From: a virus
Virus record (IMG/VR): IMGVR_UViG_3300024999_000055
Span: 1-64,000 of that record
DNA length: 64,000 nt
Reading direction: 5' to 3' (one strand)
In this document: one piece after another, positions 1 through 64,000 of the stretch
Numbering within the stretch: the first letter of the stretch is position 1
Layout of the letters: every line of letters starts with the position of its first letter
Program-made: the position numbers and the translations under genes
The notes under the pieces: generated by a model
The model's database searches: none
Told to the model about the DNA's origin: nothing
What the model saw: the letters and a program-made list of their open reading frames with translations, nothing else

Positions 1-2
1 TT

Positions 3-3000
3 ACTGATGAATTAAAAACTAAACTTACAGCAACATTACAAAATCAAGATGGATTTAAAGATTTTAAACCTCAAGAATTAGATAATTTTGTTAGTAGTTT
101 ATTAAAATCACAAGATGTATTAGAGCAAATAAAAAAATCTGGTGGTATAGAAATATTTACTGCTAATTTAATAGATAATGGTTTTGCTAGTGCATTTAGT
201 AATATTAATAAAGATTTTAATGAATTAAGTAAAAATACTAATAAAACACAACAAGATATAGATGATTTTAATAATAATGCTGTAAGTAAATTAACAGAGA
301 AATTAAGTTATCTAGGCAATCCTGTTGCAGAGAACGTAGCAAAAGTAATAACAGATAAATTTGGTTTATCAATAAGTGAAGTAAAAGAAAAAATATTTGA
401 TTTTAATGGTGCTATAGAATCAATCCAAAAAACAACAACTGATACATCAGATAAAATAGAATTATACAATCAACTATTAGAAAAATCTAAAGAATCCAAT
501 AATGATGCAGCTCAAGAAGTAATGAAACACGTTGATAAACATAAAGATTTATATGATGTTGTTGATGTTGAAAATGGAATGTTGGTATTAAATACTTCTA
601 AACTTGAAGATTTAAGAAGTAAAACAATTGAAACAGCAATGGTAACTACTAAAGCAGAAATAGCAAAAGCTGAAGTAGTATCTATTCAAACACAGGCAAG
701 ATTAGCACAATATAATTTAGAAATTGAAAAATTAAATACATTAATAAATTTACAAAATTCATATGAAAATATTAGTAAAATTATAGACAGTCAAGTTGCA
801 TCAGGTGATCTTTCAAGAGTAGATGCTGTAGAAAGATTGGCACAAGCAAGTAGAGATATAGGGGACGCTTTTGTTGCTAATAAATTAAAAGAAGTAAAAA
901 CTCTTGAAGATGCAAAAAAAGTATATGGTGAATGGAGAAATTCACAAGGTTATAATGAATATGAAGATTCTAAAGAATCAGATGCAATGTGGGAAAAGAT
1001 TAAAGGATATGTAAAATTAAAAGATGCTGTAGAAAAAAGTAATGCAGTTATTAACTCTCCTAATCTTGGCGTTAAAGATCCTAACTCAACAACCAATGCA
1101 AAATCAGCAGAAGCATTAGCATGGGAAAAAGTAACAAATGAAATAAAAACTTACGATAATGCTCTTAAATCACTAGAAGATACCACTTCTAATATGATTA
1201 AAGGTTCTAAAGATCGTAGAGATGCACTTCATGCTGAGAATTTAAAAATAAAAGAACAGATTGATTATCTTAAACAACAAAGAGATGGGTTAAATAGCAC
1301 ATCTATTTCTACACCCACTTCTACAACTACCTCTAGTAATCTTACAGGAGTTAAATATGCAGATATTATAAAACGTGAAGTAGCTAAATATTCTAATTCA
1401 GGCATAACACCAGAACTTATTGCAGGTATGATAAAAATAGAATCTGGTTTTAATCCTAATGCTAAAAATACTAAATCTGGTGCTAGTGGTCTTATGCAAT
1501 TTTTACCTTCGACATGGAAAAGTGAAGGTGGAGGGGATGTATTTGATCCTGAATTAAATATTCAACGTGGAGTAGCATATCTTGCTAAACGTATTCAATG
1601 GGCAGGAGGAAATCTAAATGCTGGTATTAAAGGTTATGGTGAAGGTACGAATGAATATTTAAATAAAGTTTTAAATGCTTCCGGACAATTTGATAGTAAT
1701 TTATCAAGTATAACTGGAGTAACTTCTTCTCTTTCTAAATCTGAATTAACAACTGAAAAATTACTAGAAGATAGAGTAAAACATCAAGAAGAAATAAACT
1801 CTAAAATATTAGAATTAGAGAAGAAATTTGCTCAAAATTCTAAAGAATGGTATACAGATTTATGGCAAGAAACTGACAATATAATTGCTGAATTTGAACA
1901 AAAAAGCAATTTTTCAAAATCTAAATCAGAAAGTATGTCTAAATCTTCTCCTGAATACAGAGATGAATTAGAAATTCAGAAATTTAATACTACAGGTATT
2001 CAAAAACAATTAGCAGAACAAGCTAAACAAATGGATCAAGCCATTGAAAATATGAAGAAAGGAATCACAGAAGGTACTTTTAAAGATAAGCAATTCTTAG
2101 AAGAAACAATAGAAAAAAGAAAAGCATTATCTGCTAATTGGTGGAATAAACAAAAAGAAATAGTTGATAAACAAGCAGAAATAACTGCTAGTGAAGTTGA
2201 AGCAATAACAAATAAAATAGATGAATATAATATGTCATTATCTATTGCTCAATCTCAACAAGAGATGAATATAAAAGGAACAGAAAAATATAATAATGCT
2301 TTAAAAAATGAAATTCTTCAATATTCTAATATAGAATCTGCTTTAAAATCAAAACAAGCAATATATCAAAAAGAATTATCTGATACTGCTTTAGGAACAT
2401 TAAGATATGAGGAATTACAGAGAGCAATAAGTGATACAACTAAAGAAATATTAGATAATCAAAAAGCATTATATGATAAGAAAAAGCAAATCATAGATGA
2501 TACAATTTCTTTAATTAAAGAAGCATATGAAAAAGAAAAAGATATAGCATTAGATGCAATTGACGAACAAATGGAAGCAGAAGAAAAAAGACACGATCAA
2601 GTAAAAGATAATCTTGATGATGAATTAGATCAATATAAAGATTCTATTAATCAAAAATTAAAATTACTTGATGAATTATCTGCTACAGAAGATTATGATG
2701 ATAATATTAGTAAATTAAATAAAGAAAAATTAGATATTCAAAAGCAAATTGACTATTTAGGCAATGATGATTCATATGAAGCAAAAGAAAAAAGAGAAAA
2801 ATTATTAAAAGAATTAGCAGATAAACAAAATGAAATTGATAAAGCACAAAAAGATAGAGAAAAAGAATTAAGAAAAAATTCTTTGAATGATCAATTAGAT
2901 GCTTATGAAAAAGATGTTAAAGAAAAACAGGAAGCAGAAGATGATAAGTATGAAGCTGAAAAAGAAAGATTAGATAAACTTAAAACAGCTACAGAAAAAC

Positions 3001-3815
3001 ATTATCAAGATATGATTGATAATGAATTAAATTTTAATAATATAAGCAAAGAATTATTGAAAGGTAACATTGATAATACCATATCAGAATTAAAAAGATT
3101 ACTAGTATTTATTAAGAATAATATTAGTAATTTAGGTCAAGGTGTAGGAAATACTCTTGCTAATGATATAAACAATAGTATTGATCAATTGACTGGAAAT
3201 TTAGGTAGCAATAACAATCCTGTAAACTCAGGAAATAGTGGGAATAATGGTAATAATAATCAACATAGCCAATATTGGCCTTACAGATCGCAAATAAATA
3301 ATATTATTTATGATAAAAAAATGTGGCAACAAGGATATGAAACTGGCAATCAACAAATGATGAAAGATGCAGAAGAGGAAGCAAAATTATATTATAATCA
3401 ATTGCCAAGTAATATTGTTAATTTATTAAAAAGTATGAATTATAGCACTGCTTCTGATTGGTATAAGAACAATGTATATCATGAGGGTGGTTTAATATCT
3501 GGTGAAAACCCTTCTAAAATAATGGATATAGTAAATAAATTATTTAATACTTCTCCTAATGAAAGTATTGTAAAAATGTTAAAAGGAGAACTTGCTATTC
3601 CTGAAACAAATGTAATGAAAAACTTTATACCTAATATGCAGAATTTGGTTAATAGTTTTATACCTAATATAACTCCTTCAGTAGTAACAAATGGTGGTAA
3701 TAATTATTATCTTACAGTTGAAGTTGCTACTATGAATGCAAATAATAAAAAAGATGTTGATAGTGTTAGTAAATCTCTAATTGATGGGATAAGAAAATTA
3801 GGGAAATCAGTATAA
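3..3815 (+). CDS. Tail tape measure protein with lytic transglycosylase domain (5' partial)
   Basis: The tape measure protein fills the tail tube, sets tail length and, in this type, also cuts peptidoglycan during DNA entry. The frame is open from the window edge, so the N-terminus is missing; 1,270 residues are present. A soluble lytic transglycosylase (SLT) domain lies at about residues 452-545, with the catalytic Glu at 480 in IKIESGFNP, then GASGLMQF and GYGEG. Residues about 830-1010 are a Glu/Lys-rich coiled coil, followed by an Asn/Gly-rich linker near 1066-1090. It stands directly before the Dit-like gene, the usual tail gene order. The internal ATG at 522 lacks a convincing ribosome binding site and is not taken as the start. 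Confidence 0.93.
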   Translation, partial: TDELKTKLTATLQNQDGFKDFKPQELDNFVSSLLKSQDVLEQIKKSGGIEIFTANLIDNGFASAFSNINKDFNELSKNTNKTQQDIDDFNNNAVSKLTEKLSYLGNPVAENVAKVITDKFGLSISEVKEKIFDFNGAIESIQKTTTDTSDKIELYNQLLEKSKESNNDAAQEVMKHVDKHKDLYDVVDVENGMLVLNTSKLEDLRSKTIETAMVTTKAEIAKAEVVSIQTQARLAQYNLEIEKLNTLINLQNSYENISKIIDSQVASGDLSRVDAVERLAQASRDIGDAFVANKLKEVKTLEDAKKVYGEWRNSQGYNEYEDSKESDAMWEKIKGYVKLKDAVEKSNAVINSPNLGVKDPNSTTNAKSAEALAWEKVTNEIKTYDNALKSLEDTTSNMIKGSKDRRDALHAENLKIKEQIDYLKQQRDGLNSTSISTPTSTTTSSNLTGVKYADIIKREVAKYSNSGITPELIAGMIKIESGFNPNAKNTKSGASGLMQFLPSTWKSEGGGDVFDPELNIQRGVAYLAKRIQWAGGNLNAGIKGYGEGTNEYLNKVLNASGQFDSNLSSITGVTSSLSKSELTTEKLLEDRVKHQEEINSKILELEKKFAQNSKEWYTDLWQETDNIIAEFEQKSNFSKSKSESMSKSSPEYRDELEIQKFNTTGIQKQLAEQAKQMDQAIENMKKGITEGTFKDKQFLEETIEKRKALSANWWNKQKEIVDKQAEITASEVEAITNKIDEYNMSLSIAQSQQEMNIKGTEKYNNALKNEILQYSNIESALKSKQAIYQKELSDTALGTLRYEELQRAISDTTKEILDNQKALYDKKKQIIDDTISLIKEAYEKEKDIALDAIDEQMEAEEKRHDQVKDNLDDELDQYKDSINQKLKLLDELSATEDYDDNISKLNKEKLDIQKQIDYLGNDDSYEAKEKREKLLKELADKQNEIDKAQKDREKELRKNSLNDQLDAYEKDVKEKQEAEDDKYEAEKERLDKLKTATEKHYQDMIDNELNFNNISKELLKGNIDNTISELKRLLVFIKNNISNLGQGVGNTLANDINNSIDQLTGNLGSNNNPVNSGNSGNNGNNNQHSQYWPYRSQINNIIYDKKMWQQGYETGNQQMMKDAEEEAKLYYNQLPSNIVNLLKSMNYSTASDWYKNNVYHEGGLISGENPSKIMDIVNKLFNTSPNESIVKMLKGELAIPETNVMKNFIPNMQNLVNSFIPNITPSVVTNGGNNYYLTVEVATMNANNKKDVDSVSKSLIDGIRKLGKSV

Positions 3816-3893
3816 TAAATAATATTTACTATAGAATTGTTAATCTAATTTAGCCATTCTATAGTTTAAATATTAATAATTGAGGTGATTATT

Positions 3894-5255
3894 ATAATTA
3901 GAAATTCTACAAATTTTATTTTAAATGGTATCACAAATCAAGAGTTAAAAATTATAAATTGCAATATCAATAATGGAATGCAAGAAGAATTTTTTATGCA
4001 CCCCATTGAATTAACCACAACACAAATTAAAGGACGAGATGAATTATATTTACAATATAAAAGAAATAACACTTTTAATTTTAATGTAACTTTTGCGTTT
4101 GAAAATACTTTTACTAATAATGATCTTAGGGTATTAAAAAGATTATTAAATAGTGAATATTTTATTCCATTGCAATTTATTGATGAATCAGATGATCAAA
4201 CTTCCTTAAATTATATTTATTATATTATGTTATCAGATGAATCTACATTAACTCATAATTGTTTAAATCAAGGATATGTAACATTAAATTTTTCATCTAA
4301 ATCCCCTTATTCTTTTTCAAATTTTATGGAATCTCAATTATATGATTTTTCTTCTATAACAGAAACAATAACAATACTCAATGATAGTTTATCATCTAAT
4401 GCTAATAATATTTGGAAAACTCAATCAGGTAGTTTTACTTATTCAGCAAGTGGTGCGACAAGTACAGCACTTAATTCTATAATTTATTCAGGTGATAATA
4501 CATGGGAACCTTTAATTGGTTCTGATAATACTTCTTTACCTATAACTGCACAAATAACATTTACTACTCCTAATAATTTAACAGGATTATCTATTTTAGG
4601 ACTCTTGGATATAAGAAAAGATAATACTAATATGTATAGATGTAAAATTACTAGTTCTACAATGTATTTATCTAAGGTAATATCTGGTACAAATACAGAT
4701 TTATCTACTATAAGTAATACTATTAATATTAATACAACATATACAATTACTTTATCTCTAACTTCTGTAGGTGTTTTAACAGCAAAATTATATTCTGGGG
4801 TAAATATAAGTGGAACATTATTACAAACAATTACAACAACAAATACATTATTAACGGGTGGTTTTTCAATAGGTATTGGTGGAGATACAGGAGTTATTCT
4901 TAAAAATGCTATTTTTACTACTCCTGATATTTATCCACAAAATGATATTATATTTGTTAATAATGGTGATATTAATTGTAAACCAGAAATATATATTGAA
5001 AAAGTAAAAAATGGAGATTTTTCTATTGTTAATTTATCTAATTCAGGAATAGAATTTAAATTTACCGGATTATTAGATGAAGAAGAATTAGAGATAAGTA
5101 ATGAATATGAAATTATTAATACTTCTTTGGTTGCCACTTATCGTTATGATAATCATAATGGGATTTTTTTAAATTTACTACCTTATAGTGTAAATAATTT
5201 AAGAGTAATAGGTACGGCAAAGTTTTATTTTAAATATCAATATAAATATTTGTAG
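3894..5255 (+). CDS. Dit-like distal tail protein, probable ATA start
   Basis: This is the tail gene between tape measure and Tal, the position of the distal tail (Dit) protein that joins tail tube and baseplate in siphoviruses. The N-terminal part (about residues 1-140) ends with the FSSKSPYSF-type stretch common in the siphovirus tail component family. Residues about 160-330 are Ser/Thr/Asn-rich beta strands that look like an inserted carbohydrate-binding beta sandwich; the C-terminus (about 345-453) returns to the tail fold. GAGGTG at 3882-3887 is followed after 6 bases by ATA at 3894. The only canonical codon nearby, GTG 3885, lies inside the ribosome binding site itself, so AUA initiation is inferred. 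The family assignment rests mainly on gene order. Confidence 0.72.
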   Translation: MIRNSTNFILNGITNQELKIINCNINNGMQEEFFMHPIELTTTQIKGRDELYLQYKRNNTFNFNVTFAFENTFTNNDLRVLKRLLNSEYFIPLQFIDESDDQTSLNYIYYIMLSDESTLTHNCLNQGYVTLNFSSKSPYSFSNFMESQLYDFSSITETITILNDSLSSNANNIWKTQSGSFTYSASGATSTALNSIIYSGDNTWEPLIGSDNTSLPITAQITFTTPNNLTGLSILGLLDIRKDNTNMYRCKITSSTMYLSKVISGTNTDLSTISNTININTTYTITLSLTSVGVLTAKLYSGVNISGTLLQTITTTNTLLTGGFSIGIGGDTGVILKNAIFTTPDIYPQNDIIFVNNGDINCKPEIYIEKVKNGDFSIVNLSNSGIEFKFTGLLDEEELEISNEYEIINTSLVATYRYDNHNGIFLNLLPYSVNNLRVIGTAKFYFKYQYKYL

Positions 5256-5372
5256 TGGTATTAATAGAATATAAATATAATTATACTTGACTTTGTGATA
5301 TTAGGTATGTTAATATAATAGTAGAAATATTAGTTGGTTTTAGCGATTTGATATGTTACTTCCTTTCTACTT

Positions 5373-5401
5373 TTGAAAAATACATATACATGGTGTATAA
5401 T
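5373..5401 (+). promoter_or_regulatory. Sigma-A type promoter of the 5428 repressor gene
   Basis: TTGAAA (5373-5378) and TATAAT (5396-5401) are separated by 17 bases. The site lies 26 bases upstream of the small HTH gene, inside the tail gene cluster. Confidence 0.75.
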
Positions 5402-5427
5402 ATATTGTGGATAAGGAGTGAGTTGAG

Positions 5428-5628
5428 ATGACAGTAAAAAATAGATTGAAGGAAATATTGGATGAGCGTGGAACAAAAAATGTATGGTTGGCTGAAAAAG
5501 CAAATGTGAATAATTCAACGCTTGGAAATATAATAAAAAATAGACATAACCCAAGTATAGAAGTTGCTATTAAAATTGCAAGAGCGTTAGGTATGAAGGT
5601 TGAAGATATTTGGATTGTTGAAGATTAG
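5428..5628 (+). CDS. Small XRE/Cro-family HTH regulator
   Basis: A 66-residue DNA-binding protein made of a single lambda-repressor-like helix-turn-helix domain: WLAEKANVNNSTLGNIIKN gives the HTH, followed by PSIEVAIKIARALGMKVEDI, the typical third and fourth helices of this family. It has no oligomerisation or cleavage domain, so it resembles Cro or small plasmid repressors rather than CI. AAGGAG stands about 9 bases before the ATG. It has its own consensus promoter and lies between two tail genes, so it is probably expressed in the prophage state, apart from the late operon. The operator is not evident. Confidence 0.9.
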   Translation: MTVKNRLKEILDERGTKNVWLAEKANVNNSTLGNIIKNRHNPSIEVAIKIARALGMKVEDIWIVED

Positions 5629-5673
5629 GATTATTGTATATTAAAAAATTTTATTGTATATTGAAATTTATTA

Positions 5674-5702
5674 TTGACAACAATAATTTTATCCTCTATA
5701 AT
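5674..5702 (+). promoter_or_regulatory. Sigma-A type promoter
   Basis: TTGACA (5674-5679) and TATAAT (5697-5702) with a 17-base spacer, upstream of the two small genes at 5767 and 6125. Confidence 0.82.
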
Positions 5703-5766
5703 AAGTTTATAAGTTGGTAGCAACATTTAACTAACTTGTAAATTTAAATATGGAGGTGTTTTTATT

Positions 5767-6087
5767 TTGTTCAATCAATTAACTAATTTAGAATTTGAAG
5801 AAATCATGGGAAACTTAACAGATGGACTTTGGTTGAAAGTAGTTTGCGATAGTGTAACAGTAAATGTATTCTATCCAGAGTTTGAATTTTTAGTATTTAA
5901 TTCTGGTAAATATCAATTTGGACACTTAGAGTATAACGAGGAAAACAATTATCAGAATATTTGTATTGATACAGATAATGTTGTTGAAATACATAGGAAT
6001 AAATACTCTCCTATGTTTCGTGCTGAACAAATTATTTTAACTATGTATGATGATGTTAGAATATTTTTAGAAACAGAAAATTGTTAG
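5767..6087 (+). CDS. Hypothetical acidic 106-residue protein
   Basis: I do not recognise this protein. It is acidic and rich in aromatic residues, with no signal peptide, membrane segment or Cys pair. Translation starts at TTG 5767, placed 10 bases after a strong GGAGGTG. It has its own promoter at 5674 and is followed closely by another small gene at 6125. Its promoter and leader resemble those of the unrelated gene at 13014, so both look like independently transcribed accessory genes set inside the tail region, perhaps acting on the host during lysogeny. That role is inference only. Confidence 0.7.
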   Translation: MFNQLTNLEFEEIMGNLTDGLWLKVVCDSVTVNVFYPEFEFLVFNSGKYQFGHLEYNEENNYQNICIDTDNVVEIHRNKYSPMFRAEQIILTMYDDVRIFLETENC

Positions 6088-6124
6088 GATAATTGTTTAG
6101 TATAATTATTAGGAGGTATTGATA

Positions 6125-6328
6125 ATGTTAAAAAGAAAACCGATTATTTGTGTCAAAGATTCTAATGATTCAAAGATATTCAGTTATAAGAATTGTTTTA
6201 TTGGATGGGCATTAGATATCCCTATTGAATTTTTAACTGACCTTAACTATAAACAATTCTGTAAGTTTTTAGATGTTGGATATCCTAGTCATCAGATTGA
6301 GAAATTTGAATTGACTGGTAAATTCTAA
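6125..6328 (+). CDS. Hypothetical 67-residue protein
   Basis: Starts at ATG 6125, 8 bases after AGGAGG; an in-frame TTG two codons upstream is less well placed. The protein is short, basic at the N-terminus (MLKRKP) and has no recognisable motif. It follows the 5767 gene by 37 bases and is probably cotranscribed with it. Confidence 0.65.
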   Translation: MLKRKPIICVKDSNDSKIFSYKNCFIGWALDIPIEFLTDLNYKQFCKFLDVGYPSHQIEKFELTGKF

Positions 6329-6349
6329 CCCTTTTATATCTAATTTTTC

Positions 6350-6378
6350 TTGACACATTTATTTTTATATTGTATAAT
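6350..6378 (+). promoter_or_regulatory. Consensus sigma-A promoter
   Basis: TTGACA (6350-6355), 17-base spacer, TATAAT (6373-6378). It gives a leader of about 165 bases before the antirepressor gene at 6550, including the mini-ORF at 6435. Confidence 0.85.
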
Positions 6379-6434
6379 AGTATACAAATAGGTAACTTGT
6401 ACTATTATATTGTTAATTTAAAGGTGGTGTTATT

Positions 6435-6476
6435 ATGAGAATTAGAGATAGTCCTTTAATTATGGTTTATAATTAG
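6435..6476 (+). CDS. Possible 13-codon leader peptide
   Basis: AAGGTGGTG is followed 6 bases later by ATG and 13 codons (MRIRDSPLIMVYN). It lies in the leader between the 6350 promoter and the antirepressor gene. It could be a regulatory leader peptide or the remnant of a longer gene. The only support is the ribosome binding site and position. Confidence 0.35.
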   Translation: MRIRDSPLIMVYN

Positions 6477-6536
6477 TTAATAAATTTTATAAAAAATAAT
6501 AAATTTAAAATTAAAGGAATATAAAATAAAAGGAGA

Positions 6537-6551
6537 ATGTGATAATCACAT
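6537..6551 (+). promoter_or_regulatory. Palindrome overlapping the antirepressor start codon
   Basis: ATGTGAT-A-ATCACAT is a 15-base palindrome with 7-base arms; its last bases include AT of the ATG at 6550. The nearest ribosome binding site (AAAGGAG, 6528-6534) is 15 bases from that ATG. It may be an operator half-site pair or an RNA hairpin that shortens the effective spacing. Confidence 0.5.
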
Positions 6552-7353
6552 GGAAAATAATTTAATGATTTTTGACAATGAAGAATTTGGACAGGTTAGA
6601 TGTATTAAAATTGATGATAAACCTTATGCAGTAGCAAATGATGTTGCCAAAGCATTAGGATATAGCAATACAAGGGATGCAATTACCAAGCATTGCAGGG
6701 GTGTCGCAACCTACGACATCCTTACAAATGGAGGTATACAGGAAATGAATGTAATTCCTGAAGGTGATATTTATCGTCTGATTGTTAAAGCAGCAGATCA
6801 AAATAAGAATTTAGAAATTAAGGCAAAAGCAGAAAAATTTGAAAAATGGGTATTTGAAGATGTTCTTCCTTCTATTCGCAAACATGGTGCATACATAACT
6901 GATGAAGTATTAGATAATATAATCATCAGTCCAGAATACGGTATTAAATTATTTACAGTATTAAAGGAAGAAAAAGATAAAAGAATTGAAGCAGAAAATA
7001 AATTATTAGAACAGCAACCAAAAGTAGATATGTATGATGCTATAATGGATGATAGTGGTTTATTGAATTTTATTCAAGTTGCTGGTTTATTTGGAGAATG
7101 TGGACGCAATTCTCTCATGAAAATATTGCGAGAATCGAAGATCCTCATGGATGGTGAATTTACAAGAAATGTTCCTTATTCTCAGTATTTAGGTGATAAC
7201 GGATATTTTGAAACTGTGGTAAGACCAAGAAAAACAAAAGAGGGAATGCAAGATATAATTACTACACTTTGCAAACCCAAAGCGTTAACACTAATTAAGA
7301 AAGTTTTAGATAAAAAGAAAGAAAAAGAAAATTTACTTGAAGAAGCGAATTAA
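6550..7353 (+). CDS. Phage antirepressor (Bro-N plus KilA-C type domains)
   Basis: A 267-residue protein. Residues about 1-110 are a Bro-N domain: FGQVRCIKIDDKPYAVANDV, ALGYSNTRDAI and WVFEDVLPSIRKHGAY are classic for the family. Residues about 150-255 form a KilA-C-like DNA-binding part (NFIQVAGLFGECGRNSLMKI, then LCKPKALTLIKK near the end). Such antirepressors counter the phage repressor or bind DNA at induction. It has its own promoter (6350), and the start overlaps a palindrome that may control it. A terminator follows at 7360. Its place between Dit and Tal is unusual, since antirepressors normally sit in the early region. Confidence 0.9.
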   Translation: MENNLMIFDNEEFGQVRCIKIDDKPYAVANDVAKALGYSNTRDAITKHCRGVATYDILTNGGIQEMNVIPEGDIYRLIVKAADQNKNLEIKAKAEKFEKWVFEDVLPSIRKHGAYITDEVLDNIIISPEYGIKLFTVLKEEKDKRIEAENKLLEQQPKVDMYDAIMDDSGLLNFIQVAGLFGECGRNSLMKILRESKILMDGEFTRNVPYSQYLGDNGYFETVVRPRKTKEGMQDIITTLCKPKALTLIKKVLDKKKEKENLLEEAN

Positions 7354-7359
7354 TATATT

Positions 7360-7392
7360 AAGAGGTGATATAAATTATCATCTCTTTTTTAT
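7360..7392 (+). terminator. Rho-independent terminator after the antirepressor gene
   Basis: AAGAGGTGAT (7360-7369) pairs with ATCATCTCTT (7377-7386) through a 7-base loop and runs into a T tract. It closes the regulatory island before the next tail gene. Confidence 0.8.
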
Positions 7393-7432
7393 TTTCAATA
7401 AATAAAAATATTAATACAAGAGGTGAAATTTA

Positions 7433-10387
7433 TTGTCATTTGAAATTGATTATTCAAAAATTGGACAAAAACCAGATTTATATGTATGTAGGCCAAATTT
7501 AACAATAATTGGTAAATTATCAGATGCTTTTAATATAAAACTAAATTTAAAATTATCGCAAATAAATGAACTTTCATTCTCATTAAATTATTATAAAGAT
7601 ATTAATCATAAAAATGTTGTAAATCCAAATTATAATTTACTCAAACATAGGTATTTAATTAAATTTGTTTTAAATGATTATGTTGAATATTTTTTAATTA
7701 ATTTACCAGAAGATAGTGACTCTGAAGATAGCACAATAAAAAATATATCTTGTTTTTCTTTGGCATATAAGTTAAGTGACGAATTAATAAATGGATACAA
7801 AACAACTGTTTCTGTGAATGCTACTACTGTGCTGACAGATATTCTTAGTGATACTGCATGGTCTGTTGGTTTTGTTCACAATGATTTTAATATAATGTTC
7901 CGACAATTTGAAATTACTGGAAAATCTGCGTTGGATGCAATTTATGATATTGCTAATACTTTTGGAGCACTTGTTGTATACGATACTTTAAATTATACAG
8001 TTAATTTTTATAAATTAGAGACATATGGATTAGATAGAGGGTTAACATTTAAATATGGTAAATATTTGAAGTCAATAAATAATACAATAAATCCTGATTC
8101 ATTTTGTACACAATTTTATTGCTATGGTAAAGATAATATTTCTATTGCTGGTGTTAACACTACAGGAATGCCATTTTTGCAGAATTTTACATATTTTTTG
8201 TACCCTTTCACTAAATCCGAAGATGGTAGTGTATTAATTCATAGTGATTATATGTCGGATAGTCTAGCAAGTTCTATATTACAGTACAATAATTTATTAT
8301 CTACAAAAGAAGGAGATTTTAACGATTTATTAACACAAAAGATAGCATTACAAGAAACTTTAGATACTAGCGAAACTGACTTTACAGATTTAAAAACAGA
8401 AATGTATGTAATTTTAGATGCTCTTGATATCGCTCAATCAAATAATCAAGATACTACTTCTTTAATTACAGATAGGAATAATAAACAAATAGAATTAGAT
8501 AATAAATATAAAGAAATTAATTCAATATTATTTGATATAACTATTACAAATAGTTGTAATACTAGTGGTAATATTAATTTAACTATTGATGATAAAGTAA
8601 TAGATATTCCATTGCTATTAGGGGATACAATAAATACTGTTGCTATTAAAATAACTAATTATATTAATAGTAAATACTATAATTATGATAACAAATTCCC
8701 TCTGATTCCTACATTTAAATGTAGTGTTGTTAATGGAGTTATTAGTATAATATATTTTACAACTAAAGATAAAGCAGATTTTAATATTACATTTACTGAT
8801 ACAGATAGTACAGGAGTTACTTGTACTATTGGAACAAAAACAAATAATGGTTTAGAGAATCAAATTAGTAATATAAATAATCAGATGGATGATTTAACTG
8901 ATTTATTGTCAATGAGTGAAAATTTTACATCAGAACAAATATTAGAATTAAAAAGGTCATTTATAATTAAAAAAGAGGTTAGGAATGAGTATATTTCGGA
9001 TGCTCAAGAATTGTTAAAATGGGGAAAGTTGGAATTTGCAAAAATTTATCAACCTCCGACAATAATTGAGATCGATATAGTTGATCTTTTTAGTTGTATT
9101 GATATTGGTTGTCAACATGATCGTAATAAATTGCAATTATCAGAAATTGTAAATGTAAAATATGATAAATTTAATGTTAATGTAAAGGCAAAAATTAATG
9201 AAATAGAGTATGATTTTGAAAATAGTGATATTAAGGTTGTGATTTCGGATGTTAAGGAAATCAATAAGGATAAAGACAAATATTTACAATTATTAAATAA
9301 AACAATAAATGCTGGGATTGCTGTAGAAGCAAATAAAGATAGTTGGAATGGTGTTGACAATATTAAAAGTGATGTTAATGATATATTAAATAATAAATGG
9401 GATTCATCTTTAAGAGAAATACTGGCAGGTGTAAATGAATCAGTTGAAATTAATGGTAGAGGAATTACTATAACTAATCCTAATGATGTCCAAAAAGCAA
9501 TTCGTCTTATGCATGGTGTGATAGGTATTACTACAAATGGATGGAATTCTTTGGATGTTGCAATTGATGGGACTGGTGTATATGCTAGAAAATTGATTGG
9601 ACAAATAGTAGCTTCAACTATATTAACAATTACTAATGAAGCAGGTAATTTTTCCGTAGATCAAAACGGCGTAACTATTGAAGATATGTCATTAGTGATA
9701 ACAAAAAGTGATAGTAAAAGCAGAATAATGATGAATATTTTAGATGGAATAAAAATACAAAAAAATACAGGGACTATAGATACCCCTGTATGGATAGATG
9801 TATTTTATGTTAATAGTGATGGTGATATTGTAACTGTAGGATATATTGAGATTGGTGTTGGGGATGCTGTGTTCAAAGCAGATAATAACGGTATTTATTT
9901 AGGAAGTCAAAACTTTGAAGATGCGCCATTTAGAATTGCATTATCTGGTGCATTAACAGCAGAAAACGCAGATATAAATGGAAATATTGATTGTAATACA
10001 TTAAAGATAAATGGGACAAATATTCTAGATACTATTGATAATGTAAAAACTATTAATGGTCAATATTTATCTACCAATAGTGTTCCTGCAACTAAAATTA
10101 ATACTACAGACTTATATGCAGAAAGAATTAAACAACCAGGATATGAAAATAATTATGGTAAAATTGGTGGCACTTATGGTGATTTAGTATTGTATTATAG
10201 TAATGATGAATTTTTTAGAATATATAATGATTTAACAAACGTATCATTAAGATATAAAGGTACTGAATTTATTTATTCGGATGGTGCTAATACTTATCCT
10301 AAAGGAAATTGGAAGTTTAAATATTCTACAGTAGATTTTACTGATGCAACAGTAAATGGATTAAATATTGTTGCAAAATTTGGTTAA
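7433..10387 (+). CDS. Tal-like tail/baseplate protein (prophage endopeptidase tail family)
   Basis: A 984-residue protein at the position of the tail-associated lysin (Tal) or baseplate hub. The N-terminal third (LSQINELSFSLNY, then GKSALDAIYDIANTFGALVV) matches the phage minor structural/endopeptidase tail family. Residues about 275-345 and 490-520 are helical, coiled-coil-like. The C-terminal part, from about 660, has the KAIRLMHGVIGITTNGWNS and ALTAENADINGNI type repeats found at fibre-bearing ends of such proteins. No catalytic motif is visible. Start is TTG 7433, 6 bases after GAGGTGAA. It overlaps the convergent gene at 10384 by 4 bases. It probably carries or forms the receptor-binding tip. 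Confidence 0.8.
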   Translation: MSFEIDYSKIGQKPDLYVCRPNLTIIGKLSDAFNIKLNLKLSQINELSFSLNYYKDINHKNVVNPNYNLLKHRYLIKFVLNDYVEYFLINLPEDSDSEDSTIKNISCFSLAYKLSDELINGYKTTVSVNATTVLTDILSDTAWSVGFVHNDFNIMFRQFEITGKSALDAIYDIANTFGALVVYDTLNYTVNFYKLETYGLDRGLTFKYGKYLKSINNTINPDSFCTQFYCYGKDNISIAGVNTTGMPFLQNFTYFLYPFTKSEDGSVLIHSDYMSDSLASSILQYNNLLSTKEGDFNDLLTQKIALQETLDTSETDFTDLKTEMYVILDALDIAQSNNQDTTSLITDRNNKQIELDNKYKEINSILFDITITNSCNTSGNINLTIDDKVIDIPLLLGDTINTVAIKITNYINSKYYNYDNKFPLIPTFKCSVVNGVISIIYFTTKDKADFNITFTDTDSTGVTCTIGTKTNNGLENQISNINNQMDDLTDLLSMSENFTSEQILELKRSFIIKKEVRNEYISDAQELLKWGKLEFAKIYQPPTIIEIDIVDLFSCIDIGCQHDRNKLQLSEIVNVKYDKFNVNVKAKINEIEYDFENSDIKVVISDVKEINKDKDKYLQLLNKTINAGIAVEANKDSWNGVDNIKSDVNDILNNKWDSSLREILAGVNESVEINGRGITITNPNDVQKAIRLMHGVIGITTNGWNSLDVAIDGTGVYARKLIGQIVASTILTITNEAGNFSVDQNGVTIEDMSLVITKSDSKSRIMMNILDGIKIQKNTGTIDTPVWIDVFYVNSDGDIVTVGYIEIGVGDAVFKADNNGIYLGSQNFEDAPFRIALSGALTAENADINGNIDCNTLKINGTNILDTIDNVKTINGQYLSTNSVPATKINTTDLYAERIKQPGYENNYGKIGGTYGDLVLYYSNDEFFRIYNDLTNVSLRYKGTEFIYSDGANTYPKGNWKFKYSTVDFTDATVNGLNIVAKFG

Positions 10388-10998
10388 ATTAGATTAATTA
10401 AATATGATTCTTTAATCATTATTCTACCATCATATAATATTACATCATCATTTGTATTATTAGATATGGTTGATGTAATATTATTTAATGTAATAGTATT
10501 ATTTTTTAGATCCACTTCATTAATAGTTACATTATAATATTTAGCACCATCTTGAAAAGGTAAATACACAATGCCATTTATTTTAATTGCGGTATCAATA
10601 TCATTATAATTTCTTAGTATTTCCATATTACTTTTATTACTATCATTATTGTTATTTTGTATGGTTTGTGAATGAGGAATTGCTTGACTATTATTATTAA
10701 AAGTATTATCACTACTACTATTAATAACAGCATCACTATTTTCATTAACATTATCAATAATAACAGTATTATTTCTAGCATCCCAAATAACTTTTAAATT
10801 TAATGCCTCACATAATTTTCTTACAGGTAAATAAGTAGAATTATTAACATTTATGACTTCAGCATTTTGCAATGTTTTACCGTTTAATATGATTTTAATA
10901 GGATTACTTGCAAAAGATAATGTAGAAAATGACAAACTAACTCCTAATGCAGTACCTATTAATAAATATTTCATTTTTTGAAAATTTAATTTAAACAT
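10384..10998 (-). CDS. Secreted protein with copper amine oxidase N-terminal-like (stalk) domain
   Basis: 204 residues, on the opposite strand to the tail genes. A signal peptide is clear: MKYLLIGTALGVSLSFSTLS then an AxA-like site near FASNP. Residues about 38-82 form a Cu_amine_oxidN1-type domain (YLPVRKLCEALNLKVIWDA, then NTVIIDN), a cell-surface module common in clostridia that binds no copper despite its name. A low-complexity Asn/Ser linker (about 85-125) leads to a second beta-rich region. The same domain type ends the phage endolysin at 21282. As a reverse-strand gene in a late operon it looks like a lysogenic conversion gene expressed at the host surface; that role is inferred. Confidence 0.8.
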   Translation of the reverse strand: MFKLNFQKMKYLLIGTALGVSLSFSTLSFASNPIKIILNGKTLQNAEVINVNNSTYLPVRKLCEALNLKVIWDARNNTVIIDNVNENSDAVINSSSDNTFNNNSQAIPHSQTIQNNNNDSNKSNMEILRNYNDIDTAIKINGIVYLPFQDGAKYYNVTINEVDLKNNTITLNNITSTISNNTNDDVILYDGRIMIKESYLINLI

Positions 10999-11055
10999 AT
11001 TTAATTTACATCCTTTCTAATATTAATTTTATAAAATTTTAAGGAGGTTCCCAAA

Positions 11056-11292
11056 ATGAAACAAACAAATAAATTAGATAATGGTTCTGAAATTTATAAC
11101 GATAATGGTGTATTTAAAATAAAAAAAATAGTAGTTCAAGAACAAGAAATAAATGAAAAAATGGTTAATCAAAAATTAATTGATTTAAATAATAAAAATA
11201 AGGACTTACAGAATGAAATTAATAAAAATAATGAACAAATAGTAAATTATAAAAATATATTAAATAAAATAAAAAATATAAGTATTATATAA
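11056..11292 (+). CDS. Small coiled-coil phage protein
   Basis: 78 residues; the second half (about 30-72) is a heptad-rich helix with many Asn, Lys and Ile (KNKDLQNEINKNNEQI). AAGGAGG stands 8 bases before the ATG. Small coiled-coil proteins of this kind follow tail fibre genes in many Gram-positive phages, but a function cannot be named. Confidence 0.65.
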   Translation: MKQTNKLDNGSEIYNDNGVFKIKKIVVQEQEINEKMVNQKLIDLNNKNKDLQNEINKNNEQIVNYKNILNKIKNISII

Positions 11293-11343
11293 TCTTAAAC
11301 ATGGTATCACTCTCCTTTTTAAATTTAAATTTTGTTTTATACT

Positions 11344-11372
11344 ATTCTACCATAATATATGAAGCAATGCAA
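11344..11372 (-). promoter_or_regulatory. Candidate minus-strand promoter
   Basis: Reading the minus strand, TTGCAT (11372-11367) and TAGAAT (11349-11344) are 17 bases apart. It points toward the secreted-protein gene at 10998 and would run antisense to the 11056 gene. AAAAAGGAG and a 5-codon ORF follow it near 11300. Confidence 0.45.
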
Positions 11373-11460
11373 GTGTGTATAGTATCATATTATTAAAATA
11401 ATTTTGATTTTTATATTTGATTGTTTATTGTTTATTTAATAGAATACTAAAATAAATGTA

Positions 11461-11489
11461 TTGACTTTTAATCTCCTTTATAGTATTAT
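11461..11489 (+). promoter_or_regulatory. Sigma-A type promoter of the P63C gene
   Basis: TTGACT (11461-11466), 17-base spacer, TATTAT (11484-11489), 40 bases before the start at 11530. Confidence 0.75.
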
Positions 11490-11529
11490 ATTATTGAAAA
11501 TAAAAAATATATTAAAGGAGGGTATTACT

Positions 11530-12447
11530 ATGAAAGATATGGAAGAAGAAAAGATTTTAAAAGCAACACATTTTGGTAAAATAACTATCGGAGAGAAAGA
11601 ATTAACTTGTGCAGTTTTGGAAGATGGCACTAGAATTTTATCTAGTACAGCAATGTTTAAGGCATTTGGTAGGTCAAGAGGTATTTTAAATAATGAGTTT
11701 GTATCCGGCGAGAATTTGCCTATTTTTATGACTGCGAACAACCTCAAACCCTACATAGACAAGGCTTTAGATGCAGGAGAGAATTTTTCTATAAAATATA
11801 TTGCAAAAGATAAAAGAATTTTAGATGGTTATAAAGCAACTATATTGCCAACTATTTGCGATATATTTTTACAAGCTAGACAAGATAAGAATTTAACACA
11901 AAGTCAAGAATCATTAGCTTTAGTAAGTGAAATTCTCATTCGTTCTTTATCTAAAATTGGAATTATTTCCCTTATTGATGAGGCAACTGGATATCAAGAG
12001 GAAAGAGAACGTGATGAATTACAAAAATTATTATCTTTATATGTAAGAGAAGAATTTTTACCATGGACTAGAAGATTTCCATTAGATTTTTATAAGGAAA
12101 TGTTCAGACTTAAAGGATGGGAATATAAAGGCAATGCTAAATCACCATTAGTTGGTCAATATACTAATAAATTTGTTTACGATGTATTACCAGAAATGGT
12201 ATTAGATGAATTAAGGAATAAAAATCCTTTGGTTAAAAATAAATCTAATGAGAACAAGTTTTATAGAAAATATAAATTCCATCAATTTTTAACTGAAAAT
12301 ATAGGTATTTCTCATTTAGATAAACATTTAGCTTCAGTTATTACTATTATGAAATTAAGTGATAATTGGGAACATTTTGAATCTTTGTTTAATAGACGAT
12401 ATGGTGAAATTAAAAATGAGGAGAATATAAATATAATAGATGTTTAA
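11530..12447 (+). CDS. P63C domain protein (phage regulator family)
   Basis: 305 residues. The C-terminal P63C domain is clear: LPWTRRFPLDFYKEMFRLKG, then LVGQYTNKFVYDVLPEMVLD, FHQFLTENIGISHLDKHLAS and FESLFNRRYG. The N-terminus (LKATHFGKITIGEKELTCAV, RILSSTAMFKAFGRSRG) resembles the Bro/ANT-type N-terminal domains seen with it. P63C proteins are widespread in phages and plasmids and their biochemical role is not established. Start is ATG 11530, after AAAGGAGGG; upstream in-frame codons in the promoter region are not real starts. It has its own promoter (11461) and terminator (12461), so it is an independent unit. Confidence 0.88.
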   Translation: MKDMEEEKILKATHFGKITIGEKELTCAVLEDGTRILSSTAMFKAFGRSRGILNNEFVSGENLPIFMTANNLKPYIDKALDAGENFSIKYIAKDKRILDGYKATILPTICDIFLQARQDKNLTQSQESLALVSEILIRSLSKIGIISLIDEATGYQEERERDELQKLLSLYVREEFLPWTRRFPLDFYKEMFRLKGWEYKGNAKSPLVGQYTNKFVYDVLPEMVLDELRNKNPLVKNKSNENKFYRKYKFHQFLTENIGISHLDKHLASVITIMKLSDNWEHFESLFNRRYGEIKNEENINIIDV

Positions 12448-12460
12448 GATAGGTAAATTT

Positions 12461-12487
12461 TAAGGTAGTTTAAATAAAACTACCTTA
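12461..12487 (+). terminator. Terminator after the P63C gene
   Basis: TAAGGTAGTTT and AAACTACCTTA form a perfect 11-base stem around a 5-base loop, followed by a T-rich tract. Confidence 0.8.
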
Positions 12488-12535
12488 ATTATTTTAATTT
12501 TATAAAATATAAAAATAAATTTATTGCAAATTTCC

Positions 12536-12564
12536 TTGACATACTCCCTTCTATATTGTATTAT
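12536..12564 (+). promoter_or_regulatory. Sigma-A type promoter of the 12641 repressor gene
   Basis: TTGACA (12536-12541), 17-base spacer, TATTAT (12559-12564). Confidence 0.8.
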
Positions 12565-12578
12565 ATTATTAACAAACA

Positions 12579-12623
12579 TTCACCTACCGATACATATTTA
12601 ATTGTAGTATAATATTAGGTGAA
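12579..12623 (+). repeat. Inverted repeat in the leader of the 12641 HTH gene
   Basis: TTCACCTA (12579-12586) and TAGGTGAA (12616-12623) are a perfect 8-base inverted pair around 29 bases, just downstream of the promoter. It could be a repressor operator pair or an RNA stem that includes the ribosome binding region. Confidence 0.5.
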
Positions 12624-12640
12624 GGATGGTGTGATTAGAG

Positions 12641-12862
12641 ATGCAAATTAAGATAACTAATAAAATTGAAGAAAAAATAAATGAGTACCAAAGGAAATAT
12701 GGTTCAAGTCGCAAATGGTTTGCTGATAAAATGGGTATGAGTTCATCAAGGATGTATCAACTTTTAAAAGCAGATAATATGAATATTGACGTGTTGGCAA
12801 AATTTGCCATTGTATTAGAATGTAAGCTTGATGATTTAATAGAATATATAGAAATAAAGTAA
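12641..12862 (+). CDS. Small XRE/Cro-family HTH regulator
   Basis: 73 residues with one helix-turn-helix: SSRKWFADKMGMSSSRMYQL followed by MNIDVLAKFAIVLECKLDDL. It is a second Cro-like regulator, different in sequence from the one at 5428. It has its own consensus promoter (12536) and an inverted repeat in its leader that could be its operator. GGATGGTG lies before the ATG. It probably controls lysogeny genes or acts as an immunity or exclusion repressor; target genes are not evident. Confidence 0.88.
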   Translation: MQIKITNKIEEKINEYQRKYGSSRKWFADKMGMSSSRMYQLLKADNMNIDVLAKFAIVLECKLDDLIEYIEIK

Positions 12863-12918
12863 TTAGATTAATATCTATACAATCTTTATATTTTTATAAA
12901 TTTTTATTTAGAAAACTA

Positions 12919-12947
12919 TTGACGTTTTAATTATAAACCTCTATAAT
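12919..12947 (+). promoter_or_regulatory. Consensus sigma-A promoter
   Basis: TTGACG (12919-12924), 17-base spacer, TATAAT (12942-12947), upstream of the 13014 gene. Confidence 0.8.
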
Positions 12948-13013
12948 ATGATTCATAAGGTTGATTTTGATTACACGCCCTTATAATTATATTAAATGGA
13001 GGTTTTTATTATT

Positions 13014-13508
13014 ATGAAGAATAACTGTAATCTATTAGACCAATTCGTAGACAGAAAATGTGAGGTTAGTTTTCATTCTTTGTTAGACAATACACTATCT
13101 GCAACTTATGTTTATAACTCATTCTCCTACCAATTAACAGATGAATATATTCAACTTCATGATCAATCAGAGGATGATTGTGTAGTAACATCTATTGAGA
13201 TTAATAAAATTAATTCAATATCTAATTTGAATAATGATTTTTATTTTGATGTGGTTTCTATTAAAACTAATGACTACATAGTGGGCGTTTGTACGTTAGA
13301 AAGAAAATTTATTTATCCTAGATGTTTTAAGTGTGGTAAACAAATACTTGTGCCAGAAGAAACTATTTGGAGGATTTTCAGTGGTAGTATAAATTATGGC
13401 AGTTTTTATGATGATAGTGAAAATAGTGGTGAAATTGTTAATAGTTTAGATTTTTGTGACAGTTGTATAGCAGGGTTTGTTGGAGAAGTTGGTGAGCAGG
13501 ATGAATGA
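13014..13508 (+). CDS. Hypothetical protein with two Cys-X2-Cys pairs
   Basis: 164 residues. The first 105 are beta-rich with no known motif. Near the C-terminus CFKCGKQ and FCDSCIAG are spaced like a treble-clef or zinc-ribbon site. Start is ATG 13014, 9 bases after GGAGG; the ATG at 12996 overlaps the ribosome binding site and is not used. It has its own promoter and overlaps the antirepressor remnant at 13501 by 8 bases. Function unknown. Confidence 0.75.
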   Translation: MKNNCNLLDQFVDRKCEVSFHSLLDNTLSATYVYNSFSYQLTDEYIQLHDQSEDDCVVTSIEINKINSISNLNNDFYFDVVSIKTNDYIVGVCTLERKFIYPRCFKCGKQILVPEETIWRIFSGSINYGSFYDDSENSGEIVNSLDFCDSCIAGFVGEVGEQDE

Positions 13509-13620
13509 TTTAGTATTATATAAGAGTGAAAATTTTCAGGGTACTGTATGTGATTTATATAGAAATATTAATAATGATATTTTTATGACTAGAGAGCAAA
13601 TAGGTAGAGCATTAGAATAA
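13501..13620 (+). pseudogene. 5' remnant of an antirepressor gene
   Basis: 39 codons (MNDLVLYKSENFQGTVCDLY then NDIFMTREQIGRALE) match the start of Bro-N/ORF6N-type antirepressors and then stop at TAA 13618. The matching C-terminal end appears at 14402-14518, so one gene has been split and its middle replaced. Confidence 0.65.
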
Positions 13621-13662
13621 ATCTTTTATAATTAAACTAATAATTAAATAAATTTTATTATT

Positions 13663-13697
13663 AAAGAATCTACTTAATTGTGGGTTCTTTTTTATTT
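13663..13697 (+). terminator. Terminator inside the split antirepressor locus
   Basis: AAAGAATC (13663-13670) pairs with GGTTCTTT (13683-13690) with one G-U pair and is followed by a T tract. Confidence 0.65.
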
Positions 13698-13732
13698 TTA
13701 ATTTTGAATAAATATATATTTTGGAGGTAATA

Positions 13733-14392
13733 ATGAATTTATATAAAGATATAAATGGATATGAATATTACATTGATAATAATCATAATATTTTTATGAC
13801 TTCACGACAAATAGGAATAATTTTAGACTATTCTAGTTTGGAAAGATCCGTAAATAAAATAGCAGAAAGAAATAAATCAATATTAGAAAAATTTCGTAAA
13901 AAAGAAAGAATAAAAACAAATGGTGGTGAACAAAATTGTTTTGTTTATAATAGAGATGGGATAATTGAAATATGCAAATTATCTAGTTCTAGTGTAGATA
14001 ATAAAATAATTTTACTTAATATATTAAATGTTTCTGATGAACAATTATCTTTTATTATAAATAGAAATAATCATCTTTATAAAGAAAATGAATTAAAGGC
14101 AATATTAAATAAGGTTTTTCAAAATATTTGTTTAATAACTAATCAAGTTATATGTGGTAAATATAGAATTGATTTTATTCTTGATTCTAATATTATAGTA
14201 GAATGTAATGAAAATAATCATGAAGGATATGATAAAAAATATGAACAAGAAAGAAAATTATTTTTATTAAATAAAGGATATACTATTTTAGAATACAACC
14301 CAGATAAAGATGATGTATTTAATTTAATTAATAATATATTTATTTTATTAAATGAAAAGAAATATAAAAATAATTATTACATAATTAATTAA
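13733..14392 (+). CDS. Antirepressor N-domain fused to a DUF559/Vsr-like nuclease domain
   Basis: 219 residues. Residues about 1-75 resemble a phage antirepressor N-terminal domain (NIFMTSRQIGIILDYSSLER), similar to the remnant at 13501. Residues about 140-210 look like a DUF559/Vsr-type PD-(D/E)XK nuclease core: GKYRIDFILDSNIIVECNEN, where D and E could be catalytic, then ERKLFLLNKGYTILEYNPD. Start is ATG 13733, 5 bases after GGAGGT. It sits exactly between the two pieces of a broken antirepressor gene, so it looks like an insert that brought a nuclease domain, as homing-type genes do. Nuclease activity is inferred. Confidence 0.75.
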   Translation: MNLYKDINGYEYYIDNNHNIFMTSRQIGIILDYSSLERSVNKIAERNKSILEKFRKKERIKTNGGEQNCFVYNRDGIIEICKLSSSSVDNKIILLNILNVSDEQLSFIINRNNHLYKENELKAILNKVFQNICLITNQVICGKYRIDFILDSNIIVECNENNHEGYDKKYEQERKLFLLNKGYTILEYNPDKDDVFNLINNIFILLNEKKYKNNYYIIN

Positions 14393-14401
14393 TAAAGTTA
14401 T

Positions 14402-14518
14402 TTAAAAGGGGAAATTGTAGATATTCCGGTTACACTTGTGACACCAAAGGGTATTCAGTATATTCTAAAGCGTTGGAATAAAAAGAATACTAATCTACTT
14501 GAGAATAAAGTTAATTAA
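14402..14518 (+). pseudogene. 3' remnant of an antirepressor (KilA-C end)
   Basis: One frame reads KGEIVDIPVTLVTPKGIQYI then LKRW and stops at 14516-14518. VTPKGxxYI is the usual C-terminal end of phage antirepressors. There is no start codon with a ribosome binding site. It pairs with the 5' remnant at 13501. Confidence 0.65.
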
Positions 14519-14539
14519 TTTAATTAAGAATTGTTTATA

Positions 14540-14572
14540 AAAAGACCTCATCAAAGAGGTCTTTTATTTTTA
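14540..14572 (+). terminator. Strong terminator
   Basis: AAAAGACCTC and GAGGTCTTTT form a 10-base stem with a 6-base loop followed by T-rich sequence. It marks the end of the split antirepressor gene. Confidence 0.85.
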
Positions 14573-14614
14573 TTTTTAATAAATTTAAACAAGAAATGAG
14601 GTGTATATTCTATC

Positions 14615-14740
14615 ATGCTTAAAATTTTATGTAACGTAACCTTAAGTAAAGAAAATAAAAAAGAAATCCAGCAAATGATTAATGCTGGATTAACGGTAAA
14701 ACAAATTGTTGATGAATTAGGTGTTGATATATTATTCTAA
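14615..14740 (+). CDS. 41-residue HTH-like small protein
   Basis: ATG 14615 follows GAGGTG. The peptide has a charged half (LSKENKKEIQQMI) and a helix-turn-helix-like end (NAGLTVKQIVDELGVDI). It ends 6 bases before the convergent zinc-ribbon gene. It is too short for most gene finders; a regulatory role is possible. Confidence 0.55.
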   Translation: MLKILCNVTLSKENKKEIQQMINAGLTVKQIVDELGVDILF

Positions 14741-14745
14741 TCCAT

Positions 14746-14958
14746 TTACCTTATTTTAAAATTTTTCTTAATTTCTTTTATTGCTTCTTCTTTTGCTTTA
14801 TCAATTAAATAAGAAGTTTCAACATTATTAGTTGTTCCACATTTTTGACAAGTTAAATTAAGACTTTTATGGTTTAATAAATCTTGTTGTGTATAATTAT
14901 GATTGATAATTTCATTGCAATTTTTACATTGAAATTTCATATTAACTTTAATATCCAT
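14746..14958 (-). CDS. Small zinc-ribbon protein
   Basis: 70 residues with CKNCNE and CQKCGT, a two-Cys-pair zinc ribbon, followed by a Lys-rich helix (KAKEEAIKEIKKNF). The gene is on the minus strand between plus-strand units, with GGGAG before the ATG. It may bind nucleic acid; nothing more specific can be said. Confidence 0.7.
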   Translation of the reverse strand: MDIKVNMKFQCKNCNEIINHNYTQQDLLNHKSLNLTCQKCGTTNNVETSYLIDKAKEEAIKEIKKNFKIR

Positions 14959-15123
14959 AGTTAATTATCACTCCCTTTCCTTTTTAGGAATATTTTATCA
15001 TGGTTATATGTGATTTACAATAGTTTATTGAAATTTTACATTATTTTAAATTCAAATTTAATTAAATTTGTTAATATAAATAATTAATAATATAGAAATA
15101 TATAAAGAAAGGAGGTTTTTAAC

Positions 15124-15195
15124 ATTAAAATTATAAATATTAAAAAAATTAATAATATAAATACTTTATGTGGTGGTGGAGCAGGAGGTAAATAA
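15124..15195 (+). CDS. Possible 23-residue Gly-rich peptide, ATT start
   Basis: AAAGGAGG (15109-15116 region) is followed after about 7 bases by ATT and an open frame: a basic Ile/Asn stretch, then LCGGGAGGK and TAA at 15193. No ATG, GTG or TTG exists in the frame. The end resembles double-glycine leader ends, but no mature part follows. It may be a tiny structural or leader peptide of the fibre operon, or chance. Only the ribosome binding site and the unusual composition support it. Confidence 0.35.
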   Translation: MKIINIKKINNINTLCGGGAGGK

Positions 15196-15233
15196 TACTA
15201 ACAATTAACTAAATTAAAAAGCAGGTGATTTAA

Positions 15234-17522
15234 ATAGCGAATATAACCTCTCCTTCACTACCAAATTTACCTTACTATATTGGTAAAGGAATACTATTTA
15301 GTGATGATACTTATCAAATGATTTTTGGTTATCCTTTACCTAATTATCTCCATAGTTTAATAGCGGGGAAACCCGGCCCTTGGAATATTGTAAACCCTAC
15401 TACTCTATTTGATTTATCTACTGTAGGTGGTATAGATCATGAAGTAGTAGTAATAGTATATGAAGATACTGTTAGTGAAGGAACTACAATTACATATAAT
15501 TGGTACAGAGATAGAGATAATTTTAATGTTTTCAGTTGGTCTGATTATGCAAATTCTGAATATAATTCTATTGCTGCTTGGATAGGTTGGCTTAGTCAAG
15601 AAACAAATCAAACACTAGGACAAAATATAGAATCTGAAATAACTGAAAATGGCAATTATCATGTAGTTGTAACAGGTACAGGTTCAACTACTTTTAGTAA
15701 TACTATTAATTTTGCTGTAATAGGTATACCTGCATGGTTAATGTTAAGGAATCCTACTGGGTATGGTTTTGATTGGAAAGTAAGTTTATCTGATTATTTT
15801 GATACAGACAATTATATTCAAGCAGGTATTTGTAACCAACCTTTTACAGATGGTCAAAGCAATGAACCTAATGGAATAGTTGATGCTAAATATGCAAATA
15901 CACCAGGAAATATAGATACTGTTACTACTGGCACAGTTATAGGTCAAAGTGAAGGTACTACTTATACTCTTTATGGATTTGCACAAGCAAGTAATGGATT
16001 ATATTATCATGCTGGGTCAGATACTATCACAACATTAATTGTTACTGAACCAGATGTTCCTTCATCACCACCAACAATTGTAACAAGAATAGAAGGTGGA
16101 TTTGAATTAATTTGGGGAGATGCTGCGAGAGCAGTAAGTTATATGTTAAGATATTATCCAGTTGGTTATTTTGAAAATAGAAAATTTTTAGGAACTAATA
16201 CTAATACTGGTATAGTATCTTCATTGGAATATGGTAGCGAATACAGTTTTTCAGTATATGCTTATAATGCTATTGGGAATTCAGATTATACTTCTGAAAA
16301 TATAGGAACAACAGCACCTAAATCCCCAGGGAATATAACATGCCCTTTAGTGAGTGCTAATGATGCTGATATTAGAGTTGCAGATGGAATGTCTGGAAAC
16401 TTTGATTATATTAGAGTATATAAATATGATAATTCAAATAATTTATTAGGTTATTTAGATTTATCTGAATCAAATTATAATAGTGGTCAAAGAGTTATAA
16501 CATTCTCAGGATTAACAATAAATACAATATATAAATTTAATGCTGTAACTCATTATACTGCAAATAGTACATTATTAGAAAGTGTAAATTGGTCTAATGA
16601 TTTATACGTAACAACACAAATACCATATATCCCATCTTCTGCTCCTATAATTGTTTCAAGAGGCGAAGGGAGTTTAAATCTATCCTGGGGAAGTTCTGTA
16701 GGAGCTAGTTCTTATACATTAAGATATAAAAATTATGATGGTGTATATCATACTATTTCTGGTATTACAAATACAACATATACATTAAATAATTTAGAAT
16801 ATGGTGTAACATATGATTTATCTGTTAAAGGTATTAATAGTTTAGGAGAATCAGATTATACTATAGAAAATCCTGGAACAACTGCTCCTAAATCGCCAGG
16901 AAATATTAGTACATCTGGAGTAACTGTTGATAGTATCAGTATCCAATTATCTAATGGAATGATTGGTAATTGGGAATATATTAGAGTGTATGCTTATCAA
17001 AATGGTATTACTCCAGAATACATAGATATAAATAAAGCAGACTATGATAATGGTACAAGAATTGTAACATGGACAGGATTAACTACTGATTTAGAATATA
17101 AATTTAATGCAAAAACTTATTATACTGTAGATAGTACATTATTAGAAAGTGTAAATTGGAGTAATGACTTATATGTTACTGCATCAGATAGACCAAGTAA
17201 TTTTAGTTGGACTACTCCTAAAATTGCAGGAGATCCTACGACTAATTTACTTGCTGTAGAATGGAATGATTTATGTACAAAAGTTAATGAGTTTAGATTA
17301 TATAAAGGGTTGTCCAATGTTAGTTTTACTTCTGCTATTAGTGGAGGTTTTTTTTATGCCTATATGTTTAATGAGGTTAGGAATAATATTGTTGATATGA
17401 ATATGGTTGACTTACCATCAACAAAACTAGGGATATCAGATGTTGTCGATCCTAATGATGCTGATTATATTTTGGCTTCAGATTTAAATGGTTTGAAAGA
17501 TTGTCTAAATGCAATAGTATGA
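15234..17522 (+). CDS. Tail fibre/baseplate protein with fibronectin type III repeats, ATA start
   Basis: 762 residues of beta-rich sequence. The N-terminal ~260 residues form the attachment part. Two fibronectin type III modules (ELIWGDAARAVSYMLRYY; LNLSWGSSVGASSYTLRY) each alternate with a second beta module starting APKSPGNI; the pair is tandemly duplicated. The C-terminus has NEVRNNIVDMNMVDLP, typical of phage fibre ends. The AGGTG at 15223-15227 is followed after 6 bases by ATA 15234. An in-frame TAA occupies 15231-15233 directly before it, and the first ATG (15318) would drop 28 residues and lacks a ribosome binding site, so AUA is the best start. It probably mediates carbohydrate or surface binding. 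Confidence 0.82.
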   Translation: MANITSPSLPNLPYYIGKGILFSDDTYQMIFGYPLPNYLHSLIAGKPGPWNIVNPTTLFDLSTVGGIDHEVVVIVYEDTVSEGTTITYNWYRDRDNFNVFSWSDYANSEYNSIAAWIGWLSQETNQTLGQNIESEITENGNYHVVVTGTGSTTFSNTINFAVIGIPAWLMLRNPTGYGFDWKVSLSDYFDTDNYIQAGICNQPFTDGQSNEPNGIVDAKYANTPGNIDTVTTGTVIGQSEGTTYTLYGFAQASNGLYYHAGSDTITTLIVTEPDVPSSPPTIVTRIEGGFELIWGDAARAVSYMLRYYPVGYFENRKFLGTNTNTGIVSSLEYGSEYSFSVYAYNAIGNSDYTSENIGTTAPKSPGNITCPLVSANDADIRVADGMSGNFDYIRVYKYDNSNNLLGYLDLSESNYNSGQRVITFSGLTINTIYKFNAVTHYTANSTLLESVNWSNDLYVTTQIPYIPSSAPIIVSRGEGSLNLSWGSSVGASSYTLRYKNYDGVYHTISGITNTTYTLNNLEYGVTYDLSVKGINSLGESDYTIENPGTTAPKSPGNISTSGVTVDSISIQLSNGMIGNWEYIRVYAYQNGITPEYIDINKADYDNGTRIVTWTGLTTDLEYKFNAKTYYTVDSTLLESVNWSNDLYVTASDRPSNFSWTTPKIAGDPTTNLLAVEWNDLCTKVNEFRLYKGLSNVSFTSAISGGFFYAYMFNEVRNNIVDMNMVDLPSTKLGISDVVDPNDADYILASDLNGLKDCLNAIV
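16048..17178 (+). repeat. Tandem duplication within the fibre gene
   Basis: Two units of about 560 bases (about 16048-16616 and 16630-17178) encode the same module order: an Fn3 domain, TTAPKSPGNI, a YIRVY-containing domain and LLESVNWSNDLYVT. LESVNWSNDLYVT is identical in both units, which shows internal duplication. Confidence 0.8.
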
Positions 17523-17545
17523 AATAGAATAGAGGTGATATAACT

Positions 17546-19534
17546 TTGCCATCTTATGATGAGTACAACCAATTTTTTAGTATAATATGGTTTACAGATG
17601 ACTTAGGTGAAAAAATATCTATACAGAGATTGAATGAACAACAAAAAATTATTAACAATAAAATTATATTAAATAATATACCTGATTATTTTAATAAGGT
17701 TAATATAGAGGATAAATATGAAGTAGGTAATAATGATGAAATAACAGACAATACTTTTTTTAAAGTTGACTATTTAACAGGAGAAGTATATTTCCATCCT
17801 TCCTTAGATAATACTACAATTACGATTAAAGATTACTTCGGACGTGGCATTATTAAATTTATGGGGAAAAGAATTGAATTACAAAATGAAGAAAATCTTT
17901 ACAATGCAACAAACATTGAAGATTTTGCAACTGATGTAACTAAAAGAGTTAATAATATAGTTGCCAATACTGGGGATGATAATACAGAAATAGTTGATGC
18001 AAGATATTCAACTATGAAAGATAAATTGTTTAGTGTATTGAGTGGAAGATTAGAAGAAATAGAAAATGATTATCTTAATAATTTTGAACAACGTGCTGTA
18101 AATGTTAAAATGCCACCATTCAATGCAAAATCTAATGATATTGATGATGATTATGAAGTAATTCAATCTGCTCTGGACTATTGCTACACAAATAATTTGC
18201 CAATTTATTTCCCCGGAGGTATATATAAAGTAACTCAAAAACTATTATTTAGACTAGGACAAATAGTATTTGGTGCAGGATATAATAGTGCAATTATTAA
18301 ACAATATGGTAATTTTGCTGTAGCAGGAACGGCAGATCCTAATAAAAATACAGGTGCATCAATGATAACTCCATTTTGTGGACATATAGTTATTCATGAT
18401 ATCCAATTTTTACAAACAACAACTAATAATGGTTTAGATATTGAATGTTCTCTACGGAATAAATTAAAAAAAGTAAAAATTGTTGGTAATTTTATTAGAG
18501 GTTCAGGGAGTACATCTGCAACTAACGGATTAAATATTCATGGTCGTGCAGACGCTAATTATGGTTCTCATTATACTGCTGTAGAAACTTGTTTTATACA
18601 AAATTTTGTATATGGTATACGTGTTAGAGAAAAATCAAATGATATTTTTATACAAGATACAGCAGTATCAAATTGCTATGATAGTGTACATATAGATTAT
18701 GATTCTCTAGAAAGTAGTAGACCTTCAAGAGTATTAGTTTTAAGTAATTCACTTGAACAATTTGATAATGCAGGTATTTGGTCAGATAGTTACGGCCCAA
18801 ATAATATATTTGCTTTTGGTCGTATGGATACCGATTCTGCACCTTATGGTATTTATCTTGGTGCTAATAGTAGAGAACAAGTATGTATATATAATTATTA
18901 TGCAGGTTGTACTGATAAAATTTACGATCTTGGTAGTAATTATATTCAAGAACGTGTTGAAATTAATGAGATTAAAACTATTATACCAAAAGCTATTGCT
19001 AATACTATAGGAGAATTAGAACATTTATGGTTTAATGGTTTTTTTAAAAAAATATTTCTTGAAAGAACAGAAATTGCTCCTTCATTAAATGTAGACGATA
19101 TAGGAACTATATTTATTGCAAGAGGATTATCTTATTGGAATCCGGGACATGATAATGGAGTAGTAAAAGGTAGTGCATATCCAGTTATGTGGGATTCATC
19201 TAATCGTTGGAAACCATTAGCAAAACCCAAAATAGACGTTTGGGGGGATCAGTCTCCTGATACTGCTGGAAGTTTAAATACATATTTAGTCGGAGATAAT
19301 TGTATTAACCTAACTCCAGCAGAAGGAAAACCGATTGGATGGCTTTGTGTAACAGGTGGAACCCCTGGCGCATGGAAACCTTATGGACAAGTAGGGCATA
19401 GGGAGAATGCAGGAACTCCCGTAGGGACTATTACGCCATATTTTATAGGAGAAGAATTATTGGACGCGACTAATAAGATATGGTATAAATCTGTAGGATT
19501 AACCAATTCAGATTGGAAAGCATTAAATAGTTAA
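17546..19534 (+). CDS. Tail spike with pectate-lyase-like beta-helix
   Basis: 662 residues. The N-terminus (about 1-130: EKISIQRLNEQQKIINNKI, KDYFGRGIIKFMGKRI) resembles baseplate upper-protein domains. Residues about 190-480 form a right-handed beta-helix of the pectate lyase superfamily, seeded by ALDYCYTNNLPIYFPGGIY, the usual first turn of phage glycan-degrading spikes. The C-terminus holds two small Trp/Gly-rich modules (RGLSYWNPGHDNG, GEELLDATNKIWYKS). It likely binds or depolymerises a surface polysaccharide. Start is TTG 17546, 8 bases after AGAGGTG, 23 bases after the fibre gene in the same operon. Catalytic residues cannot be assigned by eye. Confidence 0.85.
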   Translation: MPSYDEYNQFFSIIWFTDDLGEKISIQRLNEQQKIINNKIILNNIPDYFNKVNIEDKYEVGNNDEITDNTFFKVDYLTGEVYFHPSLDNTTITIKDYFGRGIIKFMGKRIELQNEENLYNATNIEDFATDVTKRVNNIVANTGDDNTEIVDARYSTMKDKLFSVLSGRLEEIENDYLNNFEQRAVNVKMPPFNAKSNDIDDDYEVIQSALDYCYTNNLPIYFPGGIYKVTQKLLFRLGQIVFGAGYNSAIIKQYGNFAVAGTADPNKNTGASMITPFCGHIVIHDIQFLQTTTNNGLDIECSLRNKLKKVKIVGNFIRGSGSTSATNGLNIHGRADANYGSHYTAVETCFIQNFVYGIRVREKSNDIFIQDTAVSNCYDSVHIDYDSLESSRPSRVLVLSNSLEQFDNAGIWSDSYGPNNIFAFGRMDTDSAPYGIYLGANSREQVCIYNYYAGCTDKIYDLGSNYIQERVEINEIKTIIPKAIANTIGELEHLWFNGFFKKIFLERTEIAPSLNVDDIGTIFIARGLSYWNPGHDNGVVKGSAYPVMWDSSNRWKPLAKPKIDVWGDQSPDTAGSLNTYLVGDNCINLTPAEGKPIGWLCVTGGTPGAWKPYGQVGHRENAGTPVGTITPYFIGEELLDATNKIWYKSVGLTNSDWKALNS

Positions 19535-19558
19535 ATTAAAAAGGAAGTGAAATAGAAT

Positions 19559-19831
19559 ATGGCATTATCTAAGACAATAAATTTACTATCAGGTATACTT
19601 ATTGAAAATGCATATATAAGGATAGGAATGGTACAAGGAAACAAAGATGGTATAACTATTATTATAGATTTATATAAAAATCAACAATCATATATAGATG
19701 GTAAATTAGGAATAGATAGATATTATTATAATTATGTGCCTTTAGTAGAAGAAAATTCATATAATTTTATAAAACAAGGATATCTATATTTAAAAACATT
19801 ACCTGAATATATAAATGCGATAGATTGTTAA
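19559..19831 (+). CDS. Small tail-cassette protein
   Basis: 90 residues, starting 24 bases after the spike gene with a ribosome binding site (AAGGAAGTG). Rich in Tyr, Ile and Asn; no motif recognised. Small proteins of this size between spike and lysis genes are common in clostridial phages and may be chaperones or fibre accessories. Confidence 0.65.
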   Translation: MALSKTINLLSGILIENAYIRIGMVQGNKDGITIIIDLYKNQQSYIDGKLGIDRYYYNYVPLVEENSYNFIKQGYLYLKTLPEYINAIDC

Positions 19832-19861
19832 AATTATTTTTTATAATTTATAATTTTTATA

Positions 19862-19890
19862 TTGTTAATTAATATTATATGTAGTATAAT
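19862..19890 (+). promoter_or_regulatory. Candidate promoter of the radical SAM gene
   Basis: TTGTTA (19862-19867), 17-base spacer, TATAAT (19885-19890). The terminator at 21082 closes the unit, so the enzyme gene may be expressed independently of the late operon. Confidence 0.6.
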
Positions 19891-19926
19891 TTATATAAAT
19901 TAATTAATAATAAGGAGTGTTTTATT

Positions 19927-20988
19927 ATGTTTAATAAATTAATCAATCGTTTACCAGACATTAAAACATTATCAAAACTTTTTCTTTTAGAAAATTTACC
20001 TAGATTATCCAATCAATTATCTTGTTCTAATTTTTTAGCTGCTTGCAAGGTTACAGAAAACTGTAATTCTAAATGTGAATATTGCAATTTTCATAAAACT
20101 GTAAAGAAAGAGATGGATTTTGAACAATGGGTATCCATTATTAATCAATTTAAAAATAATAATATAAAGTATGTTAGATTTACTGGTGGAGAACCGTTTA
20201 TGAATCCAAATATTTTAGACTTATTACAATATAGTAAAAATATTGGTCTACAAGTTAGTCTACAATCAAATGTTTTATTATTAGATGAATTTAAAATAAT
20301 GAAATTAAAAGAAATAGGAATAAACTCTTTGAGTATATCAATTGATGGAACAGATGATGATTATAAAGATAATCGTGGCGTAGATGGGTTTTCTAGGGTT
20401 AAAAAAATATGTGAAATATTAAGCAGAGAACTTAATGGAATTGTACAAATTACTCCAACTATAACCGATACTACAATCAAAGGTTTATATAAGGTTATTA
20501 AATTTGCTGAAGAAGTTAAAATTCCCGTTACTGGTTTTAGTGCAGTAAATATGACTCATTATTTTTTTAAAGGAGATTATAATGAGAATGCTTATAAGTC
20601 ATTAGACCGTGAAGAATTAGATATTTTTTTGAGATATTTATTTGATAATTATATTAAGAAGCATTCTGAATACTGTAAGATTTCTAGATTACAACTTTAT
20701 ACAATCAAAAAATATTTTGATGATTTTCATATGTCGGATCTTCCTTGTATAAAACCTTTTTATCAAATATGTATTGGGTCAACTGGTAATGTTTATGGGT
20801 GTTGCTCTATGAATTCAATTGGTAACTTAAATAATAATACCCTGACACAAATAATGCAGTCATCAAATTTAAAAGATGTTCGTCATCACGCATTAAATAA
20901 AACTTGTCCTGGTTGTAGTTGTGGAATGAATTTTAATAGCAAATTTAATTTGAAATATAATATAGATTCATTAAGATATTTTAAGTAA
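19927..20988 (+). CDS. Radical SAM/SPASM enzyme
   Basis: 353 residues. CNSKCEYCNFHK (CxxxCxxC) binds the radical SAM [4Fe-4S] cluster, and RFTGGEPFMNP is the GGE motif. SLSISIDGTDD and the downstream strands complete the partial TIM barrel. The C-terminus holds a SPASM-like Cys set (LPCIKPFYQICIG, YGCCSMNSIGNL, CPGCSCG) for auxiliary clusters. Known SPASM enzymes modify peptides, carbohydrates or proteins; the substrate here is unknown. It has its own promoter and terminator and sits between tail and lysis genes. No clear RiPP precursor is adjacent, so modification of a phage structural protein or of host surface material is equally possible. Confidence 0.88.
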   Translation: MFNKLINRLPDIKTLSKLFLLENLPRLSNQLSCSNFLAACKVTENCNSKCEYCNFHKTVKKEMDFEQWVSIINQFKNNNIKYVRFTGGEPFMNPNILDLLQYSKNIGLQVSLQSNVLLLDEFKIMKLKEIGINSLSISIDGTDDDYKDNRGVDGFSRVKKICEILSRELNGIVQITPTITDTTIKGLYKVIKFAEEVKIPVTGFSAVNMTHYFFKGDYNENAYKSLDREELDIFLRYLFDNYIKKHSEYCKISRLQLYTIKKYFDDFHMSDLPCIKPFYQICIGSTGNVYGCCSMNSIGNLNNNTLTQIMQSSNLKDVRHHALNKTCPGCSCGMNFNSKFNLKYNIDSLRYFK

Positions 20989-21081
20989 TAATTATTTATA
21001 TAGCATATATTATATAAATCTTATTCTATTATTTATGTTTAAAAAGGATAAAGCAATGGCATTTTAATAATTCTAATATTT

Positions 21082-21112
21082 AAATAGAGTAGATAATTCT
21101 ACTCTATTTTTT
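21082..21112 (+). terminator. Terminator after the radical SAM gene
   Basis: AAATAGAGTAG and CTACTCTATTT, an 11-base stem with a 6-base loop, followed by T residues. Confidence 0.85.
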
Positions 21113-21164
21113 GCTAACTAATGAAGATATGTTAATTGAAAATTGATTAATATTTAGAAGTAAA

Positions 21165-21213
21165 TGTGAACTATCACGACCCCTTTAGGATAGCGGTTTT
21201 CGGCTAAGTCATT
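21165..21213 (+). other. Unidentified GC-richer structured segment before the endolysin gene
   Basis: A stretch with clearly more G and C than its surroundings. CTATC (21171-21175) can pair with GATAG (21189-21193), or TAGC with GCTA downstream in GCGGTTTTCGGCTA. It could be a 5' UTR element or the end of a lost IS200/IS605-type element. Nothing more can be supported. Confidence 0.35.
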
Positions 21214-21281
21214 ATAAATTAATAATATAAATTTTTTATTACAATATCTAAATTATAAATATATAAAGGAGTGTAAATAAT

Positions 21282-22205
21282 ATGTTAACAATAAACCTAC
21301 TTCCTGGTCATGGAATTAGTAATATTAAAGGAATACCTTATGATCCTGGAGCCACGAACAAAAATCGTACGAAAGAAGCAAAAGGAAATGAAATATTAGC
21401 AAATAAATTAAAATTTAAATTAGAGTTTAATGGTTTTAAAGTTAATCTATTAAATGATAGAGATGTAAATGCACAAATTAATTTTGTAAATAATAATAAA
21501 TGTGATTTAGCAATTTCATTACATTTTAACGCATCTAATGAAAAAGTATCTGGTATAGAAGTATTATATTCAGATGTAGCACCAGGATATAATAAAAATA
21601 CTACTTTAAAATTTGCTGATATATTATTAAATCAACTAGTAAAAGATACTGGATTAACAAATCGTGGAGTAAAATTAATAAATTCTGGTGTTGGCATAAT
21701 AAAACGTACAAAATATCCAACAGTTTTGAGTGAGAATGGTTTCATTGATCATCCAACAGAATATTTATGGGCAAAAGACGATGATAAATTAGAAATTCTT
21801 GCTATTGCACATTGTAAATCAGTTTGTGAATATTTTAGAATTGAATATAAAGATAATAAAATTAATAAGGAGATTGATAGTAATATGACAATATTACAAA
21901 CAAAAAATTCTATACAATTTAACTACAATGGAGAAAATAAAGAAGTAGAGAATTACATAATTAATGACACCAGTTACGTTAAAACAAGAGATATTATAGA
22001 TTTATTCTCAAAAATATTGAATTATGATGCAGATAATAGAATTGTTAACATAAAGGATAATACTGTAAAAATTGATGTAAATAATAAAATATTAGATGGA
22101 ATATTAATTGATGATAAGACTTACTCACCTATCCGTCCTCTATGCCAAGAATTAGGTAAAAGTGTTGATTATGATGTGATTGAGAAGAAAGTTATTGTAA
22201 AATAA
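21282..22205 (+). CDS. Endolysin: N-acetylmuramoyl-L-alanine amidase (Amidase_3) with C-terminal stalk domain
   Basis: 307 residues. The Amidase_3 domain (about 1-185) has the zinc ligands and catalytic residues in place: His in LLPGHG, Glu in KEAKGNE, His in SLHFNAS and Glu in LSENGFIDH. It cleaves the amide bond between MurNAc and the stem peptide during lysis. Residues about 205-307 are a copper amine oxidase N-terminal-like module (YSPIRPLCQELGKSVDYDVI, KKVIV), likely for wall binding, of the same kind as in the secreted protein at 10384. AAAGGAG precedes the ATG. It stands directly before the holin, the usual lysis cassette. Confidence 0.93.
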   Translation: MLTINLLPGHGISNIKGIPYDPGATNKNRTKEAKGNEILANKLKFKLEFNGFKVNLLNDRDVNAQINFVNNNKCDLAISLHFNASNEKVSGIEVLYSDVAPGYNKNTTLKFADILLNQLVKDTGLTNRGVKLINSGVGIIKRTKYPTVLSENGFIDHPTEYLWAKDDDKLEILAIAHCKSVCEYFRIEYKDNKINKEIDSNMTILQTKNSIQFNYNGENKEVENYIINDTSYVKTRDIIDLFSKILNYDADNRIVNIKDNTVKIDVNNKILDGILIDDKTYSPIRPLCQELGKSVDYDVIEKKVIVK

Positions 22206-22235
22206 TTAAATATTTAAAAAGGAGTGTGTTCTATT

Positions 22236-22583
22236 ATGGAACGGTTTATTACTATGGAAAATCTAACAACCATGAGTGGCCTCATATTAGTAATAGTACT
22301 ACTAACACAAAATTTTAAGGAAATTATAGATAACATTTATTTTAAATCATTTGGTAAAACATTGTCTACAAAATACCTAGTTTTCGTAATTAGTCAGGGA
22401 TTGCTTTTTTTAAGTAAATACCTTTTAGGAACTGATTTTAATGGACAAGAAATATTAATTAACTTTATAAATGGATGTATTCTTAGTGGCGTTGCAGTTA
22501 AATCAGTCGAAACATTAATGAATAAGAATAATAGTGATAGTAATGTTAAATCCAATGAAAATATTAGTGAAGATGTAAAATAA
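22236..22583 (+). CDS. Holin
   Basis: 115 residues: one hydrophobic segment near residues 10-26 (GLILVIVLLTQNF), a second around 45-60 (YLVFVISQGLLFLSKYLL), and a third weaker one near 75-92, then a charged, Asn-rich tail. This is the architecture of small phage holins that open the membrane to release or activate the endolysin. Start is ATG 22236, 8 bases after GGAGTG; the upstream in-frame GTG lies inside the ribosome binding site. It is 31 bases after the endolysin gene. Confidence 0.82.
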   Translation: MERFITMENLTTMSGLILVIVLLTQNFKEIIDNIYFKSFGKTLSTKYLVFVISQGLLFLSKYLLGTDFNGQEILINFINGCILSGVAVKSVETLMNKNNSDSNVKSNENISEDVK

Positions 22584-22694
22584 CCTCCTCTACCTTTTAC
22601 ACACTGTCTCCTCTCGCCTCTTCCCCACTTTCATTTTTACGATAGGGGATAAGGTATAATTACTTGACACTATTAATTTTATAAAAATAAAAAA

Positions 22695-22741
22695 CAAAAA
22701 TACGTTAGATAAGATGGACACCCAATTCTAACGTATTTTTG
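22695..22741 (+). terminator. Bidirectional terminator after the lysis cassette
   Basis: CAAAAATACGTTAG and CTAACGTATTTTTG form a perfect 14-base stem around a 19-base loop. It probably ends the late operon. The rest of 22584-22884 holds no gene that I can see. Confidence 0.8.
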
Positions 22742-22884
22742 CATAAAGTTAATTGCGAAGTTAATATTATGTTGAATATTATTATAGTATAGATTGAGCA
22801 GGAAGTCAAATTTGTGAGGATGATTAATAATTGTAAATATGATAGATATTCAATAGATTAAATAATGATAAAGGAGAATTTTAT

Positions 22885-22962
22885 ATTTTTAAAAACATAA
22901 ATAAGTTGAAAGAAATAATTCTTGATATATTTATACCTAATTTATCAAAATTCACAGATTAG
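22885..22962 (+). CDS. Possible 25-residue peptide, ATT start
   Basis: AAAGGAG (22870-22876) is followed after 8 bases by ATT and 25 codons: FKNINKLKEIILDIF then IPNLSKFTD, ending at TAG 22960. It would be an amphipathic helix. There is no ATG, GTG or TTG near the ribosome binding site in any useful frame. A terminator follows at 22987. Low confidence. Confidence 0.35.
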   Translation: MFKNINKLKEIILDIFIPNLSKFTD

Positions 22963-22986
22963 AATATTAATATAATATCTATATAA

Positions 22987-23018
22987 ATAATAGAGGGTAA
23001 TTATTTACTCTCTATTAT
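22987..23018 (+). terminator. Terminator before tnpB
   Basis: ATAATAGAGGGTAA pairs with TTACTCTCTATTAT (one G-U pair) around a 4-base loop. It belongs to the same AATAGAG/CTCTATT terminator style seen at 21082 and 28567. Confidence 0.75.
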
Positions 23019-23044
23019 ATTTTATTAAATGGAGGTGTATACTA

Positions 23045-24505
23045 ATATCATTACAAACAAAATCAATAAAATTTCACCTAAATGAGAAAGTTAATAAATC
23101 TAAAAATGAAAATATAATAGAGTTTCTAAAAGAATGTCAACAAGTAGAAAATTATCTATTAGAATATTATTGGGAGCATTTTGATACTATAATCAAATCT
23201 AGAAATAAAATAGATATGAATTATAATAATAAAATAAATTTTAGGGATACAGTTCCAATATTAAAATCTCATCATTTTTACACTGTGCTAGGACAATGTT
23301 TTTGGCAATTAAAATCTTTGCAGTCTAATATACAAAACAAAATTTATTTTAAAGATGAAGATAAGATTAAACAAAGAGTATATAACTACTGTAAACCATT
23401 TATATTTCAGTGGAATAAATTACATAAAAATGTATTAAAACAAAGTAATAAAGATAAGAAAAATAAAGAATATCAAGAATTTATTAATAATGTATTAATA
23501 TATTTAAATGATGAACAATTATTCAATCAAATGAAACAAGATATTGAGAATCGTTTTTGGAAAATTAAGTCTAATTATAAAATTCCTCAAAAGAAAGAAT
23601 TGCAGATTTGGGTTGATACATATTTAACTACAAAAATAGAAAAGAAAGAATTTGATTGGTTTTTTATTATTAGCAAAAATCAAAAACGTACTAAAAAGAT
23701 TTATGACAATATGGTAATTCCTGTAAAATTATCAGAATATCATAAAAAAACATTGGAAGGAAAAACTATTAAAAATAGTTTAAATTTAAAATTAAATAAG
23801 TATGGCAAAATTGAAATTACCGTAGTATATGAAGAAGAAATTAATTATCCAGAATCATATCCTAAAGATATACTTGGTATTGACATTGGATTAAAAAGAC
23901 TTATAACTGATTCTAATGGTGAGTTTATAAAACAAAATGTAAATATTATTAAAAAGGTAAATAATATTGTAAATAAGCAATCTAATAGACAAACATTAGA
24001 AGAACATTTAAAGGTTAAATATAATAATAATGATTTTAGACTAAAGGATAAAAGATATTTAAGACAACAAACAAAAGTATCTGATTATGTTAAAAATAAT
24101 AATAGATATAAAATAAAACAATATCTTAAATCACATACTGATTATCATATTATTATGGAAGATATCAAATTAAGAGATTCTAAAACATATGATAAAAAGA
24201 CTAATTATTTATTAAGAAGACTTCATATACAACATTTAAAGCAAGATATTTTTGGATATGCTAAAAAATTAGGGATTGGAGTTACTTTAATTAATCCTGC
24301 ATTTACAAGTCAACAATGCCCTATCTGTGGTCATATTAGTAAAGATAATCGTAAAACACAAGAGACGTTCTGTTGTGTGAAATGTGGTCATGAAAATAAT
24401 GCTGATGTAAATGCAAGTATAAATATTAAGAATAGATTATTTGAAAAAAGAATAAAACTTAATACTCCATTTTGGAAGGTAAAACAAATACTTCAAATGA
24501 AGTAA
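23045..24505 (+). CDS. tnpB: TnpB-like RNA-guided nuclease, probable ATA start
   Basis: 486 residues when read from ATA 23045, 7 bases after GGAGGTG; the first ATG (23216) would remove 57 residues including the N-terminal strand (KSIKFHL) typical of TnpB. The RuvC-like catalytic set is intact: Asp280 in LGIDIGLKRL, Glu372 in IIMEDIKLRD and Asp454 in NNADVNASINI. A zinc ribbon (CPICGH, CCVKCGH) lies between the last two. TnpB proteins are RNA-guided DNA nucleases of IS200/IS605 and IS607 elements. It is longer than most TnpBs (about 370-400). No TnpA transposase is present, so it is an orphan tnpB unit, mobile in trans or retained for nuclease activity. Confidence 0.88.
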   Translation: MSLQTKSIKFHLNEKVNKSKNENIIEFLKECQQVENYLLEYYWEHFDTIIKSRNKIDMNYNNKINFRDTVPILKSHHFYTVLGQCFWQLKSLQSNIQNKIYFKDEDKIKQRVYNYCKPFIFQWNKLHKNVLKQSNKDKKNKEYQEFINNVLIYLNDEQLFNQMKQDIENRFWKIKSNYKIPQKKELQIWVDTYLTTKIEKKEFDWFFIISKNQKRTKKIYDNMVIPVKLSEYHKKTLEGKTIKNSLNLKLNKYGKIEITVVYEEEINYPESYPKDILGIDIGLKRLITDSNGEFIKQNVNIIKKVNNIVNKQSNRQTLEEHLKVKYNNNDFRLKDKRYLRQQTKVSDYVKNNNRYKIKQYLKSHTDYHIIMEDIKLRDSKTYDKKTNYLLRRLHIQHLKQDIFGYAKKLGIGVTLINPAFTSQQCPICGHISKDNRKTQETFCCVKCGHENNADVNASINIKNRLFEKRIKLNTPFWKVKQILQMK

Positions 24506-24589
24506 ACTTTATTCGGCTGCATTGTAAAGCCTACGGTTAAGCGTACTTTAGTACAGACACCGTTTGAATCAAATAGAAATATTTGAATA
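24506..24589 (+). ncRNA. Candidate right-end guide RNA (omega/reRNA) of the 23045 TnpB
   Basis: Directly after the tnpB stop comes a folded, GC-richer stretch (TTCGGCTGCATTGTAAAGCC, ACGGTTAAGCGTACTTTAGT) that ends with AATCAAATAGAAATATTTGA and ATA (24567-24589). Nearly the same end sequence follows the second tnpB on the minus strand at 58880-58857. In TnpB systems the guide begins right after this end, here from about 24590. The stretch 24590-24870 holds no gene; it is unusually G-rich and C-poor on this strand. Confidence 0.65.
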
Positions 24590-24874
24590 CAATTGTTGTT
24601 TGGTTATGATATTTTAGGTTGAGTTAAATTTAAGTGTAATTTAGGATAAATTTCATAGCCTATAAACTGTTGTATTATAAGGGTTTGTAGGTTGGGTAAA
24701 TTTGGAATATTAATAAATAAACGATATTTTATGGCTATTTCGAGGGTTGATTTTGATTAGGATAAAATGTGTGTTGAAGGAATTTGAGTGGTTTATTTGG
24801 GTGAAATATGGAGTTTGTTTTTGATTTTTGGTTTTTATATGGGTGATATTAAAATAAATATTTCTATAGAAAAT

Positions 24875-24904
24875 AAGGCATCTCTTTTAGAGGTGCTTCT
24901 TTTT
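24875..24904 (+). terminator. Terminator downstream of tnpB
   Basis: GGCATCTC (24877-24884) pairs with GAGGTGCT (24890-24897) with G-U pairs, followed by TCTTTTTG. It insulates the leader RNA that follows. Confidence 0.7.
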
Positions 24905-24925
24905 GTGTGGAAATAATTTACACAG

Positions 24926-25003
24926 TAAGCAGACTAGGATAGGCCATCCAAAAGATAGTATTCCTTAACTATTTGTCTGCTTATAGATTTTTTTATTAAG
25001 GAA
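24926..25003 (+). ncRNA. Three-way-junction leader RNA with pseudoknot, copy 1
   Basis: P1: TAAGCAGAC (24926-24934) with GTCTGCTTA (24975-24983). P2: GGAT/ATCC closing the 5-base loop AGGCC (24941-24945). P3: ATAGT/ACTAT closing the 8-base loop ATTCCTTA (24960-24967). The P3 loop TTCCTTAA can pair with TTAAGGAA (24996-25003), 12 bases after P1. A T-rich run lies in that linker. The helicase gene follows at 25034. Copy 2 at 29400 has the same plan with different stems. Confidence 0.78.
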
Positions 25004-25033
25004 AACAAAATAATATTAAAGGAGATGTTAAAA

Positions 25034-26977
25034 ATGAATTATGAAAAGTATTTTACATCATTAGATTCAACAAAGAAAGAAAATTTTATTAATGATGTAG
25101 TTAATTTAACAATCAAGGATTTAGTAAGTTATGGTAATGTGATTAGTGATGAAAAATACACAGAATCATTAAAAATTATTGCAGATAATATTATGTTTTA
25201 TGATAACAATAAAATTATAAATGCAATTAATTTTCCTACTGGCTGTGGCAAAACGACAATAATGATAAATAGTATTGCATATATGGTTAATAATAAAGAA
25301 TTATTGCCTTATTCTGGTACAATAATATTAAGATTATATAAAAGTGATTGTGATGATACAGCAAGTGCCATTAATAAAAAGGTCAAGAAAAATGTTGCCT
25401 ATAGTTTTCATAGTGGAGATAACAAAAATAGAATAAATAATGAAGATTTATCTACTTATCCAATTGTAGTAATGACACATGAAGGATTTAAAACACTAAT
25501 AAAAAATAATGATTTAGAAAGATTGCAATGTTGGGCAAATAAAAAGAGAAATAGAATAACAAAAGAATATAATAAATTTTATAGACAAAGATTGATTATT
25601 GATGAAGAGATTAAAAATGTAAGATTCTTTGAAGTAAATATTAAAACTATAAATAATTTAGAAAATTGTATTATGAATCTTGGAAATAATGATTTATACG
25701 ATGAATTTATTGAATTTATTATTAAGATTAAAAGAGAATTTTTAAAGCCATATGCGATCCAGAAAAATAAGATGTTTTTTATCACCCTTGATAATATAGT
25801 TGTGCCTGAAAAATTAGATGAAGTAATTTATGATTCTAAAGATAAAATAGCACAAGAAAGTTTATTAAGTATCCATAATTTACTTGAACATGGTGGATAT
25901 TTAAGATATAGTGATGAAATTGAGCATAAAAGTATAGTAACATTTCAATATATTGATATTAATTCTCCTTTATTTAGTCAAATTGCTTTAGATGCAACAA
26001 GTGGAATTAATCATTTATATAAAATAAATAAAGATTATAATGTAATTAATTTACCAATAATAAAAAATTATAATAATACATATATAAATATATTCAATGG
26101 AATTACAGGTAGTAGAAAATCTATAGGAGATAATTTAGAAGAAGGATTATTAGATAAATTCGTTGAGTATATAGAAAATAATATCGTAGAAACAGATAAA
26201 GTATTAATAATATTAAATAAAAAAGATTATGAAGCACCTATTAAAAAAAGATTTAAAGATTACATATATCTTGAAAATTTAATTTTTACATACTATGGAT
26301 TAACTACTGGAATAAATGATTATGCAGAATGTAATAAATTATTTTCTTTAGGGATACCTCTTATGGACGATCCTTGTACTCCCTTATTATATTTTTTATC
26401 AACAATAGAAATTGATAAATTAAAACCTGATAATTTTAATTCTATGGATACTACATTAATACCAAAAAAAGGTGCTAGAAGATTTATTGAAGAAGAATTT
26501 GAGAATATTAGAGTATCACAAACTGCTTCAGTAGTTACTCAAGCAATTAATAGAATATCATGTAGACAATATATTAAAGGAGATACACCACTTACTTATA
26601 TTTTTCTTATAAATAAGGATAAAGAGATAGATAATTTAATATCAATATCTATGCCAGGAGTTAATATTAGTTATGATTGGAAATTAGATTTTGAAGATAA
26701 GAAAGGAAATATTAAAACTAGAAAAATTACACCTGAAGAAAAGTTGATTCATGTGATGCAGAGAATTATTGAAGATGAAGAATATAGAAATGAATTAATT
26801 GAAAAGAAAATGTATAGTGTGGATAAAGGGATTAAAAAGAGTAAGTTAAGAGAATTAGCAGATATGGGAAATAGAGTGGCATATAACGATGCTATGAAGA
26901 AACCACTTATGGAACAATTTATTAAAGATTATAATTTGACCATTAATAGTACAGATAAATGCATAAAATTAATTTAA
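25034..26977 (+). CDS. SF2 helicase-like protein with accessory C-terminal module
   Basis: 647 residues. Walker A is NFPTGCGKTTIMINS (about residue 70), a DEAD-type Walker B is RLIIDEEIKN (about 190), LDATSG (about 320) resembles the motif seen in phage and plasmid DEAD-box-like ATPases, and VVTQAINRISCRQY (about 500) could be motif VI with its Arg finger. Residues about 560-647 form a separate module (KLIHVMQRIIEDEEYRNELI, GIKKSKLRELADMGNRVAY) that also ends the HNH protein at 27064. Start is ATG 25034; the ATG at 25025 overlaps the ribosome binding site AAAGGAG. It is preceded by the pseudoknot RNA at 24926. The two genes probably form one functional pair. Confidence 0.75.
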   Translation: MNYEKYFTSLDSTKKENFINDVVNLTIKDLVSYGNVISDEKYTESLKIIADNIMFYDNNKIINAINFPTGCGKTTIMINSIAYMVNNKELLPYSGTIILRLYKSDCDDTASAINKKVKKNVAYSFHSGDNKNRINNEDLSTYPIVVMTHEGFKTLIKNNDLERLQCWANKKRNRITKEYNKFYRQRLIIDEEIKNVRFFEVNIKTINNLENCIMNLGNNDLYDEFIEFIIKIKREFLKPYAIQKNKMFFITLDNIVVPEKLDEVIYDSKDKIAQESLLSIHNLLEHGGYLRYSDEIEHKSIVTFQYIDINSPLFSQIALDATSGINHLYKINKDYNVINLPIIKNYNNTYINIFNGITGSRKSIGDNLEEGLLDKFVEYIENNIVETDKVLIILNKKDYEAPIKKRFKDYIYLENLIFTYYGLTTGINDYAECNKLFSLGIPLMDDPCTPLLYFLSTIEIDKLKPDNFNSMDTTLIPKKGARRFIEEEFENIRVSQTASVVTQAINRISCRQYIKGDTPLTYIFLINKDKEIDNLISISMPGVNISYDWKLDFEDKKGNIKTRKITPEEKLIHVMQRIIEDEEYRNELIEKKMYSVDKGIKKSKLRELADMGNRVAYNDAMKKPLMEQFIKDYNLTINSTDKCIKLI

Positions 26978-26988
26978 ATAATATAAAA

Positions 26989-27033
26989 ATCGTAAGGTTA
27001 CTCATATAAGTATATATACAGTAACCTTACGAT
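26989..27033 (+). repeat. Perfect 13-base inverted repeat between helicase and HNH genes
   Basis: ATCGTAAGGTTAC (26989-27001) and GTAACCTTACGAT (27021-27033) around 19 bases. No T tract follows directly, so it may be an attenuator, processing site or protein-binding site rather than a plain terminator. Confidence 0.7.
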
Positions 27034-27063
27034 AAATTATTAATATAATATCGGAGGTAAAAT

Positions 27064-27927
27064 ATGAATAACATAGAAGATATGTCTTTAAATCAATTCA
27101 ACAATTATTTAAATGAATTAATTAATCAGTTTGTTGAATCGCATCAAGAAGAATACCAAGAAGGTAAAATTAATTATTTTTTAAATAAGAAAATTAAAAA
27201 TATAAGTAATATAGATACAATAACTATAATTAAAGATGTTCCTTTGGATGTATATATAAGAAATTTAAAAGAAATTAGAATTTGGAGAAATAATATAATT
27301 AAAAAATATAATGGTAAATGTTTTATTTCAGGAGAAACTTATGACGAAGTACACCATATAACTTCATTTTTAGCATGTATGGTAGATACTTTGAATGAAT
27401 TAGGGTTAGATAGGAGAAAATATATTGCTGATTATAGTGAAGAAGAATTAGATAATATAACTAATATTTTTATTGAAAAACATAAAAATATAGATGCTAT
27501 ATTATTAACACAGAAATTGCATTATGAATTTCATTATATTTTCGGCAAATATTGTTTTGATGAAAAAGATTTAGAATTGTTTATTAAATATAAAAATAAT
27601 GAAATAGAATTAGATATAAGAAAGATACAAAAAGAAAAATATAAAGAATTTAAAAATAATATTAAAACATATAAACCTTTGTCACCAGAAAATATATTAT
27701 TTAATATTTTAAATAAAATTATTAATGATGAAGATTATAAACAGCAATTAATTAAATCCAATATGTATGATAAAAACAAAGGAATTACTAAAACAAAATT
27801 AAGAGAATTAAGTAATATAAATAGTAGAACAACATTTAAAAGAGTAATGAGTGGTGAATTAATAGAAAATTTATTTAAAAATAATAATATTACATATGGC
27901 AATAATGATCATTATATAAAATTTTAA
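27064..27927 (+). CDS. HNH endonuclease with the helicase-partner C-terminal module
   Basis: 287 residues. The central part has an HNH/His-Me-finger core: CFISGETYDEVHHITSF (Cys and the HH pair) and LLTQKLHYEFHYIFGKYC about 60 residues later. An unusual insert of about 50 residues separates the halves, as in some homing-type HNH proteins (compare 29542). Residues about 205-287 (NILFNILNKIINDEDYKQQL, GITKTKLRELSNINSRTTF) are clearly similar to the end of the helicase at 25034. GGAGG lies 7 bases before the ATG. I infer a two-component module in which the shared tail recruits both proteins to the same partner or DNA site. Confidence 0.8.
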   Translation: MNNIEDMSLNQFNNYLNELINQFVESHQEEYQEGKINYFLNKKIKNISNIDTITIIKDVPLDVYIRNLKEIRIWRNNIIKKYNGKCFISGETYDEVHHITSFLACMVDTLNELGLDRRKYIADYSEEELDNITNIFIEKHKNIDAILLTQKLHYEFHYIFGKYCFDEKDLELFIKYKNNEIELDIRKIQKEKYKEFKNNIKTYKPLSPENILFNILNKIINDEDYKQQLIKSNMYDKNKGITKTKLRELSNINSRTTFKRVMSGELIENLFKNNNITYGNNDHYIKF

Positions 27928-27946
27928 TATTAATTTATGTAGTTAC

Positions 27947-27976
27947 ATAGAAAATTACCCTTTTTGCATTTTCTAT
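27947..27976 (+). repeat. Inverted repeat in the 27.9-28.3 kb intergenic region
   Basis: ATAGAAAAT (27947-27955) and ATTTTCTAT (27968-27976), a 9-base stem with a 12-base loop. It is the first of three hairpins in a 364-base stretch without a recognisable gene. Confidence 0.6.
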
Positions 27977-28086
27977 TACAGAGTGAATCCTACTTTTTTA
28001 TATATGATTTTACATATTTGGCAATAAATAATTTTAAATTTTACCTTATCAAACCAATTGAAAATTTTTACTTGCCAAAGGCATCC

Positions 28087-28164
28087 TCTTAATATTATAG
28101 AATTTCATTACACTTCGCTACACTTACGTTTCGCTACGTTCCATTTCATTCTATAATATTAAGA
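28087..28164 (+). repeat. Perfect 17-base inverted repeat with internal TTCGCTAC repeats
   Basis: TCTTAATATTATAGAAT (28087-28103) and ATTCTATAATATTAAGA (28148-28164). The 44-base loop contains TTCGCTAC twice and is less AT-rich than the surroundings. It may be a stable ncRNA, a miniature mobile element or a protein-binding site. Confidence 0.75.
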
Positions 28165-28177
28165 TTGTCCTTATTAA

Positions 28178-28196
28178 TTTTCGCTTATAGCGAAAA
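28178..28196 (+). repeat. Short strong hairpin TTTTCGCT/AGCGAAAA
   Basis: 8-base perfect stem with a 3-base loop, 14 bases after the 17-base inverted repeat. TTCGCT is shared with that repeat's loop. Confidence 0.65.
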
Positions 28197-28291
28197 GTTA
28201 ATTCGTCCAAATTAGAATTTTATTGTTTTTTATTAGATTGGTATTTGATAGATAGTATTAGATTAATAATATAGTAACAAGGAGATTGATA

Positions 28292-28519
28292 ATGAACAAT
28301 TTACTAGAATTAGAATCTACAGAAGAATGTAAATATTGCTCTGCTTCAAATATTCTAATGTCCTCCTCTACATCATCTAACTTCAAAGATAAAGAATATT
28401 TCTTATATTTTCAGAATAATAATTTGAGTTTGTTTGAGGGTGGTGAGGAAGGAATGGTAGTTTTGGATGAGATTAGGATTGGGTATTGCATGTTTTGTGG
28501 TAGGGAATTGTTTGGTTGA
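28292..28519 (+). CDS. Small zinc-ribbon protein
   Basis: 75 residues with CKYCSAS near the N-terminus and YCMFCGRELF at the C-terminus, a four-Cys zinc site of the kind seen in many short phage proteins. Start is ATG 28292, after AAGGAG; an in-frame TTG at 28286 is less well placed. A terminator follows. Confidence 0.72.
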   Translation: MNNLLELESTEECKYCSASNILMSSSTSSNFKDKEYFLYFQNNNLSLFEGGEEGMVVLDEIRIGYCMFCGRELFG

Positions 28520-28566
28520 GGTTGTTTAATTGGTTATTAGACTAATAAAATAAATATTTATATTTT

Positions 28567-28598
28567 AATAGAGCATAATTTCTGCTCTATTTTTTTTA
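28567..28598 (+). terminator. Terminator before the Mom-like gene
   Basis: AATAGAGCA and TGCTCTATT, a 9-base stem with a 7-base loop and a long T run. Confidence 0.85.
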
Positions 28599-28622
28599 TT
28601 TTTAAGGAGGTTTAATTATAAT

Positions 28623-29285
28623 TTGAATAATTTGGAAGTTACAAATATTACATATAATCATACAATACTTCGTGCAACAAATCCAGAATTAAGAAAGCAA
28701 GGTAAAGAATTTATTAATACATATCACTCATACATAAAGTTTTCAGATAGACCATCAAGAAAATTATATTGGAATTTATATGAAAATGGTGAAATGGTAG
28801 GAGTATTTGCATTAGGGAGTGCTTTTTCACATTCTAAAATAGTAAAAGAATATATGATAAATAACAATTTACAATTTAATGAAGTGGCAAATAATATTGT
28901 CTATTGTTTGGCAAATTGTGAAAATAAAAATGCAGGTACAATATTTTTAAAATTATGTAGACAAGATGCTATTAAGTGGTGGAATGAAAGATATGGAGAT
29001 TATTTAAAAGCATTTCAAACTTTTATACTTCCACCAAGAATAGGTGCTATATACAAAGCAGATAATTGGAGTTTAATTGGTGAGACAATTGGAAATTCTC
29101 AAAAAACTAAAAACATAAGACCAGATAAAATTGATCAATATAAAAATGTACAGAAGAAAACATTCAAAGATGGTAGAGTGGAATATTGTATATATATCGA
29201 AAATAAAGTAGAACCAAAATTAATATTTATGAAATTAGTTAAGGATAAAGAATTGAAAAGAATATTGGGAATTAAGAATTTATAG
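28623..29285 (+). CDS. Mom-like (GNAT-fold) DNA modification protein
   Basis: 220 residues. The layout matches the phage Mu Mom and DUF4338 group of GNAT-related proteins: YWNLYENGEMVGVFALGSAF gives the two central strands, NEVANNIVYCLANCENKNAG the acetyl-CoA-binding turn region, and RIGAIYKADNWSLIGETIG the characteristic IYxAxNWxxxGET end of the core. Mom converts adenine in DNA to a methylcarbamoyl form that blocks restriction. Start is TTG 28623, about 11 bases after AAGGAGG. Its neighbours (HNH nucleases, a DGQHR protein) suit a modification and anti-restriction island. The family call is from motif shape; substrate is not shown by sequence. Confidence 0.7.
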   Translation: MNNLEVTNITYNHTILRATNPELRKQGKEFINTYHSYIKFSDRPSRKLYWNLYENGEMVGVFALGSAFSHSKIVKEYMINNNLQFNEVANNIVYCLANCENKNAGTIFLKLCRQDAIKWWNERYGDYLKAFQTFILPPRIGAIYKADNWSLIGETIGNSQKTKNIRPDKIDQYKNVQKKTFKDGRVEYCIYIENKVEPKLIFMKLVKDKELKRILGIKNL

Positions 29286-29352
29286 TTTAAATTGATATAT
29301 TTTTAAAATTGAATTTGAATTGAATATTTAAATTTAATATTTGAGTTTTTTT

Positions 29353-29378
29353 AGAGTGGGCAAATTATCTGCTCTTTT
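29353..29378 (+). terminator. Imperfect terminator after the Mom-like gene
   Basis: AGAG (29353-29356) pairs with CTCT (29372-29375), extended by wobble pairs, and TTTTTT follows. Confidence 0.5.
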
Positions 29379-29399
29379 TTGTTTTGTAGTTTTATATGG

Positions 29400-29487
29400 A
29401 AAAAGATAAATCACATTAGGCCAATGTGGTTGATAAGAGAGGTAAATTCCGATACCTCTCTTCTTTTTTGTTTTTAGGTGATCGGAA
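29400..29487 (+). ncRNA. Three-way-junction leader RNA with pseudoknot, copy 2
   Basis: P1: AAAAAGA (29400-29406) with TCTTTTT (29462-29468). P2: AATCACATT/AATGTGGTT closing AGGCC (29418-29422). P3: AGAGAGGTA/TACCTCTCT closing the 8-base loop AATTCCGA (29445-29452). Loop bases TTCCGAT pair with ATCGGAA (29481-29487), again 12 bases after P1. The P1/P2 joint is TA in both copies. P3 plus the T run also looks like a terminator, so a switch between termination and pseudoknot is possible. The HNH gene starts at 29542. Confidence 0.78.
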
Positions 29488-29541
29488 CAGGTAATTGAAA
29501 GATTGCTAATATAAAAATCTTCGGAAGGATTGGTGATAATT

Positions 29542-30609
29542 ATGGGATTGATTACTAAAGAGATTGAAATTAAATGTAGTCCAAATAATAAATATTTAAT
29601 TGAAAAAGGTTATGATTGGAAATATAGTAAAAGCATAATCATAAATATAGATGATTTATCTAAAAGTAGTCATAAAGAAATAGAAATACAATGTGATATT
29701 TGTAAAAATACTATTATGAATAAACCATATAGAGATCATTTAAAATTAATGAAAAATAATCCAGATCATATTTATTATTGTGATAATTGTTTTTTAGAAA
29801 AAATAAGAAAAGAATTTGATGATAAAGATTTAATATTAATTAGTGACAAATATATAAATTGTTTTGAAAAATTAGAATTTATATGTAAAACACATATTGA
29901 TGCAGGTATACAATATGTTCCTTATAGTAGATTTAAAAGTAAAAATCAAGGTTGTAAAATATGTAGTAGATTAATTAAAAATGAAATTTATAAATTAGAT
30001 TTTAATTATATAAAATTTATATGTAATATTAAAGATTATATGTTATTAACTGATGAATATATAAATGGAAGAATAAAAATGCCATATATTTGTAGAAAAC
30101 ATTCAGATGAAATACAATATGCTACAGCATATCAATTAATTTATAATGAAAATACCTGTAAACATTGTATTAATGAAAATAGAAGTGGAATTAATCATCC
30201 TTGTTGGAAAGGTGGAGAAACACCTTTATATGAACATTTAAGAAATAAATTAGAACAATGGAAATTTGATTCTTTGAAAAATTCTGATTTTAAATGTGTG
30301 GTAACTGGTAAACGTGCAACAAACAAATATAAAGTTCATCATTTATTATCTTTTCATACAATTTTACAAATTATATTAGATAAATATAATATACCTAGAA
30401 GTAAAAAATTAAATGAATTCACAGCAAAAGAATTAAATATTATAGAAGACGATTTTTTAAAAGAACATAAATTATTAGGTGTTTGTTTGCACCCTGAAAT
30501 ACATAAATTATATCATCATCTCTATTCATATTGGAATAATACACCTGAACAATTTGAAGAATTTAAAATAAGATATAAATTTGGAGAGTTTGATAAATTA
30601 ATATTATAA
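29542..30609 (+). CDS. HNH homing-type endonuclease with N-terminal zinc repeats
   Basis: 355 residues. The first ~225 residues contain repeated Cys/His segments (IQCDICKN, YYCDNCF, CKICSR, YICRKH, CKHCIN) that look like tandem DNA-binding zinc modules of intron and free-standing endonucleases. The HNH core follows: INHPCWKGG, then FKCVVTGKRATNKYKVHHLL and GVCLHPEIHKLYHHLY. The insert between the two halves is of the same type as in the HNH protein at 27064 (LxxFTxxExxIIEDDFLKEH here). Start is ATG 29542, 6 bases after GGTG. The long leader carries the pseudoknot RNA. A convergent terminator separates it from the DGQHR gene. Confidence 0.82.
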   Translation: MGLITKEIEIKCSPNNKYLIEKGYDWKYSKSIIINIDDLSKSSHKEIEIQCDICKNTIMNKPYRDHLKLMKNNPDHIYYCDNCFLEKIRKEFDDKDLILISDKYINCFEKLEFICKTHIDAGIQYVPYSRFKSKNQGCKICSRLIKNEIYKLDFNYIKFICNIKDYMLLTDEYINGRIKMPYICRKHSDEIQYATAYQLIYNENTCKHCINENRSGINHPCWKGGETPLYEHLRNKLEQWKFDSLKNSDFKCVVTGKRATNKYKVHHLLSFHTILQIILDKYNIPRSKKLNEFTAKELNIIEDDFLKEHKLLGVCLHPEIHKLYHHLYSYWNNTPEQFEEFKIRYKFGEFDKLIL

Positions 30610-30616
30610 ATATTTA

Positions 30617-30652
30617 TACCCTACACATCACTAAAATAAAATGTGTAGGGTA
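30617..30652. terminator. Bidirectional terminator between convergent genes
   Basis: TACCCTACACAT and ATGTGTAGGGTA, a 12-base perfect stem with a 12-base loop. Confidence 0.8.
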
Positions 30653-30656
30653 ACCA

Positions 30657-31922
30657 CTAACCAATATTCTGTTTCTCTAAAGTTTCTTTTACTAATTCAT
30701 TAAATGCGTTTTCATCAGTAACAAATGTGCTAAATACTTTTCTTACGAAACTTTGCTGTGGTGAACCATTAACTAACCTTCCAGCACCATTCTTAACATA
30801 ATTCCATAAGGGGTTGTTTTTATCAAGTAATTTTCCTGTAAATTCACCTATTTTAATTGGTTGTTTTAATTTTCTAAGTTTTTCCTTCCAATTTTCATCT
30901 CTATATAATGCCTTTGCAACAGAGATATACCCATGCCAAAATAATAATTCTAAACTATAATCTCTTTCTCTCATAATTTTTCTTTCGGAAATATCCATAT
31001 CACTCATAGAGTAACTAAAGATATATACTAAATTATCCATGAATTCAATAAGATATGAAGCAATTTCTTGACTTTCAATTTTAGTTTTTGGCTTAAATTG
31101 ATTATCAATTTGTGTACTAAGAATAGAGAAACTAACAATATTATTTGTTGACTTGATACTAGATAAGTATGTCTCTACCTTATTTTTAAGTTCACTTTTC
31201 TTTATTAATTCAGTTGTAATATAATTCTTCCAACTTCCAATATCTAGAAATTCTGATCTAACCTTGCTAATTTTTGCATTTTTTGTCGATTCAGCGAACA
31301 TACGTTTTGAGTCATCCATCGAGCAAATAATCAGAGAAATTGGAAATTCATATTTTTCAGGATCAATCATACCTTCTTTATTTCGTTTGATTTTATTCCA
31401 TAATTCATTTATTATTTTAGCTGCTGCTGTGCGATGCATTCCGTCAGTCAAAAATATGGGTAAATTTGAAAATATTGTATTACTATCATTATCAAATTCA
31501 AATTTAGCATTTTCTTTTTCAAGATATTTATCAATTATTACCCAATTTAATGTACCACCAAAAAATTCATTTTTCTTAATATGTTCCACTATTTCCCTAA
31601 TTTTTACTGTATTGATCAATGGAGAATCAATTCCAGATGTTGATGTTTTTTTGCCTCTTTGAATCTCAGGCATATATTGCAATGTTTCCATATCCATTAA
31701 TTTGCAAATTTCTGATATTGGCAAACTGAAATTATAAGAAAATATTTCATTATTACGGTAAATAGGAAGTACGGAATGTATCTCCCAATCTTGACGGATA
31801 TCTTTTTCTCCTACAAATATACCTATCTTATTCTTCTTTGGTAATTCTTTATTTGTATTCACATCCACCCCATTAACTCCATCAACATCCATATTTCCAA
31901 TCTCCTTCTCAGCAACACTCAT
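30657..31922 (-). CDS. DGQHR domain (DndB-like) protein
   Basis: 421 residues. ILFxLTDGMHRTAAAKIINE-type sequence (FLTDGMHRTAAAKI at about residue 158) is the DGQHR motif, found in DndB regulators of phosphorothioate DNA modification and in related phage and island proteins. FPISLIICSMDDSKRMFAES and the later STKNAKISKV match the DGQHR family layout. DndB controls expression of dnd genes in known systems; here dndCDE are not visible in the window, so the role may be different. GGAGAG lies before the ATG. The gene is divergent from the integrase and next to Mom-like and HNH genes. Confidence 0.75.
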   Translation of the reverse strand: MSVAEKEIGNMDVDGVNGVDVNTNKELPKKNKIGIFVGEKDIRQDWEIHSVLPIYRNNEIFSYNFSLPISEICKLMDMETLQYMPEIQRGKKTSTSGIDSPLINTVKIREIVEHIKKNEFFGGTLNWVIIDKYLEKENAKFEFDNDSNTIFSNLPIFLTDGMHRTAAAKIINELWNKIKRNKEGMIDPEKYEFPISLIICSMDDSKRMFAESTKNAKISKVRSEFLDIGSWKNYITTELIKKSELKNKVETYLSSIKSTNNIVSFSILSTQIDNQFKPKTKIESQEIASYLIEFMDNLVYIFSYSMSDMDISERKIMRERDYSLELLFWHGYISVAKALYRDENWKEKLRKLKQPIKIGEFTGKLLDKNNPLWNYVKNGAGRLVNGSPQQSFVRKVFSTFVTDENAFNELVKETLEKQNIG

Positions 31923-32149
31923 ATCAATTCACACTCTCCTACCCATAAATTCTAATTAATTTAATAATTTTATTATTAATATTCATTATATCAGATTTTT
32001 GTGATTTTTATACCTACTAAATCAATAAAAAATATCAATTTTAATAAATTTTTTAGTTCTAAAAGGATAAATCCCTTTCCATATAGAATACTACTCTATA
32101 ACATCACTCATCAATCATCTCTAATAACATATTAATAGGAGCAAACCAC

Positions 32150-33733
32150 ATGAAAAAAGATTTAATTTCCGCCGTAGCATACTGTCGGGTGTCAACTAAA
32201 TCTACTGATCAAAAAAATAGTTATGATGCACAAATTAAATTTTTTAGAGAAAAAGCTGAAGAGTTAGGATATGAATTAGTAAAAGGAATAGGTACTTTTG
32301 GAGATGGTATATTCGCAGATAGGGGAATTAGTGGTAAGGCATTAACTAAAAGAATTGAATTTAAAAAATTAACAGAACAAGTTAAAACTTTAAAATTTAA
32401 AGCAATCCTAGTTACGAATGCAAGTAGACTAGCGAGGAATGCAGTAGATGGAATGAATGTTATTAGAGAAATTAAACCATATGATGCTTATATACATTTT
32501 CTTAAAGAAAATTTAAAAAGTTGTAATCATTCTGATGAATTTTTAATTGATTTTTTTATGATGTTTTCACAAAATGAATTAAGAGAAATGTCTAAAAAAA
32601 TTCAAGATGGTGTAAGGAAAGCACAAGGCAAAGGTGTATGGACAGCACCCCCACCTTATGGTTATAATCGCTTGAATGGTTATTTACAGATTAATGAAGA
32701 AGAAAAACAAGTTGTTGAATTAATGTTTTTTCTTTATGCAGAAATTGGATATTCTATAGATAAATTAGTACGTGAATTAAATGGTATATGTATTCCTACT
32801 AAAAAAGAAAAGAAATGGCAACATACTACTATTAGACATATTATTGAAAATCCAATTTATACTGGTTTACAAATAAATCATCAGACAGAAATGAAGGATA
32901 TTTTTATTAATTTAATAGAGAAAATTAATGAGCATGGACAGATTAGGAATTATTTTGAACATTTACAGATAATTGATAAAGAAATATTTATTAAGGCACA
33001 AGAGATTAAAAAAGAGCGTTCTCAAATGGTAGAAAACGGAAAAAAATATAGTTCTACCAATGTATTATCGAATATATTTTTTTGTAAGTATTGCAATGCA
33101 AGTATGAAACGTATGCAAAGGTCAGATAAAAAAGGTCAGTTTTATTATGTATGTAGTAATTGTCATAAAGATAGAGCAATTTGTAAATATTACAATTATA
33201 TTAAAGGAGAAGAAGCCTTTGATAAAATTATGAAAGATGTTAAAAGTTTTGCTGAAAATATTAAGGGTAGAACAAATTTAAAAGAATTATATCAGTTTTA
33301 TATAGATAAATACTTAAACAAAAATTTTGTTAATAAATTACCTGAAATAGAATCTGAAATAGAAAGATTAGAAAATCGTAAAAAAAATTATCAAATTATG
33401 AAGGCAGATGGAGAATTATCTAAAAACGATTTTAGTGATAGAATGAATGAAGTTGAAAGTGAATTAAAAAATTTATATAGAAATAGAGATAAGATTTTAA
33501 ATATTGAAAAAGAAATTGAAAATATATGGGATATTTACAATTATTTAATTTCTACTATTCAAAATTTTGATATTAGAAAATCAAGTAATGGTGATATCAA
33601 AAAGATAATTACAAAAGTAGAAATTAAAACTGTTGACAATGAAAAACTAATTGAAGTACAATTGAATAATGGTCTAGAAAAAGATTTCTCCACTATCTCG
33701 AATGAATATAATATGCAATTCATTGATTTTTAG
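32150..33733 (+). CDS. Large serine recombinase (phage integrase)
   Basis: 527 residues. The resolvase domain carries the catalytic Ser15 in AYCRVSTKS, ARNAVDGMN and the E-helix region (QNELREMSKKIQDGVRKAQG). The recombinase domain follows (PPPYGYNRLNGYLQINEEE, then IENPIYTGLQI). A zinc ribbon (FFCKYCNASMKRM, YVCSNCHKD) and a long coiled coil (about 385-450) end the protein, the usual order of large serine integrases. These catalyse attP x attB integration and, with a directionality factor, excision. GGAGCAAACCAC precedes the ATG. attP is expected in 31923-32149 or after the gene but cannot be defined here. Confidence 0.95.
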   Translation: MKKDLISAVAYCRVSTKSTDQKNSYDAQIKFFREKAEELGYELVKGIGTFGDGIFADRGISGKALTKRIEFKKLTEQVKTLKFKAILVTNASRLARNAVDGMNVIREIKPYDAYIHFLKENLKSCNHSDEFLIDFFMMFSQNELREMSKKIQDGVRKAQGKGVWTAPPPYGYNRLNGYLQINEEEKQVVELMFFLYAEIGYSIDKLVRELNGICIPTKKEKKWQHTTIRHIIENPIYTGLQINHQTEMKDIFINLIEKINEHGQIRNYFEHLQIIDKEIFIKAQEIKKERSQMVENGKKYSSTNVLSNIFFCKYCNASMKRMQRSDKKGQFYYVCSNCHKDRAICKYYNYIKGEEAFDKIMKDVKSFAENIKGRTNLKELYQFYIDKYLNKNFVNKLPEIESEIERLENRKKNYQIMKADGELSKNDFSDRMNEVESELKNLYRNRDKILNIEKEIENIWDIYNYLISTIQNFDIRKSSNGDIKKIITKVEIKTVDNEKLIEVQLNNGLEKDFSTISNEYNMQFIDF

Positions 33734-33768
33734 AAGTAAGACTAGAGACAGTATTCTAAAAGTCAACG

Positions 33769-33794
33769 AAAGGGTATCTTAATTGATACCCTTT
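33769..33794. terminator. Bidirectional terminator between integrase and the minus-strand operon
   Basis: AAAGGGTATC and GATACCCTTT, 10-base perfect stem, 6-base loop. It separates convergent transcription. Confidence 0.85.
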
Positions 33795-33798
33795 AATA

Positions 33799-34110
33799 TT
33801 AATTAATATTTATATTTGTACGTATCCCTAAATATAATTTATCTGTTGTTTTATATCCACCTACAATAAAATCTTTAAAATCTATTTTCTTTTTATCTTC
33901 GTTTAAATTATCTATAAATTTTTTTAATTTACCAACATTTTCAAGTTCAAATACTTCTAGAATTTGATTGTATATTTTAATTTTTATTTCCGATAAATTA
34001 TTTTCTGTAAATTCAAAAACACTAGGATAATTGTAAGGTGGATTTTTCATTTTATTTATTTTACGAAGAATAGGATTAAAAACTTCATAATATTCAATTT
34101 CTTTCATATT
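33799..34110 (-). CDS. Hypothetical 103-residue protein
   Basis: Last gene of the minus-strand early region. No motif recognised; mixed alpha/beta, Lys/Asn-rich. The ATG at 34110 stands 6 bases after GGGTG, better than the in-frame ATG two codons upstream, which is adjacent to the ribosome binding site. Confidence 0.68.
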   Translation of the reverse strand, partial: NMKEIEYYEVFNPILRKINKMKNPPYNYPSVFEFTENNLSEIKIKIYNQILEVFELENVGKLKKFIDNLNEDKKKIDFKDFIVGGYKTTDKLYLGIRTNININ

Positions 34111-34167
34111 CATCACCCTATATATATGTATTAATCAACTAACTATTTATTGTCTGCCAATTATTGG

Positions 34168-34737
34168 TTATTCATCTATACTCCCAACAACCCCATAAAA
34201 CTCATCCCATCCACTAACTCTATAATCACAATCCACACCAACAACCAATTCTCTATTGTACGCTCTATCCATAACTACACTCACACCATTAAATTTACTT
34301 ATATACTCAGGACAGTCATCAAACAATATCCCACTATCTATACCATCGCCTATCCTACTTAACAAATCACCTTTATTTCCAACTAATATTAAATTTTTAA
34401 TATCAAAGAATGGCAAATGTTTCCTAATCCATAAATATTTTTCAAATACAGAATATTCGTTCATTGGAGAGGAAATTATAAACATTTCATTCCCATCATT
34501 AACTAATTTTTTTATTGTTTCTATCGCACCTTCAATTGGTTCTAACATTCTAAAGAATCCTGGTTGCTTAAGTATTTCTATTCCTTTTTCACCTATGTAT
34601 TGTGATAATGAATATGTTTTAATATCATTTGGTTTTAAATTTTTATCATATTTGTAATTATAGATACGACATAATTTGTCTAATAATTTACAAATAACTT
34701 CATCAAGATCGAGATAGATTGTTAATTTTTTACTCAT
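34168..34737 (-). CDS. 5'(3')-deoxyribonucleotidase-like HAD phosphatase
   Basis: 189 residues of the NT5C type in the HAD superfamily. Motif I is IYLDLDEVICKL with nucleophile Asp10 and Asp12; motif II is MFIISSPMN; the acidic motif is GILFDDCPEY. Such enzymes dephosphorylate deoxynucleoside monophosphates and balance pools during phage replication. The start ATG overlaps the stop of the NMP kinase gene (ATGA), so both are translationally coupled. It belongs to the nucleotide-metabolism group with thyA. Confidence 0.85.
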   Translation of the reverse strand: MSKKLTIYLDLDEVICKLLDKLCRIYNYKYDKNLKPNDIKTYSLSQYIGEKGIEILKQPGFFRMLEPIEGAIETIKKLVNDGNEMFIISSPMNEYSVFEKYLWIRKHLPFFDIKNLILVGNKGDLLSRIGDGIDSGILFDDCPEYISKFNGVSVVMDRAYNRELVVGVDCDYRVSGWDEFYGVVGSIDE

Positions 34738-35312
34738 AAATTTCCTCCAATTATATTAATAATTTCACCAACACATTTATCAAAATCATAATTATCTACC
34801 ACATAATCTACTTCTTTATTAATAACTTCTTGTGTAAACTTTTCTTTGTCATCTAAATATCTTCTATTCCATTCAACCTCATCAAAATCTTCCCTATCAA
34901 TACATCTACTTCTTCTTGTTTGCTCATCAACATTAATAAAAAATGATATAATATTATCCTTATAATGTTTTTTAAATTGAATTAATCCTAAAATATCTAA
35001 AACAACGATATAATTATGTTTTGATAAATCAATACTATCTTTACTAACTCCATAATACCAAATATCAGGAATATTATTTACTAATGTATTATATGTACGA
35101 CATTCAATAAATTCATTATTAGATAGCATTTTTTCAAATTGTTTTTTTGTAATAAAATGATATGGATTACATTCTGATTCATTTAGGCGAATTGGACGAG
35201 ATGTATATGAGATTATTTCTGAGTAATTATAATTATTTGCTATGTGTTTTGTGAGAACATCTTTCCCTGAAGCAGAAAATCCACTAAGAATAAGAATTTT
35301 ATTGATATTTAT
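34734..35312 (-). CDS. Guanylate-kinase-like deoxynucleotide kinase, probable ATA start
   Basis: 192 residues from ATA 35312. The P-loop ILSGFSASGKDVL near the N-terminus has the GKD ending common in phage NMP kinases. ISYTSRPIRLNES is the substrate-binding TSR-P motif of guanylate kinases, and CNPYHFITKKQF follows as in that family. ADP-type Arg residues (DEQTRRSRCIDRE) form the lid. It phosphorylates a (d)NMP in dNTP supply. The first ATG in frame (35129) would remove the P-loop, so it cannot be the start. GGAGAG is 7 bases before ATA and lies inside the end of the upstream homing endonuclease gene. It overlaps the nucleotidase gene by 4 bases. Confidence 0.82.
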   Translation of the reverse strand: MNINKILILSGFSASGKDVLTKHIANNYNYSEIISYTSRPIRLNESECNPYHFITKKQFEKMLSNNEFIECRTYNTLVNNIPDIWYYGVSKDSIDLSKHNYIVVLDILGLIQFKKHYKDNIISFFINVDEQTRRSRCIDREDFDEVEWNRRYLDDKEKFTQEVINKEVDYVVDNYDFDKCVGEIINIIGGNL

Positions 35313-35314
35313 AA

Positions 35315-36484
35315 CTAATCTCTCCTTTTTATATTATATTTATTATTGTAAAAGTTCAAAAACTTTTGAAATTTATTATATTTTCTTTCTAGAAAAGTTT
35401 TAGCATCTTTATACAAATAATTGTATATCTTATATATTCCATGTACTCCTCCATATTTTAAATGTCTTATAGTTTCAGAATTATGATTTTTATATAATTT
35501 TGTATAACTTAATTCACATTGCTCCACTAATATTCTTTGCATGACTTGTAAAAAATGTATATTACTAATAATATCAATTCCCCATTGATTATCTTTTCCA
35601 TAAATACAACCATCACCGTCAAAATATCCTCTAATAAAATGATGAATTAAGTTATTAGGTAAAATATTAATATCAGGAAATCTTATAGTAAAACTTTTAT
35701 TTTCTATACAACCACATTTTTTTAAATCTAATATCATTTTACTATCGTGAATTGTTATTCTTTTATTTTTATATTCTTTATTATTTAAAATTACATTTTT
35801 ATCTTTAATTAACACATCTGCGTGTATACTATATAAAAATTTTTCTAAATGATTTTTATCTCTTTCTTGTAAAGTTAAATCTACTGCATTTTTATTTATA
35901 CTTCCATCTGCATATAAAAATCCTAACCAATATGCCTTTTCTTCAGTGTTTATATTTTCAAAAAAATCATTATATTTTTTTTGTCTTAATTCAATGTTTC
36001 TTTCTTTTAAAATATCTTTTACCATATAGTCTGACATATTAAATTGGTCTTCTATGTATTTTATATTATTTCCTTTTAAATAACTATTAATTATTTCATC
36101 TTTTTGTATTTCTGTAAAAATACGTTTATTCTCTTTATTACGTTTTATTTTATTTTCTCTTTCTATACATCCACAACTTTGTGTATTACCCGAAGTTAAA
36201 CTTCCTCTTCTTACTTCAATAATAGTTTTATCTTTACAAGAACATTGACATATCCATAATATTTTATTTTGTTTATTTCTTTTTTTACTTTTACCTAAAA
36301 CAGTTAATCTTCCAAATGTTTGATTAGTTAAACTATAATTTTTTCTTAAATCATAAGTATTGATTAATTTATTTATATAAGATTGTCCTACATCAAATAT
36401 TTTTGCTAGTTCTTTTTGAGTATAATTTAATTCTATGTATTTTTGCAATTCTTCTTTAGAAATATTATATTTTATATTTTTTAT
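35315..36484 (-). CDS. LAGLIDADG homing endonuclease with N-terminal HTH and zinc module
   Basis: 389 residues if ATA 36484 is used (AAAGGA about 11 bases upstream); TTG 36448 is the first conventional codon but has no ribosome binding site. The order is an HTH (YTQKELAKIFDVGQSYINKL), a zinc-binding module (LWICQCSC, TSGNTQSCGC), a second HTH (about 120-170) and a LAGLIDADG nuclease. The nuclease has two copies of the motif: AYWLGFLYADGSI and HFIRGYFDGDGCI, each with its catalytic Asp. It lies between thyA and the NMP kinase and is a free-standing homing gene inserted in the nucleotide operon; the kinase ribosome binding site now lies in its last codons. Confidence 0.85.
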   Translation of the reverse strand: MKNIKYNISKEELQKYIELNYTQKELAKIFDVGQSYINKLINTYDLRKNYSLTNQTFGRLTVLGKSKKRNKQNKILWICQCSCKDKTIIEVRRGSLTSGNTQSCGCIERENKIKRNKENKRIFTEIQKDEIINSYLKGNNIKYIEDQFNMSDYMVKDILKERNIELRQKKYNDFFENINTEEKAYWLGFLYADGSINKNAVDLTLQERDKNHLEKFLYSIHADVLIKDKNVILNNKEYKNKRITIHDSKMILDLKKCGCIENKSFTIRFPDINILPNNLIHHFIRGYFDGDGCIYGKDNQWGIDIISNIHFLQVMQRILVEQCELSYTKLYKNHNSETIRHLKYGGVHGIYKIYNYLYKDAKTFLERKYNKFQKFLNFYNNKYNIKRRD

Positions 36485-36542
36485 TTTATACGATTTCCTT
36501 TCTAAATTTATTTTTATATTCTATTCATATTCCTACCACTGT

Positions 36543-37373
36543 TTAAACAGCAATAGGAATACCTTTAATTTGTTCTCCACATTTATAATCTTCTAACACA
36601 AAATCATTCACAGTAAAATTATAAAAATTATTAATCTTATCATTTACAATCAATCTAGGAGCATCATAATTATCTCTACTAATTAATTCTTTAACTTTAT
36701 CTACATGTCTGTCATAAACATGAGCATCAGCAATAACATGAACAAATTCACCAACTTCTAAATCATTAACTTGTGCGAACATATGTAAAAGTATTGAGTA
36801 TTGACATACATTCCAATTATTAGCAGCTAATACATCTTGACTTCTCTGATTCAATATTCCATTCAACTTATTATCTATAACATTAAATGTCATGCTATAT
36901 GCACAAGGATATAAATTCATTTCATGTAAATCTTCAAAATTATAAATATTAGTCATAATTCTTCTACTATATGGATTATGTTCTAAATCGTATAATACCC
37001 TATCTACTTGATCAAACCATCCTTCTTTATATTTATGTTTCTTTTGAAATTGAAAACCGTAACATTTACCAATCGAACCATTTTCATCTGCCCATTGATT
37101 CCAAATTTTTGAATTTAAATCTTTAATATTATTAGATTTTTTTTGCCATATCCATAAAATTTCATCAATACATGCTTTTAAATTTGTTGGTCTTAATGTT
37201 AATATAGGAAATTCTTCTTGTAGATCATATCTATTAACAATTCCAAATTTCTTAATTGTATGTGCAGGTGTTCCATCTTCCCATTTTGCTCTGATAATTT
37301 GTCCTTCGGAAGATGTTCCGTTTTCTATAATGTCTTTGCACATAGAAATGAATATATTGTCTGCTTTACTCAT
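36543..37373 (-). CDS. thyA: Thymidylate synthase
   Basis: 276 residues, the usual size of ThyA. Catalytic Cys157 is in LYPCAYSMTF; NQRSQDVLAANNWNVCQYS is the dUMP/folate-binding motif with the conserved RSxD and N residues; FVHVIADAHVYDRHVD follows. The enzyme makes dTMP from dUMP with methylene-tetrahydrofolate. PCA replaces the more common PCH at the active site, as in a subset of the family. AAGGAG and ATG 37373 give a clear start. It heads the thyA-endonuclease-kinase-nucleotidase group. Confidence 0.95.
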   Translation of the reverse strand: MSKADNIFISMCKDIIENGTSSEGQIIRAKWEDGTPAHTIKKFGIVNRYDLQEEFPILTLRPTNLKACIDEILWIWQKKSNNIKDLNSKIWNQWADENGSIGKCYGFQFQKKHKYKEGWFDQVDRVLYDLEHNPYSRRIMTNIYNFEDLHEMNLYPCAYSMTFNVIDNKLNGILNQRSQDVLAANNWNVCQYSILLHMFAQVNDLEVGEFVHVIADAHVYDRHVDKVKELISRDNYDAPRLIVNDKINNFYNFTVNDFVLEDYKCGEQIKGIPIAV

Positions 37374-37430
37374 ATGTATATTATATTCTCCTTTATTTAT
37401 TATTTTACTATTCTATTTATTGTCCTAATC

Positions 37431-37613
37431 TTAACACAAAAACTTTCCAATCAAAAATGCTATACTTATTAATATTGTTCCTACAATTATTGCCATACAT
37501 AACATAGGTGTCATAAAATCATAAGGATGATATGCTTTACTATTAATATAATAAGCATAACCAAATCCTGAACAAATGAATATGATTAGAAATGCCCACC
37601 ACGGGATGTAGAT
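37431..37613 (-). CDS. Two-segment membrane microprotein, probable ATC start
   Basis: 60 residues with two hydrophobic helices (about 4-22 and 36-55: PWWAFLIIFICSGFGYAY and MLCMAIIVGTILISIAFLI). AAAGGAGGTG is followed after 6 bases by ATC 37613; GTG 37622 is part of the ribosome binding site. ATAATT-ATC is the same spacer seen before ATG at 29542. Role unknown; small phage membrane proteins often affect host envelope or superinfection. Confidence 0.6.
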   Translation of the reverse strand: MYIPWWAFLIIFICSGFGYAYYINSKAYHPYDFMTPMLCMAIIVGTILISIAFLIGKFLC

Positions 37614-37706
37614 AATTATCACCTCCTTTCATAAGTTTATTTATATTATATATTTATTTTAATATTCTGTCAAGTTTAAATTTCATAACCAAACATGACA
37701 TTGATA

Positions 37707-38018
37707 TTAATCCAATTCTACATTCTCACATAATTCATCTTTCATCCATCCCTTAATGAATTCATTTATTGTCATATCTCCATTAATCGCATGAATTTTT
37801 TTATTTTGTTTTTTAAATCTAGCGACAGCAATTTCTAACCATGATATATGATAATAATGTGGCATTTCATTACTTATTGAATTATTAAATAAATTATTTA
37901 CACATGGAATATACGTTTGAAATTCACCATTATTCATATTAATAGGATTTAAAGGACAATTCCATGCATGATTTCCTGCTGAATCTTTTTGACAATATAA
38001 ACACATAGAAATACTCAT
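37707..38018 (-). CDS. Hypothetical 103-residue Cys-containing protein
   Basis: N-terminal MCLYCQKD and a later CPLNP/C pair suggest a zinc site (about residues 6-35). The rest is an unrecognised globular domain. AAAGGAG precedes the ATG. It is the first of a long run of small minus-strand genes. Confidence 0.7.
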   Translation of the reverse strand: MSISMCLYCQKDSAGNHAWNCPLNPINMNNGEFQTYIPCVNNLFNNSISNEMPHYYHISWLEIAVARFKKQNKKIHAINGDMTINEFIKGWMKDELCENVELD

Positions 38019-38048
38019 ATATCATTCTCCTTTCTATTTTTTATTATT

Positions 38049-38222
38049 TCAATATTCGTTCACATTAATTAATTTTCCACAATTATCACACACTATAATA
38101 GTTTCTTTGTTTATATTATTTTCTTTATTTTCATTTGTTACATCAACAACCTTAGGATTAGAAATTAATTTCCCACAATTTGTACATAATATTTTACCTA
38201 TTAAAACACCTATACCTAACAT
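38049..38222 (-). CDS. 57-residue double CxxC protein
   Basis: ATG 38222 follows AAAGGAGG by 7 bases. ILCTNCGKLI and IVCDNCGKLI are near-identical Cys pairs, so the protein is probably one zinc ribbon built of two knuckles. Missed by size-limited ORF finders. Confidence 0.65.
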   Translation of the reverse strand: MLGIGVLIGKILCTNCGKLISNPKVVDVTNENKENNINKETIIVCDNCGKLINVNEY

Positions 38223-38243
38223 ATTATTACCTCCTTTATTTCG

Positions 38244-38441
38244 TCATTTACCTTCTAAATATTTTTCCATACAATTTACACAATCTTCAATACATGCAAT
38301 ACGATAAGAAATACAACAATATCCATCATCAACTAACTTTTCAGCAATTCTTTTTCTTTCTTCTTTTGCACCTTCTTCTTTATTCATTTCTGCAAACATA
38401 GATAAAGTGTCTGCTTCTAAATGTATTTTATTTTTATTCAT
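38244..38441 (-). CDS. Small Glu/Lys-rich protein with Cys pair
   Basis: 65 residues: a charged helix (EEGAKEERKRIAEKLVDDGY) followed by CCISYRIACIEDCVNC. The helix resembles the C-terminal parts of several neighbouring small proteins (42483). Good ribosome binding site. Function unknown. Confidence 0.65.
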   Translation of the reverse strand: MNKNKIHLEADTLSMFAEMNKEEGAKEERKRIAEKLVDDGYCCISYRIACIEDCVNCMEKYLEGK

Positions 38442-38482
38442 AAGAAACCTCCTTTCTTTAGAGTTTAATTATATGTATTTAA

Positions 38483-38695
38483 TTATAATTTCATATTAAT
38501 TCTAAAATCTGCTTCAATAATTAATTTTGCTAAATCTTTTTGTAATTTTGTCGCTATAGTACGCCACTCAATTATTTCTATATCTGATGCTTCAGTATTT
38601 GGATTCTGAAATAAACAAGATAACTCTTTAATTCTATCTTGTAATGATTGGAATTGATTATAAAATTTTTTATCTGATCTTATTGTGTATTGCAT
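38483..38695 (-). CDS. Hypothetical 70-residue helical protein
   Basis: Predicted all-helical (FQSLQDRIKELSCLFQ, TKLQKDLAKLIIEAD). ATG with AAAGGAG. No family recognised. Confidence 0.62.
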   Translation of the reverse strand: MQYTIRSDKKFYNQFQSLQDRIKELSCLFQNPNTEASDIEIIEWRTIATKLQKDLAKLIIEADFRINMKL

Positions 38696-38717
38696 GATTA
38701 ATTTTCTCCTTTCTTAT

Positions 38718-38927
38718 TTATTTTAACATTCTATTTTCATTATCTTCCATATCATATTTTAAATGATTTAATCTTTCATTTAATTCCTCAGACCAATCAA
38801 TCATTAATTTACAACTATATGTTGAATTTATATATTGGGAGTATTCATGTAATGCCCTAGTAATTTCTTGAATTCTTTGTAATTCATAAATATGTTTAGG
38901 TGTAATTCCTAATGGTGGTTTATTCAT
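38718..38927 (-). CDS. Hypothetical 69-residue helical protein
   Basis: Starts MNKPPLGITPKHIYELQRIQ; the rest is helical and charged. Similar in size and layout to its neighbour at 38483. No motif recognised. Confidence 0.62.
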   Translation of the reverse strand: MNKPPLGITPKHIYELQRIQEITRALHEYSQYINSTYSCKLMIDWSEELNERLNHLKYDMEDNENRMLK

Positions 38928-38941
38928 GTTGTTATTCTCTT

Positions 38942-39115
38942 TTAGTTTATTTTCTGATTTTCATTCCAATTTTTAATTAATGTTTCTACAGTTAAAAATC
39001 CACCTAGAGAATACATACAAACAGGGCATATTATTTGACTATTATATTCTAAATTTTCATTATATAAAATTACATTATTATTGTTACATATTGGGCAAGG
39101 TTTTAATTTATTCAT
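38942..39115 (-). CDS. Lar-like zinc-ribbon protein
   Basis: 57 residues: LKPCPICNN near the start, IICPVCM about 20 residues later, and an ending TVETLIKNWNE. This is the layout of the Lar restriction-alleviation family (CPxC, CxxC, then T/AI..WN). The Rac prophage Lar protein reduces type I restriction; whether this one does is unknown. AAAGGAG precedes ATG 39115. Confidence 0.62.
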   Translation of the reverse strand: MNKLKPCPICNNNNVILYNENLEYNSQIICPVCMYSLGGFLTVETLIKNWNENQKIN

Positions 39116-39129
39116 ATAATTTCTCCTTT

Positions 39130-39423
39130 TTAATCAATTTCAGCACCACAATGAACACAAATATTCAATTCTTCTGCACATTTCATACAAAATTTATCAA
39201 CATTAGAATTATGATGTAGAAATTCTTCTTTGCAGTTTTTACAATTAAATGTTGTAAATGCTTGAAGTGCTATTTTAATATTAATATAATAACAATATTT
39301 ACATTTTTGCAATTTTAATCTTTGTAGCTGTTTTGGGTCTGTATCGTAGTTATTTAAATTTTTTCTTATTGTAGATATAAATGATTTATTAGTTTCTGAT
39401 TGATGTTTTGGATTGATTGTCAT
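39130..39423 (-). CDS. Zinc-ribbon protein with four Cys pairs
   Basis: 97 residues. CKYCYY, CKNCKE, FCMKCAE and ICVHCGAE are spaced like two zinc ribbons. The first 35 residues are basic and polar. Probably nucleic-acid or protein binding. Confidence 0.68.
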   Translation of the reverse strand: MTINPKHQSETNKSFISTIRKNLNNYDTDPKQLQRLKLQKCKYCYYINIKIALQAFTTFNCKNCKEEFLHHNSNVDKFCMKCAEELNICVHCGAEID

Positions 39424-39434
39424 ATTATTTCTCC

Positions 39435-39647
39435 TTATTTTTTAATTTTTACTTTATCCATGTAACTATAAATTTCTGTTGCTTCTATATCTAAAGTATC
39501 TGCATATCCTATTTTTCTATTAAAATGTGTGCTTACTATTTTAAAATAATTATTCATATATTTTATTGTATCTTCATGTTTAATTTCAATTGTTTGATAA
39601 TGTTTATTAATTATATAGGCAATTATTAATAACATTTTTTTAATCAT
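39435..39647 (-). CDS. Hypothetical 70-residue protein
   Basis: N-terminus (MIKKMLLIIAYII) could be a short membrane anchor or signal-like helix; the remainder is polar. Clear ribosome binding site (AAGGAG). Unknown role. Confidence 0.6.
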   Translation of the reverse strand: MIKKMLLIIAYIINKHYQTIEIKHEDTIKYMNNYFKIVSTHFNRKIGYADTLDIEATEIYSYMDKVKIKK

Positions 39648-39659
39648 ATTATAATCTCC

Positions 39660-39881
39660 TTAAATTTCATATTTTTCTTTTACAATATTGGTTGTGAATA
39701 ACTCAAACTTATCACAGCAATTATTAGATTTTAATTCAGACAACCTTTTAAGCATCTCTGATTCCGTATAAAATAATTCTCTTACTTCTCCTAAAGGCAT
39801 TAGTTTTGCACAACCAATCCCACCACAAACATATGTATGATAATCAATACCATATAATTTATTTACTTTGTTGTATATTAT
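39660..39881 (-). CDS. 73-residue protein, probable ATA start
   Basis: AAAGGAGG is followed after about 9 bases by ATA ATA at 39881 and 39878. The frame has no ATG, GTG or TTG near the ribosome binding site. The peptide contains TYVCGGIGCAKLMP and NNCCDKFELF, so it has Cys pairs like its neighbours. The Gly/Cys segment could bind metal. It fills what would otherwise be a gap between genes. Confidence 0.58.
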   Translation of the reverse strand: MIYNKVNKLYGIDYHTYVCGGIGCAKLMPLGEVRELFYTESEMLKRLSELKSNNCCDKFELFTTNIVKEKYEI

Positions 39882-40018
39882 AGGATTGTACCTCCTTTCT
39901 AAATTGAGATCAAAGACAAATTTTATTAAAACATATTAAATCTTAGAATACAGTAAAATTAATGATTATAAGTTATAAAATATTAAATCCTAATGAATCT
40001 AAATTTTGTGTACAATTA

Positions 40019-40339
40019 TTAATGCAACCAATGTTCAATATTCGCTAATATCTTAATATGCTTTATATTATAAATAACTGTATTACTAGTAGTAGTTTTA
40101 GCTATATTCTTGACATTTAAACAAGGAATATCTAAACTTTTATTATTCCCTGTATAATTTTCAATATATACATAATCAGCTTTTTCTCTTTTTATATCAT
40201 ATCCAAAAGCAAATGTATCATCAACTAAAGTCAAACAATAAATCTTTTTATTTCTCCAATATACATTCCCATTTTTTATACACTCGTTTTGTTTTTCTTT
40301 TGAAAGTTTAACTTCTTTTAAATAATGAGCATTATACAT
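40019..40339 (-). CDS. Hypothetical 106-residue protein
   Basis: Start ATG 40339 follows AAGGAGAAG; an in-frame ATG ten codons upstream lies within the overlapping mini-gene. Beta-rich (IYCLTLVDDTFAFGYDI); no motif recognised. Its start overlaps the end of the 27-residue ORF by 8 bases, implying coupled translation. Confidence 0.68.
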   Translation of the reverse strand: MYNAHYLKEVKLSKEKQNECIKNGNVYWRNKKIYCLTLVDDTFAFGYDIKREKADYVYIENYTGNNKSLDIPCLNVKNIAKTTTSNTVIYNIKHIKILANIEHWLH

Positions 40340-40415
40340 ATATCTTCTCCTTATTTTCATCAATTTCATTTATTAGATTATGACATTTTGCTATCATTTC
40401 AGATTGTTTATTCAT
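40332..40415 (-). CDS. 27-residue mini-protein
   Basis: ATG 40415 after AAAAAGGA; MNKQSEMIAKCHNLINEI then charged end, stop overlapping the next start. It looks like a short helix. Its ribosome binding site and coupling support expression. Confidence 0.45.
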   Translation of the reverse strand: MNKQSEMIAKCHNLINEIDENKEKIYV

Positions 40416-40437
40416 ATTTTATTATCCTTTTTATATT

Positions 40438-41418
40438 TTAATAAATTCTTTTCTCTAATAACTTAATATCATTTATTTCAAACATATTACAAATTAAAGC
40501 AATACGAATCCACATTCCATTTTCGCATTGTTCCCAGTATTTAGCACGTTTATTTTTATCAATCTCAACAGCAATTTCATTTCTTCTAGGTAACGGATGA
40601 AGTATAATCGTATCATCTTTCAATTTATTTATATTACTACTAGTTATGCTGTATTTATTCGTATCAATAATTTCATTTTCATTAATTCCTTCATTTTTAT
40701 ATTCATCTTGCAATCTAATCATATAGACAACATCAACTTCCGATATAACCTTTTCAAAATCATCAGTTAATTCATAATCAATATTCAATTGTTCTAATAT
40801 ATCAGATTTAATTTGAAATGTTTTTGGTGCAACAAAATATAACTTAGTACCTTTAACTTTATTTAATAATAGTGTTAATGATTTAACTGTTCTACCTCGC
40901 AATAAATCTCCAATAAATGCTATTTTTTTATTTTCTAATCCATATCTCCATATAGTATAAAAATCTAAAAGTGCTTGCGTTGGATGTTGGTCTGATCCCG
41001 ATCCAGCATTAATTATCCTCATATCATCAGGTAAATTTTCAGAAATTTCATAGATAAAATCAGATGATGGATGTCTCATTATAATTAAATCTATATATTG
41101 AGAAAATGTTTTAATTGCATCTAATTCAGATTCACCTTTTACTTCTGAGGAAGTAGAAGTATCTCTAATTTCTGAAGTAGATATACCTAAAATGTGGCAA
41201 GCATTTTGAAAAGATAAAAATGTTCTGGTTGATGATTGTTTGAAGTATAGTATTGCTCTTTTATCTGATAGAATTGTTTTTAAGTATTTTAATCCTTGTG
41301 AAGTTGATGCTGTATTTCTGATTGTGTCTGTTAGTTTGCATAGATTAAGTAGATTTTCTAGTGAATATTGTTGTGAGTTTATACATCTTGTTTGTATATT
41401 TGCGTTTATAATAATCAT
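40438..41418 (-). CDS. pyrB: Aspartate carbamoyltransferase catalytic chain
   Basis: About 323-326 residues, the size of PyrB. All key catalytic motifs are present: SSTRTFLSF (carbamoyl phosphate loop), VKGESELDA (mobile loop with Lys), MRHPSSDF, the DQHPTQALLDFYTI motif, DLLRGRTVKS with Arg, MIRLQDE with Arg, and LHPLPRRNEI. It joins carbamoyl phosphate and aspartate, the first committed pyrimidine step. A phage copy would raise pyrimidine supply and escape host feedback; no pyrI is seen. ATG 41418 directly follows GGAG, so the downstream ATA 41409 (normal spacing) may be the true start. Its neighbours are small unknown genes, not the thyA group. Confidence 0.9.
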   Translation of the reverse strand: MIIINANIQTRCINSQQYSLENLLNLCKLTDTIRNTASTSQGLKYLKTILSDKRAILYFKQSSTRTFLSFQNACHILGISTSEIRDTSTSSEVKGESELDAIKTFSQYIDLIIMRHPSSDFIYEISENLPDDMRIINAGSGSDQHPTQALLDFYTIWRYGLENKKIAFIGDLLRGRTVKSLTLLLNKVKGTKLYFVAPKTFQIKSDILEQLNIDYELTDDFEKVISEVDVVYMIRLQDEYKNEGINENEIIDTNKYSITSSNINKLKDDTIILHPLPRRNEIAVEIDKNKRAKYWEQCENGMWIRIALICNMFEINDIKLLEKRIY

Positions 41419-41424
41419 CTCCTT

Positions 41425-42039
41425 TTATATAATTTTATTTTTAATATAACTTTTATTTACTAGAGCAAAATCTATATCCTCATCAACATTATTCAATTTC
41501 AGATAATCATCCCATGTAACATTACTACAAAGACACATTGAATCAATAAATCCTAAAATAAATTCAACATTGCATCTAGTTTTAATAGATAAATTCATTT
41601 TATGCCTATTATTTATATAAAATGATTGTGGAGTATCCCCAAATTTCCTACTCATACCTTTCCAATCACAAATCATTTGATTAATGTGTTTAATTGGTAT
41701 ATCTAGTGCTATTCCATTATTGTCTATCCAATAATTCCAATGATGAGGATTATTTTTAAAATGATGCTCCCATGCTTTATTAAAATTATTTTTACATTCT
41801 AGATAGTTTCTGCTTAAATTAGACATCCCATTATTTAATTGTTCCCAATTATAATCTTTTTCAAGTTTTACACCATGATACCCATAAAACCATTCTGAAT
41901 ATGGTATAAATTCACATGGTAATAGTTTACTTAAATCATGTGTAAATGCGTGAAAATATAATTTTTCTTTCCAACATTCAATAAATACATTTTTCTTATG
42001 TTCTAAGACGTATTTTAGGTAATTAATATATTTTTTCAC
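41425..42039 (-). CDS. DUF5662-family protein
   Basis: 204 residues. VLEHKKNVFIECW, AFTHDLSKLLPCEFIPYSEW, then FNKAWEHHFKNNPHHWNYW match the DUF5662 layout, with conserved His/Asp pairs (HD in THDLSK, HH twice) that resemble an HD-type metal site. The family is common in large clostridial and Bacillus phages and has no known role. The gene is 6 bases upstream of pyrB in the same direction. Confidence 0.78.
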   Translation of the reverse strand: MKKYINYLKYVLEHKKNVFIECWKEKLYFHAFTHDLSKLLPCEFIPYSEWFYGYHGVKLEKDYNWEQLNNGMSNLSRNYLECKNNFNKAWEHHFKNNPHHWNYWIDNNGIALDIPIKHINQMICDWKGMSRKFGDTPQSFYINNRHKMNLSIKTRCNVEFILGFIDSMCLCSNVTWDDYLKLNNVDEDIDFALVNKSYIKNKII

Positions 42040-42056
42040 ATTATTCTCCTTTTAGT

Positions 42057-42236
42057 TTAATATTCATACATATAAGGTTTTAAAATATTTTCTATTTCAT
42101 TCATTAATTTTGCACATTGTAACCATTTAACTTTTAATTCTTCATTTTCAATATCTTCACCATTAAGATATGATTGTATTGCATATCCTAATCCTTCTAT
42201 ATAAACAATTTCTCCAATATCTTTTAATGTTTTCAT
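42057..42236 (-). CDS. Hypothetical 59-residue protein
   Basis: ATG 42236 after AAAGGAG. Acidic, helical (GYAIQSYLNGEDIENEELK, WLQCAKLMNEIENIL). No family recognised. Confidence 0.6.
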   Translation of the reverse strand: MKTLKDIGEIVYIEGLGYAIQSYLNGEDIENEELKVKWLQCAKLMNEIENILKPYMYEY

Positions 42237-42250
42237 ATAATTAATCTCCT

Positions 42251-42480
42251 TTAATAATTTTCTATTAATTCATTCATAATATTTAAATTCATTTTAATTA
42301 ATTCTGGTTCATTATCATCAACTTCGTCTAAAATAATTTCTCTTAAACTTTCTTTAATTTGCATTGTTAATTCTTCTAAATTTATACCTTTTCATCTATA
42401 TGTTTCTTTCCTTTTTCTGTAATTTTAAAATTTAATTCAATATTAAATTTCATTTCTACTACAATTGTTTCATTTGTCAT
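42251..42480 (-). pseudogene. Small gene with a frameshift in an A tract
   Basis: ATG 42480 follows AAAGGAGG and reads 32 codons to a stop at 42382. The coding pattern continues in the other frame (GINLEELTMQIKESLREIIL and on) to a stop at 42251. One more A in the GAAAAGG tract would join them into about 76 residues. Either a real deletion, a sequencing error, or frameshifting. Confidence 0.55.
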
Positions 42481-42482
42481 AA

Positions 42483-42716
42483 TTAATTCCTCCTTTGATT
42501 AAATTTAATATATTTATTAATTTCAAATAATAATATTTCTAAAATATCTTCTCTGCCTTTCTTATAATTACTATTTTGAAATAATTCATTTTCTTTAATT
42601 AATTTATTTACTATTAATTTTATTCTATCTTTTTCTGCAATTCTTCCTTCCTCAAATGCCTCTTTTCTATGTCTACCTAACATACAACTTAATTCACCAT
42701 GACTAATTTCTGCCAT
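42483..42716 (-). CDS. Hypothetical 77-residue helical protein
   Basis: Charged helices (RKEAFEEGRIAEKDRIKLIV); resembles the EER-rich part of the protein at 38244. AAAGGAG before the ATG. Confidence 0.62.
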   Translation of the reverse strand: MAEISHGELSCMLGRHRKEAFEEGRIAEKDRIKLIVNKLIKENELFQNSNYKKGREDILEILLFEINKYIKFNQRRN

Positions 42717-42747
42717 TATTTACTCCTTTCTTATATTTAAGATTAAA

Positions 42748-43014
42748 TTAAACTGGTTTTAATGTTAACACTTCTCTATTCCAACACTCTTTACATTTAT
42801 TTATATTATCTTCAAAATTATATTTACATTCATCTTTTTGTTTCTTATATTTAGAATATGGATTTTCATATGGTGTATTTTTTAAACATTCAAAATATGA
42901 TGGGCAATAACTATCAAATATATAATCTTTTAATGTGATTTTATGATACTTTGCAAAAGATTTTATATCTTCAATTTCTTCGCTGGTTTGTATAATATAA
43001 TCAATTAATTTCAT
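42748..43014 (-). CDS. Hypothetical 88-residue Cys-rich protein
   Basis: Helical N-terminus, then SYCPSYFEC, KDECKY and NKCKECWNRE: five Cys residues suggest a metal site. It follows the 43018 gene by 3 bases. Confidence 0.65.
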   Translation of the reverse strand: MKLIDYIIQTSEEIEDIKSFAKYHKITLKDYIFDSYCPSYFECLKNTPYENPYSKYKKQKDECKYNFEDNINKCKECWNREVLTLKPV

Positions 43015-43017
43015 GTA

Positions 43018-43560
43018 TTAATCTCCTTTAATTTCTACTTTCTTATTCCTTCTTTTACATTCATTTAAAGCATCTTGATATGAAAAATGTAAATATTTAT
43101 CCATTTCATAAAAGAAAGAATCTTTATCCTTCCAGTATCGCAATTCACCATCTTCATCTCGATCAATTTTATCTATTGAAACTAATTTCTTACTAACTTC
43201 CCATTTTTGCTTAGTTTTATTATGTATACCTTTCCCACCACATTCAGAACATTTTTCATCTACTTGACCGTTTTTGTAGCATTTATTACAGACAACTTTT
43301 ATTTTATAGTCTTGTAGTTTGATGTGATACATTTGAAGATTAGTATTATAATATAGATTATTTTTATATTCTTTTGCTATAATTTCTTTTTCTTTTACTA
43401 TTTCGCAATCTTCTCTTAAAATAAAATGACTATAATATTTAGATGCTTCATCAGTAATTATATAATCTACAGTACCACTTTCTTCTACTATAAATTCTTC
43501 ATTAATATAATTGCTATACCAATAATCAATATATTTTGCTTTTATAATTTTAACTTTCAT
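43018..43560 (-). CDS. Protein with DnaJ-type zinc finger
   Basis: 180 residues. CNKCYKNG and CSECGGKG are two CxxCxxxG motifs of the DnaJ central domain type, flanked by beta-rich regions (about 1-85 and 115-180). Such fingers bind unfolded proteins or nucleic acid in other settings. AAAAGGAG precedes the ATG. No J domain is present. Confidence 0.72.
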   Translation of the reverse strand: MKVKIIKAKYIDYWYSNYINEEFIVEESGTVDYIITDEASKYYSHFILREDCEIVKEKEIIAKEYKNNLYYNTNLQMYHIKLQDYKIKVVCNKCYKNGQVDEKCSECGGKGIHNKTKQKWEVSKKLVSIDKIDRDEDGELRYWKDKDSFFYEMDKYLHFSYQDALNECKRRNKKVEIKGD

Positions 43561-43587
43561 ATTAATTCTCCTTTTAGTTTATTATTT

Positions 43588-43791
43588 TTATTTACTTTCT
43601 GGAGATCTACTAAATCCTATTTGAAAGAATAACCATCCGCAATGTACAGTATGTTTTTCATTTATAAATTTAGGAAACCACCATATATTCTTAAAATCAA
43701 TTTCCCATATAATAGAATATTTTTTATTATCGAACCAAGTAAACCATAGAAAATTAACACCATTTATTTTGATTAGTTTTATATTTTTCAT
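43588..43791 (-). CDS. Hypothetical Trp-rich 67-residue protein
   Basis: Seven Trp residues in 67 (FLWFTWFDNKK, NIWWFPKF, HCGWLFFQIGF). Beta-strand pattern. Similar small aromatic-rich proteins are common in clostridial phages. Unknown role. Confidence 0.65.
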   Translation of the reverse strand: MKNIKLIKINGVNFLWFTWFDNKKYSIIWEIDFKNIWWFPKFINEKHTVHCGWLFFQIGFSRSPESK

Positions 43792-43835
43792 TTACTATCC
43801 TTTCTTAATTATTAAAAGAAACTTTGGAGTAAACT

Positions 43836-44126
43836 TTATTCCCAATTTATAATTCTTTCATCTGTGATTAAACTTGAAAATCTAACCATAGGATATATAA
43901 TTTCTTTTATTGTATCCTCATCAATATTTTTATTTATATATAATTTATCACATCTACAACATCTTGAATTATCTTGAATAGACATAGTATGATAAGAATC
44001 TCCATTTTTCATAATTATTCTATTCTCAGTTCGTTCTTGAATTGCACTATCAATTAATAATTGACTTAATAATTCAAGGAATGTATTTGCTTCTTTTATT
44101 GTATTGCTTACAATTATTGCTTTCAT
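43836..44126 (-). CDS. Hypothetical 96-residue protein
   Basis: MKAIIVSNTIKEANTFLELL gives a Rossmann-like start; RIIMKNGDSYHTMSI and SRCCRCDKLYI follow. The layout resembles small phage ATPase-like or terminase-accessory fragments (a strand, a helix and an RCD turn), but a P-loop is absent. Good ribosome binding site. Confidence 0.65.
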   Translation of the reverse strand: MKAIIVSNTIKEANTFLELLSQLLIDSAIQERTENRIIMKNGDSYHTMSIQDNSRCCRCDKLYINKNIDEDTIKEIIYPMVRFSSLITDERIINWE

Positions 44127-44146
44127 AATATTTTCTCCTTTTTATT

Positions 44147-44419
44147 TTATTTTATTGTTTTATAACCACTTAATAAACATTGTATAGTTCTGAATACTTT
44201 CTTTTTATCATTATTACATTCCCATGTTTCATTAAATAAACCACATTTAGTATATGATTGTCTTTCTGGAGCACCAGCACCATGTACAGGATGATGCTCA
44301 AAATCAATACAACCATAGCATAATTTATCTTCTGTAGGAGTGTTTACCCATAAGTCTTTAATATCTGTGTTTATTTTTATTCTTAACTCTTGATGATTTT
44401 GATATTCTTCTAATGTCAT
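44147..44419 (-). CDS. Hypothetical 90-residue Cys-containing protein
   Basis: CYGCIDFEHHPV, YTKCGLFNETWEC provide four Cys and two His, suggesting zinc binding. No family recognised. Confidence 0.65.
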   Translation of the reverse strand: MTLEEYQNHQELRIKINTDIKDLWVNTPTEDKLCYGCIDFEHHPVHGAGAPERQSYTKCGLFNETWECNNDKKKVFRTIQCLLSGYKTIK

Positions 44420-44439
44420 ATGATTATTTCTCCTAAATA

Positions 44440-45000
44440 TTATTTAATATGCCATGCTTTTGCTTGCTTTTCTGCATTTATTCTATTTTTAATTTGTTTT
44501 GCAATAATTTCTGTACTTGCCTTTTCACCTTTAATAACTTGATATTTTACTTCAAATTCATCTAACATTTTTCTTAATTTAATATCGTCTTGTTTTGCTT
44601 CTTCTGCTGTTTGAAATCTACCAATAGGATTAAAAGATTTAACTCTTTCAAGAAAGTAATTTATATTATTGAATTGATTAAATTTATTAAGTATATTTTT
44701 ATTAAAATCTTTATCTATAGGATTATTATAAAATGCGGATAATAAGATTGGTGAATCTGTAATTATTACATCTAATTTTCCACAATCAACAAGACGTTTT
44801 ATACTATATTTTTGTTTTCCAAAGATATAATCTTGGTCTTTAAAAATAGCAGACCTTTCTTCATATAATTGGTGTTTGACATATTCACTACAATACTCTA
44901 CATTAATTCCACCCATCCATTTTAATTCTGCTGATACATCCCAAGATATAGATGTTTTTCCACATCCACTTCCAGCAAAGAAATTAACTACAATTGTCAT
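44440..45000 (-). CDS. P-loop ATPase/kinase-like protein (AAA_28 type)
   Basis: 186 residues. Walker A is VNFFAGSGCGKTSISWDV; VIITDSPILLSAFY is a Walker-B/DSP motif as in deoxynucleoside kinases and NadR-like kinases; FLERVKSFNPIGRFQTAEEA contains lid-type Arg residues. It probably phosphorylates a nucleoside or cofactor precursor, but the substrate cannot be read from sequence. Well placed ATG. It lies between two small genes and the Dam-type methyltransferase. Confidence 0.78.
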   Translation of the reverse strand: MTIVVNFFAGSGCGKTSISWDVSAELKWMGGINVEYCSEYVKHQLYEERSAIFKDQDYIFGKQKYSIKRLVDCGKLDVIITDSPILLSAFYNNPIDKDFNKNILNKFNQFNNINYFLERVKSFNPIGRFQTAEEAKQDDIKLRKMLDEFEVKYQVIKGEKASTEIIAKQIKNRINAEKQAKAWHIK

Positions 45001-45042
45001 ATGTATTTCCTCCTCTATTATAAAGTTTGATCTAAACTAATT

Positions 45043-45549
45043 TTATTTTAACTTTCTAAAAACTACAATCATACTTGGGAATGGGGCAGAATCTTCACAC
45101 CCACTAAATTTTAATCTACCTTCAATAAATCTAATTTCCATCTTATTATATATGTATTTATGGAAAAATTTAGTATCTGTCCTTGATGGAAGTAAAGCAA
45201 CTACTATTATATCTTTTTGACTTTCCTCATATGCTTTCTTAATCCAATCTTCTTGTCCTGGTTTATATTTATCAATATGATAACCACGTTTTTGGCATCC
45301 TTTTTTCTTACAATTGGGTTTACATGGTTTCTCTGGTTTAGAGTAAGGTGGATTCATAAATACTATTTCATTTGACCAATCTTTAGATAATCCATCATCT
45401 TCTATAGTATAATATTTATCACATTTATGATTATCATGTGTGGCACATGGATCAAGTGTAAAATTAAATTCTTCATTAAGTTTATCAAAGAAATTTTGGG
45501 GTGTTTCCCAGGAATCTGATTCGCTAGAAAACATTAATTCTTTATTCAT
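45043..45549 (-). CDS. Phage N6-adenine DNA methyltransferase (Dam, PF05869 type)
   Basis: 168 residues. DSWETPQNFFDKLNEEF and FTLDPCATHDNHKC open the family's SAM-binding fold; IVFMNPPYSK is the catalytic NPPY motif; LLPSRTDTKFFHKYI and EIRFIEGRLKFSG follow in order. These short phage enzymes methylate adenine and protect phage DNA. Insert CKPNCKKKGCQKRGY adds Cys residues that may bind zinc. Clear ribosome binding site. Confidence 0.92.
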   Translation of the reverse strand: MNKELMFSSESDSWETPQNFFDKLNEEFNFTLDPCATHDNHKCDKYYTIEDDGLSKDWSNEIVFMNPPYSKPEKPCKPNCKKKGCQKRGYHIDKYKPGQEDWIKKAYEESQKDIIVVALLPSRTDTKFFHKYIYNKMEIRFIEGRLKFSGCEDSAPFPSMIVVFRKLK

Positions 45550-45581
45550 GTATTATCTCCTTTATTTTTATAATTTATTAA

Positions 45582-46232
45582 TTAATTATTTTCCAATATT
45601 TCTTTATAATAATCAATCCAATCTTGATTTTCTAATTTTTTCTTAACAACAATATCAAAATATTCTTTTCTCATATCTTGTAATGAAAATTTAGTTATTC
45701 CTTTCTTTTTAAGATTCTTATTTACCATTTTAATTATTTCTGTTCTATTCATTGGATAAAGTTTAATCAATCTTTCCTTCTCTGCTTTTTCTTCTTCCTC
45801 TAATCTAATTTTCTCTTCTTCGATTCTTTTTCTTTCTTCTTCTTGTTCATCTACAATACTATCCAAATCAATCTCTAACCTATTCCATTTACTCTCCATA
45901 TGAGCAGGTATAACTACTTCTGGCACTAACACTTCTTTAATTTCAAACATCTCATAAGGTTCATAATCATAATTATAGTCTGTGAAATATGAACCATTTC
46001 TTTGTACAGAACGAGAAATTCCAAAATTAAATTCTTGTATTTCCTGATAATCTCCATCCATTTCTATTAATTGACCTTGCTCAGTTTTGTATTGATATTT
46101 TCCTTGATCATCCCAATTATCATCTCCGACATCTTTAAATCCATAGATTTTACCATTGTGTGTATATGCAAAATTTTCTAAATCTTCTTTTCCTAGTTTC
46201 TTTACTATTTTTGCAAATAGGGTAATATTCAT
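45582..46232 (-). CDS. Hypothetical 216-residue protein with Glu-rich coiled coil
   Basis: Residues about 1-115 are beta-rich and acidic; about 125-155 is a Glu/Arg coiled coil (DEQEEERKRIEEEKIRLEEE); the C-terminus is a small helical domain (NKNLKKKGITKFSLQDM). No family recognised. AAAAGGAG precedes the ATG. Confidence 0.7.
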   Translation of the reverse strand: MNITLFAKIVKKLGKEDLENFAYTHNGKIYGFKDVGDDNWDDQGKYQYKTEQGQLIEMDGDYQEIQEFNFGISRSVQRNGSYFTDYNYDYEPYEMFEIKEVLVPEVVIPAHMESKWNRLEIDLDSIVDEQEEERKRIEEEKIRLEEEEKAEKERLIKLYPMNRTEIIKMVNKNLKKKGITKFSLQDMRKEYFDIVVKKKLENQDWIDYYKEILENN

Positions 46233-46250
46233 ATTTGAATTCTCCTTTTA

Positions 46251-46460
46251 TTATTTATTTTTAAATCTACACCATTTAGGACTAAATATTGCTTGTAATT
46301 TTGGAATGCCTCTACCATAAATTTGTGCGAATGAATTAAAATCAGGGTTTATAGTATCCATACAATGACCATATACTCCAAATATTTTTTGTTCTAAATT
46401 ACCATTTGACCAATCATCTTTTTCAAAATATTCACATTTACTACATTTAAAAATTTTCAT
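46251..46460 (-). CDS. Small Cys-containing protein
   Basis: 69 residues. MKIFKCSKCEYFEKDDW, GHCMDTINP and WCRFK place four Cys residues as in rubredoxin-like or DUF zinc sites. Unknown role. Confidence 0.65.
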   Translation of the reverse strand: MKIFKCSKCEYFEKDDWSNGNLEQKIFGVYGHCMDTINPDFNSFAQIYGRGIPKLQAIFSPKWCRFKNK

Positions 46461-46527
46461 AATATCCTCCTTTTAATTTAATATTGTAAATCAACACCAA
46501 ATTTCTCTTTGGTTCAAATATTGAGTG

Positions 46528-46558
46528 TCACAAACACAGTAATATCAATGGTTTGTGA
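46528..46558. repeat. Inverted repeat TCACAAAC/GTTTGTGA in a 141-base gap
   Basis: 8-base arms (46528-46535 and 46551-46558) around 15 bases, in the only sizeable gap of this part of the operon. It may be an operator, or an RNA hairpin controlling the 46251 gene. Confidence 0.5.
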
Positions 46559-46601
46559 ATTGGTGATTTTATGATTTTTATACTTTATAAGCTAATTTTT
46601 T

Positions 46602-46862
46602 TCATTTCCAACCTATACAATTATAAACATCACATAATAAATGTAAATTGTCATAAATAAGATTTTCTACTCTTGATTGTTTAGGTATTGTACAACCACT
46701 TAAACATCCTAAAATTGATTTTCTAAAAACTGAAATACCTTCTTTAATCTCATTAATATAATCTTCCCAACTTTCTACTTGTATCACTCTTGATTGATGG
46801 TCTATTATATTATCATTATCATTATCATCTAATGATAAATTTGTTTCTATTATTTTAATCAT
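46602..46862 (-). CDS. Hypothetical 86-residue protein
   Basis: Start ATG 46862 follows AAAAGGAGAG; the longer frame upstream overlaps the neighbouring gene and is not used. Acidic N-terminus (LSLDDNDNDN); LGCLSGCTIP and HLLCDVYNCIGW give two Cys pairs. Unknown. Confidence 0.65.
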   Translation of the reverse strand: MIKIIETNLSLDDNDNDNIIDHQSRVIQVESWEDYINEIKEGISVFRKSILGCLSGCTIPKQSRVENLIYDNLHLLCDVYNCIGWK

Positions 46863-46863
46863 A

Positions 46864-47616
46864 TTACTTACTCTCCTTTTCCTCAAATATTTCTTTATAT
46901 TTATCCACATTTATTTTACATTTATAATATATTTCATAATCTTTCCATTCACATTCCATAATATCTCTAATAGAAGTTATTCTTTCTTGAAAATATTCAC
47001 ATCCATAACAATTATCATCAGAACCTTTATCATAGCATTTTTGATTGTATTCTCCAATAGCACCAAATGGACACCAACTATTTTTTGATTCATCATCATA
47101 AATTCTATTAGCAGGATGTTCACATTTAGGGAATCTCTCTTGATATGCTTGAATTTCTTGCAGTGAGTAGTAACCGTATTCTTTACATTTTTCATGTGGT
47201 AGAATTCCTAGTGTATAATCAATCCAATCCTGACTACGCATAAGATCTGAACGAGCACCTTGACCAAATCTAGCATAGAATAATTCTTGACCTGCTAATG
47301 GCATTTTGTTAATGAAATCTAATATTTCTTTTTCGTATTTGTAATTTAATTGCATCATATTATCTTCTGAATATGATTTTATAATTTCTAGTTTCCACCA
47401 TTCTTGATTTGTTAAGGATAGGCAATTATCGCATAAATTTAGTCTACTTGAAAAGTTCGTAAATATAGAATTATGATTAAGTGTAGGAATGAGTATTTCA
47501 TGTATTTGAGGGTATGATTGTAGACAATTGAAACATATAGAATCTGGATTTTCTATTGCAATGTGGTGAGGATTGATTGAATTGGTTGTTTCAATTAATT
47601 TTGTTGATTCATGCAT
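46864..47616 (-). CDS. Hypothetical 250-residue Cys-rich protein
   Basis: The N-terminal part has two Cys pairs (ICFNCLQS, LCDNCLSL) as in an HNH-like or treble-clef zinc knuckle, but no catalytic His-Asn-His set is seen. The C-terminal half has ILPHEKCKEYGYYS, SWCPFGAIGEY, KCYDKG, CYGCEYF, a further Cys cluster. Probably a zinc protein acting on nucleic acid; not recognised. Its end is 1 base from the start of the 46602 gene. Confidence 0.68.
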   Translation of the reverse strand: MHESTKLIETTNSINPHHIAIENPDSICFNCLQSYPQIHEILIPTLNHNSIFTNFSSRLNLCDNCLSLTNQEWWKLEIIKSYSEDNMMQLNYKYEKEILDFINKMPLAGQELFYARFGQGARSDLMRSQDWIDYTLGILPHEKCKEYGYYSLQEIQAYQERFPKCEHPANRIYDDESKNSWCPFGAIGEYNQKCYDKGSDDNCYGCEYFQERITSIRDIMECEWKDYEIYYKCKINVDKYKEIFEEKESK

Positions 47617-47654
47617 ATTTTATCTCCTTTCTAAATATATTATTATTGTATTAA

Positions 47655-48350
47655 CTATTTAATTAGTTTTAAAGTTCCAAATTCTTTAAATTTTTCACTT
47701 TCTAATTCTTCTAATTCTAATTTATCAAGTTCTTCTTGTAATTCATTAATTCTATTTCTTAAAAATTGCTTCTCTTGCTCTAGTTTAAATTTTTCAATCT
47801 CTTTATTTATATTTTGTTCATTTGATTCAAACTGTTCTTGATATTTCCAATAATCTCTCTCTTGCCCTTCCCATGCATAACTGCCTAAACTAATAACTTT
47901 TTTTATTCTAAATGCAGAAGCCGTAAAATCACAACCATTACCACAACATCTATATTTTTCATTATATCCTTTATCTTCAGGTTCACATTCACAATATCCC
48001 CAATGTCTTTCATCTTTAGTAAATTCTATATAATAACAATAATCATAATAAACATCTACCATATATTCACTTTCTTTTTCATTGTCTGGTTTTTCAATTA
48101 ATATTCTAATTTTGCCATTTGTATAACCTCCAGAGTAATCTTCGTCATAACCGTTAATATAATATGTATGCTTTGTAATATCGTCTAAGAATTCTTTACA
48201 ATTTTCAATTTGTTGGTCTATTACTGAAATTATATATGGGATATCTAAGATTTTTTTGTTATAATTAATTCTGTTTTCATTTTCATTGTTTAAAGTGCTA
48301 ATTAGATTTTGGATAAATTGGTCTTTGGTTGAAAGGTTAGATGTAGTCAT
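47655..48350 (-). CDS. Hypothetical 231-residue coiled-coil protein
   Basis: Residues about 60-140 are beta-rich with Cys residues (GYCECEP, YRCCGNGCDFTASAF), about 165-215 a coiled coil (KEIEKFKLEQEKQFLRNRI). The central CxC and CCxxxC pattern may bind zinc. No family recognised. Confidence 0.68.
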   Translation of the reverse strand: MTTSNLSTKDQFIQNLISTLNNENENRINYNKKILDIPYIISVIDQQIENCKEFLDDITKHTYYINGYDEDYSGGYTNGKIRILIEKPDNEKESEYMVDVYYDYCYYIEFTKDERHWGYCECEPEDKGYNEKYRCCGNGCDFTASAFRIKKVISLGSYAWEGQERDYWKYQEQFESNEQNINKEIEKFKLEQEKQFLRNRINELQEELDKLELEELESEKFKEFGTLKLIK

Positions 48351-48381
48351 AGGATAGTGTCTCTCCTTTTATTTTTTATTT

Positions 48382-48708
48382 TTATAATGTATTTTTAATT
48401 TCTTTCCATAAGAAATCACATAATTTATTTACTCCATTAACTCTTACTAGTGGAGCATTATAATCATCTAATAATTCAATCATTTGTCCAATATTTAATA
48501 ACGGATAATATTCATAATATACTTTTGTCCTTTCAAAACTTAATCCATTGCAATTATGTGTAAAACATTCAATACTTTCTTTTCCATTAACATTTAAATA
48601 ATAAATATCACCCATTTTAATTCCTTTTGATATCCACCATTTATATAGTTTTATTTTTTGCTCTTTTAATAATTCATTAAGTTGATTTATAGTAATTATT
48701 TGTTTCAT
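48382..48708 (-). CDS. Hypothetical 108-residue protein
   Basis: Mixed alpha/beta; MKQIITINQLNELLKEQ resembles an HTH-like start. APLVRVNGVNKLCDFLW near the end. No family recognised. Confidence 0.66.
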   Translation of the reverse strand: MKQIITINQLNELLKEQKIKLYKWWISKGIKMGDIYYLNVNGKESIECFTHNCNGLSFERTKVYYEYYPLLNIGQMIELLDDYNAPLVRVNGVNKLCDFLWKEIKNTL

Positions 48709-48733
48709 AGAAAAACTCCTTATTTATATTAGT

Positions 48734-48991
48734 TTATTGAATATCTTGATTATTTCTTATTAATTCTTCCAATCCATTTAAACATTCTAATTCTTCAACT
48801 AAGTTTGCAATTTTACAAACAATTATTTCTTTTTTGTTAGGTATTTCAGATAATCCATAGCAATTGTCTAATAGAACATATTTACTGACTAGTTGGCAAA
48901 TTTCAAAATAATTATCGCTTTCATGGTAAAATCTACAATTCCATTTTATACATTTTAATTTTGTTGAATCTTTTTGTTCTTTTATTTCCAT
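48734..48991 (-). CDS. Hypothetical 85-residue protein
   Basis: Cys residues at KCIKWNCRFY, FEICQL and NCYGL suggest a small metal-binding fold. It is the first gene after the promoter at 49018. Confidence 0.65.
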   Translation of the reverse strand: MEIKEQKDSTKLKCIKWNCRFYHESDNYFEICQLVSKYVLLDNCYGLSEIPNKKEIIVCKIANLVEELECLNGLEELIRNNQDIQ

Positions 48992-49017
48992 ATAGTTTGT
49001 CCCTTCTCTTATGGTTA

Positions 49018-49046
49018 ATTATACATTTATTTTTTTATTCTGTCAA
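49018..49046 (-). promoter_or_regulatory. Consensus sigma-A promoter, minus strand
   Basis: TTGACA (49046-49041), 17-base spacer, TATAAT (49023-49018), 27 bases upstream of the 48991 start. It drives the operon running down to about 46 kb or further. Confidence 0.85.
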
Positions 49047-49092
49047 TGATAATTTTCATTATTTTTCATTATATTTCTATTTTTATTTGATT

Positions 49093-49121
49093 TTTAGCAG
49101 GAATGGTTAGTCCCTGCTAAA
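49093..49121. terminator. Hairpin after dut
   Basis: TTTAGCAGG and CCTGCTAAA, perfect 9-base stem, 11-base loop, 13 bases after the dUTPase stop. The T tract is weak on the minus strand, so termination is likely but not certain. Confidence 0.6.
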
Positions 49122-49134
49122 TAGAGTAAATTAA

Positions 49135-49596
49135 TTAATTCGTACTTCCTATGCCACCTTTACGTTCTTCCTCTGTATTTCCATTATCAGAAACTAAAAA
49201 TGGAATAAAAATACCTTGTGCGATTCTTTCAAATTGTTCAATATGTACTGGTTCATCTGTCATATTATATAAACAAATTCCAATATTCCCATCATTATTT
49301 ATATTGGAAAAATAATCCTGATCTACAATACCTATTGTATTTGCCAACATTAAACCTTTTTTAATTCCAATTGAACTTCTTACGTCAAGTATAAGAACTT
49401 CACCTTCTTGCATGTATGATTTTACATCCGTCCAAATTATTTCTTTTGATTTTGGTTGAATAGTTATAGAAATTGGAGATGAAAAATCATATCCTGCGGA
49501 AATTTTAGTTGCTCTAATGGGAAGTTTAATTTCTACATCTTTGTGCTTTCTGAATGAATCAGATACTACTTCAAAACCTCTAATTTTTGTTTGCAT
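49135..49596 (-). CDS. dut: dUTPase (trimeric type)
   Basis: 153 residues. The five dUTPase motifs appear in order: SAGYDFSSP (motif 1), LDVRSSIGIKKG (2), NTIGIVDQDYF (3), FERIAQGIF (4) and RKGGIGSTN (5, where the usual RGxGGFGSTG is slightly changed). The enzyme hydrolyses dUTP to dUMP, preventing uracil in DNA and feeding thymidylate synthase. Motif 2 has RSSI rather than RSSx-G(L/M), and the motif 5 Phe is Ile, so kinetics may differ. Last gene of the ribonucleotide reductase group. Confidence 0.9.
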   Translation of the reverse strand: MQTKIRGFEVVSDSFRKHKDVEIKLPIRATKISAGYDFSSPISITIQPKSKEIIWTDVKSYMQEGEVLILDVRSSIGIKKGLMLANTIGIVDQDYFSNINNDGNIGICLYNMTDEPVHIEQFERIAQGIFIPFLVSDNGNTEEERKGGIGSTN

Positions 49597-49629
49597 AATA
49601 TTTTATTCTCCTTTTGTTTTTATTATATT

Positions 49630-50292
49630 TTATACTTCTTTCATAATAAATTCATTTAATATATATGGTGTATTTTTTTTATATTTAATATTTAATTCCT
49701 CTATATAATTTTTATTATCTTCAAATACACTTTTATCCAAGAAAGGATATTTCACTGTTCTTATTTGATTCAATCCTTTATCAAATTGAATGGTATACTG
49801 CAAAGATAATAATATATTTTTAATTATTTTTTTTGAAATATTTACACCAAGAGTTTTTAATATGATATTTTTATCAATATCATGTTGCATATATTGAAAA
49901 GGCAATTTCATATCTATATGTACACCATCTATAATATTACATTGCAATATATTTTTTATTTTAAGTGGGAATGTACCATTTGTGTATATTATTATTGGTA
50001 AATTTGTTGTATTTTTAATTTGTTGTATATCATGTAATATATCTACTATATTATTAATTAAATATTCACCACCACTTATAACTATATAATCATAAAGAAA
50101 AGAGTTTAATTTTAATAATTTAACAATTTCTTTAATGTCATAAAAATTATTATGTTTTTTTATTATCAATTCGTCATAATTAATGCAGTTGTAACATTTT
50201 AAGTTACAACCACACAAACTATGGATTAATAATGTTGGTGAATTATTTATTTCAGATACAGATGTGATAAATTTATTATAATATTTTATCAT
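49630..50292 (-). CDS. nrdG: Anaerobic ribonucleotide reductase activating protein (radical SAM)
   Basis: 220 residues. CGCNLKCYNC carries the CxxxCxxC radical SAM cluster ligands and YIVISGGEYL the GGE-like motif; VHIDMKLPF follows as in NrdG. It makes the glycyl radical on NrdD using S-adenosylmethionine. Longer than most NrdGs (about 155-175), with an extra C-terminal region. ATG 50292 directly follows the nrdD stop, so the pair is coupled. Confidence 0.9.
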   Translation of the reverse strand: MIKYYNKFITSVSEINNSPTLLIHSLCGCNLKCYNCINYDELIIKKHNNFYDIKEIVKLLKLNSFLYDYIVISGGEYLINNIVDILHDIQQIKNTTNLPIIIYTNGTFPLKIKNILQCNIIDGVHIDMKLPFQYMQHDIDKNIILKTLGVNISKKIIKNILLSLQYTIQFDKGLNQIRTVKYPFLDKSVFEDNKNYIEELNIKYKKNTPYILNEFIMKEV

Positions 50293-52221
50293 TTATAAAT
50301 CTAATTCCGTAAATTTTTTTCTTATATTCCAATCATATCTTCTTGCTTTACTCCAAAAATTATATTTCCCTTCATATATTTTAGATTTATTTAATTTTAT
50401 ATTTTTTCTAGAAATCATTTTAACATATCCTATAACTCTTGAAAAAGTAGCTATATCATCACTACCACATACATTGCATTTTTCAATATTTTTACCGTCA
50501 GTTGCTTTAAATTTTTGTCCACAATTCATACAACTTGTTAATGTTGGTGTAAAAGTAATATAGTTAATTGGTTTATCAAATAATTTATTTAAATACTTTG
50601 CTAATTTTAATGGTTCAATTTTTGATTCGATAAAATGGTGTAGAATTGAACCACTTGTTGCATAACCTTGGTATTCTGCTGCGTTTTCTATTTGTTGAGT
50701 AAAATCTTCTTCACTAAATGGCAACATACATCCAGAAGTTAAATATATATCTTTACCAATTCCTTGAACAAATATTTTTCTATTATTTTCTTTTGCCCAT
50801 TTTAGATCATTTCTGGCTAATTTAATACCAGCATTTTCTGCTGGTGCATATTCGATCCCACAAGCAACTTTATCTCTTACAATAAATTCATTTACAATTT
50901 CTGTAATATATTGCATTATTTCATGAGCAAATAATTTACCTTCTGTATTTTTAAGTCCATCTTCATATCCTATATTAATCAATGCTTCATGCATACCAGT
51001 AACCGCAAATACATTAAAATAATTTTTTAAATCTTCATTAAATGAGAAAAACGTAGGGAATAAATCTTTATTTTGTTCAATAAATTTTCTTTTAGCCATA
51101 TGCCCTTCTTGCATTATTTCAAAATATTCACGAATTTTTGATTTTAATAATTCTTTATCATGCCCAAACTCAATGAATACTCTATTTAAGTTTAAATTAA
51201 GAACTTGAATAGCACCTGTATTGCCAATTGATGAACCAAATATTCCTCCTCCTACTTTTGATAATAAAGAAAGATCAATTTGTAAGCGACAGCATAGACT
51301 TCTTGATACTTCTGGATCTTTTGGTTTAATATTAGGATTTAGTTTTCTGTAATATTCATTTTTAAAAGGTTTAGTTTTGAAATTTTCAAAATAAACTCCA
51401 CCCCAAGAATACATTTTATTTAATAAATATAAAAACAATTCATTTTCATAGTTAAAATTATCATCAATTTGCACAGTAATTAATGGAAAAGTAAATGGAA
51501 TACCTGCTCTTGTTCCTTCTGCCATTACATCAATAATAGCATTATTAATTCTATCGAAATATTTTGATGGTATTTCTGAATATGTAAAATCACAAACATC
51601 GCCACTAATTATAACTAATTCATCTTTAATTTCTTCTGAAGGTTTCCCAAATTCCATTGTAATATTAGAAAAAGCGCTTTCACTACCAGAACGAAGTGGT
51701 AGGTTTAATTCGTAGATTAAAGATTTAAACATTCTTCTAAGTTGTTTATCTGAATATTTTATATCATTAATTTCTTCATTATATAAATAAGAAGCAGAAA
51801 TTGTTGTCATTTGAGATAACATTACTGCACCTGATACTTGTTGAGACATTAAAACAACTATATTACTAAAATGTCTTAGCAGTACATCTAAACTAGAACA
51901 TGGTTCTGATTCTAACATATTTTTTGCACGACTTGGGATACCTAATGTGGCAATATCTTTACAAGAAACTGATTGACAATATGAACTTAATTGTTTGTCA
52001 TGTATGTATATAACTCCATCTTTATATAAATCAACAAGTTTTTTAGGAAATATTTTTGTCATTAAATATTCTTCTTCAGATTTATTACAAATATTCTTTC
52101 TTAATAAAGGTAAGGAATATACGAAATTACTATTTTCCCTTTTTAAATAATCTGTTTTTATATCATCGTCATTTGCAATAAATTTACTAATTAATTCATT
52201 TGTATTCTTAAACATTCCCAT
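50293..52221 (-). CDS. nrdD: Anaerobic ribonucleoside-triphosphate reductase, class III
   Basis: 642 residues. GYATSGSILHHFI, the active-site region (SRSLCCRLQIDLSLLSKVGG) and GSSIGNTGAIQVLNLNLNR match the class III catalytic barrel. Near the C-terminus CMNCGQ and CNVCGS form the zinc site, then FSRVIGYVKM carries the glycyl radical at Gly598. The enzyme reduces NTPs to dNTPs without oxygen, so the host is an anaerobe. No ATP-cone is evident at the N-terminus, which suggests loss of dATP feedback inhibition. Operon with nrdG and a thioredoxin-like gene. Confidence 0.94.
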   Translation of the reverse strand: MGMFKNTNELISKFIANDDDIKTDYLKRENSNFVYSLPLLRKNICNKSEEEYLMTKIFPKKLVDLYKDGVIYIHDKQLSSYCQSVSCKDIATLGIPSRAKNMLESEPCSSLDVLLRHFSNIVVLMSQQVSGAVMLSQMTTISASYLYNEEINDIKYSDKQLRRMFKSLIYELNLPLRSGSESAFSNITMEFGKPSEEIKDELVIISGDVCDFTYSEIPSKYFDRINNAIIDVMAEGTRAGIPFTFPLITVQIDDNFNYENELFLYLLNKMYSWGGVYFENFKTKPFKNEYYRKLNPNIKPKDPEVSRSLCCRLQIDLSLLSKVGGGIFGSSIGNTGAIQVLNLNLNRVFIEFGHDKELLKSKIREYFEIMQEGHMAKRKFIEQNKDLFPTFFSFNEDLKNYFNVFAVTGMHEALINIGYEDGLKNTEGKLFAHEIMQYITEIVNEFIVRDKVACGIEYAPAENAGIKLARNDLKWAKENNRKIFVQGIGKDIYLTSGCMLPFSEEDFTQQIENAAEYQGYATSGSILHHFIESKIEPLKLAKYLNKLFDKPINYITFTPTLTSCMNCGQKFKATDGKNIEKCNVCGSDDIATFSRVIGYVKMISRKNIKLNKSKIYEGKYNFWSKARRYDWNIRKKFTELDL

Positions 52222-52226
52222 ATATA

Positions 52227-52421
52227 TTATATCTCCTTTACATATTTAATTGCTTCATTGAATTTCATAATTTTTCCATCTACTTGTAACATAGGCATAC
52301 TTAAAAAACCCTTCTCCATCATAATATTTATATCATTACATTCCTTATATGTAACTTGTTTTTGGTCTAATTTTTGTTTTAATATTTTACATTTGGAACA
52401 GTTATTAGAGTAAAGTAATAT
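52227..52421 (-). CDS. Thioredoxin/glutaredoxin-like (NrdH type) protein, non-ATG start
   Basis: 64 residues of the NrdH/glutaredoxin kind: LLYSNNCSKCKILKQKL with the redox pair CSKC, then FLSMPMLQVDGKIMKF, where Met-Pro is the cis-Pro turn (SMPML). It most likely reduces NrdD or serves as its electron donor. AAAAGGAGGG is followed by ATT (52427), CTG (52424) and ATA (52421); none of ATG, GTG or TTG fits, and ATA gives the best N-terminus. The nrdD ribosome binding site lies in its last codons, so it is the first gene of a three-gene reductase set. Confidence 0.75.
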   Translation of the reverse strand: MLLYSNNCSKCKILKQKLDQKQVTYKECNDINIMMEKGFLSMPMLQVDGKIMKFNEAIKYVKEI

Positions 52422-52470
52422 CAGAATAAAACCCTCCTTTTGATAAATTTATTTTAAATTTATTTTAAAA

Positions 52471-52671
52471 CTAACCACTAACTTTGCTTAATTTTTTATT
52501 TAATTTATCTCCTTTCTTCACCTTAATAAACTCTCCATAGTCATTATTCCTATTACAAATCTTCTCCATTCTCATATTATAAAGTTGTTCAGCATCAGGT
52601 TTTGCCAAATATCTAAAACACTCATTAATTTTCACACAACTACTATTTAGACAAAGAGCAATACTAGGCAA
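52471..52671 (-). CDS. Small Cys protein, paralog A
   Basis: 66 residues, TTG start at 52671 after GGTGGTGAG. IALCLNSSCVKINECFRYLA matches the paralog at 52704 (LTLCKNDNCKKAQNCLRFLA): three Cys spaced C-x4-C-x5-C and the following (R/K)P-D. Both precede the reductase genes and may serve metal or redox functions. Unknown family. Confidence 0.65.
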   Translation of the reverse strand: MPSIALCLNSSCVKINECFRYLAKPDAEQLYNMRMEKICNRNNDYGEFIKVKKGDKLNKKLSKVSG

Positions 52672-52703
52672 AATCTCACCACCATTATATTTATTTTATT
52701 ATT

Positions 52704-52874
52704 CTAACATCTTTTCAACATTTTCACCTCTAAATAATACTCATAACCATTATTTTCATCACAATCATCATTTTCATTTATATATTTTTGATATTTGTCT
52801 GGTCTTGCCAGAAACCTAAGACAATTCTGTGCTTTCTTGCAATTATCATTCTTACATAATGTCAAATCACAGAT
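52704..52874 (-). CDS. Small Cys protein, paralog B, probable ATC start
   Basis: 56 residues from ATC 52874, 6 bases after GGAGGTG (aaaatt spacer). LTLCKNDNCKKAQNCLRFLA then RPDKYQKYI aligns with paralog A at 52471. There is no ATG, GTG or TTG in frame after the ribosome binding site other than late ones. The similarity to paralog A supports the frame and start region. Confidence 0.62.
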   Translation of the reverse strand: MCDLTLCKNDNCKKAQNCLRFLARPDKYQKYINENDDCDENNGYEYYLEVKMLKRC

Positions 52875-52915
52875 AATTTTCACCTCCTTTATTTAATACT
52901 TTTTAATTTATATTT

Positions 52916-52944
52916 ATTTTAACATTTTGTTACTCAATTGTCAA
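52916..52944 (-). promoter_or_regulatory. Promoter of the ribonucleotide reductase operon
   Basis: TTGACA (52944-52939), 17-base spacer, TAAAAT (52921-52916), 42 bases before the ATC start at 52874. It would drive both Cys proteins, the thioredoxin-like gene, nrdD, nrdG and dut. Confidence 0.78.
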
Positions 52945-52956
52945 CAATTATTTTTA

Positions 52957-53073
52957 TTATTTCCAAAATAATTCATGAAATATATACATGTCAATCCATC
53001 CAAAAGGGGTTACTAATAAAACTAATAGAAAACTAACAATTAAAAATACTACATTTGATATTATTTTGCCCAA
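52957..53073 (-). CDS. Possible 38-residue membrane peptide
   Basis: From TTG 53073 (or ATT one codon earlier): NVVFLIVSFLLVLLVTPFGW is one strong transmembrane helix, ending MYIFHELFWK. The ribosome binding site is weak, so expression is uncertain; the hydrophobic pattern is the main support. Confidence 0.42.
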   Translation of the reverse strand: MGKIISNVVFLIVSFLLVLLVTPFGWIDMYIFHELFWK

Positions 53074-53089
53074 AATACATCAATCATTT

Positions 53090-53512
53090 CTATTCTTCTT
53101 TCGGTCTACAACAACCACATTCAGGATTATGCCAATCACAACACCATTCACCATTAAAACGCCAATAATTATCTTCACCTAAATAAAAATCATCTTTGTT
53201 ACCAATATAACATTTATTATTTCTTAATAATTCACATTCATAATTTATATACTCACCTTCTGTATATGTACATTTCCCTAATTTTTCTTCATCTTGTACA
53301 TCTACTTTAAAATAATTTCTAAAATTTTCAATAGGATAATCAGTAAAATTTAAGTCTATTTTATCATGCCAATTAACTTCAACCTCTTGTGCATTAAAAG
53401 GAACAAGACTACAATCTGTAGAATTCCCTATGTCATGCATAATTTCGTTTAAATTGCTATAGTTATCATTTATATCTATAATATATAACTCTACTTTGTG
53501 TAACTTTGCCAT
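53090..53512 (-). CDS. Hypothetical 140-residue protein with C-terminal Cys cluster
   Basis: MAKLHKVELYIIDINDNYSN starts a beta-rich domain; the C-terminus FNGEWCCDWHNPECGCCRP has five Cys and a His in 17 residues, likely a zinc site. The same GEWCCDWH-like pattern (W-x-C-x-W) recurs in the small proteins at 53691 and 58183. Related proteins occur in large clostridial phages, function unknown. Confidence 0.7.
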   Translation of the reverse strand: MAKLHKVELYIIDINDNYSNLNEIMHDIGNSTDCSLVPFNAQEVEVNWHDKIDLNFTDYPIENFRNYFKVDVQDEEKLGKCTYTEGEYINYECELLRNNKCYIGNKDDFYLGEDNYWRFNGEWCCDWHNPECGCCRPKEE

Positions 53513-53548
53513 AATAATTCTCCTTTTTATTTTTTTAATAATCTACTA

Positions 53549-53644
53549 TTAAAAACCCCCAGTGTCAAATAATGTATCTTCATTTTTATTTATTATTAAT
53601 CGTTTGGTTATTTTTCTTAATATAGTTTTATTAATATCGTCCAT
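53549..53644 (-). CDS. 31-residue mini-protein
   Basis: ATG 53644 after GAAGGAG; basic helix (LRKITKRLIINKNED) ending FDTGGF. Only the ribosome binding site supports it. Confidence 0.45.
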   Translation of the reverse strand: MDDINKTILRKITKRLIINKNEDTLFDTGGF

Positions 53645-53690
53645 AATTTTCTCCTTCAATGCATTTCATTACAATAATATTTTTATTTAA

Positions 53691-53816
53691 TTATTCCCAT
53701 CCCCAACCACAATGATCAAATGTACATCTCCAATTTTCATAAAAACTAATCCATACCACTTTACTTCCACATACAGGACATCTTTTTTCACCATTAATAA
53801 TTTTAGGTTCTGCCAT
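53691..53816 (-). CDS. 41-residue zinc-finger microprotein
   Basis: ATG 53816 after AAGGAGG. RCPVCGSKVVWISFYENWRC then DHCGWGWE: a compact four-Cys zinc ribbon of the kind often called phage Ogr/Lar-like. Missed by size-limited ORF finders. Confidence 0.62.
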   Translation of the reverse strand: MAEPKIINGEKRCPVCGSKVVWISFYENWRCTFDHCGWGWE

Positions 53817-53830
53817 AATTAAACTCCTCC

Positions 53831-54072
53831 TTAAATTTTATATATCTTCATATTTTCTTCATAATTTATTCTACCCCATAAACATCTAGCAATACTATAA
53901 AGTTTATTATTATGAGTGTCCCTGTCAATTTTCTTATCAATTAAATCAATATATAATTTTTTACATACATTAATTCATTTTTACATTCTGGACATTCAAT
54001 ATTAGTATTCATTAATTGTGCCTTTTGTATAAGTTTCAATATATTATCATTGTGTTCATTTATTGTTTTCAT
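53831..54072 (-). pseudogene. Small gene with a frameshift in an A tract (possible slippery site)
   Basis: ATG 54072 follows GAGGAGG and reads 43 codons (with IECPECKNELMYVKN) to a stop at 53941. The other frame continues (YIDLIDKKIDRDTHNNKLYS and WGRINYEENMKIYK) to 53831. Joining needs one more A in GTAAAAAATTA, or a -1 shift on A-AAA-AAT, which fits the slippery heptamer form. Joined length is about 80 residues. Confidence 0.55.
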
Positions 54073-54073
54073 A

Positions 54074-54220
54074 TTAATTTTCCTCCTCGCAAACGTATAT
54101 AGGATGATACTCTATATTTAAACAATATATACATATATTACATTTATTTTTCTTTTTACAGTTATAACATAAGCAACCTTCGCATTCTATTGGAATATTT
54201 TTATTTATAATATAACTCAT
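54074..54220 (-). CDS. 48-residue Cys-rich microprotein
   Basis: ATG 54220 after AAGGGA. ECEGCLCYNCKKKNKCNICI then YCLN: seven Cys in 21 residues. It probably binds zinc or iron-sulfur; not recognised. It ends just before the next gene. Confidence 0.58.
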   Translation of the reverse strand: MSYIINKNIPIECEGCLCYNCKKKNKCNICIYCLNIEYHPIYVCEEEN

Positions 54221-54226
54221 TATCCC

Positions 54227-54541
54227 TTACAAAAATTCAATAACATCTTTTAAAGCAAAATTTCTTTCTGCACATTTTTCTATATCATAAGCACGAAATA
54301 ACCATTGTTCTTTTGGATGATATTCCGTACTTCCAAACCAAATATCATAAGGGATTACAATTCTATTATTTGTTTCACCTTTATAGTTTTTATATACAAA
54401 TTGTAATATAGGTGTATATTCTGTATTTTTGGGTTCCCAAATTTCATATTCAATACATTCATTTTTATCTCTGCAATTTTCACAATTAAAACCTTTACTT
54501 TTACACCTTAATCCATGATCATACATTGCTTGTGTTGTCAT
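54227..54541 (-). CDS. Hypothetical 104-residue phage protein
   Basis: FNCENCRDKNECIEYEI gives a Cys cluster; EQWLFRAYDIEKCAERNFAL resembles the end of small proteins in clostridial phages that start from a WYL-like fold (Q-W-x-x-x-A-x-D). Role unknown. Confidence 0.65.
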   Translation of the reverse strand: MTTQAMYDHGLRCKSKGFNCENCRDKNECIEYEIWEPKNTEYTPILQFVYKNYKGETNNRIVIPYDIWFGSTEYHPKEQWLFRAYDIEKCAERNFALKDVIEFL

Positions 54542-54557
54542 GTTTTATTTCTCTCCT

Positions 54558-54815
54558 TTAATGTACTATATAATCCAACTCTAATATATATCCTTTAGAT
54601 TTTACTTGTGCTACAATTCCAATTAATTTAACATAATCACCATTAGGTTTAATACTATTTTTATTACAATTAGGTGAAGCAAAATATAATTTATCTACTA
54701 TTTTCGTACTAGATACTTTATATAAATAATAACATTTATTTCCATGTATCCATTGTACTTCATCTCCGGGGTTTAAATCAATATTAGGATATGTGTTTTG
54801 TTTTACTATTAGCAT
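54558..54815 (-). CDS. Hypothetical 85-residue beta-rich protein
   Basis: Start ATG 54815 follows AAGGAG; a longer frame upstream overlaps the next gene. PGDEVQWIHGNKCYYLYKV looks like an SH3-like or OB small barrel. No family recognised. Confidence 0.62.
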   Translation of the reverse strand: MLIVKQNTYPNIDLNPGDEVQWIHGNKCYYLYKVSSTKIVDKLYFASPNCNKNSIKPNGDYVKLIGIVAQVKSKGYILELDYIVH

Positions 54816-54816
54816 G

Positions 54817-55125
54817 TTATTTAATATTCTCCTTATGCTCAATTTTTCTAATAAAAACACCTTTCTCATATATCTCAATTCCTTCTTTAGTCCATATATT
54901 AAAATCCATTTCCATTGTTTTCATATATTCTAATTGTCCTTTATATAGTATTGTTTTCCCATATCTATAAGGAGTGAAATATGAAACAATTTTATCTTTT
55001 GCAATTATAGTTTTTAAATATAATCTTTGCCATGATTGTAGTTTAACATTGTAAAATTTTTCAATAAAAGCAATAGGATTGTTTTGATACTTTTCTTTAA
55101 AATTTAATTTTTCTTTATTTGTCAT
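54817..55125 (-). CDS. Terminase N-terminus-like small protein
   Basis: 102 residues. NNPIAFIEKFYNVKLQSWQR then LYLKTII resembles the adenine-binding start of phage terminase large subunits (xxWQxxxL), and SYFTPYRYGKTILYKGQLEY has a GKT at the place of a Walker A, though the loop (TPYRYGKT) departs from GxxxxGKT. No Walker B or nuclease follows. It may be a stand-alone module derived from a terminase. Ribosome binding site AGAGGT. Confidence 0.62.
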   Translation of the reverse strand: MTNKEKLNFKEKYQNNPIAFIEKFYNVKLQSWQRLYLKTIIAKDKIVSYFTPYRYGKTILYKGQLEYMKTMEMDFNIWTKEGIEIYEKGVFIRKIEHKENIK

Positions 55126-55137
55126 ATTTATTACCTC

Positions 55138-55254
55138 TTAACTTTTTTCGTCATATTCCCATTTTAATCCTAATTCACATTCATTACATATTTCTTTACT
55201 AAATTTATGTTTACAATTACTGCAACTACTATATAGGTTATTATAATCTTTCAT
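55138..55254 (-). CDS. 38-residue Cys microprotein
   Basis: ATG 55254, weak ribosome binding site. YSSCSNCKHKFSKEICNECE: four Cys zinc-ribbon pattern. Confidence 0.52.
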   Translation of the reverse strand: MKDYNNLYSSCSNCKHKFSKEICNECELGLKWEYDEKS

Positions 55255-55276
55255 ATTAAATTGACTTCACTCTAAT

Positions 55277-55528
55277 TTATTTATTATAAGGACATTTATG
55301 TAGTTTACATCCACAAATATCATGTGATATGCATACATTATGTAAAAAAGGATATTCAGGATGATATGTTTTTAAATCATTGAGTACTTGCGAATAACAT
55401 CTAGATATCATGCGCATTCCGCATTCAGAACAATAATAACCTGCATTACCATTTCCTTCTGCTTCTAAATTATAATTAGTAAATTCGTGACAATTTAAAC
55501 AATAATATTCATTATGAATTTTAATCAC
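55277..55528 (-). CDS. Cys-rich zinc protein, GTG or ATT start
   Basis: 83 residues. YYCLNCHEF, YYCSECGMRM, ISHDICGCKLHKCPYN: seven Cys plus His residues indicate one or two zinc sites. GTG 55528 is within the ribosome binding site GAAGGTG; ATT 55519, 6 bases after it, matches the register seen in other genes here. Confidence 0.62.
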   Translation of the reverse strand: MIKIHNEYYCLNCHEFTNYNLEAEGNGNAGYYCSECGMRMISRCYSQVLNDLKTYHPEYPFLHNVCISHDICGCKLHKCPYNK

Positions 55529-55542
55529 CTTCTTTACTTATT

Positions 55543-55872
55543 TTATTTAAATAAATGTTCATGATTACAATATTTCCAATCTAAATTTATATTGTGCATT
55601 AAATTCTTTAAATAATCATCTAATTGCTTATGACTTTTAATAGGTGGTGATATTCTAATATTAGGATTACAAATAAATAACATTGTTCTTCTTAGATATA
55701 ATAAATAATTTAAATGGAATTTATCATCCTTTCTTGCATCTTTATGATGAAAATCAAATATACCAGCACATTCATTATCAAATATAAAACCATTTTTATT
55801 AATTATATTTACTATTTTATCTCCATTCCATTTTTTAAAAGGTGAATTAAGATAATGTCCTATTGGTTTCAT
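55543..55872 (-). CDS. Hypothetical 109-residue protein
   Basis: Start ATG 55872 follows AAAGGAGG; the upstream in-frame ATG is in the spacer. GIFDFHHKDARKDDKFHLNY has an HNH-like FHHxD with nearby His but no second half, so a nuclease call is not supported. Confidence 0.62.
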   Translation of the reverse strand: MKPIGHYLNSPFKKWNGDKIVNIINKNGFIFDNECAGIFDFHHKDARKDDKFHLNYLLYLRRTMLFICNPNIRISPPIKSHKQLDDYLKNLMHNINLDWKYCNHEHLFK

Positions 55873-55908
55873 ATATTCCTCCTTTGAATAATACAAACAA
55901 ACAATTCA

Positions 55909-56094
55909 TTATATCTTTCCTAAATAAGAATAATTAATTAAATATAATTTACTCGTATCTATATAATTAATATGATGTTTAGATTTTAAATACTCAATAA
56001 ATTTATCTTTTGCCTCATCAACATTATTTGCTTTAGTTCTTACACAATGATTCATTATCCATTCTTCATCATAAATACAAACATATTCATCCAT
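55909..56094 (-). CDS. Hypothetical 61-residue protein
   Basis: MDEYVCIYDEEWIMNHCVRT: acidic, beta-alpha-beta sized. VDEAKDKFIEYLKSK is a helix like those in small DUF domains that bind adapters. AAGGAG before the ATG. Confidence 0.6.
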   Translation of the reverse strand: MDEYVCIYDEEWIMNHCVRTKANNVDEAKDKFIEYLKSKHHINYIDTSKLYLINYSYLGKI

Positions 56095-56145
56095 ACAGTT
56101 AATCTCCTTTCTTTATAAAATGAAAGTTTTATCATGATTTAATTA

Positions 56146-56493
56146 CTAGATGTAGTATATAATTAATTTTAATATACAAGATATAGTATTTATAAATTTT
56201 GATACATTGTGGGTGGTTATACATAATTCACTATTTTTATTATCTTGTAAATATTTTTTTATATTCTTATTTATTATTTCTTTATTAGTTTTATAATCAT
56301 CACTTGAATAACAGCAATATGTTATTATTGCCTTCCCACAATTTTCACATGATTTTTCATGTGCTCCTTTATAGCAAGCGACACATTCAGAATTTTCTGC
56401 ACCACATTCACTTTTATCATTATGTTTAAAACATTCTCCATAATAATTTAAATTAACATCTTTTCCACATAAAAAACATTTACTATATTTCAT
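56146..56493 (-). CDS. Hypothetical Cys-rich 115-residue protein
   Basis: Nine Cys in the first 60 residues (KCFLCGKD, CFKHNDKSECG, ECVACYKG, SCENCGKAI) predict two zinc sites, followed by a helical C-terminus with a hydrophobic end (ISCILKLIIYYI). Weak ribosome binding site. Unknown role. Confidence 0.65.
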   Translation of the reverse strand: MKYSKCFLCGKDVNLNYYGECFKHNDKSECGAENSECVACYKGAHEKSCENCGKAIITYCCYSSDDYKTNKEIINKNIKKYLQDNKNSELCITTHNVSKFINTISCILKLIIYYI

Positions 56494-56531
56494 AATATTT
56501 TATCTACTTTTTATTTAATATTACTTAAGTA

Positions 56532-56906
56532 TTACTTAAATCTTTTCTTCATTTCACTACCAACTAATTCACCAACAATATCTTTCAACTCATTCTTAAT
56601 CTCTGTATCTGATAAAATATTAAATTGCTCTTTTACTTCTTTGTATTGTTTAGTTTTAACATATTTCTTACTTAAATCATCAACTAAACTATTTTTAACT
56701 TCTTCCTTGAAATCAGTATCCATAATATCTAACATCATTCTCTTTACTTCATCTTGTAGTTTTTCTTTAAATGATCTACCATAATGTTCATATCTATTAT
56801 TCATAACTTCATTAATTAATTGTTTTGCTGATTCATAAATTATTGCAGATTCTATGTCACTAATATTATCATTATAGTCTAATTCTACTGTGAAATTTAA
56901 TTTTAT
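56532..56906 (-). CDS. Hypothetical helical protein, probable ATA start
   Basis: 124 residues from ATA 56906. KLNFTVELDYNDNISDIESA, then a long helical part (RSFKEKLQDEVKRMMLDIMD, NELKDIVGELVGSEMKKRF). The first ATG (56804) would lose 34 residues that read as good coding sequence. A TGA at 56915-56913 closes the frame upstream, and after it only ATA (56912), ATC (56909) and ATA (56906) lie within reach of GGAG; none is canonical. Confidence 0.6.
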   Translation of the reverse strand: MKLNFTVELDYNDNISDIESAIIYESAKQLINEVMNNRYEHYGRSFKEKLQDEVKRMMLDIMDTDFKEEVKNSLVDDLSKKYVKTKQYKEVKEQFNILSDTEIKNELKDIVGELVGSEMKKRFK

Positions 56907-56912
56907 GATTAT

Positions 56913-57092
56913 TCATCTCCTTTTGTTTATATTATATTTTATATTTCTTAATAATGGACATTCGATCACTTCTTCACGTTCATTGAAATATGTATCAACT
57001 ATTTCTGAAATTTTATTATTGTATAATTTACATCCGTATTCAACCCAATATCTTATCCAAGTTCTAGTAGAATATTCACATTCAAAGCACAT
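56913..57092 (-). CDS. Hypothetical 59-residue protein
   Basis: ATG 57092 after AAGGAG. MCFECEYSTRTWIRYWVEYG: a CxxC start and aromatic-rich; ends one base after the upstream boundary of the next gene. Unknown. Confidence 0.58.
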   Translation of the reverse strand: MCFECEYSTRTWIRYWVEYGCKLYNNKISEIVDTYFNEREEVIECPLLRNIKYNINKRR

Positions 57093-57104
57093 TTTTTATT
57101 CTCC

Positions 57105-57812
57105 TTATAATTTATCATAAGTCTTATCTCTTTCTTTAACAATTTTATATAGATAACTAGGTTTATTAATCGTATCCATAATTATTTCTTCTGTGATTTC
57201 TATTTCATTATCACATTCAGAACAATATTCATAAGAGTAATTTAATATAGGTTGTAAACTATCAAATTCTGCTTCTTCACTATCTGATAATTTTTCCTTT
57301 TTATTTAATTCAAAATATCTAAGATACCTATTTATCTTTTTTTCATCCATAATAATATAATTACAGCATATATACATTTTGTAGTATCTTTCTAATATTT
57401 GTTTTGATACTAAAAATTCTAATATTTTATTTATATTCACAATCTCTTTTGACCAATTTTTAAATATTTTAGTTAATTTAGGTGTGTATTCATGTAAATA
57501 AGAATGAAATCCCCATTCCACTAAAAATTTATCTAATTTAATCTTATCTCCTTCAGATATAAAGTTTAATTCTTTAATCTCAGGATAATGATGTACACCT
57601 AATAGTTCTGAATATTCTTGTAATTTTTTATTGTCTATAATATCATTGATTTCTGATGTTAAATATCTGAATGAAAAATATGAAGGTAGTATTTTAGTAA
57701 AATCAGTCAATTCTTCTCTTGAGAATTGCTTAAATTCTTCAATGTTAATTTGTTTTAAATATGTATTAAATTCAGTGTATTTATTTATAATTGTTTGTAG
57801 ATAATTATTCAT
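57105..57812 (-). CDS. Hypothetical 235-residue helical protein
   Basis: Predominantly helical; CNYIIMDEKKINRYLRYFEL and YEYCSECDNEIEITEE (one CxxC pair) near the C-terminus. No catalytic motif or family recognised. Ribosome binding site AAGGAGAT. Confidence 0.68.
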   Translation of the reverse strand: MNNYLQTIINKYTEFNTYLKQINIEEFKQFSREELTDFTKILPSYFSFRYLTSEINDIIDNKKLQEYSELLGVHHYPEIKELNFISEGDKIKLDKFLVEWGFHSYLHEYTPKLTKIFKNWSKEIVNINKILEFLVSKQILERYYKMYICCNYIIMDEKKINRYLRYFELNKKEKLSDSEEAEFDSLQPILNYSYEYCSECDNEIEITEEIIMDTINKPSYLYKIVKERDKTYDKL

Positions 57813-57815
57813 ATT

Positions 57816-58169
57816 TTAATCTCCTTTATCCTTTTCTTTCTGTTTCTTCTTAACTTTCTTAATTTCTAATGCTAATTTACTATCTCCTTCACCATTGTCT
57901 TCCTTTTTATCTTTCTTTAACTTTTTATCACACCATTTTAATACTCCACAACAACCTACATAACCTTTTACAGTTTTATCTTTACATGTTGATCTAGGGA
58001 ATTCCATATACATGTCATAACCTTCTTTTGCTGTCCAATTCATTTTAACAATTTCTGTGATTAGATTTGGACAATTGTTTTGGTTAGTTGTGGATTCTGT
58101 GGGGTATGTAGAGTCTATATTTTCTATTGTATTGTCATTATTTTCGTTTTCTTCTTCGATATTATGTAT
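57816..58169 (-). CDS. Hypothetical charged protein, probable ATA start
   Basis: 117 residues from ATA 58169, 8 bases after AAGGAGG. The N-terminal 42 residues are acidic and Thr/Asn-rich (IEEENENNDNTIENI), then NWTAKEGYDMYMEF with STCKD and VGCCGVLKWC, and a Lys-rich tail (KKVKKKQKEKDKGD). The first ATG (58043) has no ribosome binding site. It may bind nucleic acid through the tail. Confidence 0.6.
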   Translation of the reverse strand: MHNIEEENENNDNTIENIDSTYPTESTTNQNNCPNLITEIVKMNWTAKEGYDMYMEFPRSTCKDKTVKGYVGCCGVLKWCDKKLKKDKKEDNGEGDSKLALEIKKVKKKQKEKDKGD

Positions 58170-58182
58170 GAAAGATACCTCC

Positions 58183-58374
58183 TTAAACTTCTATTCTATC
58201 AATTATCTCTTTTGGTTTACAATATCCTATTTGACATTTACCACATAACCATTTCTTATCTAATTGATGCTCCCAACACCATGTACCATTATCTCTTCCT
58301 TCTTTTTCATCTGTAATATATCCGCAATGAGTACATGGATGAAATGATATTCTGTATCTTGTTCTTTTTAACAT
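58183..58374 (-). CDS. 63-residue zinc protein
   Basis: Start ATG 58374 follows AAAGGAG; a longer frame upstream overlaps the next gene. FHPCTHCGYI, GTWCWEHQ, WLCGKCQIGYC: five Cys and a His. Its WCWEH/GK layout resembles other small zinc proteins here. Confidence 0.65.
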   Translation of the reverse strand: MLKRTRYRISFHPCTHCGYITDEKEGRDNGTWCWEHQLDKKWLCGKCQIGYCKPKEIIDRIEV

Positions 58375-58391
58375 GATTTTAATCTCCTTTA

Positions 58392-58577
58392 TTAATCTGC
58401 ACACCTATCACATTTACCTGAATCAGTATAATCAGCAAACAATACTCCGCATACTGGACAATGCTCTAAACAATCATCACAAAAAACATCATTATATTGT
58501 TCATATTTATTGTGTGGTTTTAATTCTGATAACTTTAATAGTTTACCACAATCAGCACATTGTTTGTATTCGTCCAT
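58392..58577 (-). CDS. 61-residue double zinc-ribbon protein
   Basis: YKQCADCGKLL, VFCDDCLEHCPVCGVLF and KCDRCAD: eight Cys in four CxxC pairs, a compact two-zinc fold. Good ribosome binding site (AAAGGAG). Confidence 0.7.
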   Translation of the reverse strand: MDEYKQCADCGKLLKLSELKPHNKYEQYNDVFCDDCLEHCPVCGVLFADYTDSGKCDRCAD

Positions 58578-58602
58578 AATTTTATTCTCCTTTTTATTCT
58601 TA

Positions 58603-58806
58603 TTATTTTATTAATTCATATTTTGCATTTAAATTGCTAAATGTTAAAGGGATAACTCCATTAACTATACCAAATTGATCACAATACCATATAACCCCAT
58701 TCATTTTAGTTATATACCAATATTCATTTATTGCATAATTTGCTTTAAATATTTGTCCTTCTTGAATTATATTGATAACTTCACTTAAACTAATAGGGTG
58801 ATACAT
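58603..58806 (-). CDS. Hypothetical 67-residue protein
   Basis: MYHPISLSEVINIIQEGQIF: beta-rich small domain (KANYAINEYWYITKMNG). Starts just downstream of the TnpB right end; the element appears to have inserted upstream of this gene. Confidence 0.6.
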   Translation of the reverse strand: MYHPISLSEVINIIQEGQIFKANYAINEYWYITKMNGVIWYCDQFGIVNGVIPLTFSNLNAKYELIK

Positions 58807-58856
58807 ATTTATTCTTCCTTTCTTTTTTATTTTAATTTCATCACCAATCCTCGAAT

Positions 58857-58882
58857 TTATTCAAATATTCCTATTTGATTTG
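58857..58882 (-). ncRNA. Candidate right-end guide RNA end of the 58883 TnpB
   Basis: Minus strand AATCAAATAGGAATATTTGA and ATAA (58880-58857) directly after the tnpB stop. It differs by one base from the end after the other tnpB (24567-24589). A guide would start near 58857 and read ATTCGAGGATTGGTGATG. Confidence 0.6.
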
Positions 58883-60097
58883 TTAGATTATATTAACTCT
58901 AACTGGATGTAAACCTACACCCTCTATTCCCTCTGCAAAAGCATCAGGAAATACTTTTTTAATAATCTGGTATGCACCATTTAAGTCTGCATTAATAAAT
59001 TCACCTCCATTACTTTGAAATAATCCTCTTGCCACTCTTCTACTTTTATTATAATTTTCTTTACATGGTATTTCACCATCAAGAAAACTTGTACCAGAAG
59101 TATATGATTCTTCTGTTTCAATAAAATTAATACCAACATTCTCACATTTGTATTTAATCTTTTCAATAAATAAACTATGTGGAATACCAACAAAATTCTG
59201 ATTAACTTTCCTACTCATATTACTTTCTTGTTTCCAATCTTTATTTTTACCTACTACCACAGTATCGATATTATTCTCAATGCACCAATTAATTATGTAT
59301 TTACTTGTTTTATGTATATAATCAGTTATTTTATTATTTCGTTTATTAGTTAATTGCTGTAGTTTATTACTCCAATTTTTATCATGTTTTAATTTTAAAT
59401 CAGATTGTTTTTTAGATTTTTCTTTATTATAATACTGATTTATAGATTTCAATGGTTTACCATTAATTATGAATGATTGTAATCCAATATTATTCCCTAC
59501 AGTCGCCAAATTATCTATTCCAATATCTATCCCTATTATATTGTTATTATAACTTATTTTTTCTGGAACATCAATTTCGTAAACAATTTCCATTATATAT
59601 GTATCACTTTTTGGTATAAATCTCACTTGCATAAGTTTACCATTTACATTAGTTCTTATTTTATTATTTAATGGTTTTAATTTACTCCAACTAAATCTTA
59701 AATAACCATCACTTATACTGAATTTAATATTATCAATTATTAAATTATATCTTCCTTCTTTTTCTTTATAATTAGGAAGTTTAGGTTTACCTAAAAATTT
59801 ATCTTTGTTTTTATTCCATTCTTTAATACCTGCAAAAAATGACCTCCAATTTTGATCAAGTAATTTTAAAGTTTGTTGACCTACATTGCTCCCTATTTCT
59901 TTATATGGTTCAGATTCTTTACACAACTGAAATAATTCATTATATCTAATCCATTTTTTATTATTTATAAATTCTTGACGAATTATATAATTAGCATAAT
60001 TATAAAGATTTTTAGATTTAAAACATAACTCATCTATTAATTTCCATTGTGGATTATTCTTTTTAATGATATGTTGTTCAACTCTATTTGTTTTCAT
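58883..60097 (-). CDS. tnpB: TnpB/OrfB-family protein
   Basis: 404 residues. RuvC motif I GIDIGIDNLATV (Asp191) and motif III INADLNGAYQI (Asp371) are present. VVVGKNKDWKQES occupies the place of motif II, with no Glu in the usual position but one in WKQE. The last zinc ribbon is degenerate (YTSGTSFLD instead of a CxxC), as in a common clostridial OrfB subgroup. No TnpA is next to it. ATG 60097 with AAGGAC. It is a second, divergent tnpB on the minus strand, sharing the right-end motif with the first. Confidence 0.85.
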   Translation of the reverse strand: MKTNRVEQHIIKKNNPQWKLIDELCFKSKNLYNYANYIIRQEFINNKKWIRYNELFQLCKESEPYKEIGSNVGQQTLKLLDQNWRSFFAGIKEWNKNKDKFLGKPKLPNYKEKEGRYNLIIDNIKFSISDGYLRFSWSKLKPLNNKIRTNVNGKLMQVRFIPKSDTYIMEIVYEIDVPEKISYNNNIIGIDIGIDNLATVGNNIGLQSFIINGKPLKSINQYYNKEKSKKQSDLKLKHDKNWSNKLQQLTNKRNNKITDYIHKTSKYIINWCIENNIDTVVVGKNKDWKQESNMSRKVNQNFVGIPHSLFIEKIKYKCENVGINFIETEESYTSGTSFLDGEIPCKENYNKSRRVARGLFQSNGGEFINADLNGAYQIIKKVFPDAFAEGIEGVGLHPVRVNII

Positions 60098-60194
60098 TTA
60101 TATGTCCTTATATAATTATTTTAATTTACCACGTTTAGGTCATATTTTATAGTTAATTATTCTAAAATTTAATCTATAAATTTTAATAAGATAT

Positions 60195-60248
60195 AATCTT
60201 CTTTGGGTAAGACCCATACCCTCTATCTTCTTATAATAATTGAAGATT
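60195..60248 (-). ncRNA. Structured leader with alternative stems before the minus-strand tnpB
   Basis: On the minus strand AATCTTC (60248-60242) can pair with GAAGAT (60230-60225) or with GAAGATT (60201-60195); between them GGGTA/TACCC (60221-60217/60209-60205) forms a hairpin. The two long stems exclude each other, which suggests a switch. The surrounding 262-base gap (60098-60359) has no gene. Confidence 0.5.
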
Positions 60249-60287
60249 ACTTTTTGTTTTAACTACCACCCTCTTCCCTTGGATATT

Positions 60288-60316
60288 ATTATAATTGTTT
60301 TCAGTTTGATTGTCAA
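60288..60316 (-). promoter_or_regulatory. Consensus sigma-A promoter, minus strand
   Basis: TTGACA (60316-60311), 17-base spacer, TATAAT (60293-60288), just after recD2. It drives tnpB and the small-gene operon below 60 kb. Confidence 0.85.
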
Positions 60317-60359
60317 TATTTATTTTTATATTTTGTTAATATTAATTTATTTAATTTAT

Positions 60360-63300
60360 TTAATTTAAACATTTTATTAACATATCTTTTAAATGTGTTT
60401 GTTTGGTCGAAACACTGGTTTGTTTAATTGCATATCTCAATGCTCTATTTTCAGCACATAATACACAATATTCTTTTGCTCTAGTTAACATTGTATACAC
60501 CATTTCCTTAGTTAATAATTTATAGTGAGAGTAATCCAACGCTGCTATTACATATTTTATTCCAGAACCCTGTGCCTTATGACAAGTCATTACATAGCCA
60601 AGAGATATTTTAGGTAAATGAGACTTAGGAATATATATATTACCTTTATTATTAAAATTAACAATTAGAGTATTTCTTATATAATCAATATCAACTACAA
60701 TTCCTAAATCTCCATTGAATATTGGAATTTCATCTCCATATTCATTTACTGTTTTATAATTATTTTTATTATTTAAGACTTTATCACCTATATAAATTGT
60801 GAAAGGATATTTTGAGTTATCTCCAACAATTAACCCTTTTTTATTTTTAGTATCAATAACAATTTCCTGCAATAAATTATTTAAGTAGTAAGCACTTGCT
60901 TTTCCTCTTTCTTTCATTGGTACAATGACTTGAATATCAAATATGCTTTCAGTTTTTGGTAATAATTCTTTAAAGTGTTCTACAACCTTTGTATGAGTAT
61001 TATTTTTGTCTTTATATATATCTAATTTTAAGTCTTGTAATTCTCCTCTAATTTCTATACCTGTGAAATCTTTATCAATAATTTGTTCTTGATTTTTAAT
61101 TTTAATACTTTCTGTAATAATTGCTGATTTTTCTGCTTGTCTATGAATTTTTGTAAGTTTTACAATTTTTATATATCCACTTTGAATCATATCAAACATA
61201 ATATTTCCGACACCAATAGATTCCAATTGATGCTCGTCACCTAACATGATTAATTTTGATCCAGTTTCTATAGCTTGAATTAATTTATAAAAAATATCTG
61301 CCCCATCCATAGATATCTCATCATGAATAATTATTTTTACAGGAAGTTTATTGTTTTTATTATATGTAAAACCAGTTTCAGGATTATATCCTAATAATCT
61401 ATGAATTGTATAACCATCTTCACCAGTTATTTCACTTAAATTACACGAAGCTCTACCTGATAATGCGGTTTGGGCAAAAGAATAGTTTTTCTTAAACACT
61501 TCTAATTCCCCTGCTACTGTGCTACTCTTTCCACAATTTCCAGTAATAAATATTTTATTATTCCTTCTTAATATTAACATTCCTGAAGGTACAGTGAAAC
61601 AATATTTATATCCATCTAATGTTTTATATTTAGTTATTGGTGTTTTTGTGTGAGGATTAACAATAGTGATGTCTATATTATTTGTTGGTAAAACGCAATA
61701 ACAAGGATTATCATATCTTTCGTCAATATATATTGTCGCTCTAATACCACAAGCAGAAAATGCAAACTGCATAAAATCTGCACTTTCTTTTTCTATTGTA
61801 ATAAATCTAGGCAGTGAATTTTTTGGACTTGAACTATCCCAATATTTATATTCATCAATTATTATTTTTAATTGATTATTTGAACATTTATACCAGTAAC
61901 TATCAAATATTTTACTTCTTTTAGGAGCATCAAAATAAATATATGTAAGATTATCTTTTGTAGTAATAGAATAATTAATATTACAATCATTTAATAATTG
62001 TAATGCTCTTTTTATTTTTCTTTCTTTTGAAAAACATAACCTACATCTATTTGTTGAGGTAGTATCGTGAAAATAACCGTCAGCATGTATACAAACCATT
62101 AGTCTAATTTCATTATCTGTTAAATCTATACCATTTGATGAATAATTAAATGTTGTAATAAATTTACCGTCAAAACCATTTTTCTTTTTATTGTGCTTTT
62201 GAATCATCTCAGACATTTTAATATTTATAATATTATTTTTATAATTTTTATATATTACTTTGTGTTCATCACATAAACACTGATTTGCCCCTCTTGTTTC
62301 AAAATGCCATAGGTATTCAGAAGGATATTTATGATATTTTAACGGATTAACTAATTCAGAATTTCCATTTTTATTATATTGTAATACTTTATCACTCTCT
62401 TTATAATTTGATATTTTCGCCCATTTTACACCATTGAAATATTCTGTATCACAATCTACACAACCTGCCGATCCCGTAATCATTACCACTTGATTTTCAA
62501 GAATAGTTTTAATCCCTTCTATTTGTTCTTCTGTAAATTCCCATCCTTGTCTTTGTTCTAGTTTTTGAATTCTATCTTCCCAATCTTTAAATTCAAAATA
62601 ATTTTCTACTTCATTTAGCCTTTTTAACTCTTTGGCAATATTTTCTTCCAAGTTATAATATTTCATTAAGCTAATTTTATCTTGGTTTTCACTTGTCCAA
62701 ATTATGTTTTGATTCTTCATTTCACGCAATGCCTGTGTTAGAGTTTCTTGTGGTAATTCACATCCAATTGTCCCATCTACAGCATCTAGAAGATTATCTA
62801 TATCCACCCATGTATTACCAATATATGCTTCCTGATGTAAATAGTATTTAACATACGCTTTTACTCTATTAATTGAATATTCCCCTAATCCACTATTTAA
62901 AGCCATTTCATCTGCTTTATCCCATCCAATTCCATCAATTTCATCAATTAATATATATGGATTTTCCTCTATTTTTGCAATTACTGTATTTGGACTTCCA
63001 TAAAAATCAACTAATTTTTCGATTGTATTGTTACTTAACCCATATTTATCTAATTTTACATATGCTTCTGAATAATCTTTACTGTTTTCATATTTTTCTA
63101 TTAGTTTTAAAGCAGTTGGAACACCAATCCCTTTTACTGTGCATAATGCTTTAATATCATTATCTTCCAATACTTCAATAGGATTTTCAAAAGTTTTAAA
63201 CAATTCAATACATTGTTTTTCAGGTAATATTTTTTCTAAAAATTTATATTGATCTTCTTTATTATTTAATTTTATATCTATACACATGAAAATTATTTTA

Positions 63301-63557
63301 TATTGTATGCCAAATCTTTCATTTTCTACTTCTTTGCCAATAATTACATAAATTTCATCATCATTTATTTCACACATACATCCAGTTAATGTAATAGTTC
63401 CCCATTTATTTATTCGTGGTTCTCCTTGCAATGTATCTAAGATAGTAACGGAAATTATACCAAAATCTCCGTTACCAATAATCTTATTTTTAGGAAACAT
63501 TTGTTTAGATAAACGACATTTGCATTTAATCATTATATCGTCTTGATTTTGTTCCAA
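60360..63557 (-). CDS. recD2: RecD2-type SF1 helicase with intein in the Walker A motif
   Basis: 1,065 residues encoded; about 756 after removal of the 309-residue intein (366-674), the size of RecD2. The extein has N-terminal helix-hairpin-helix repeats (CTVKGIGVPTALKLIEKY) and the SF1 motifs: Walker A GSAG-CGKSST split by the intein, Walker B IIIHDEISMD, LGDEHQLESIGVGN, HRQAEKSA, and late motifs GYVMTCHKAQGSG and MVYTMLTRAKEYC. RecD2 is a 5'-3' helicase of DNA repair and, in phages, replication or recombination. Start is TTG 63557, 7 bases after AAAGGAGG. It lies just after dnaE in the replication region. Confidence 0.93.
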   Translation of the reverse strand: MEQNQDDIMIKCKCRLSKQMFPKNKIIGNGDFGIISVTILDTLQGEPRINKWGTITLTGCMCEINDDEIYVIIGKEVENERFGIQYKIIFMCIDIKLNNKEDQYKFLEKILPEKQCIELFKTFENPIEVLEDNDIKALCTVKGIGVPTALKLIEKYENSKDYSEAYVKLDKYGLSNNTIEKLVDFYGSPNTVIAKIEENPYILIDEIDGIGWDKADEMALNSGLGEYSINRVKAYVKYYLHQEAYIGNTWVDIDNLLDAVDGTIGCELPQETLTQALREMKNQNIIWTSENQDKISLMKYYNLEENIAKELKRLNEVENYFEFKDWEDRIQKLEQRQGWEFTEEQIEGIKTILENQVVMITGSAGCVDCDTEYFNGVKWAKISNYKESDKVLQYNKNGNSELVNPLKYHKYPSEYLWHFETRGANQCLCDEHKVIYKNYKNNIINIKMSEMIQKHNKKKNGFDGKFITTFNYSSNGIDLTDNEIRLMVCIHADGYFHDTTSTNRCRLCFSKERKIKRALQLLNDCNINYSITTKDNLTYIYFDAPKRSKIFDSYWYKCSNNQLKIIIDEYKYWDSSSPKNSLPRFITIEKESADFMQFAFSACGIRATIYIDERYDNPCYCVLPTNNIDITIVNPHTKTPITKYKTLDGYKYCFTVPSGMLILRRNNKIFITGNCGKSSTVAGELEVFKKNYSFAQTALSGRASCNLSEITGEDGYTIHRLLGYNPETGFTYNKNNKLPVKIIIHDEISMDGADIFYKLIQAIETGSKLIMLGDEHQLESIGVGNIMFDMIQSGYIKIVKLTKIHRQAEKSAIITESIKIKNQEQIIDKDFTGIEIRGELQDLKLDIYKDKNNTHTKVVEHFKELLPKTESIFDIQVIVPMKERGKASAYYLNNLLQEIVIDTKNKKGLIVGDNSKYPFTIYIGDKVLNNKNNYKTVNEYGDEIPIFNGDLGIVVDIDYIRNTLIVNFNNKGNIYIPKSHLPKISLGYVMTCHKAQGSGIKYVIAALDYSHYKLLTKEMVYTMLTRAKEYCVLCAENRALRYAIKQTSVSTKQTHLKDMLIKCLN
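61536..62462 (-). other. Intein with LAGLIDADG homing endonuclease inside recD2
   Basis: Residues 366-674. Begins with Cys (CVDCDTEYFNGVKW), has CLCDEHKV as the block B His region, and ends FITGN before Cys675 of the extein. The last Asn and the +1 Cys fit splicing; the penultimate residue is Gly instead of His. In the middle, RLMVCIHADGYFHD is a LAGLIDADG-type motif, with FMQFAFSACGI as the second block. It inserts in the P-loop of the helicase, so an unspliced protein would be inactive. Confidence 0.88.
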
Positions 63558-63571
63558 AACTCTACCTCCTT

Positions 63572-64000
63572 TTATTCTACTAATTGAACTCTATCACTTT
63601 GTAAAATCAATGTTCCGTCTTCTTTAACTTCTATTATTCTTTGAATACTATGTTGATAAATAGAATTTTTATATCTTTTTGGTTTGAATATATCTCCTCT
63701 TCTGAAACCAGTTACCAATAATAATTCTGATCTTTTAAACCATCCGTTTTCTAAAATTATTTTTTTAGTTTTTCCTTTATCATCTATACCATTGTCTTTA
63801 GAAATTGTTTTATCATAAAAAGAAAATTGTCCTGAATAAAACTTCAAGGTTACAACACCTTCGGGAGTTAGGATAGTTACTGAATGTTTATTTTTATCTC
63901 TATCTAAAACAGTTCCTATAATTCTATCCAATTGAAACTTGGGATATTGTAATCCTTTATATTTTGTAAACCCAATTACTATGGGTTCTTCAGGTAAAGA
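63572..64000 (-). CDS. dnaE: DNA polymerase III alpha subunit (DnaE type), C-terminal part
   Basis: Only the C-terminus is in the window; the frame is open to base 64000 (142 residues). RIIGTVLDRDKNKHSVTIL then LTPEGVVTLKFYSGQFSFYD, and WFKRSELLLVTGFRRGDIF match the C-terminal OB-fold region of DnaE-type polymerases in Firmicute phages. The phage thus carries its own replicative polymerase, next to RecD2. The TTG at 63931 is internal and not a start. Stop lies 14 bases before recD2. Confidence 0.85.
   Translation of the reverse strand, partial: SLPEEPIVIGFTKYKGLQYPKFQLDRIIGTVLDRDKNKHSVTILTPEGVVTLKFYSGQFSFYDKTISKDNGIDDKGKTKKIILENGWFKRSELLLVTGFRRGDIFKPKRYKNSIYQHSIQRIIEVKEDGTLILQSDRVQLVE

Follow-up and report, generated by a model that had tools for sequence, protein, structure and literature searches.

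In pseudoknotted translational riboswitches and in xrRNA-type junctions, a loop is paired with sequence downstream of P1, and the riboswitches control the start site. The flavivirus xrRNAs have a three-way junction in which the P3 loop is paired with a strand past P1. The RNA described here differs from these in that no Rfam model matches it; moreover, neither group is known to offer a loop a repeated decoy as its alternative partner.

In T-even phages, RNA structure occludes the ribosome-binding site (RBS) of the homing endonucleases I-TevI, I-TevII, I-TevIII, segB and Aeh1 mobE (PMC2988022). Control of phage homing endonuclease translation by an RNA structure through RBS occlusion is common to those leaders and, by prediction, to the present family, in which an RNA strand complements the ribosome-binding region of homing endonuclease genes, as looked for in a T-even-type leader. 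The T-even leaders, which a late promoter within the structure bypasses so that late transcripts are without the inhibitory strand, are individual stem-loops, whereas the present family is widespread and covarying, combines a three-way junction, pseudoknot and palindromic loop with a decoy that copies the start region, and is found before replication and antirepressor genes as well. OLE, GOLLD and ROOL have symmetric kissing loops whose palindrome switches between GGCC, GAUC and AGCU, which was taken there as evidence for RNA homo-oligomers (PMC12286853). A version-switching loop palindrome is likewise present in this family; those RNAs are large and non-coding, whereas here it is part of a 60–70 nt mRNA leader. 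The dimerization initiation site (DIS) of HIV-1, a hairpin loop with a 6 nt palindrome and purine flanks (PMC7357161), is similar in its purine-flanked 6 nt loop palindrome, but unrelated in sequence, context and host.

Two copies in the window

The window, i.e. the whole 64 kb stretch analysed, is virus DNA (positions 1 to 64,000 of IMGVR_UViG_3300024999_000055). A first-pass annotation of this DNA had described two structures in which P1, a TA joint, P2 and P3 are followed, 12 nt past P1, by a pseudoknot strand; both are present at the coordinates given and fold as described. The features of the two copies and their downstream genes are as follows.

24926..24983 (+): copy 1, three-way junction (sequence, fold, R2 score); P1 24926-24934/24975-24983, J12 UA 24935-24936
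24937-24940/24946-24949 (+): copy 1, P2, with loop AGGCC at 24941-24945
24953-24959/24968-24974 (+): copy 1, P3, with loop ATTCCTTA
24960..24967 (+): copy 1, L3 (the P3 loop), a strand with two alternative downstream partners by complementarity
24996..25003 (+): copy 1, pseudoknot (decoy) strand TTAAGGAA, separated from P1 by 12 nt and complementary to L3 over 8 bp
25019..25023 (+): copy 1, second site AAGGA, complementary to L3 over 5 bp, within the helicase gene's Shine-Dalgarno (weak for copy 1 alone)
25025..26977 (+): superfamily 2 helicase gene (DEAD/ResIII, Pfam) after copy 1
27064-27927: HNH gene after the helicase gene (its translation has an HHI motif)
29400..29468 (+): copy 2, three-way junction (sequence, fold, R1 and R2 scores); P1 29400-29406/29462-29468, J12 UA
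29409-29417/29423-29431 (+): copy 2, P2; J23 GATA
29418..29422 (+): copy 2, P2 loop AGGCC, holding the 4 nt palindrome GGCC; proposed kissing loop (palindrome statistics)
29436-29444/29453-29461 (+): copy 2, P3, with loop (L3) AATTCCGA at 29445..29452
29481..29487 (+): copy 2, pseudoknot (decoy) strand ATCGGAA after a 12 nt spacer from P1
29521..29526 (+): copy 2, second site TCGGAA, complementary to L3 over 6 bp, within the HNH gene's ribosome-binding region
29530..30609 (+): zinc-finger HNH homing-endonuclease-like gene after copy 2, NTPEQFEEFKI family (phrog_5104, phrog_681, homologues)

The presence of two copies exceeds chance: a descriptor scan scored copy 1 at 33.0 and copy 2 at 36.5, while the best score in ~1.45 Mb of shuffled sequence was 29.9. 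Fold z-scores against shuffles were −2.3 for the core of copy 1 and −4.8 for that of copy 2. Copy 2, a training member, has covariance-model scores of 65.2 bits (R1) and 46 bits (R2). Copy 1, outside the training set, scored 16.8 bits with R2 (E 0.004, filters off) and ranks right behind copy 2; it is a divergent family member in which AAA replaces GAUA in the junction. Both copies are located in leaders of nuclease-related genes, as had been noted, with the helicase gene (and then the HNH gene) and the zinc-finger HNH gene downstream.

Extent and conservation of the family

Approximately 100 distinct members were found, in phage contigs, in two bacterial chromosomes and in a single named isolate, Sporosarcina phage Lietuvens, where the RNA lies at 3188-3251 of MT104122.1. 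Their consensus reads GGGA-UA-G..P2..GAYA-AG..P3..CU-UCCC. Junction letters are near-invariant while stems and loops vary freely, and a scan for the junction letters alone was enough to recover members from roughly four fifths of the new stretches. P1, P2 and P3 covary strongly across the family, extending the covariation that the first-pass annotation had seen in two copies. In the A9 alignment (66 distinct rows) 96.2 % of cells are paired, and the covariation score is 0.731 against 0.211 for shuffled and at most 0.168 for slid alignments; in A10, built from the matches of the junction-letter scan, P2 and P3 covary (0.575 against 0.156 shuffled). MAFFT misplaced the helices of raw leaders, so N-padded rows and later covariance-model alignments were used. 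The supposedly fixed TTCC and GGAA are this phage's versions of variable, mutually complementary elements.

The whole 64 kb window gave zero matches to Rfam 15 at gathering score, and a search at E up to 10 with the window stretch and 15 member loci gave no credible match on the element. Permissive overlaps, all far below threshold, were Ref66 (opposite strand of copy 2, E 4.4), L20_leader (across L086, E 9.2) and DUF805b (opposite strand near L062, E 4.9). Judged by sequence, this covarying three-way-junction RNA with a pseudoknot is an undescribed family absent from Rfam, in agreement with the earlier statement that it resembled no known RNA family. A blastn search of named phages with both leaders and two member cores returned Lietuvens as the sole relative. 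Staphylococcus blastn matches were rejected; they map to a recombinase locus that is split, probably by an intron, in a record without an R2 match. The covariance model found no match in nine named phages with related endonucleases or in Silviavirus qdsa001, no helicase homologues were found among viral contigs, and in three named phages there is no space for the RNA upstream of the DnaD-like genes. A covariance-model search of 399 genomes of the Bacilli class scored so few candidates per genome that a known member was missed. Weak matches L114–L118 (20–22 bits) were left out of the family, and matches to the pattern TGATCA were mostly chance.

Downstream genes and promoters

Of 67 members, 62 are followed within 110 nt by an ORF on the same strand, against 28 % of random positions. 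Across the family the downstream genes are mostly homing endonucleases (GIY-YIG, HNH, NUMOD4 and zinc-finger); others are replication initiators and antirepressors. DUF4379, DnaD-like, AntA and KilA-N genes are also among those that follow the RNA. Many further covarying members before mobile nuclease genes, which the first-pass annotation had named as support for its reading, are thus available.

Nine of 60 distinct upstream regions carry a 12/12 sigma-70 consensus placing the transcription start at the base of P1, an arrangement found 0 times in 300 shuffles. Since this promoter, where seen, lies upstream with the start at P1, the whole structure would be transcribed. Many members are without such a promoter and some sit between operon genes. 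No clear sigma-70 promoter was found for either window copy; terminator-like hairpins are located upstream of both. The promoters at the base of P1, as well as the two targets of L3 and the palindrome of the P2 loop (L2), had been overlooked earlier.

Two targets of the P3 loop and the palindromic P2 loop

Two sites downstream of L3 are complementary to it: the pseudoknot strand and another copy of that strand at the translation start of the gene. Both fits are member-specific. In the first set, L3 pairs with its own pseudoknot strand over 5.84 bp against 3.71 bp for those of other members (z 16), and with its own start region over 5.21 bp against 4.05 bp (z 10). The corresponding values for the second set are 6.15 against 3.47 bp (z 14) and 5.76 against 3.88 bp (z 11); for both targets in both sets, 0 of 20,000 permutations were as good. 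Of 36 strong cases, 12 have a second site that does not resemble a Shine-Dalgarno sequence, and the fit of L3 still holds. In most of these 12 the decoy is repeated 0–5 nt upstream of the ATG, e.g. CTTCTGC (L339, L332), CTTCGAC (L310) and GGTCAAT (L320). Mean duplex energies with L3 are −8.1 kcal/mol for the decoy and −7.4 kcal/mol for the start site, the decoy duplex being the stronger in 37 of 65. Not every member follows the two-site design: about one third have no second site of at least 5 bp, and a few, such as L160, may use the decoy as the ribosome-binding site. The fits could also partly reflect constitutive dampening instead of a regulated switch.

The L2 palindrome differs in sequence among members, so that AGGCC, earlier taken as a fixed part, is one of many versions. 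Palindromes of 6 nt are present in 21 of 32 members of the first set (3.6 when shuffled) and 17 of 35 of the second (4.2 expected); a few members, L059 and L257, are without one. L2 therefore stays palindromic while its letters change, as looked for in a symmetric kissing loop, and two RNA molecules probably pair through it as a kissing dimer.

Proposed switch

Of the options raised earlier (regulation of the downstream gene, ribozyme or guide), the first is by far the best; the comparison points to control acting on translation, because L3 also matches the gene's initiation region. The RNA is, on balance, likely to be a cis-acting leader that switches translation on and off by means of a decoy, probably in the form of a kissing dimer. 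The leader would form the 5′ part of the mRNA of selfish or early phage genes, with the junction of P1, P2 and P3 displaying the P3 loop, which is complementary to the initiation region. In the ON state the loop would pair with the decoy ~9–13 nt past P1, forming the pseudoknot and leaving the start site free; in the OFF state it would pair with the start site and block initiation. As both pairings are near equal in predicted energy, the RNA may be poised between the two states. The palindromic P2 loop is predicted to link two leaders by a symmetric kissing-loop contact, and given this predicted dimerization either the RNA concentration or a factor bound at the conserved junction may set the balance. 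The formation of both pairings in cells, the assignment of the ON state, dimerization of the RNA and the nature of the signal are inferred. A more speculative extension, less likely than not, is an undescribed, widespread leader class that senses its own concentration, dimerization at the P2 loop moving the P3 loop between decoy and start.

If true, this would be a protein-free feedback switch for homing endonucleases, replication and antirepressor genes. The RNA family is new to phage gene control, and its proposed design is explicit and can be tested: a single loop matches two targets, of which one lies at the start codon. Selfish genes would be supplied with a portable promoter, switch and start region, independent of landing site. 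If dimerization is real, the RNA would be a rare natural mRNA leader with a symmetric kissing loop. Additionally, its location before DnaD-like replication initiators suggests a broader role in phage timing.

Alternative explanations

The near-invariant junction letters, sufficient by themselves to recover members, raise the possibility of a metabolite or protein riboswitch, with the junction GGGA-UA-G / GAYA-AG / CU-UCCC as the pocket and a ligand shifting L3 between decoy and start. Such a riboswitch would differ from the favoured switch in its signal alone, dimerization becoming secondary; it is rather unlikely, however, as homing endonucleases, replication initiators and antirepressors share no metabolic theme, and junction conservation may serve folding only. 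Protection of the mRNA 5′ end, held in a helix behind the pseudoknot and shielded from RNase J and pyrophosphohydrolase, would agree with the promoters that place the start at P1 and with a topology resembling viral exonuclease-resistant RNAs. This is improbable, because it accounts neither for the member-specific way in which L3 matches the start region nor for the L2 palindromes, and because many members have no such promoter and some lie inside operons. A transcription attenuator, in which P3 or P1 with a T-rich stretch forms an intrinsic terminator under pseudoknot control, was suggested by the T-rich sequence after P3 in copy 2, read earlier as a terminator. That T run is made up of the 3′ strand of P1 and an AU-rich spacer; many members have none, the spacer being merely AU-rich (e.g. 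TATTAATAATAG in L059), no conserved U tract follows P1, and L3 has its second target at the start codon, past any terminator, making attenuation very unlikely.

That the neighbouring genes are mostly nucleases would also suit a cofactor RNA, guide or ribozyme, for the downstream endonuclease, as proposed earlier. This is scarcely credible, because the downstream proteins have unrelated folds (GIY-YIG, HNH, NUMOD4/HNH, zinc-finger) and include non-nucleases such as DnaD-like helicase loaders and AntA/KilA-N; no constant link to one RNA-guided nuclease fold, as looked for in omega RNA / HEARO, and no conserved variable segment of guide length were seen. Finally, palindromes are typical of operators, and L2 could be a pair of DNA half-sites for a dimeric protein rather than an RNA kissing loop. 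An operator is quite improbable, as the palindrome varies by member, lies always in the loop of a covarying hairpin and is often flanked by purines as in the HIV-1 DIS (PMC7357161), and the loop of two members is GACG, a listed kissing loop (PMC7357161).

Structure and distribution of the RNA

Both RNAs reported in the first-pass annotation are present in the sequence, within a 106-kb IMG/VR virus record. All results given here are computational.

24926–25003: copy 1, upstream of a helicase gene and a linked HNH gene
25025–26977: helicase
27064–27927: HNH gene linked to the helicase
29400–29487: copy 2, upstream of a zinc-finger HNH gene

Thermodynamic folding returns the helices as drawn at first pass, with shuffle z values of −2.3 for the copy 1 core and −4.8 for the copy 2 core. 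A descriptor of the layout P1-TA-P2-P3-P1′ plus pseudoknot, applied to both strands of the fetched loci (about 1.45 Mb in all), scored copy 2 at 36.5 and copy 1 at 33.0, against a top score of 29.9 in a similar amount of shuffled sequence. Neither the descriptor nor covariance models found a further copy in the remainder of the record. Copy 1 is divergent and ranked behind copy 2 only (16.8 bits, E 0.004 in 6 kb, filters off; E-values are rough, from a shortened calibration). Its helicase had no homologue in the viral contigs searched, so support for copy 1 comes from its structure, pseudoknot and the P2 loop in common.

Homologues of the HNH protein following copy 2 were gathered and their upstream regions read. 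The same RNA precedes many of them, including that of L001, a locus syntenic with the window (zinc-finger HNH, phrog_5732-like gene and serine recombinase in identical order). Covariance model R1, built from eight members and trained largely on descriptor-selected sequences, recovers untrained members (L086, 40 bits; L001, 38 bits) and has hits in 24 of the 59 phage records, some of them carrying three copies. The RNA also occurs in Bacillus sp. FJAT-22090, in a bacterial genome reached via protein search (L149) and in one named isolate, Sporosarcina phage Lietuvens (MT104122.1), whose copy precedes an HNH gene and lies between terminase and portal. Two scans enlarged the set, one for a pattern containing a single P2-loop version and one that fixed the junction letters only; model R2 finds members in most of 71 new loci from the latter, on contigs of 25–63 % G+C. 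The consensus is (R)GGGA-UA-G...P2...Y-GAYA-AG...P3...CU-UCCC, then an AU-rich spacer and the pseudoknot strand. The search for further matches outlined at first pass has yielded many members, mostly with nuclease genes downstream. Separately, a group I intron (Rfam RF00028, 59 bits) lies at L086:1798–2143, near the RNA and its nuclease gene.

Stem covariation, claimed initially from two copies, is seen in three alignments, all model-fitted, with near-duplicates removed and with shuffles that ignore relatedness. In A6, mostly picked by a descriptor that demands pairing, 98 % of cells are paired and both sides have changed in 18 of 22 pairs. Alignment A9 (66 distinct sequences) is 96.2 % paired, with a covariation score of 0.731, vs 0.211 after shuffling and no more than 0.168 after sliding. 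P2 and P3 still covary (0.575 vs 0.156 shuffled) in A10, whose members were found by junction letters and model-confirmed, their fitting to the model leaning towards structure.

Apparent loss of P3 is seen upstream of HNH genes in six homologues' loci (L023, L024, L028, L029, L030 and L033). There, a long outer helix encloses a P2-like hairpin together with a strand left unpaired, which matches a downstream strand over 8–12 bp; L028, L030 and L033 keep a 6 nt P2-loop palindrome. These possible variants, read by eye with helices not cleanly resolved by script, serve as a lead.

Two predicted targets for the P3 loop

Across the members, the P3 loop repeatedly shows complementarity to two stretches: the pseudoknot strand (the decoy) and a near-identical second one just before the start codon. 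The decoy AGGAATG of L062 recurs as AAGGAATG, that of copy 2, ATCGGAA, as TCGGAA, and GAAAGGAA is present twice in L178, as decoy and second stretch. As a control against generic Shine–Dalgarno likeness, each loop was paired in turn with its own member's sequences and with those of every other member. Among 57 members, own pseudoknot fit is 5.84 vs 3.71 bp for others' (z 16) and own start-region fit 5.21 vs 4.05 bp (z 10); the junction-letter set (34 members) gives 6.15 vs 3.47 bp (z 14) and 5.76 vs 3.88 bp (z 11). None of 20 000 permutations equalled the own fits in any of the four tests. The strongest second sites are not Shine–Dalgarno-like (L332, L339, L310, L320, L278); in L332, loop AAGCAGAAGG is followed by decoy CTTCTG and then by CTTCTGC-GTT-ATG. 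The median gap from second site to start codon is 5 nt, and the two pairings differ little in mean predicted duplex energy (−8.1 and −7.4 kcal/mol). In about one third of members there is no second site of at least 5 bp. Alternative pairing that would control initiation best accounts for a strand constrained to fit two distinct targets, one of which lies at the start codon.

A guide function had also been raised at first pass. The downstream genes are mostly of homing-endonuclease types (zinc-finger DUF4379 and HNH, GIY-YIG with NUMOD, NUMOD4/HNH); others are antirepressor-like (AntA, and KilA-N with T5orf172) or DnaD-like helicase loaders or replication initiators. That these proteins have unrelated folds speaks against the RNA serving them all as a guide or cofactor.

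The RNA precedes DnaD-like replication initiator genes in L310, L331, L332, L339 and others, where start sites are often not Shine–Dalgarno-like. In the window, the helicase and HNH protein after copy 1 have a C-terminal domain in common (31 % over 175 aa, E 3e-16), which suggests a shared module.

A perfect TTGACA-N16–18-TATAAT promoter occurs in 9 of 60 distinct upstream regions, and a promoter score of at least 11 of 12 in 11 of 60 (0.00 and 0.03, respectively, in shuffled regions). In each case the −10 box would place the start at the base of P1, so each of these RNAs would lie at the very 5′ end of its mRNA. Neither window copy has this promoter, and both are preceded by terminator-like hairpins; phage-specific promoters or read-through may therefore serve them.

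Palindromes in the P2 loop

Among 32 members not selected by P2 loop, 21 carry a 6 nt P2-loop palindrome (3.6 in shuffled loops) and none has one in the P3 loop. Versions include TAATTA, TCATGA, TGATCA, TCGCGA, TAGCTA, TTGCAA, TTCGAA, CTGCAG and GTCGAC. Of 35 P2 loops in the junction-letter set, 17 have a 6 nt palindrome (4.2 expected) and 33 one of at least 4 nt (16.4 expected); both window copies, with GGCC, belong to the 4 nt class. As the two central letters are adjacent and unable to pair within one loop, the signal suggests that two RNA molecules pair with each other, from which we infer that the RNA may dimerise. The same argument was made in a cryo-EM study of OLE, GOLLD and ROOL for loops switching between GGCC, GAUC and AGCU, where the loop likewise stays palindromic while its version changes (PMC12286853). 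L001 and L194:1775 have no hexamer palindrome; their loop is GACG, already known as a kissing loop of two base pairs (PMC7357161).

Multiple copies within a phage mostly differ in P2-loop palindrome, as if avoiding cross-pairing (phage G008, with L105, L120 and L124; L178, L188, L189, L184); in L181 and the window, copies have theirs in common.

Relation to known RNAs

The Rfam comparison suggested at first pass gave no family match to this RNA in the window or in member loci, and no description of it was found in the literature searched, mostly open-access journal articles. T-even phages keep I-TevI, segB and mobE from being translated by means of RNA structures that cover the ribosome-binding site (PMC2988022). 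The blocking principle is known; this family, with its layout of decoy plus palindrome, is not known to have been described, and its novelty is likely, not proven.

Other features of the window

23216–24505 (+): TnpB/OrfB-like gene (Cas12f1-like_TNB, OrfB_IS605), just upstream of copy 1
28087–28164: perfect 17 nt inverted repeat with a 44 nt loop, between genes
28623–29285: Mom-like DNA modification protein (phrog_1384, E 2.5e-11), between copies 1 and 2
58883–60097 (−): TnpB/OrfB-like gene (Cas12f1-like_TNB, OrfB_IS605)
60360–63557 (−): RecD2-like helicase

The first TnpB/OrfB-like gene has a possible omega-RNA-like 3′ end near 24500–24600. In the RecD2-like helicase, the Walker A region is split by an intein-like insert (GSAGC to GNCGKSS junction) with a faint LAGLIDADG match.
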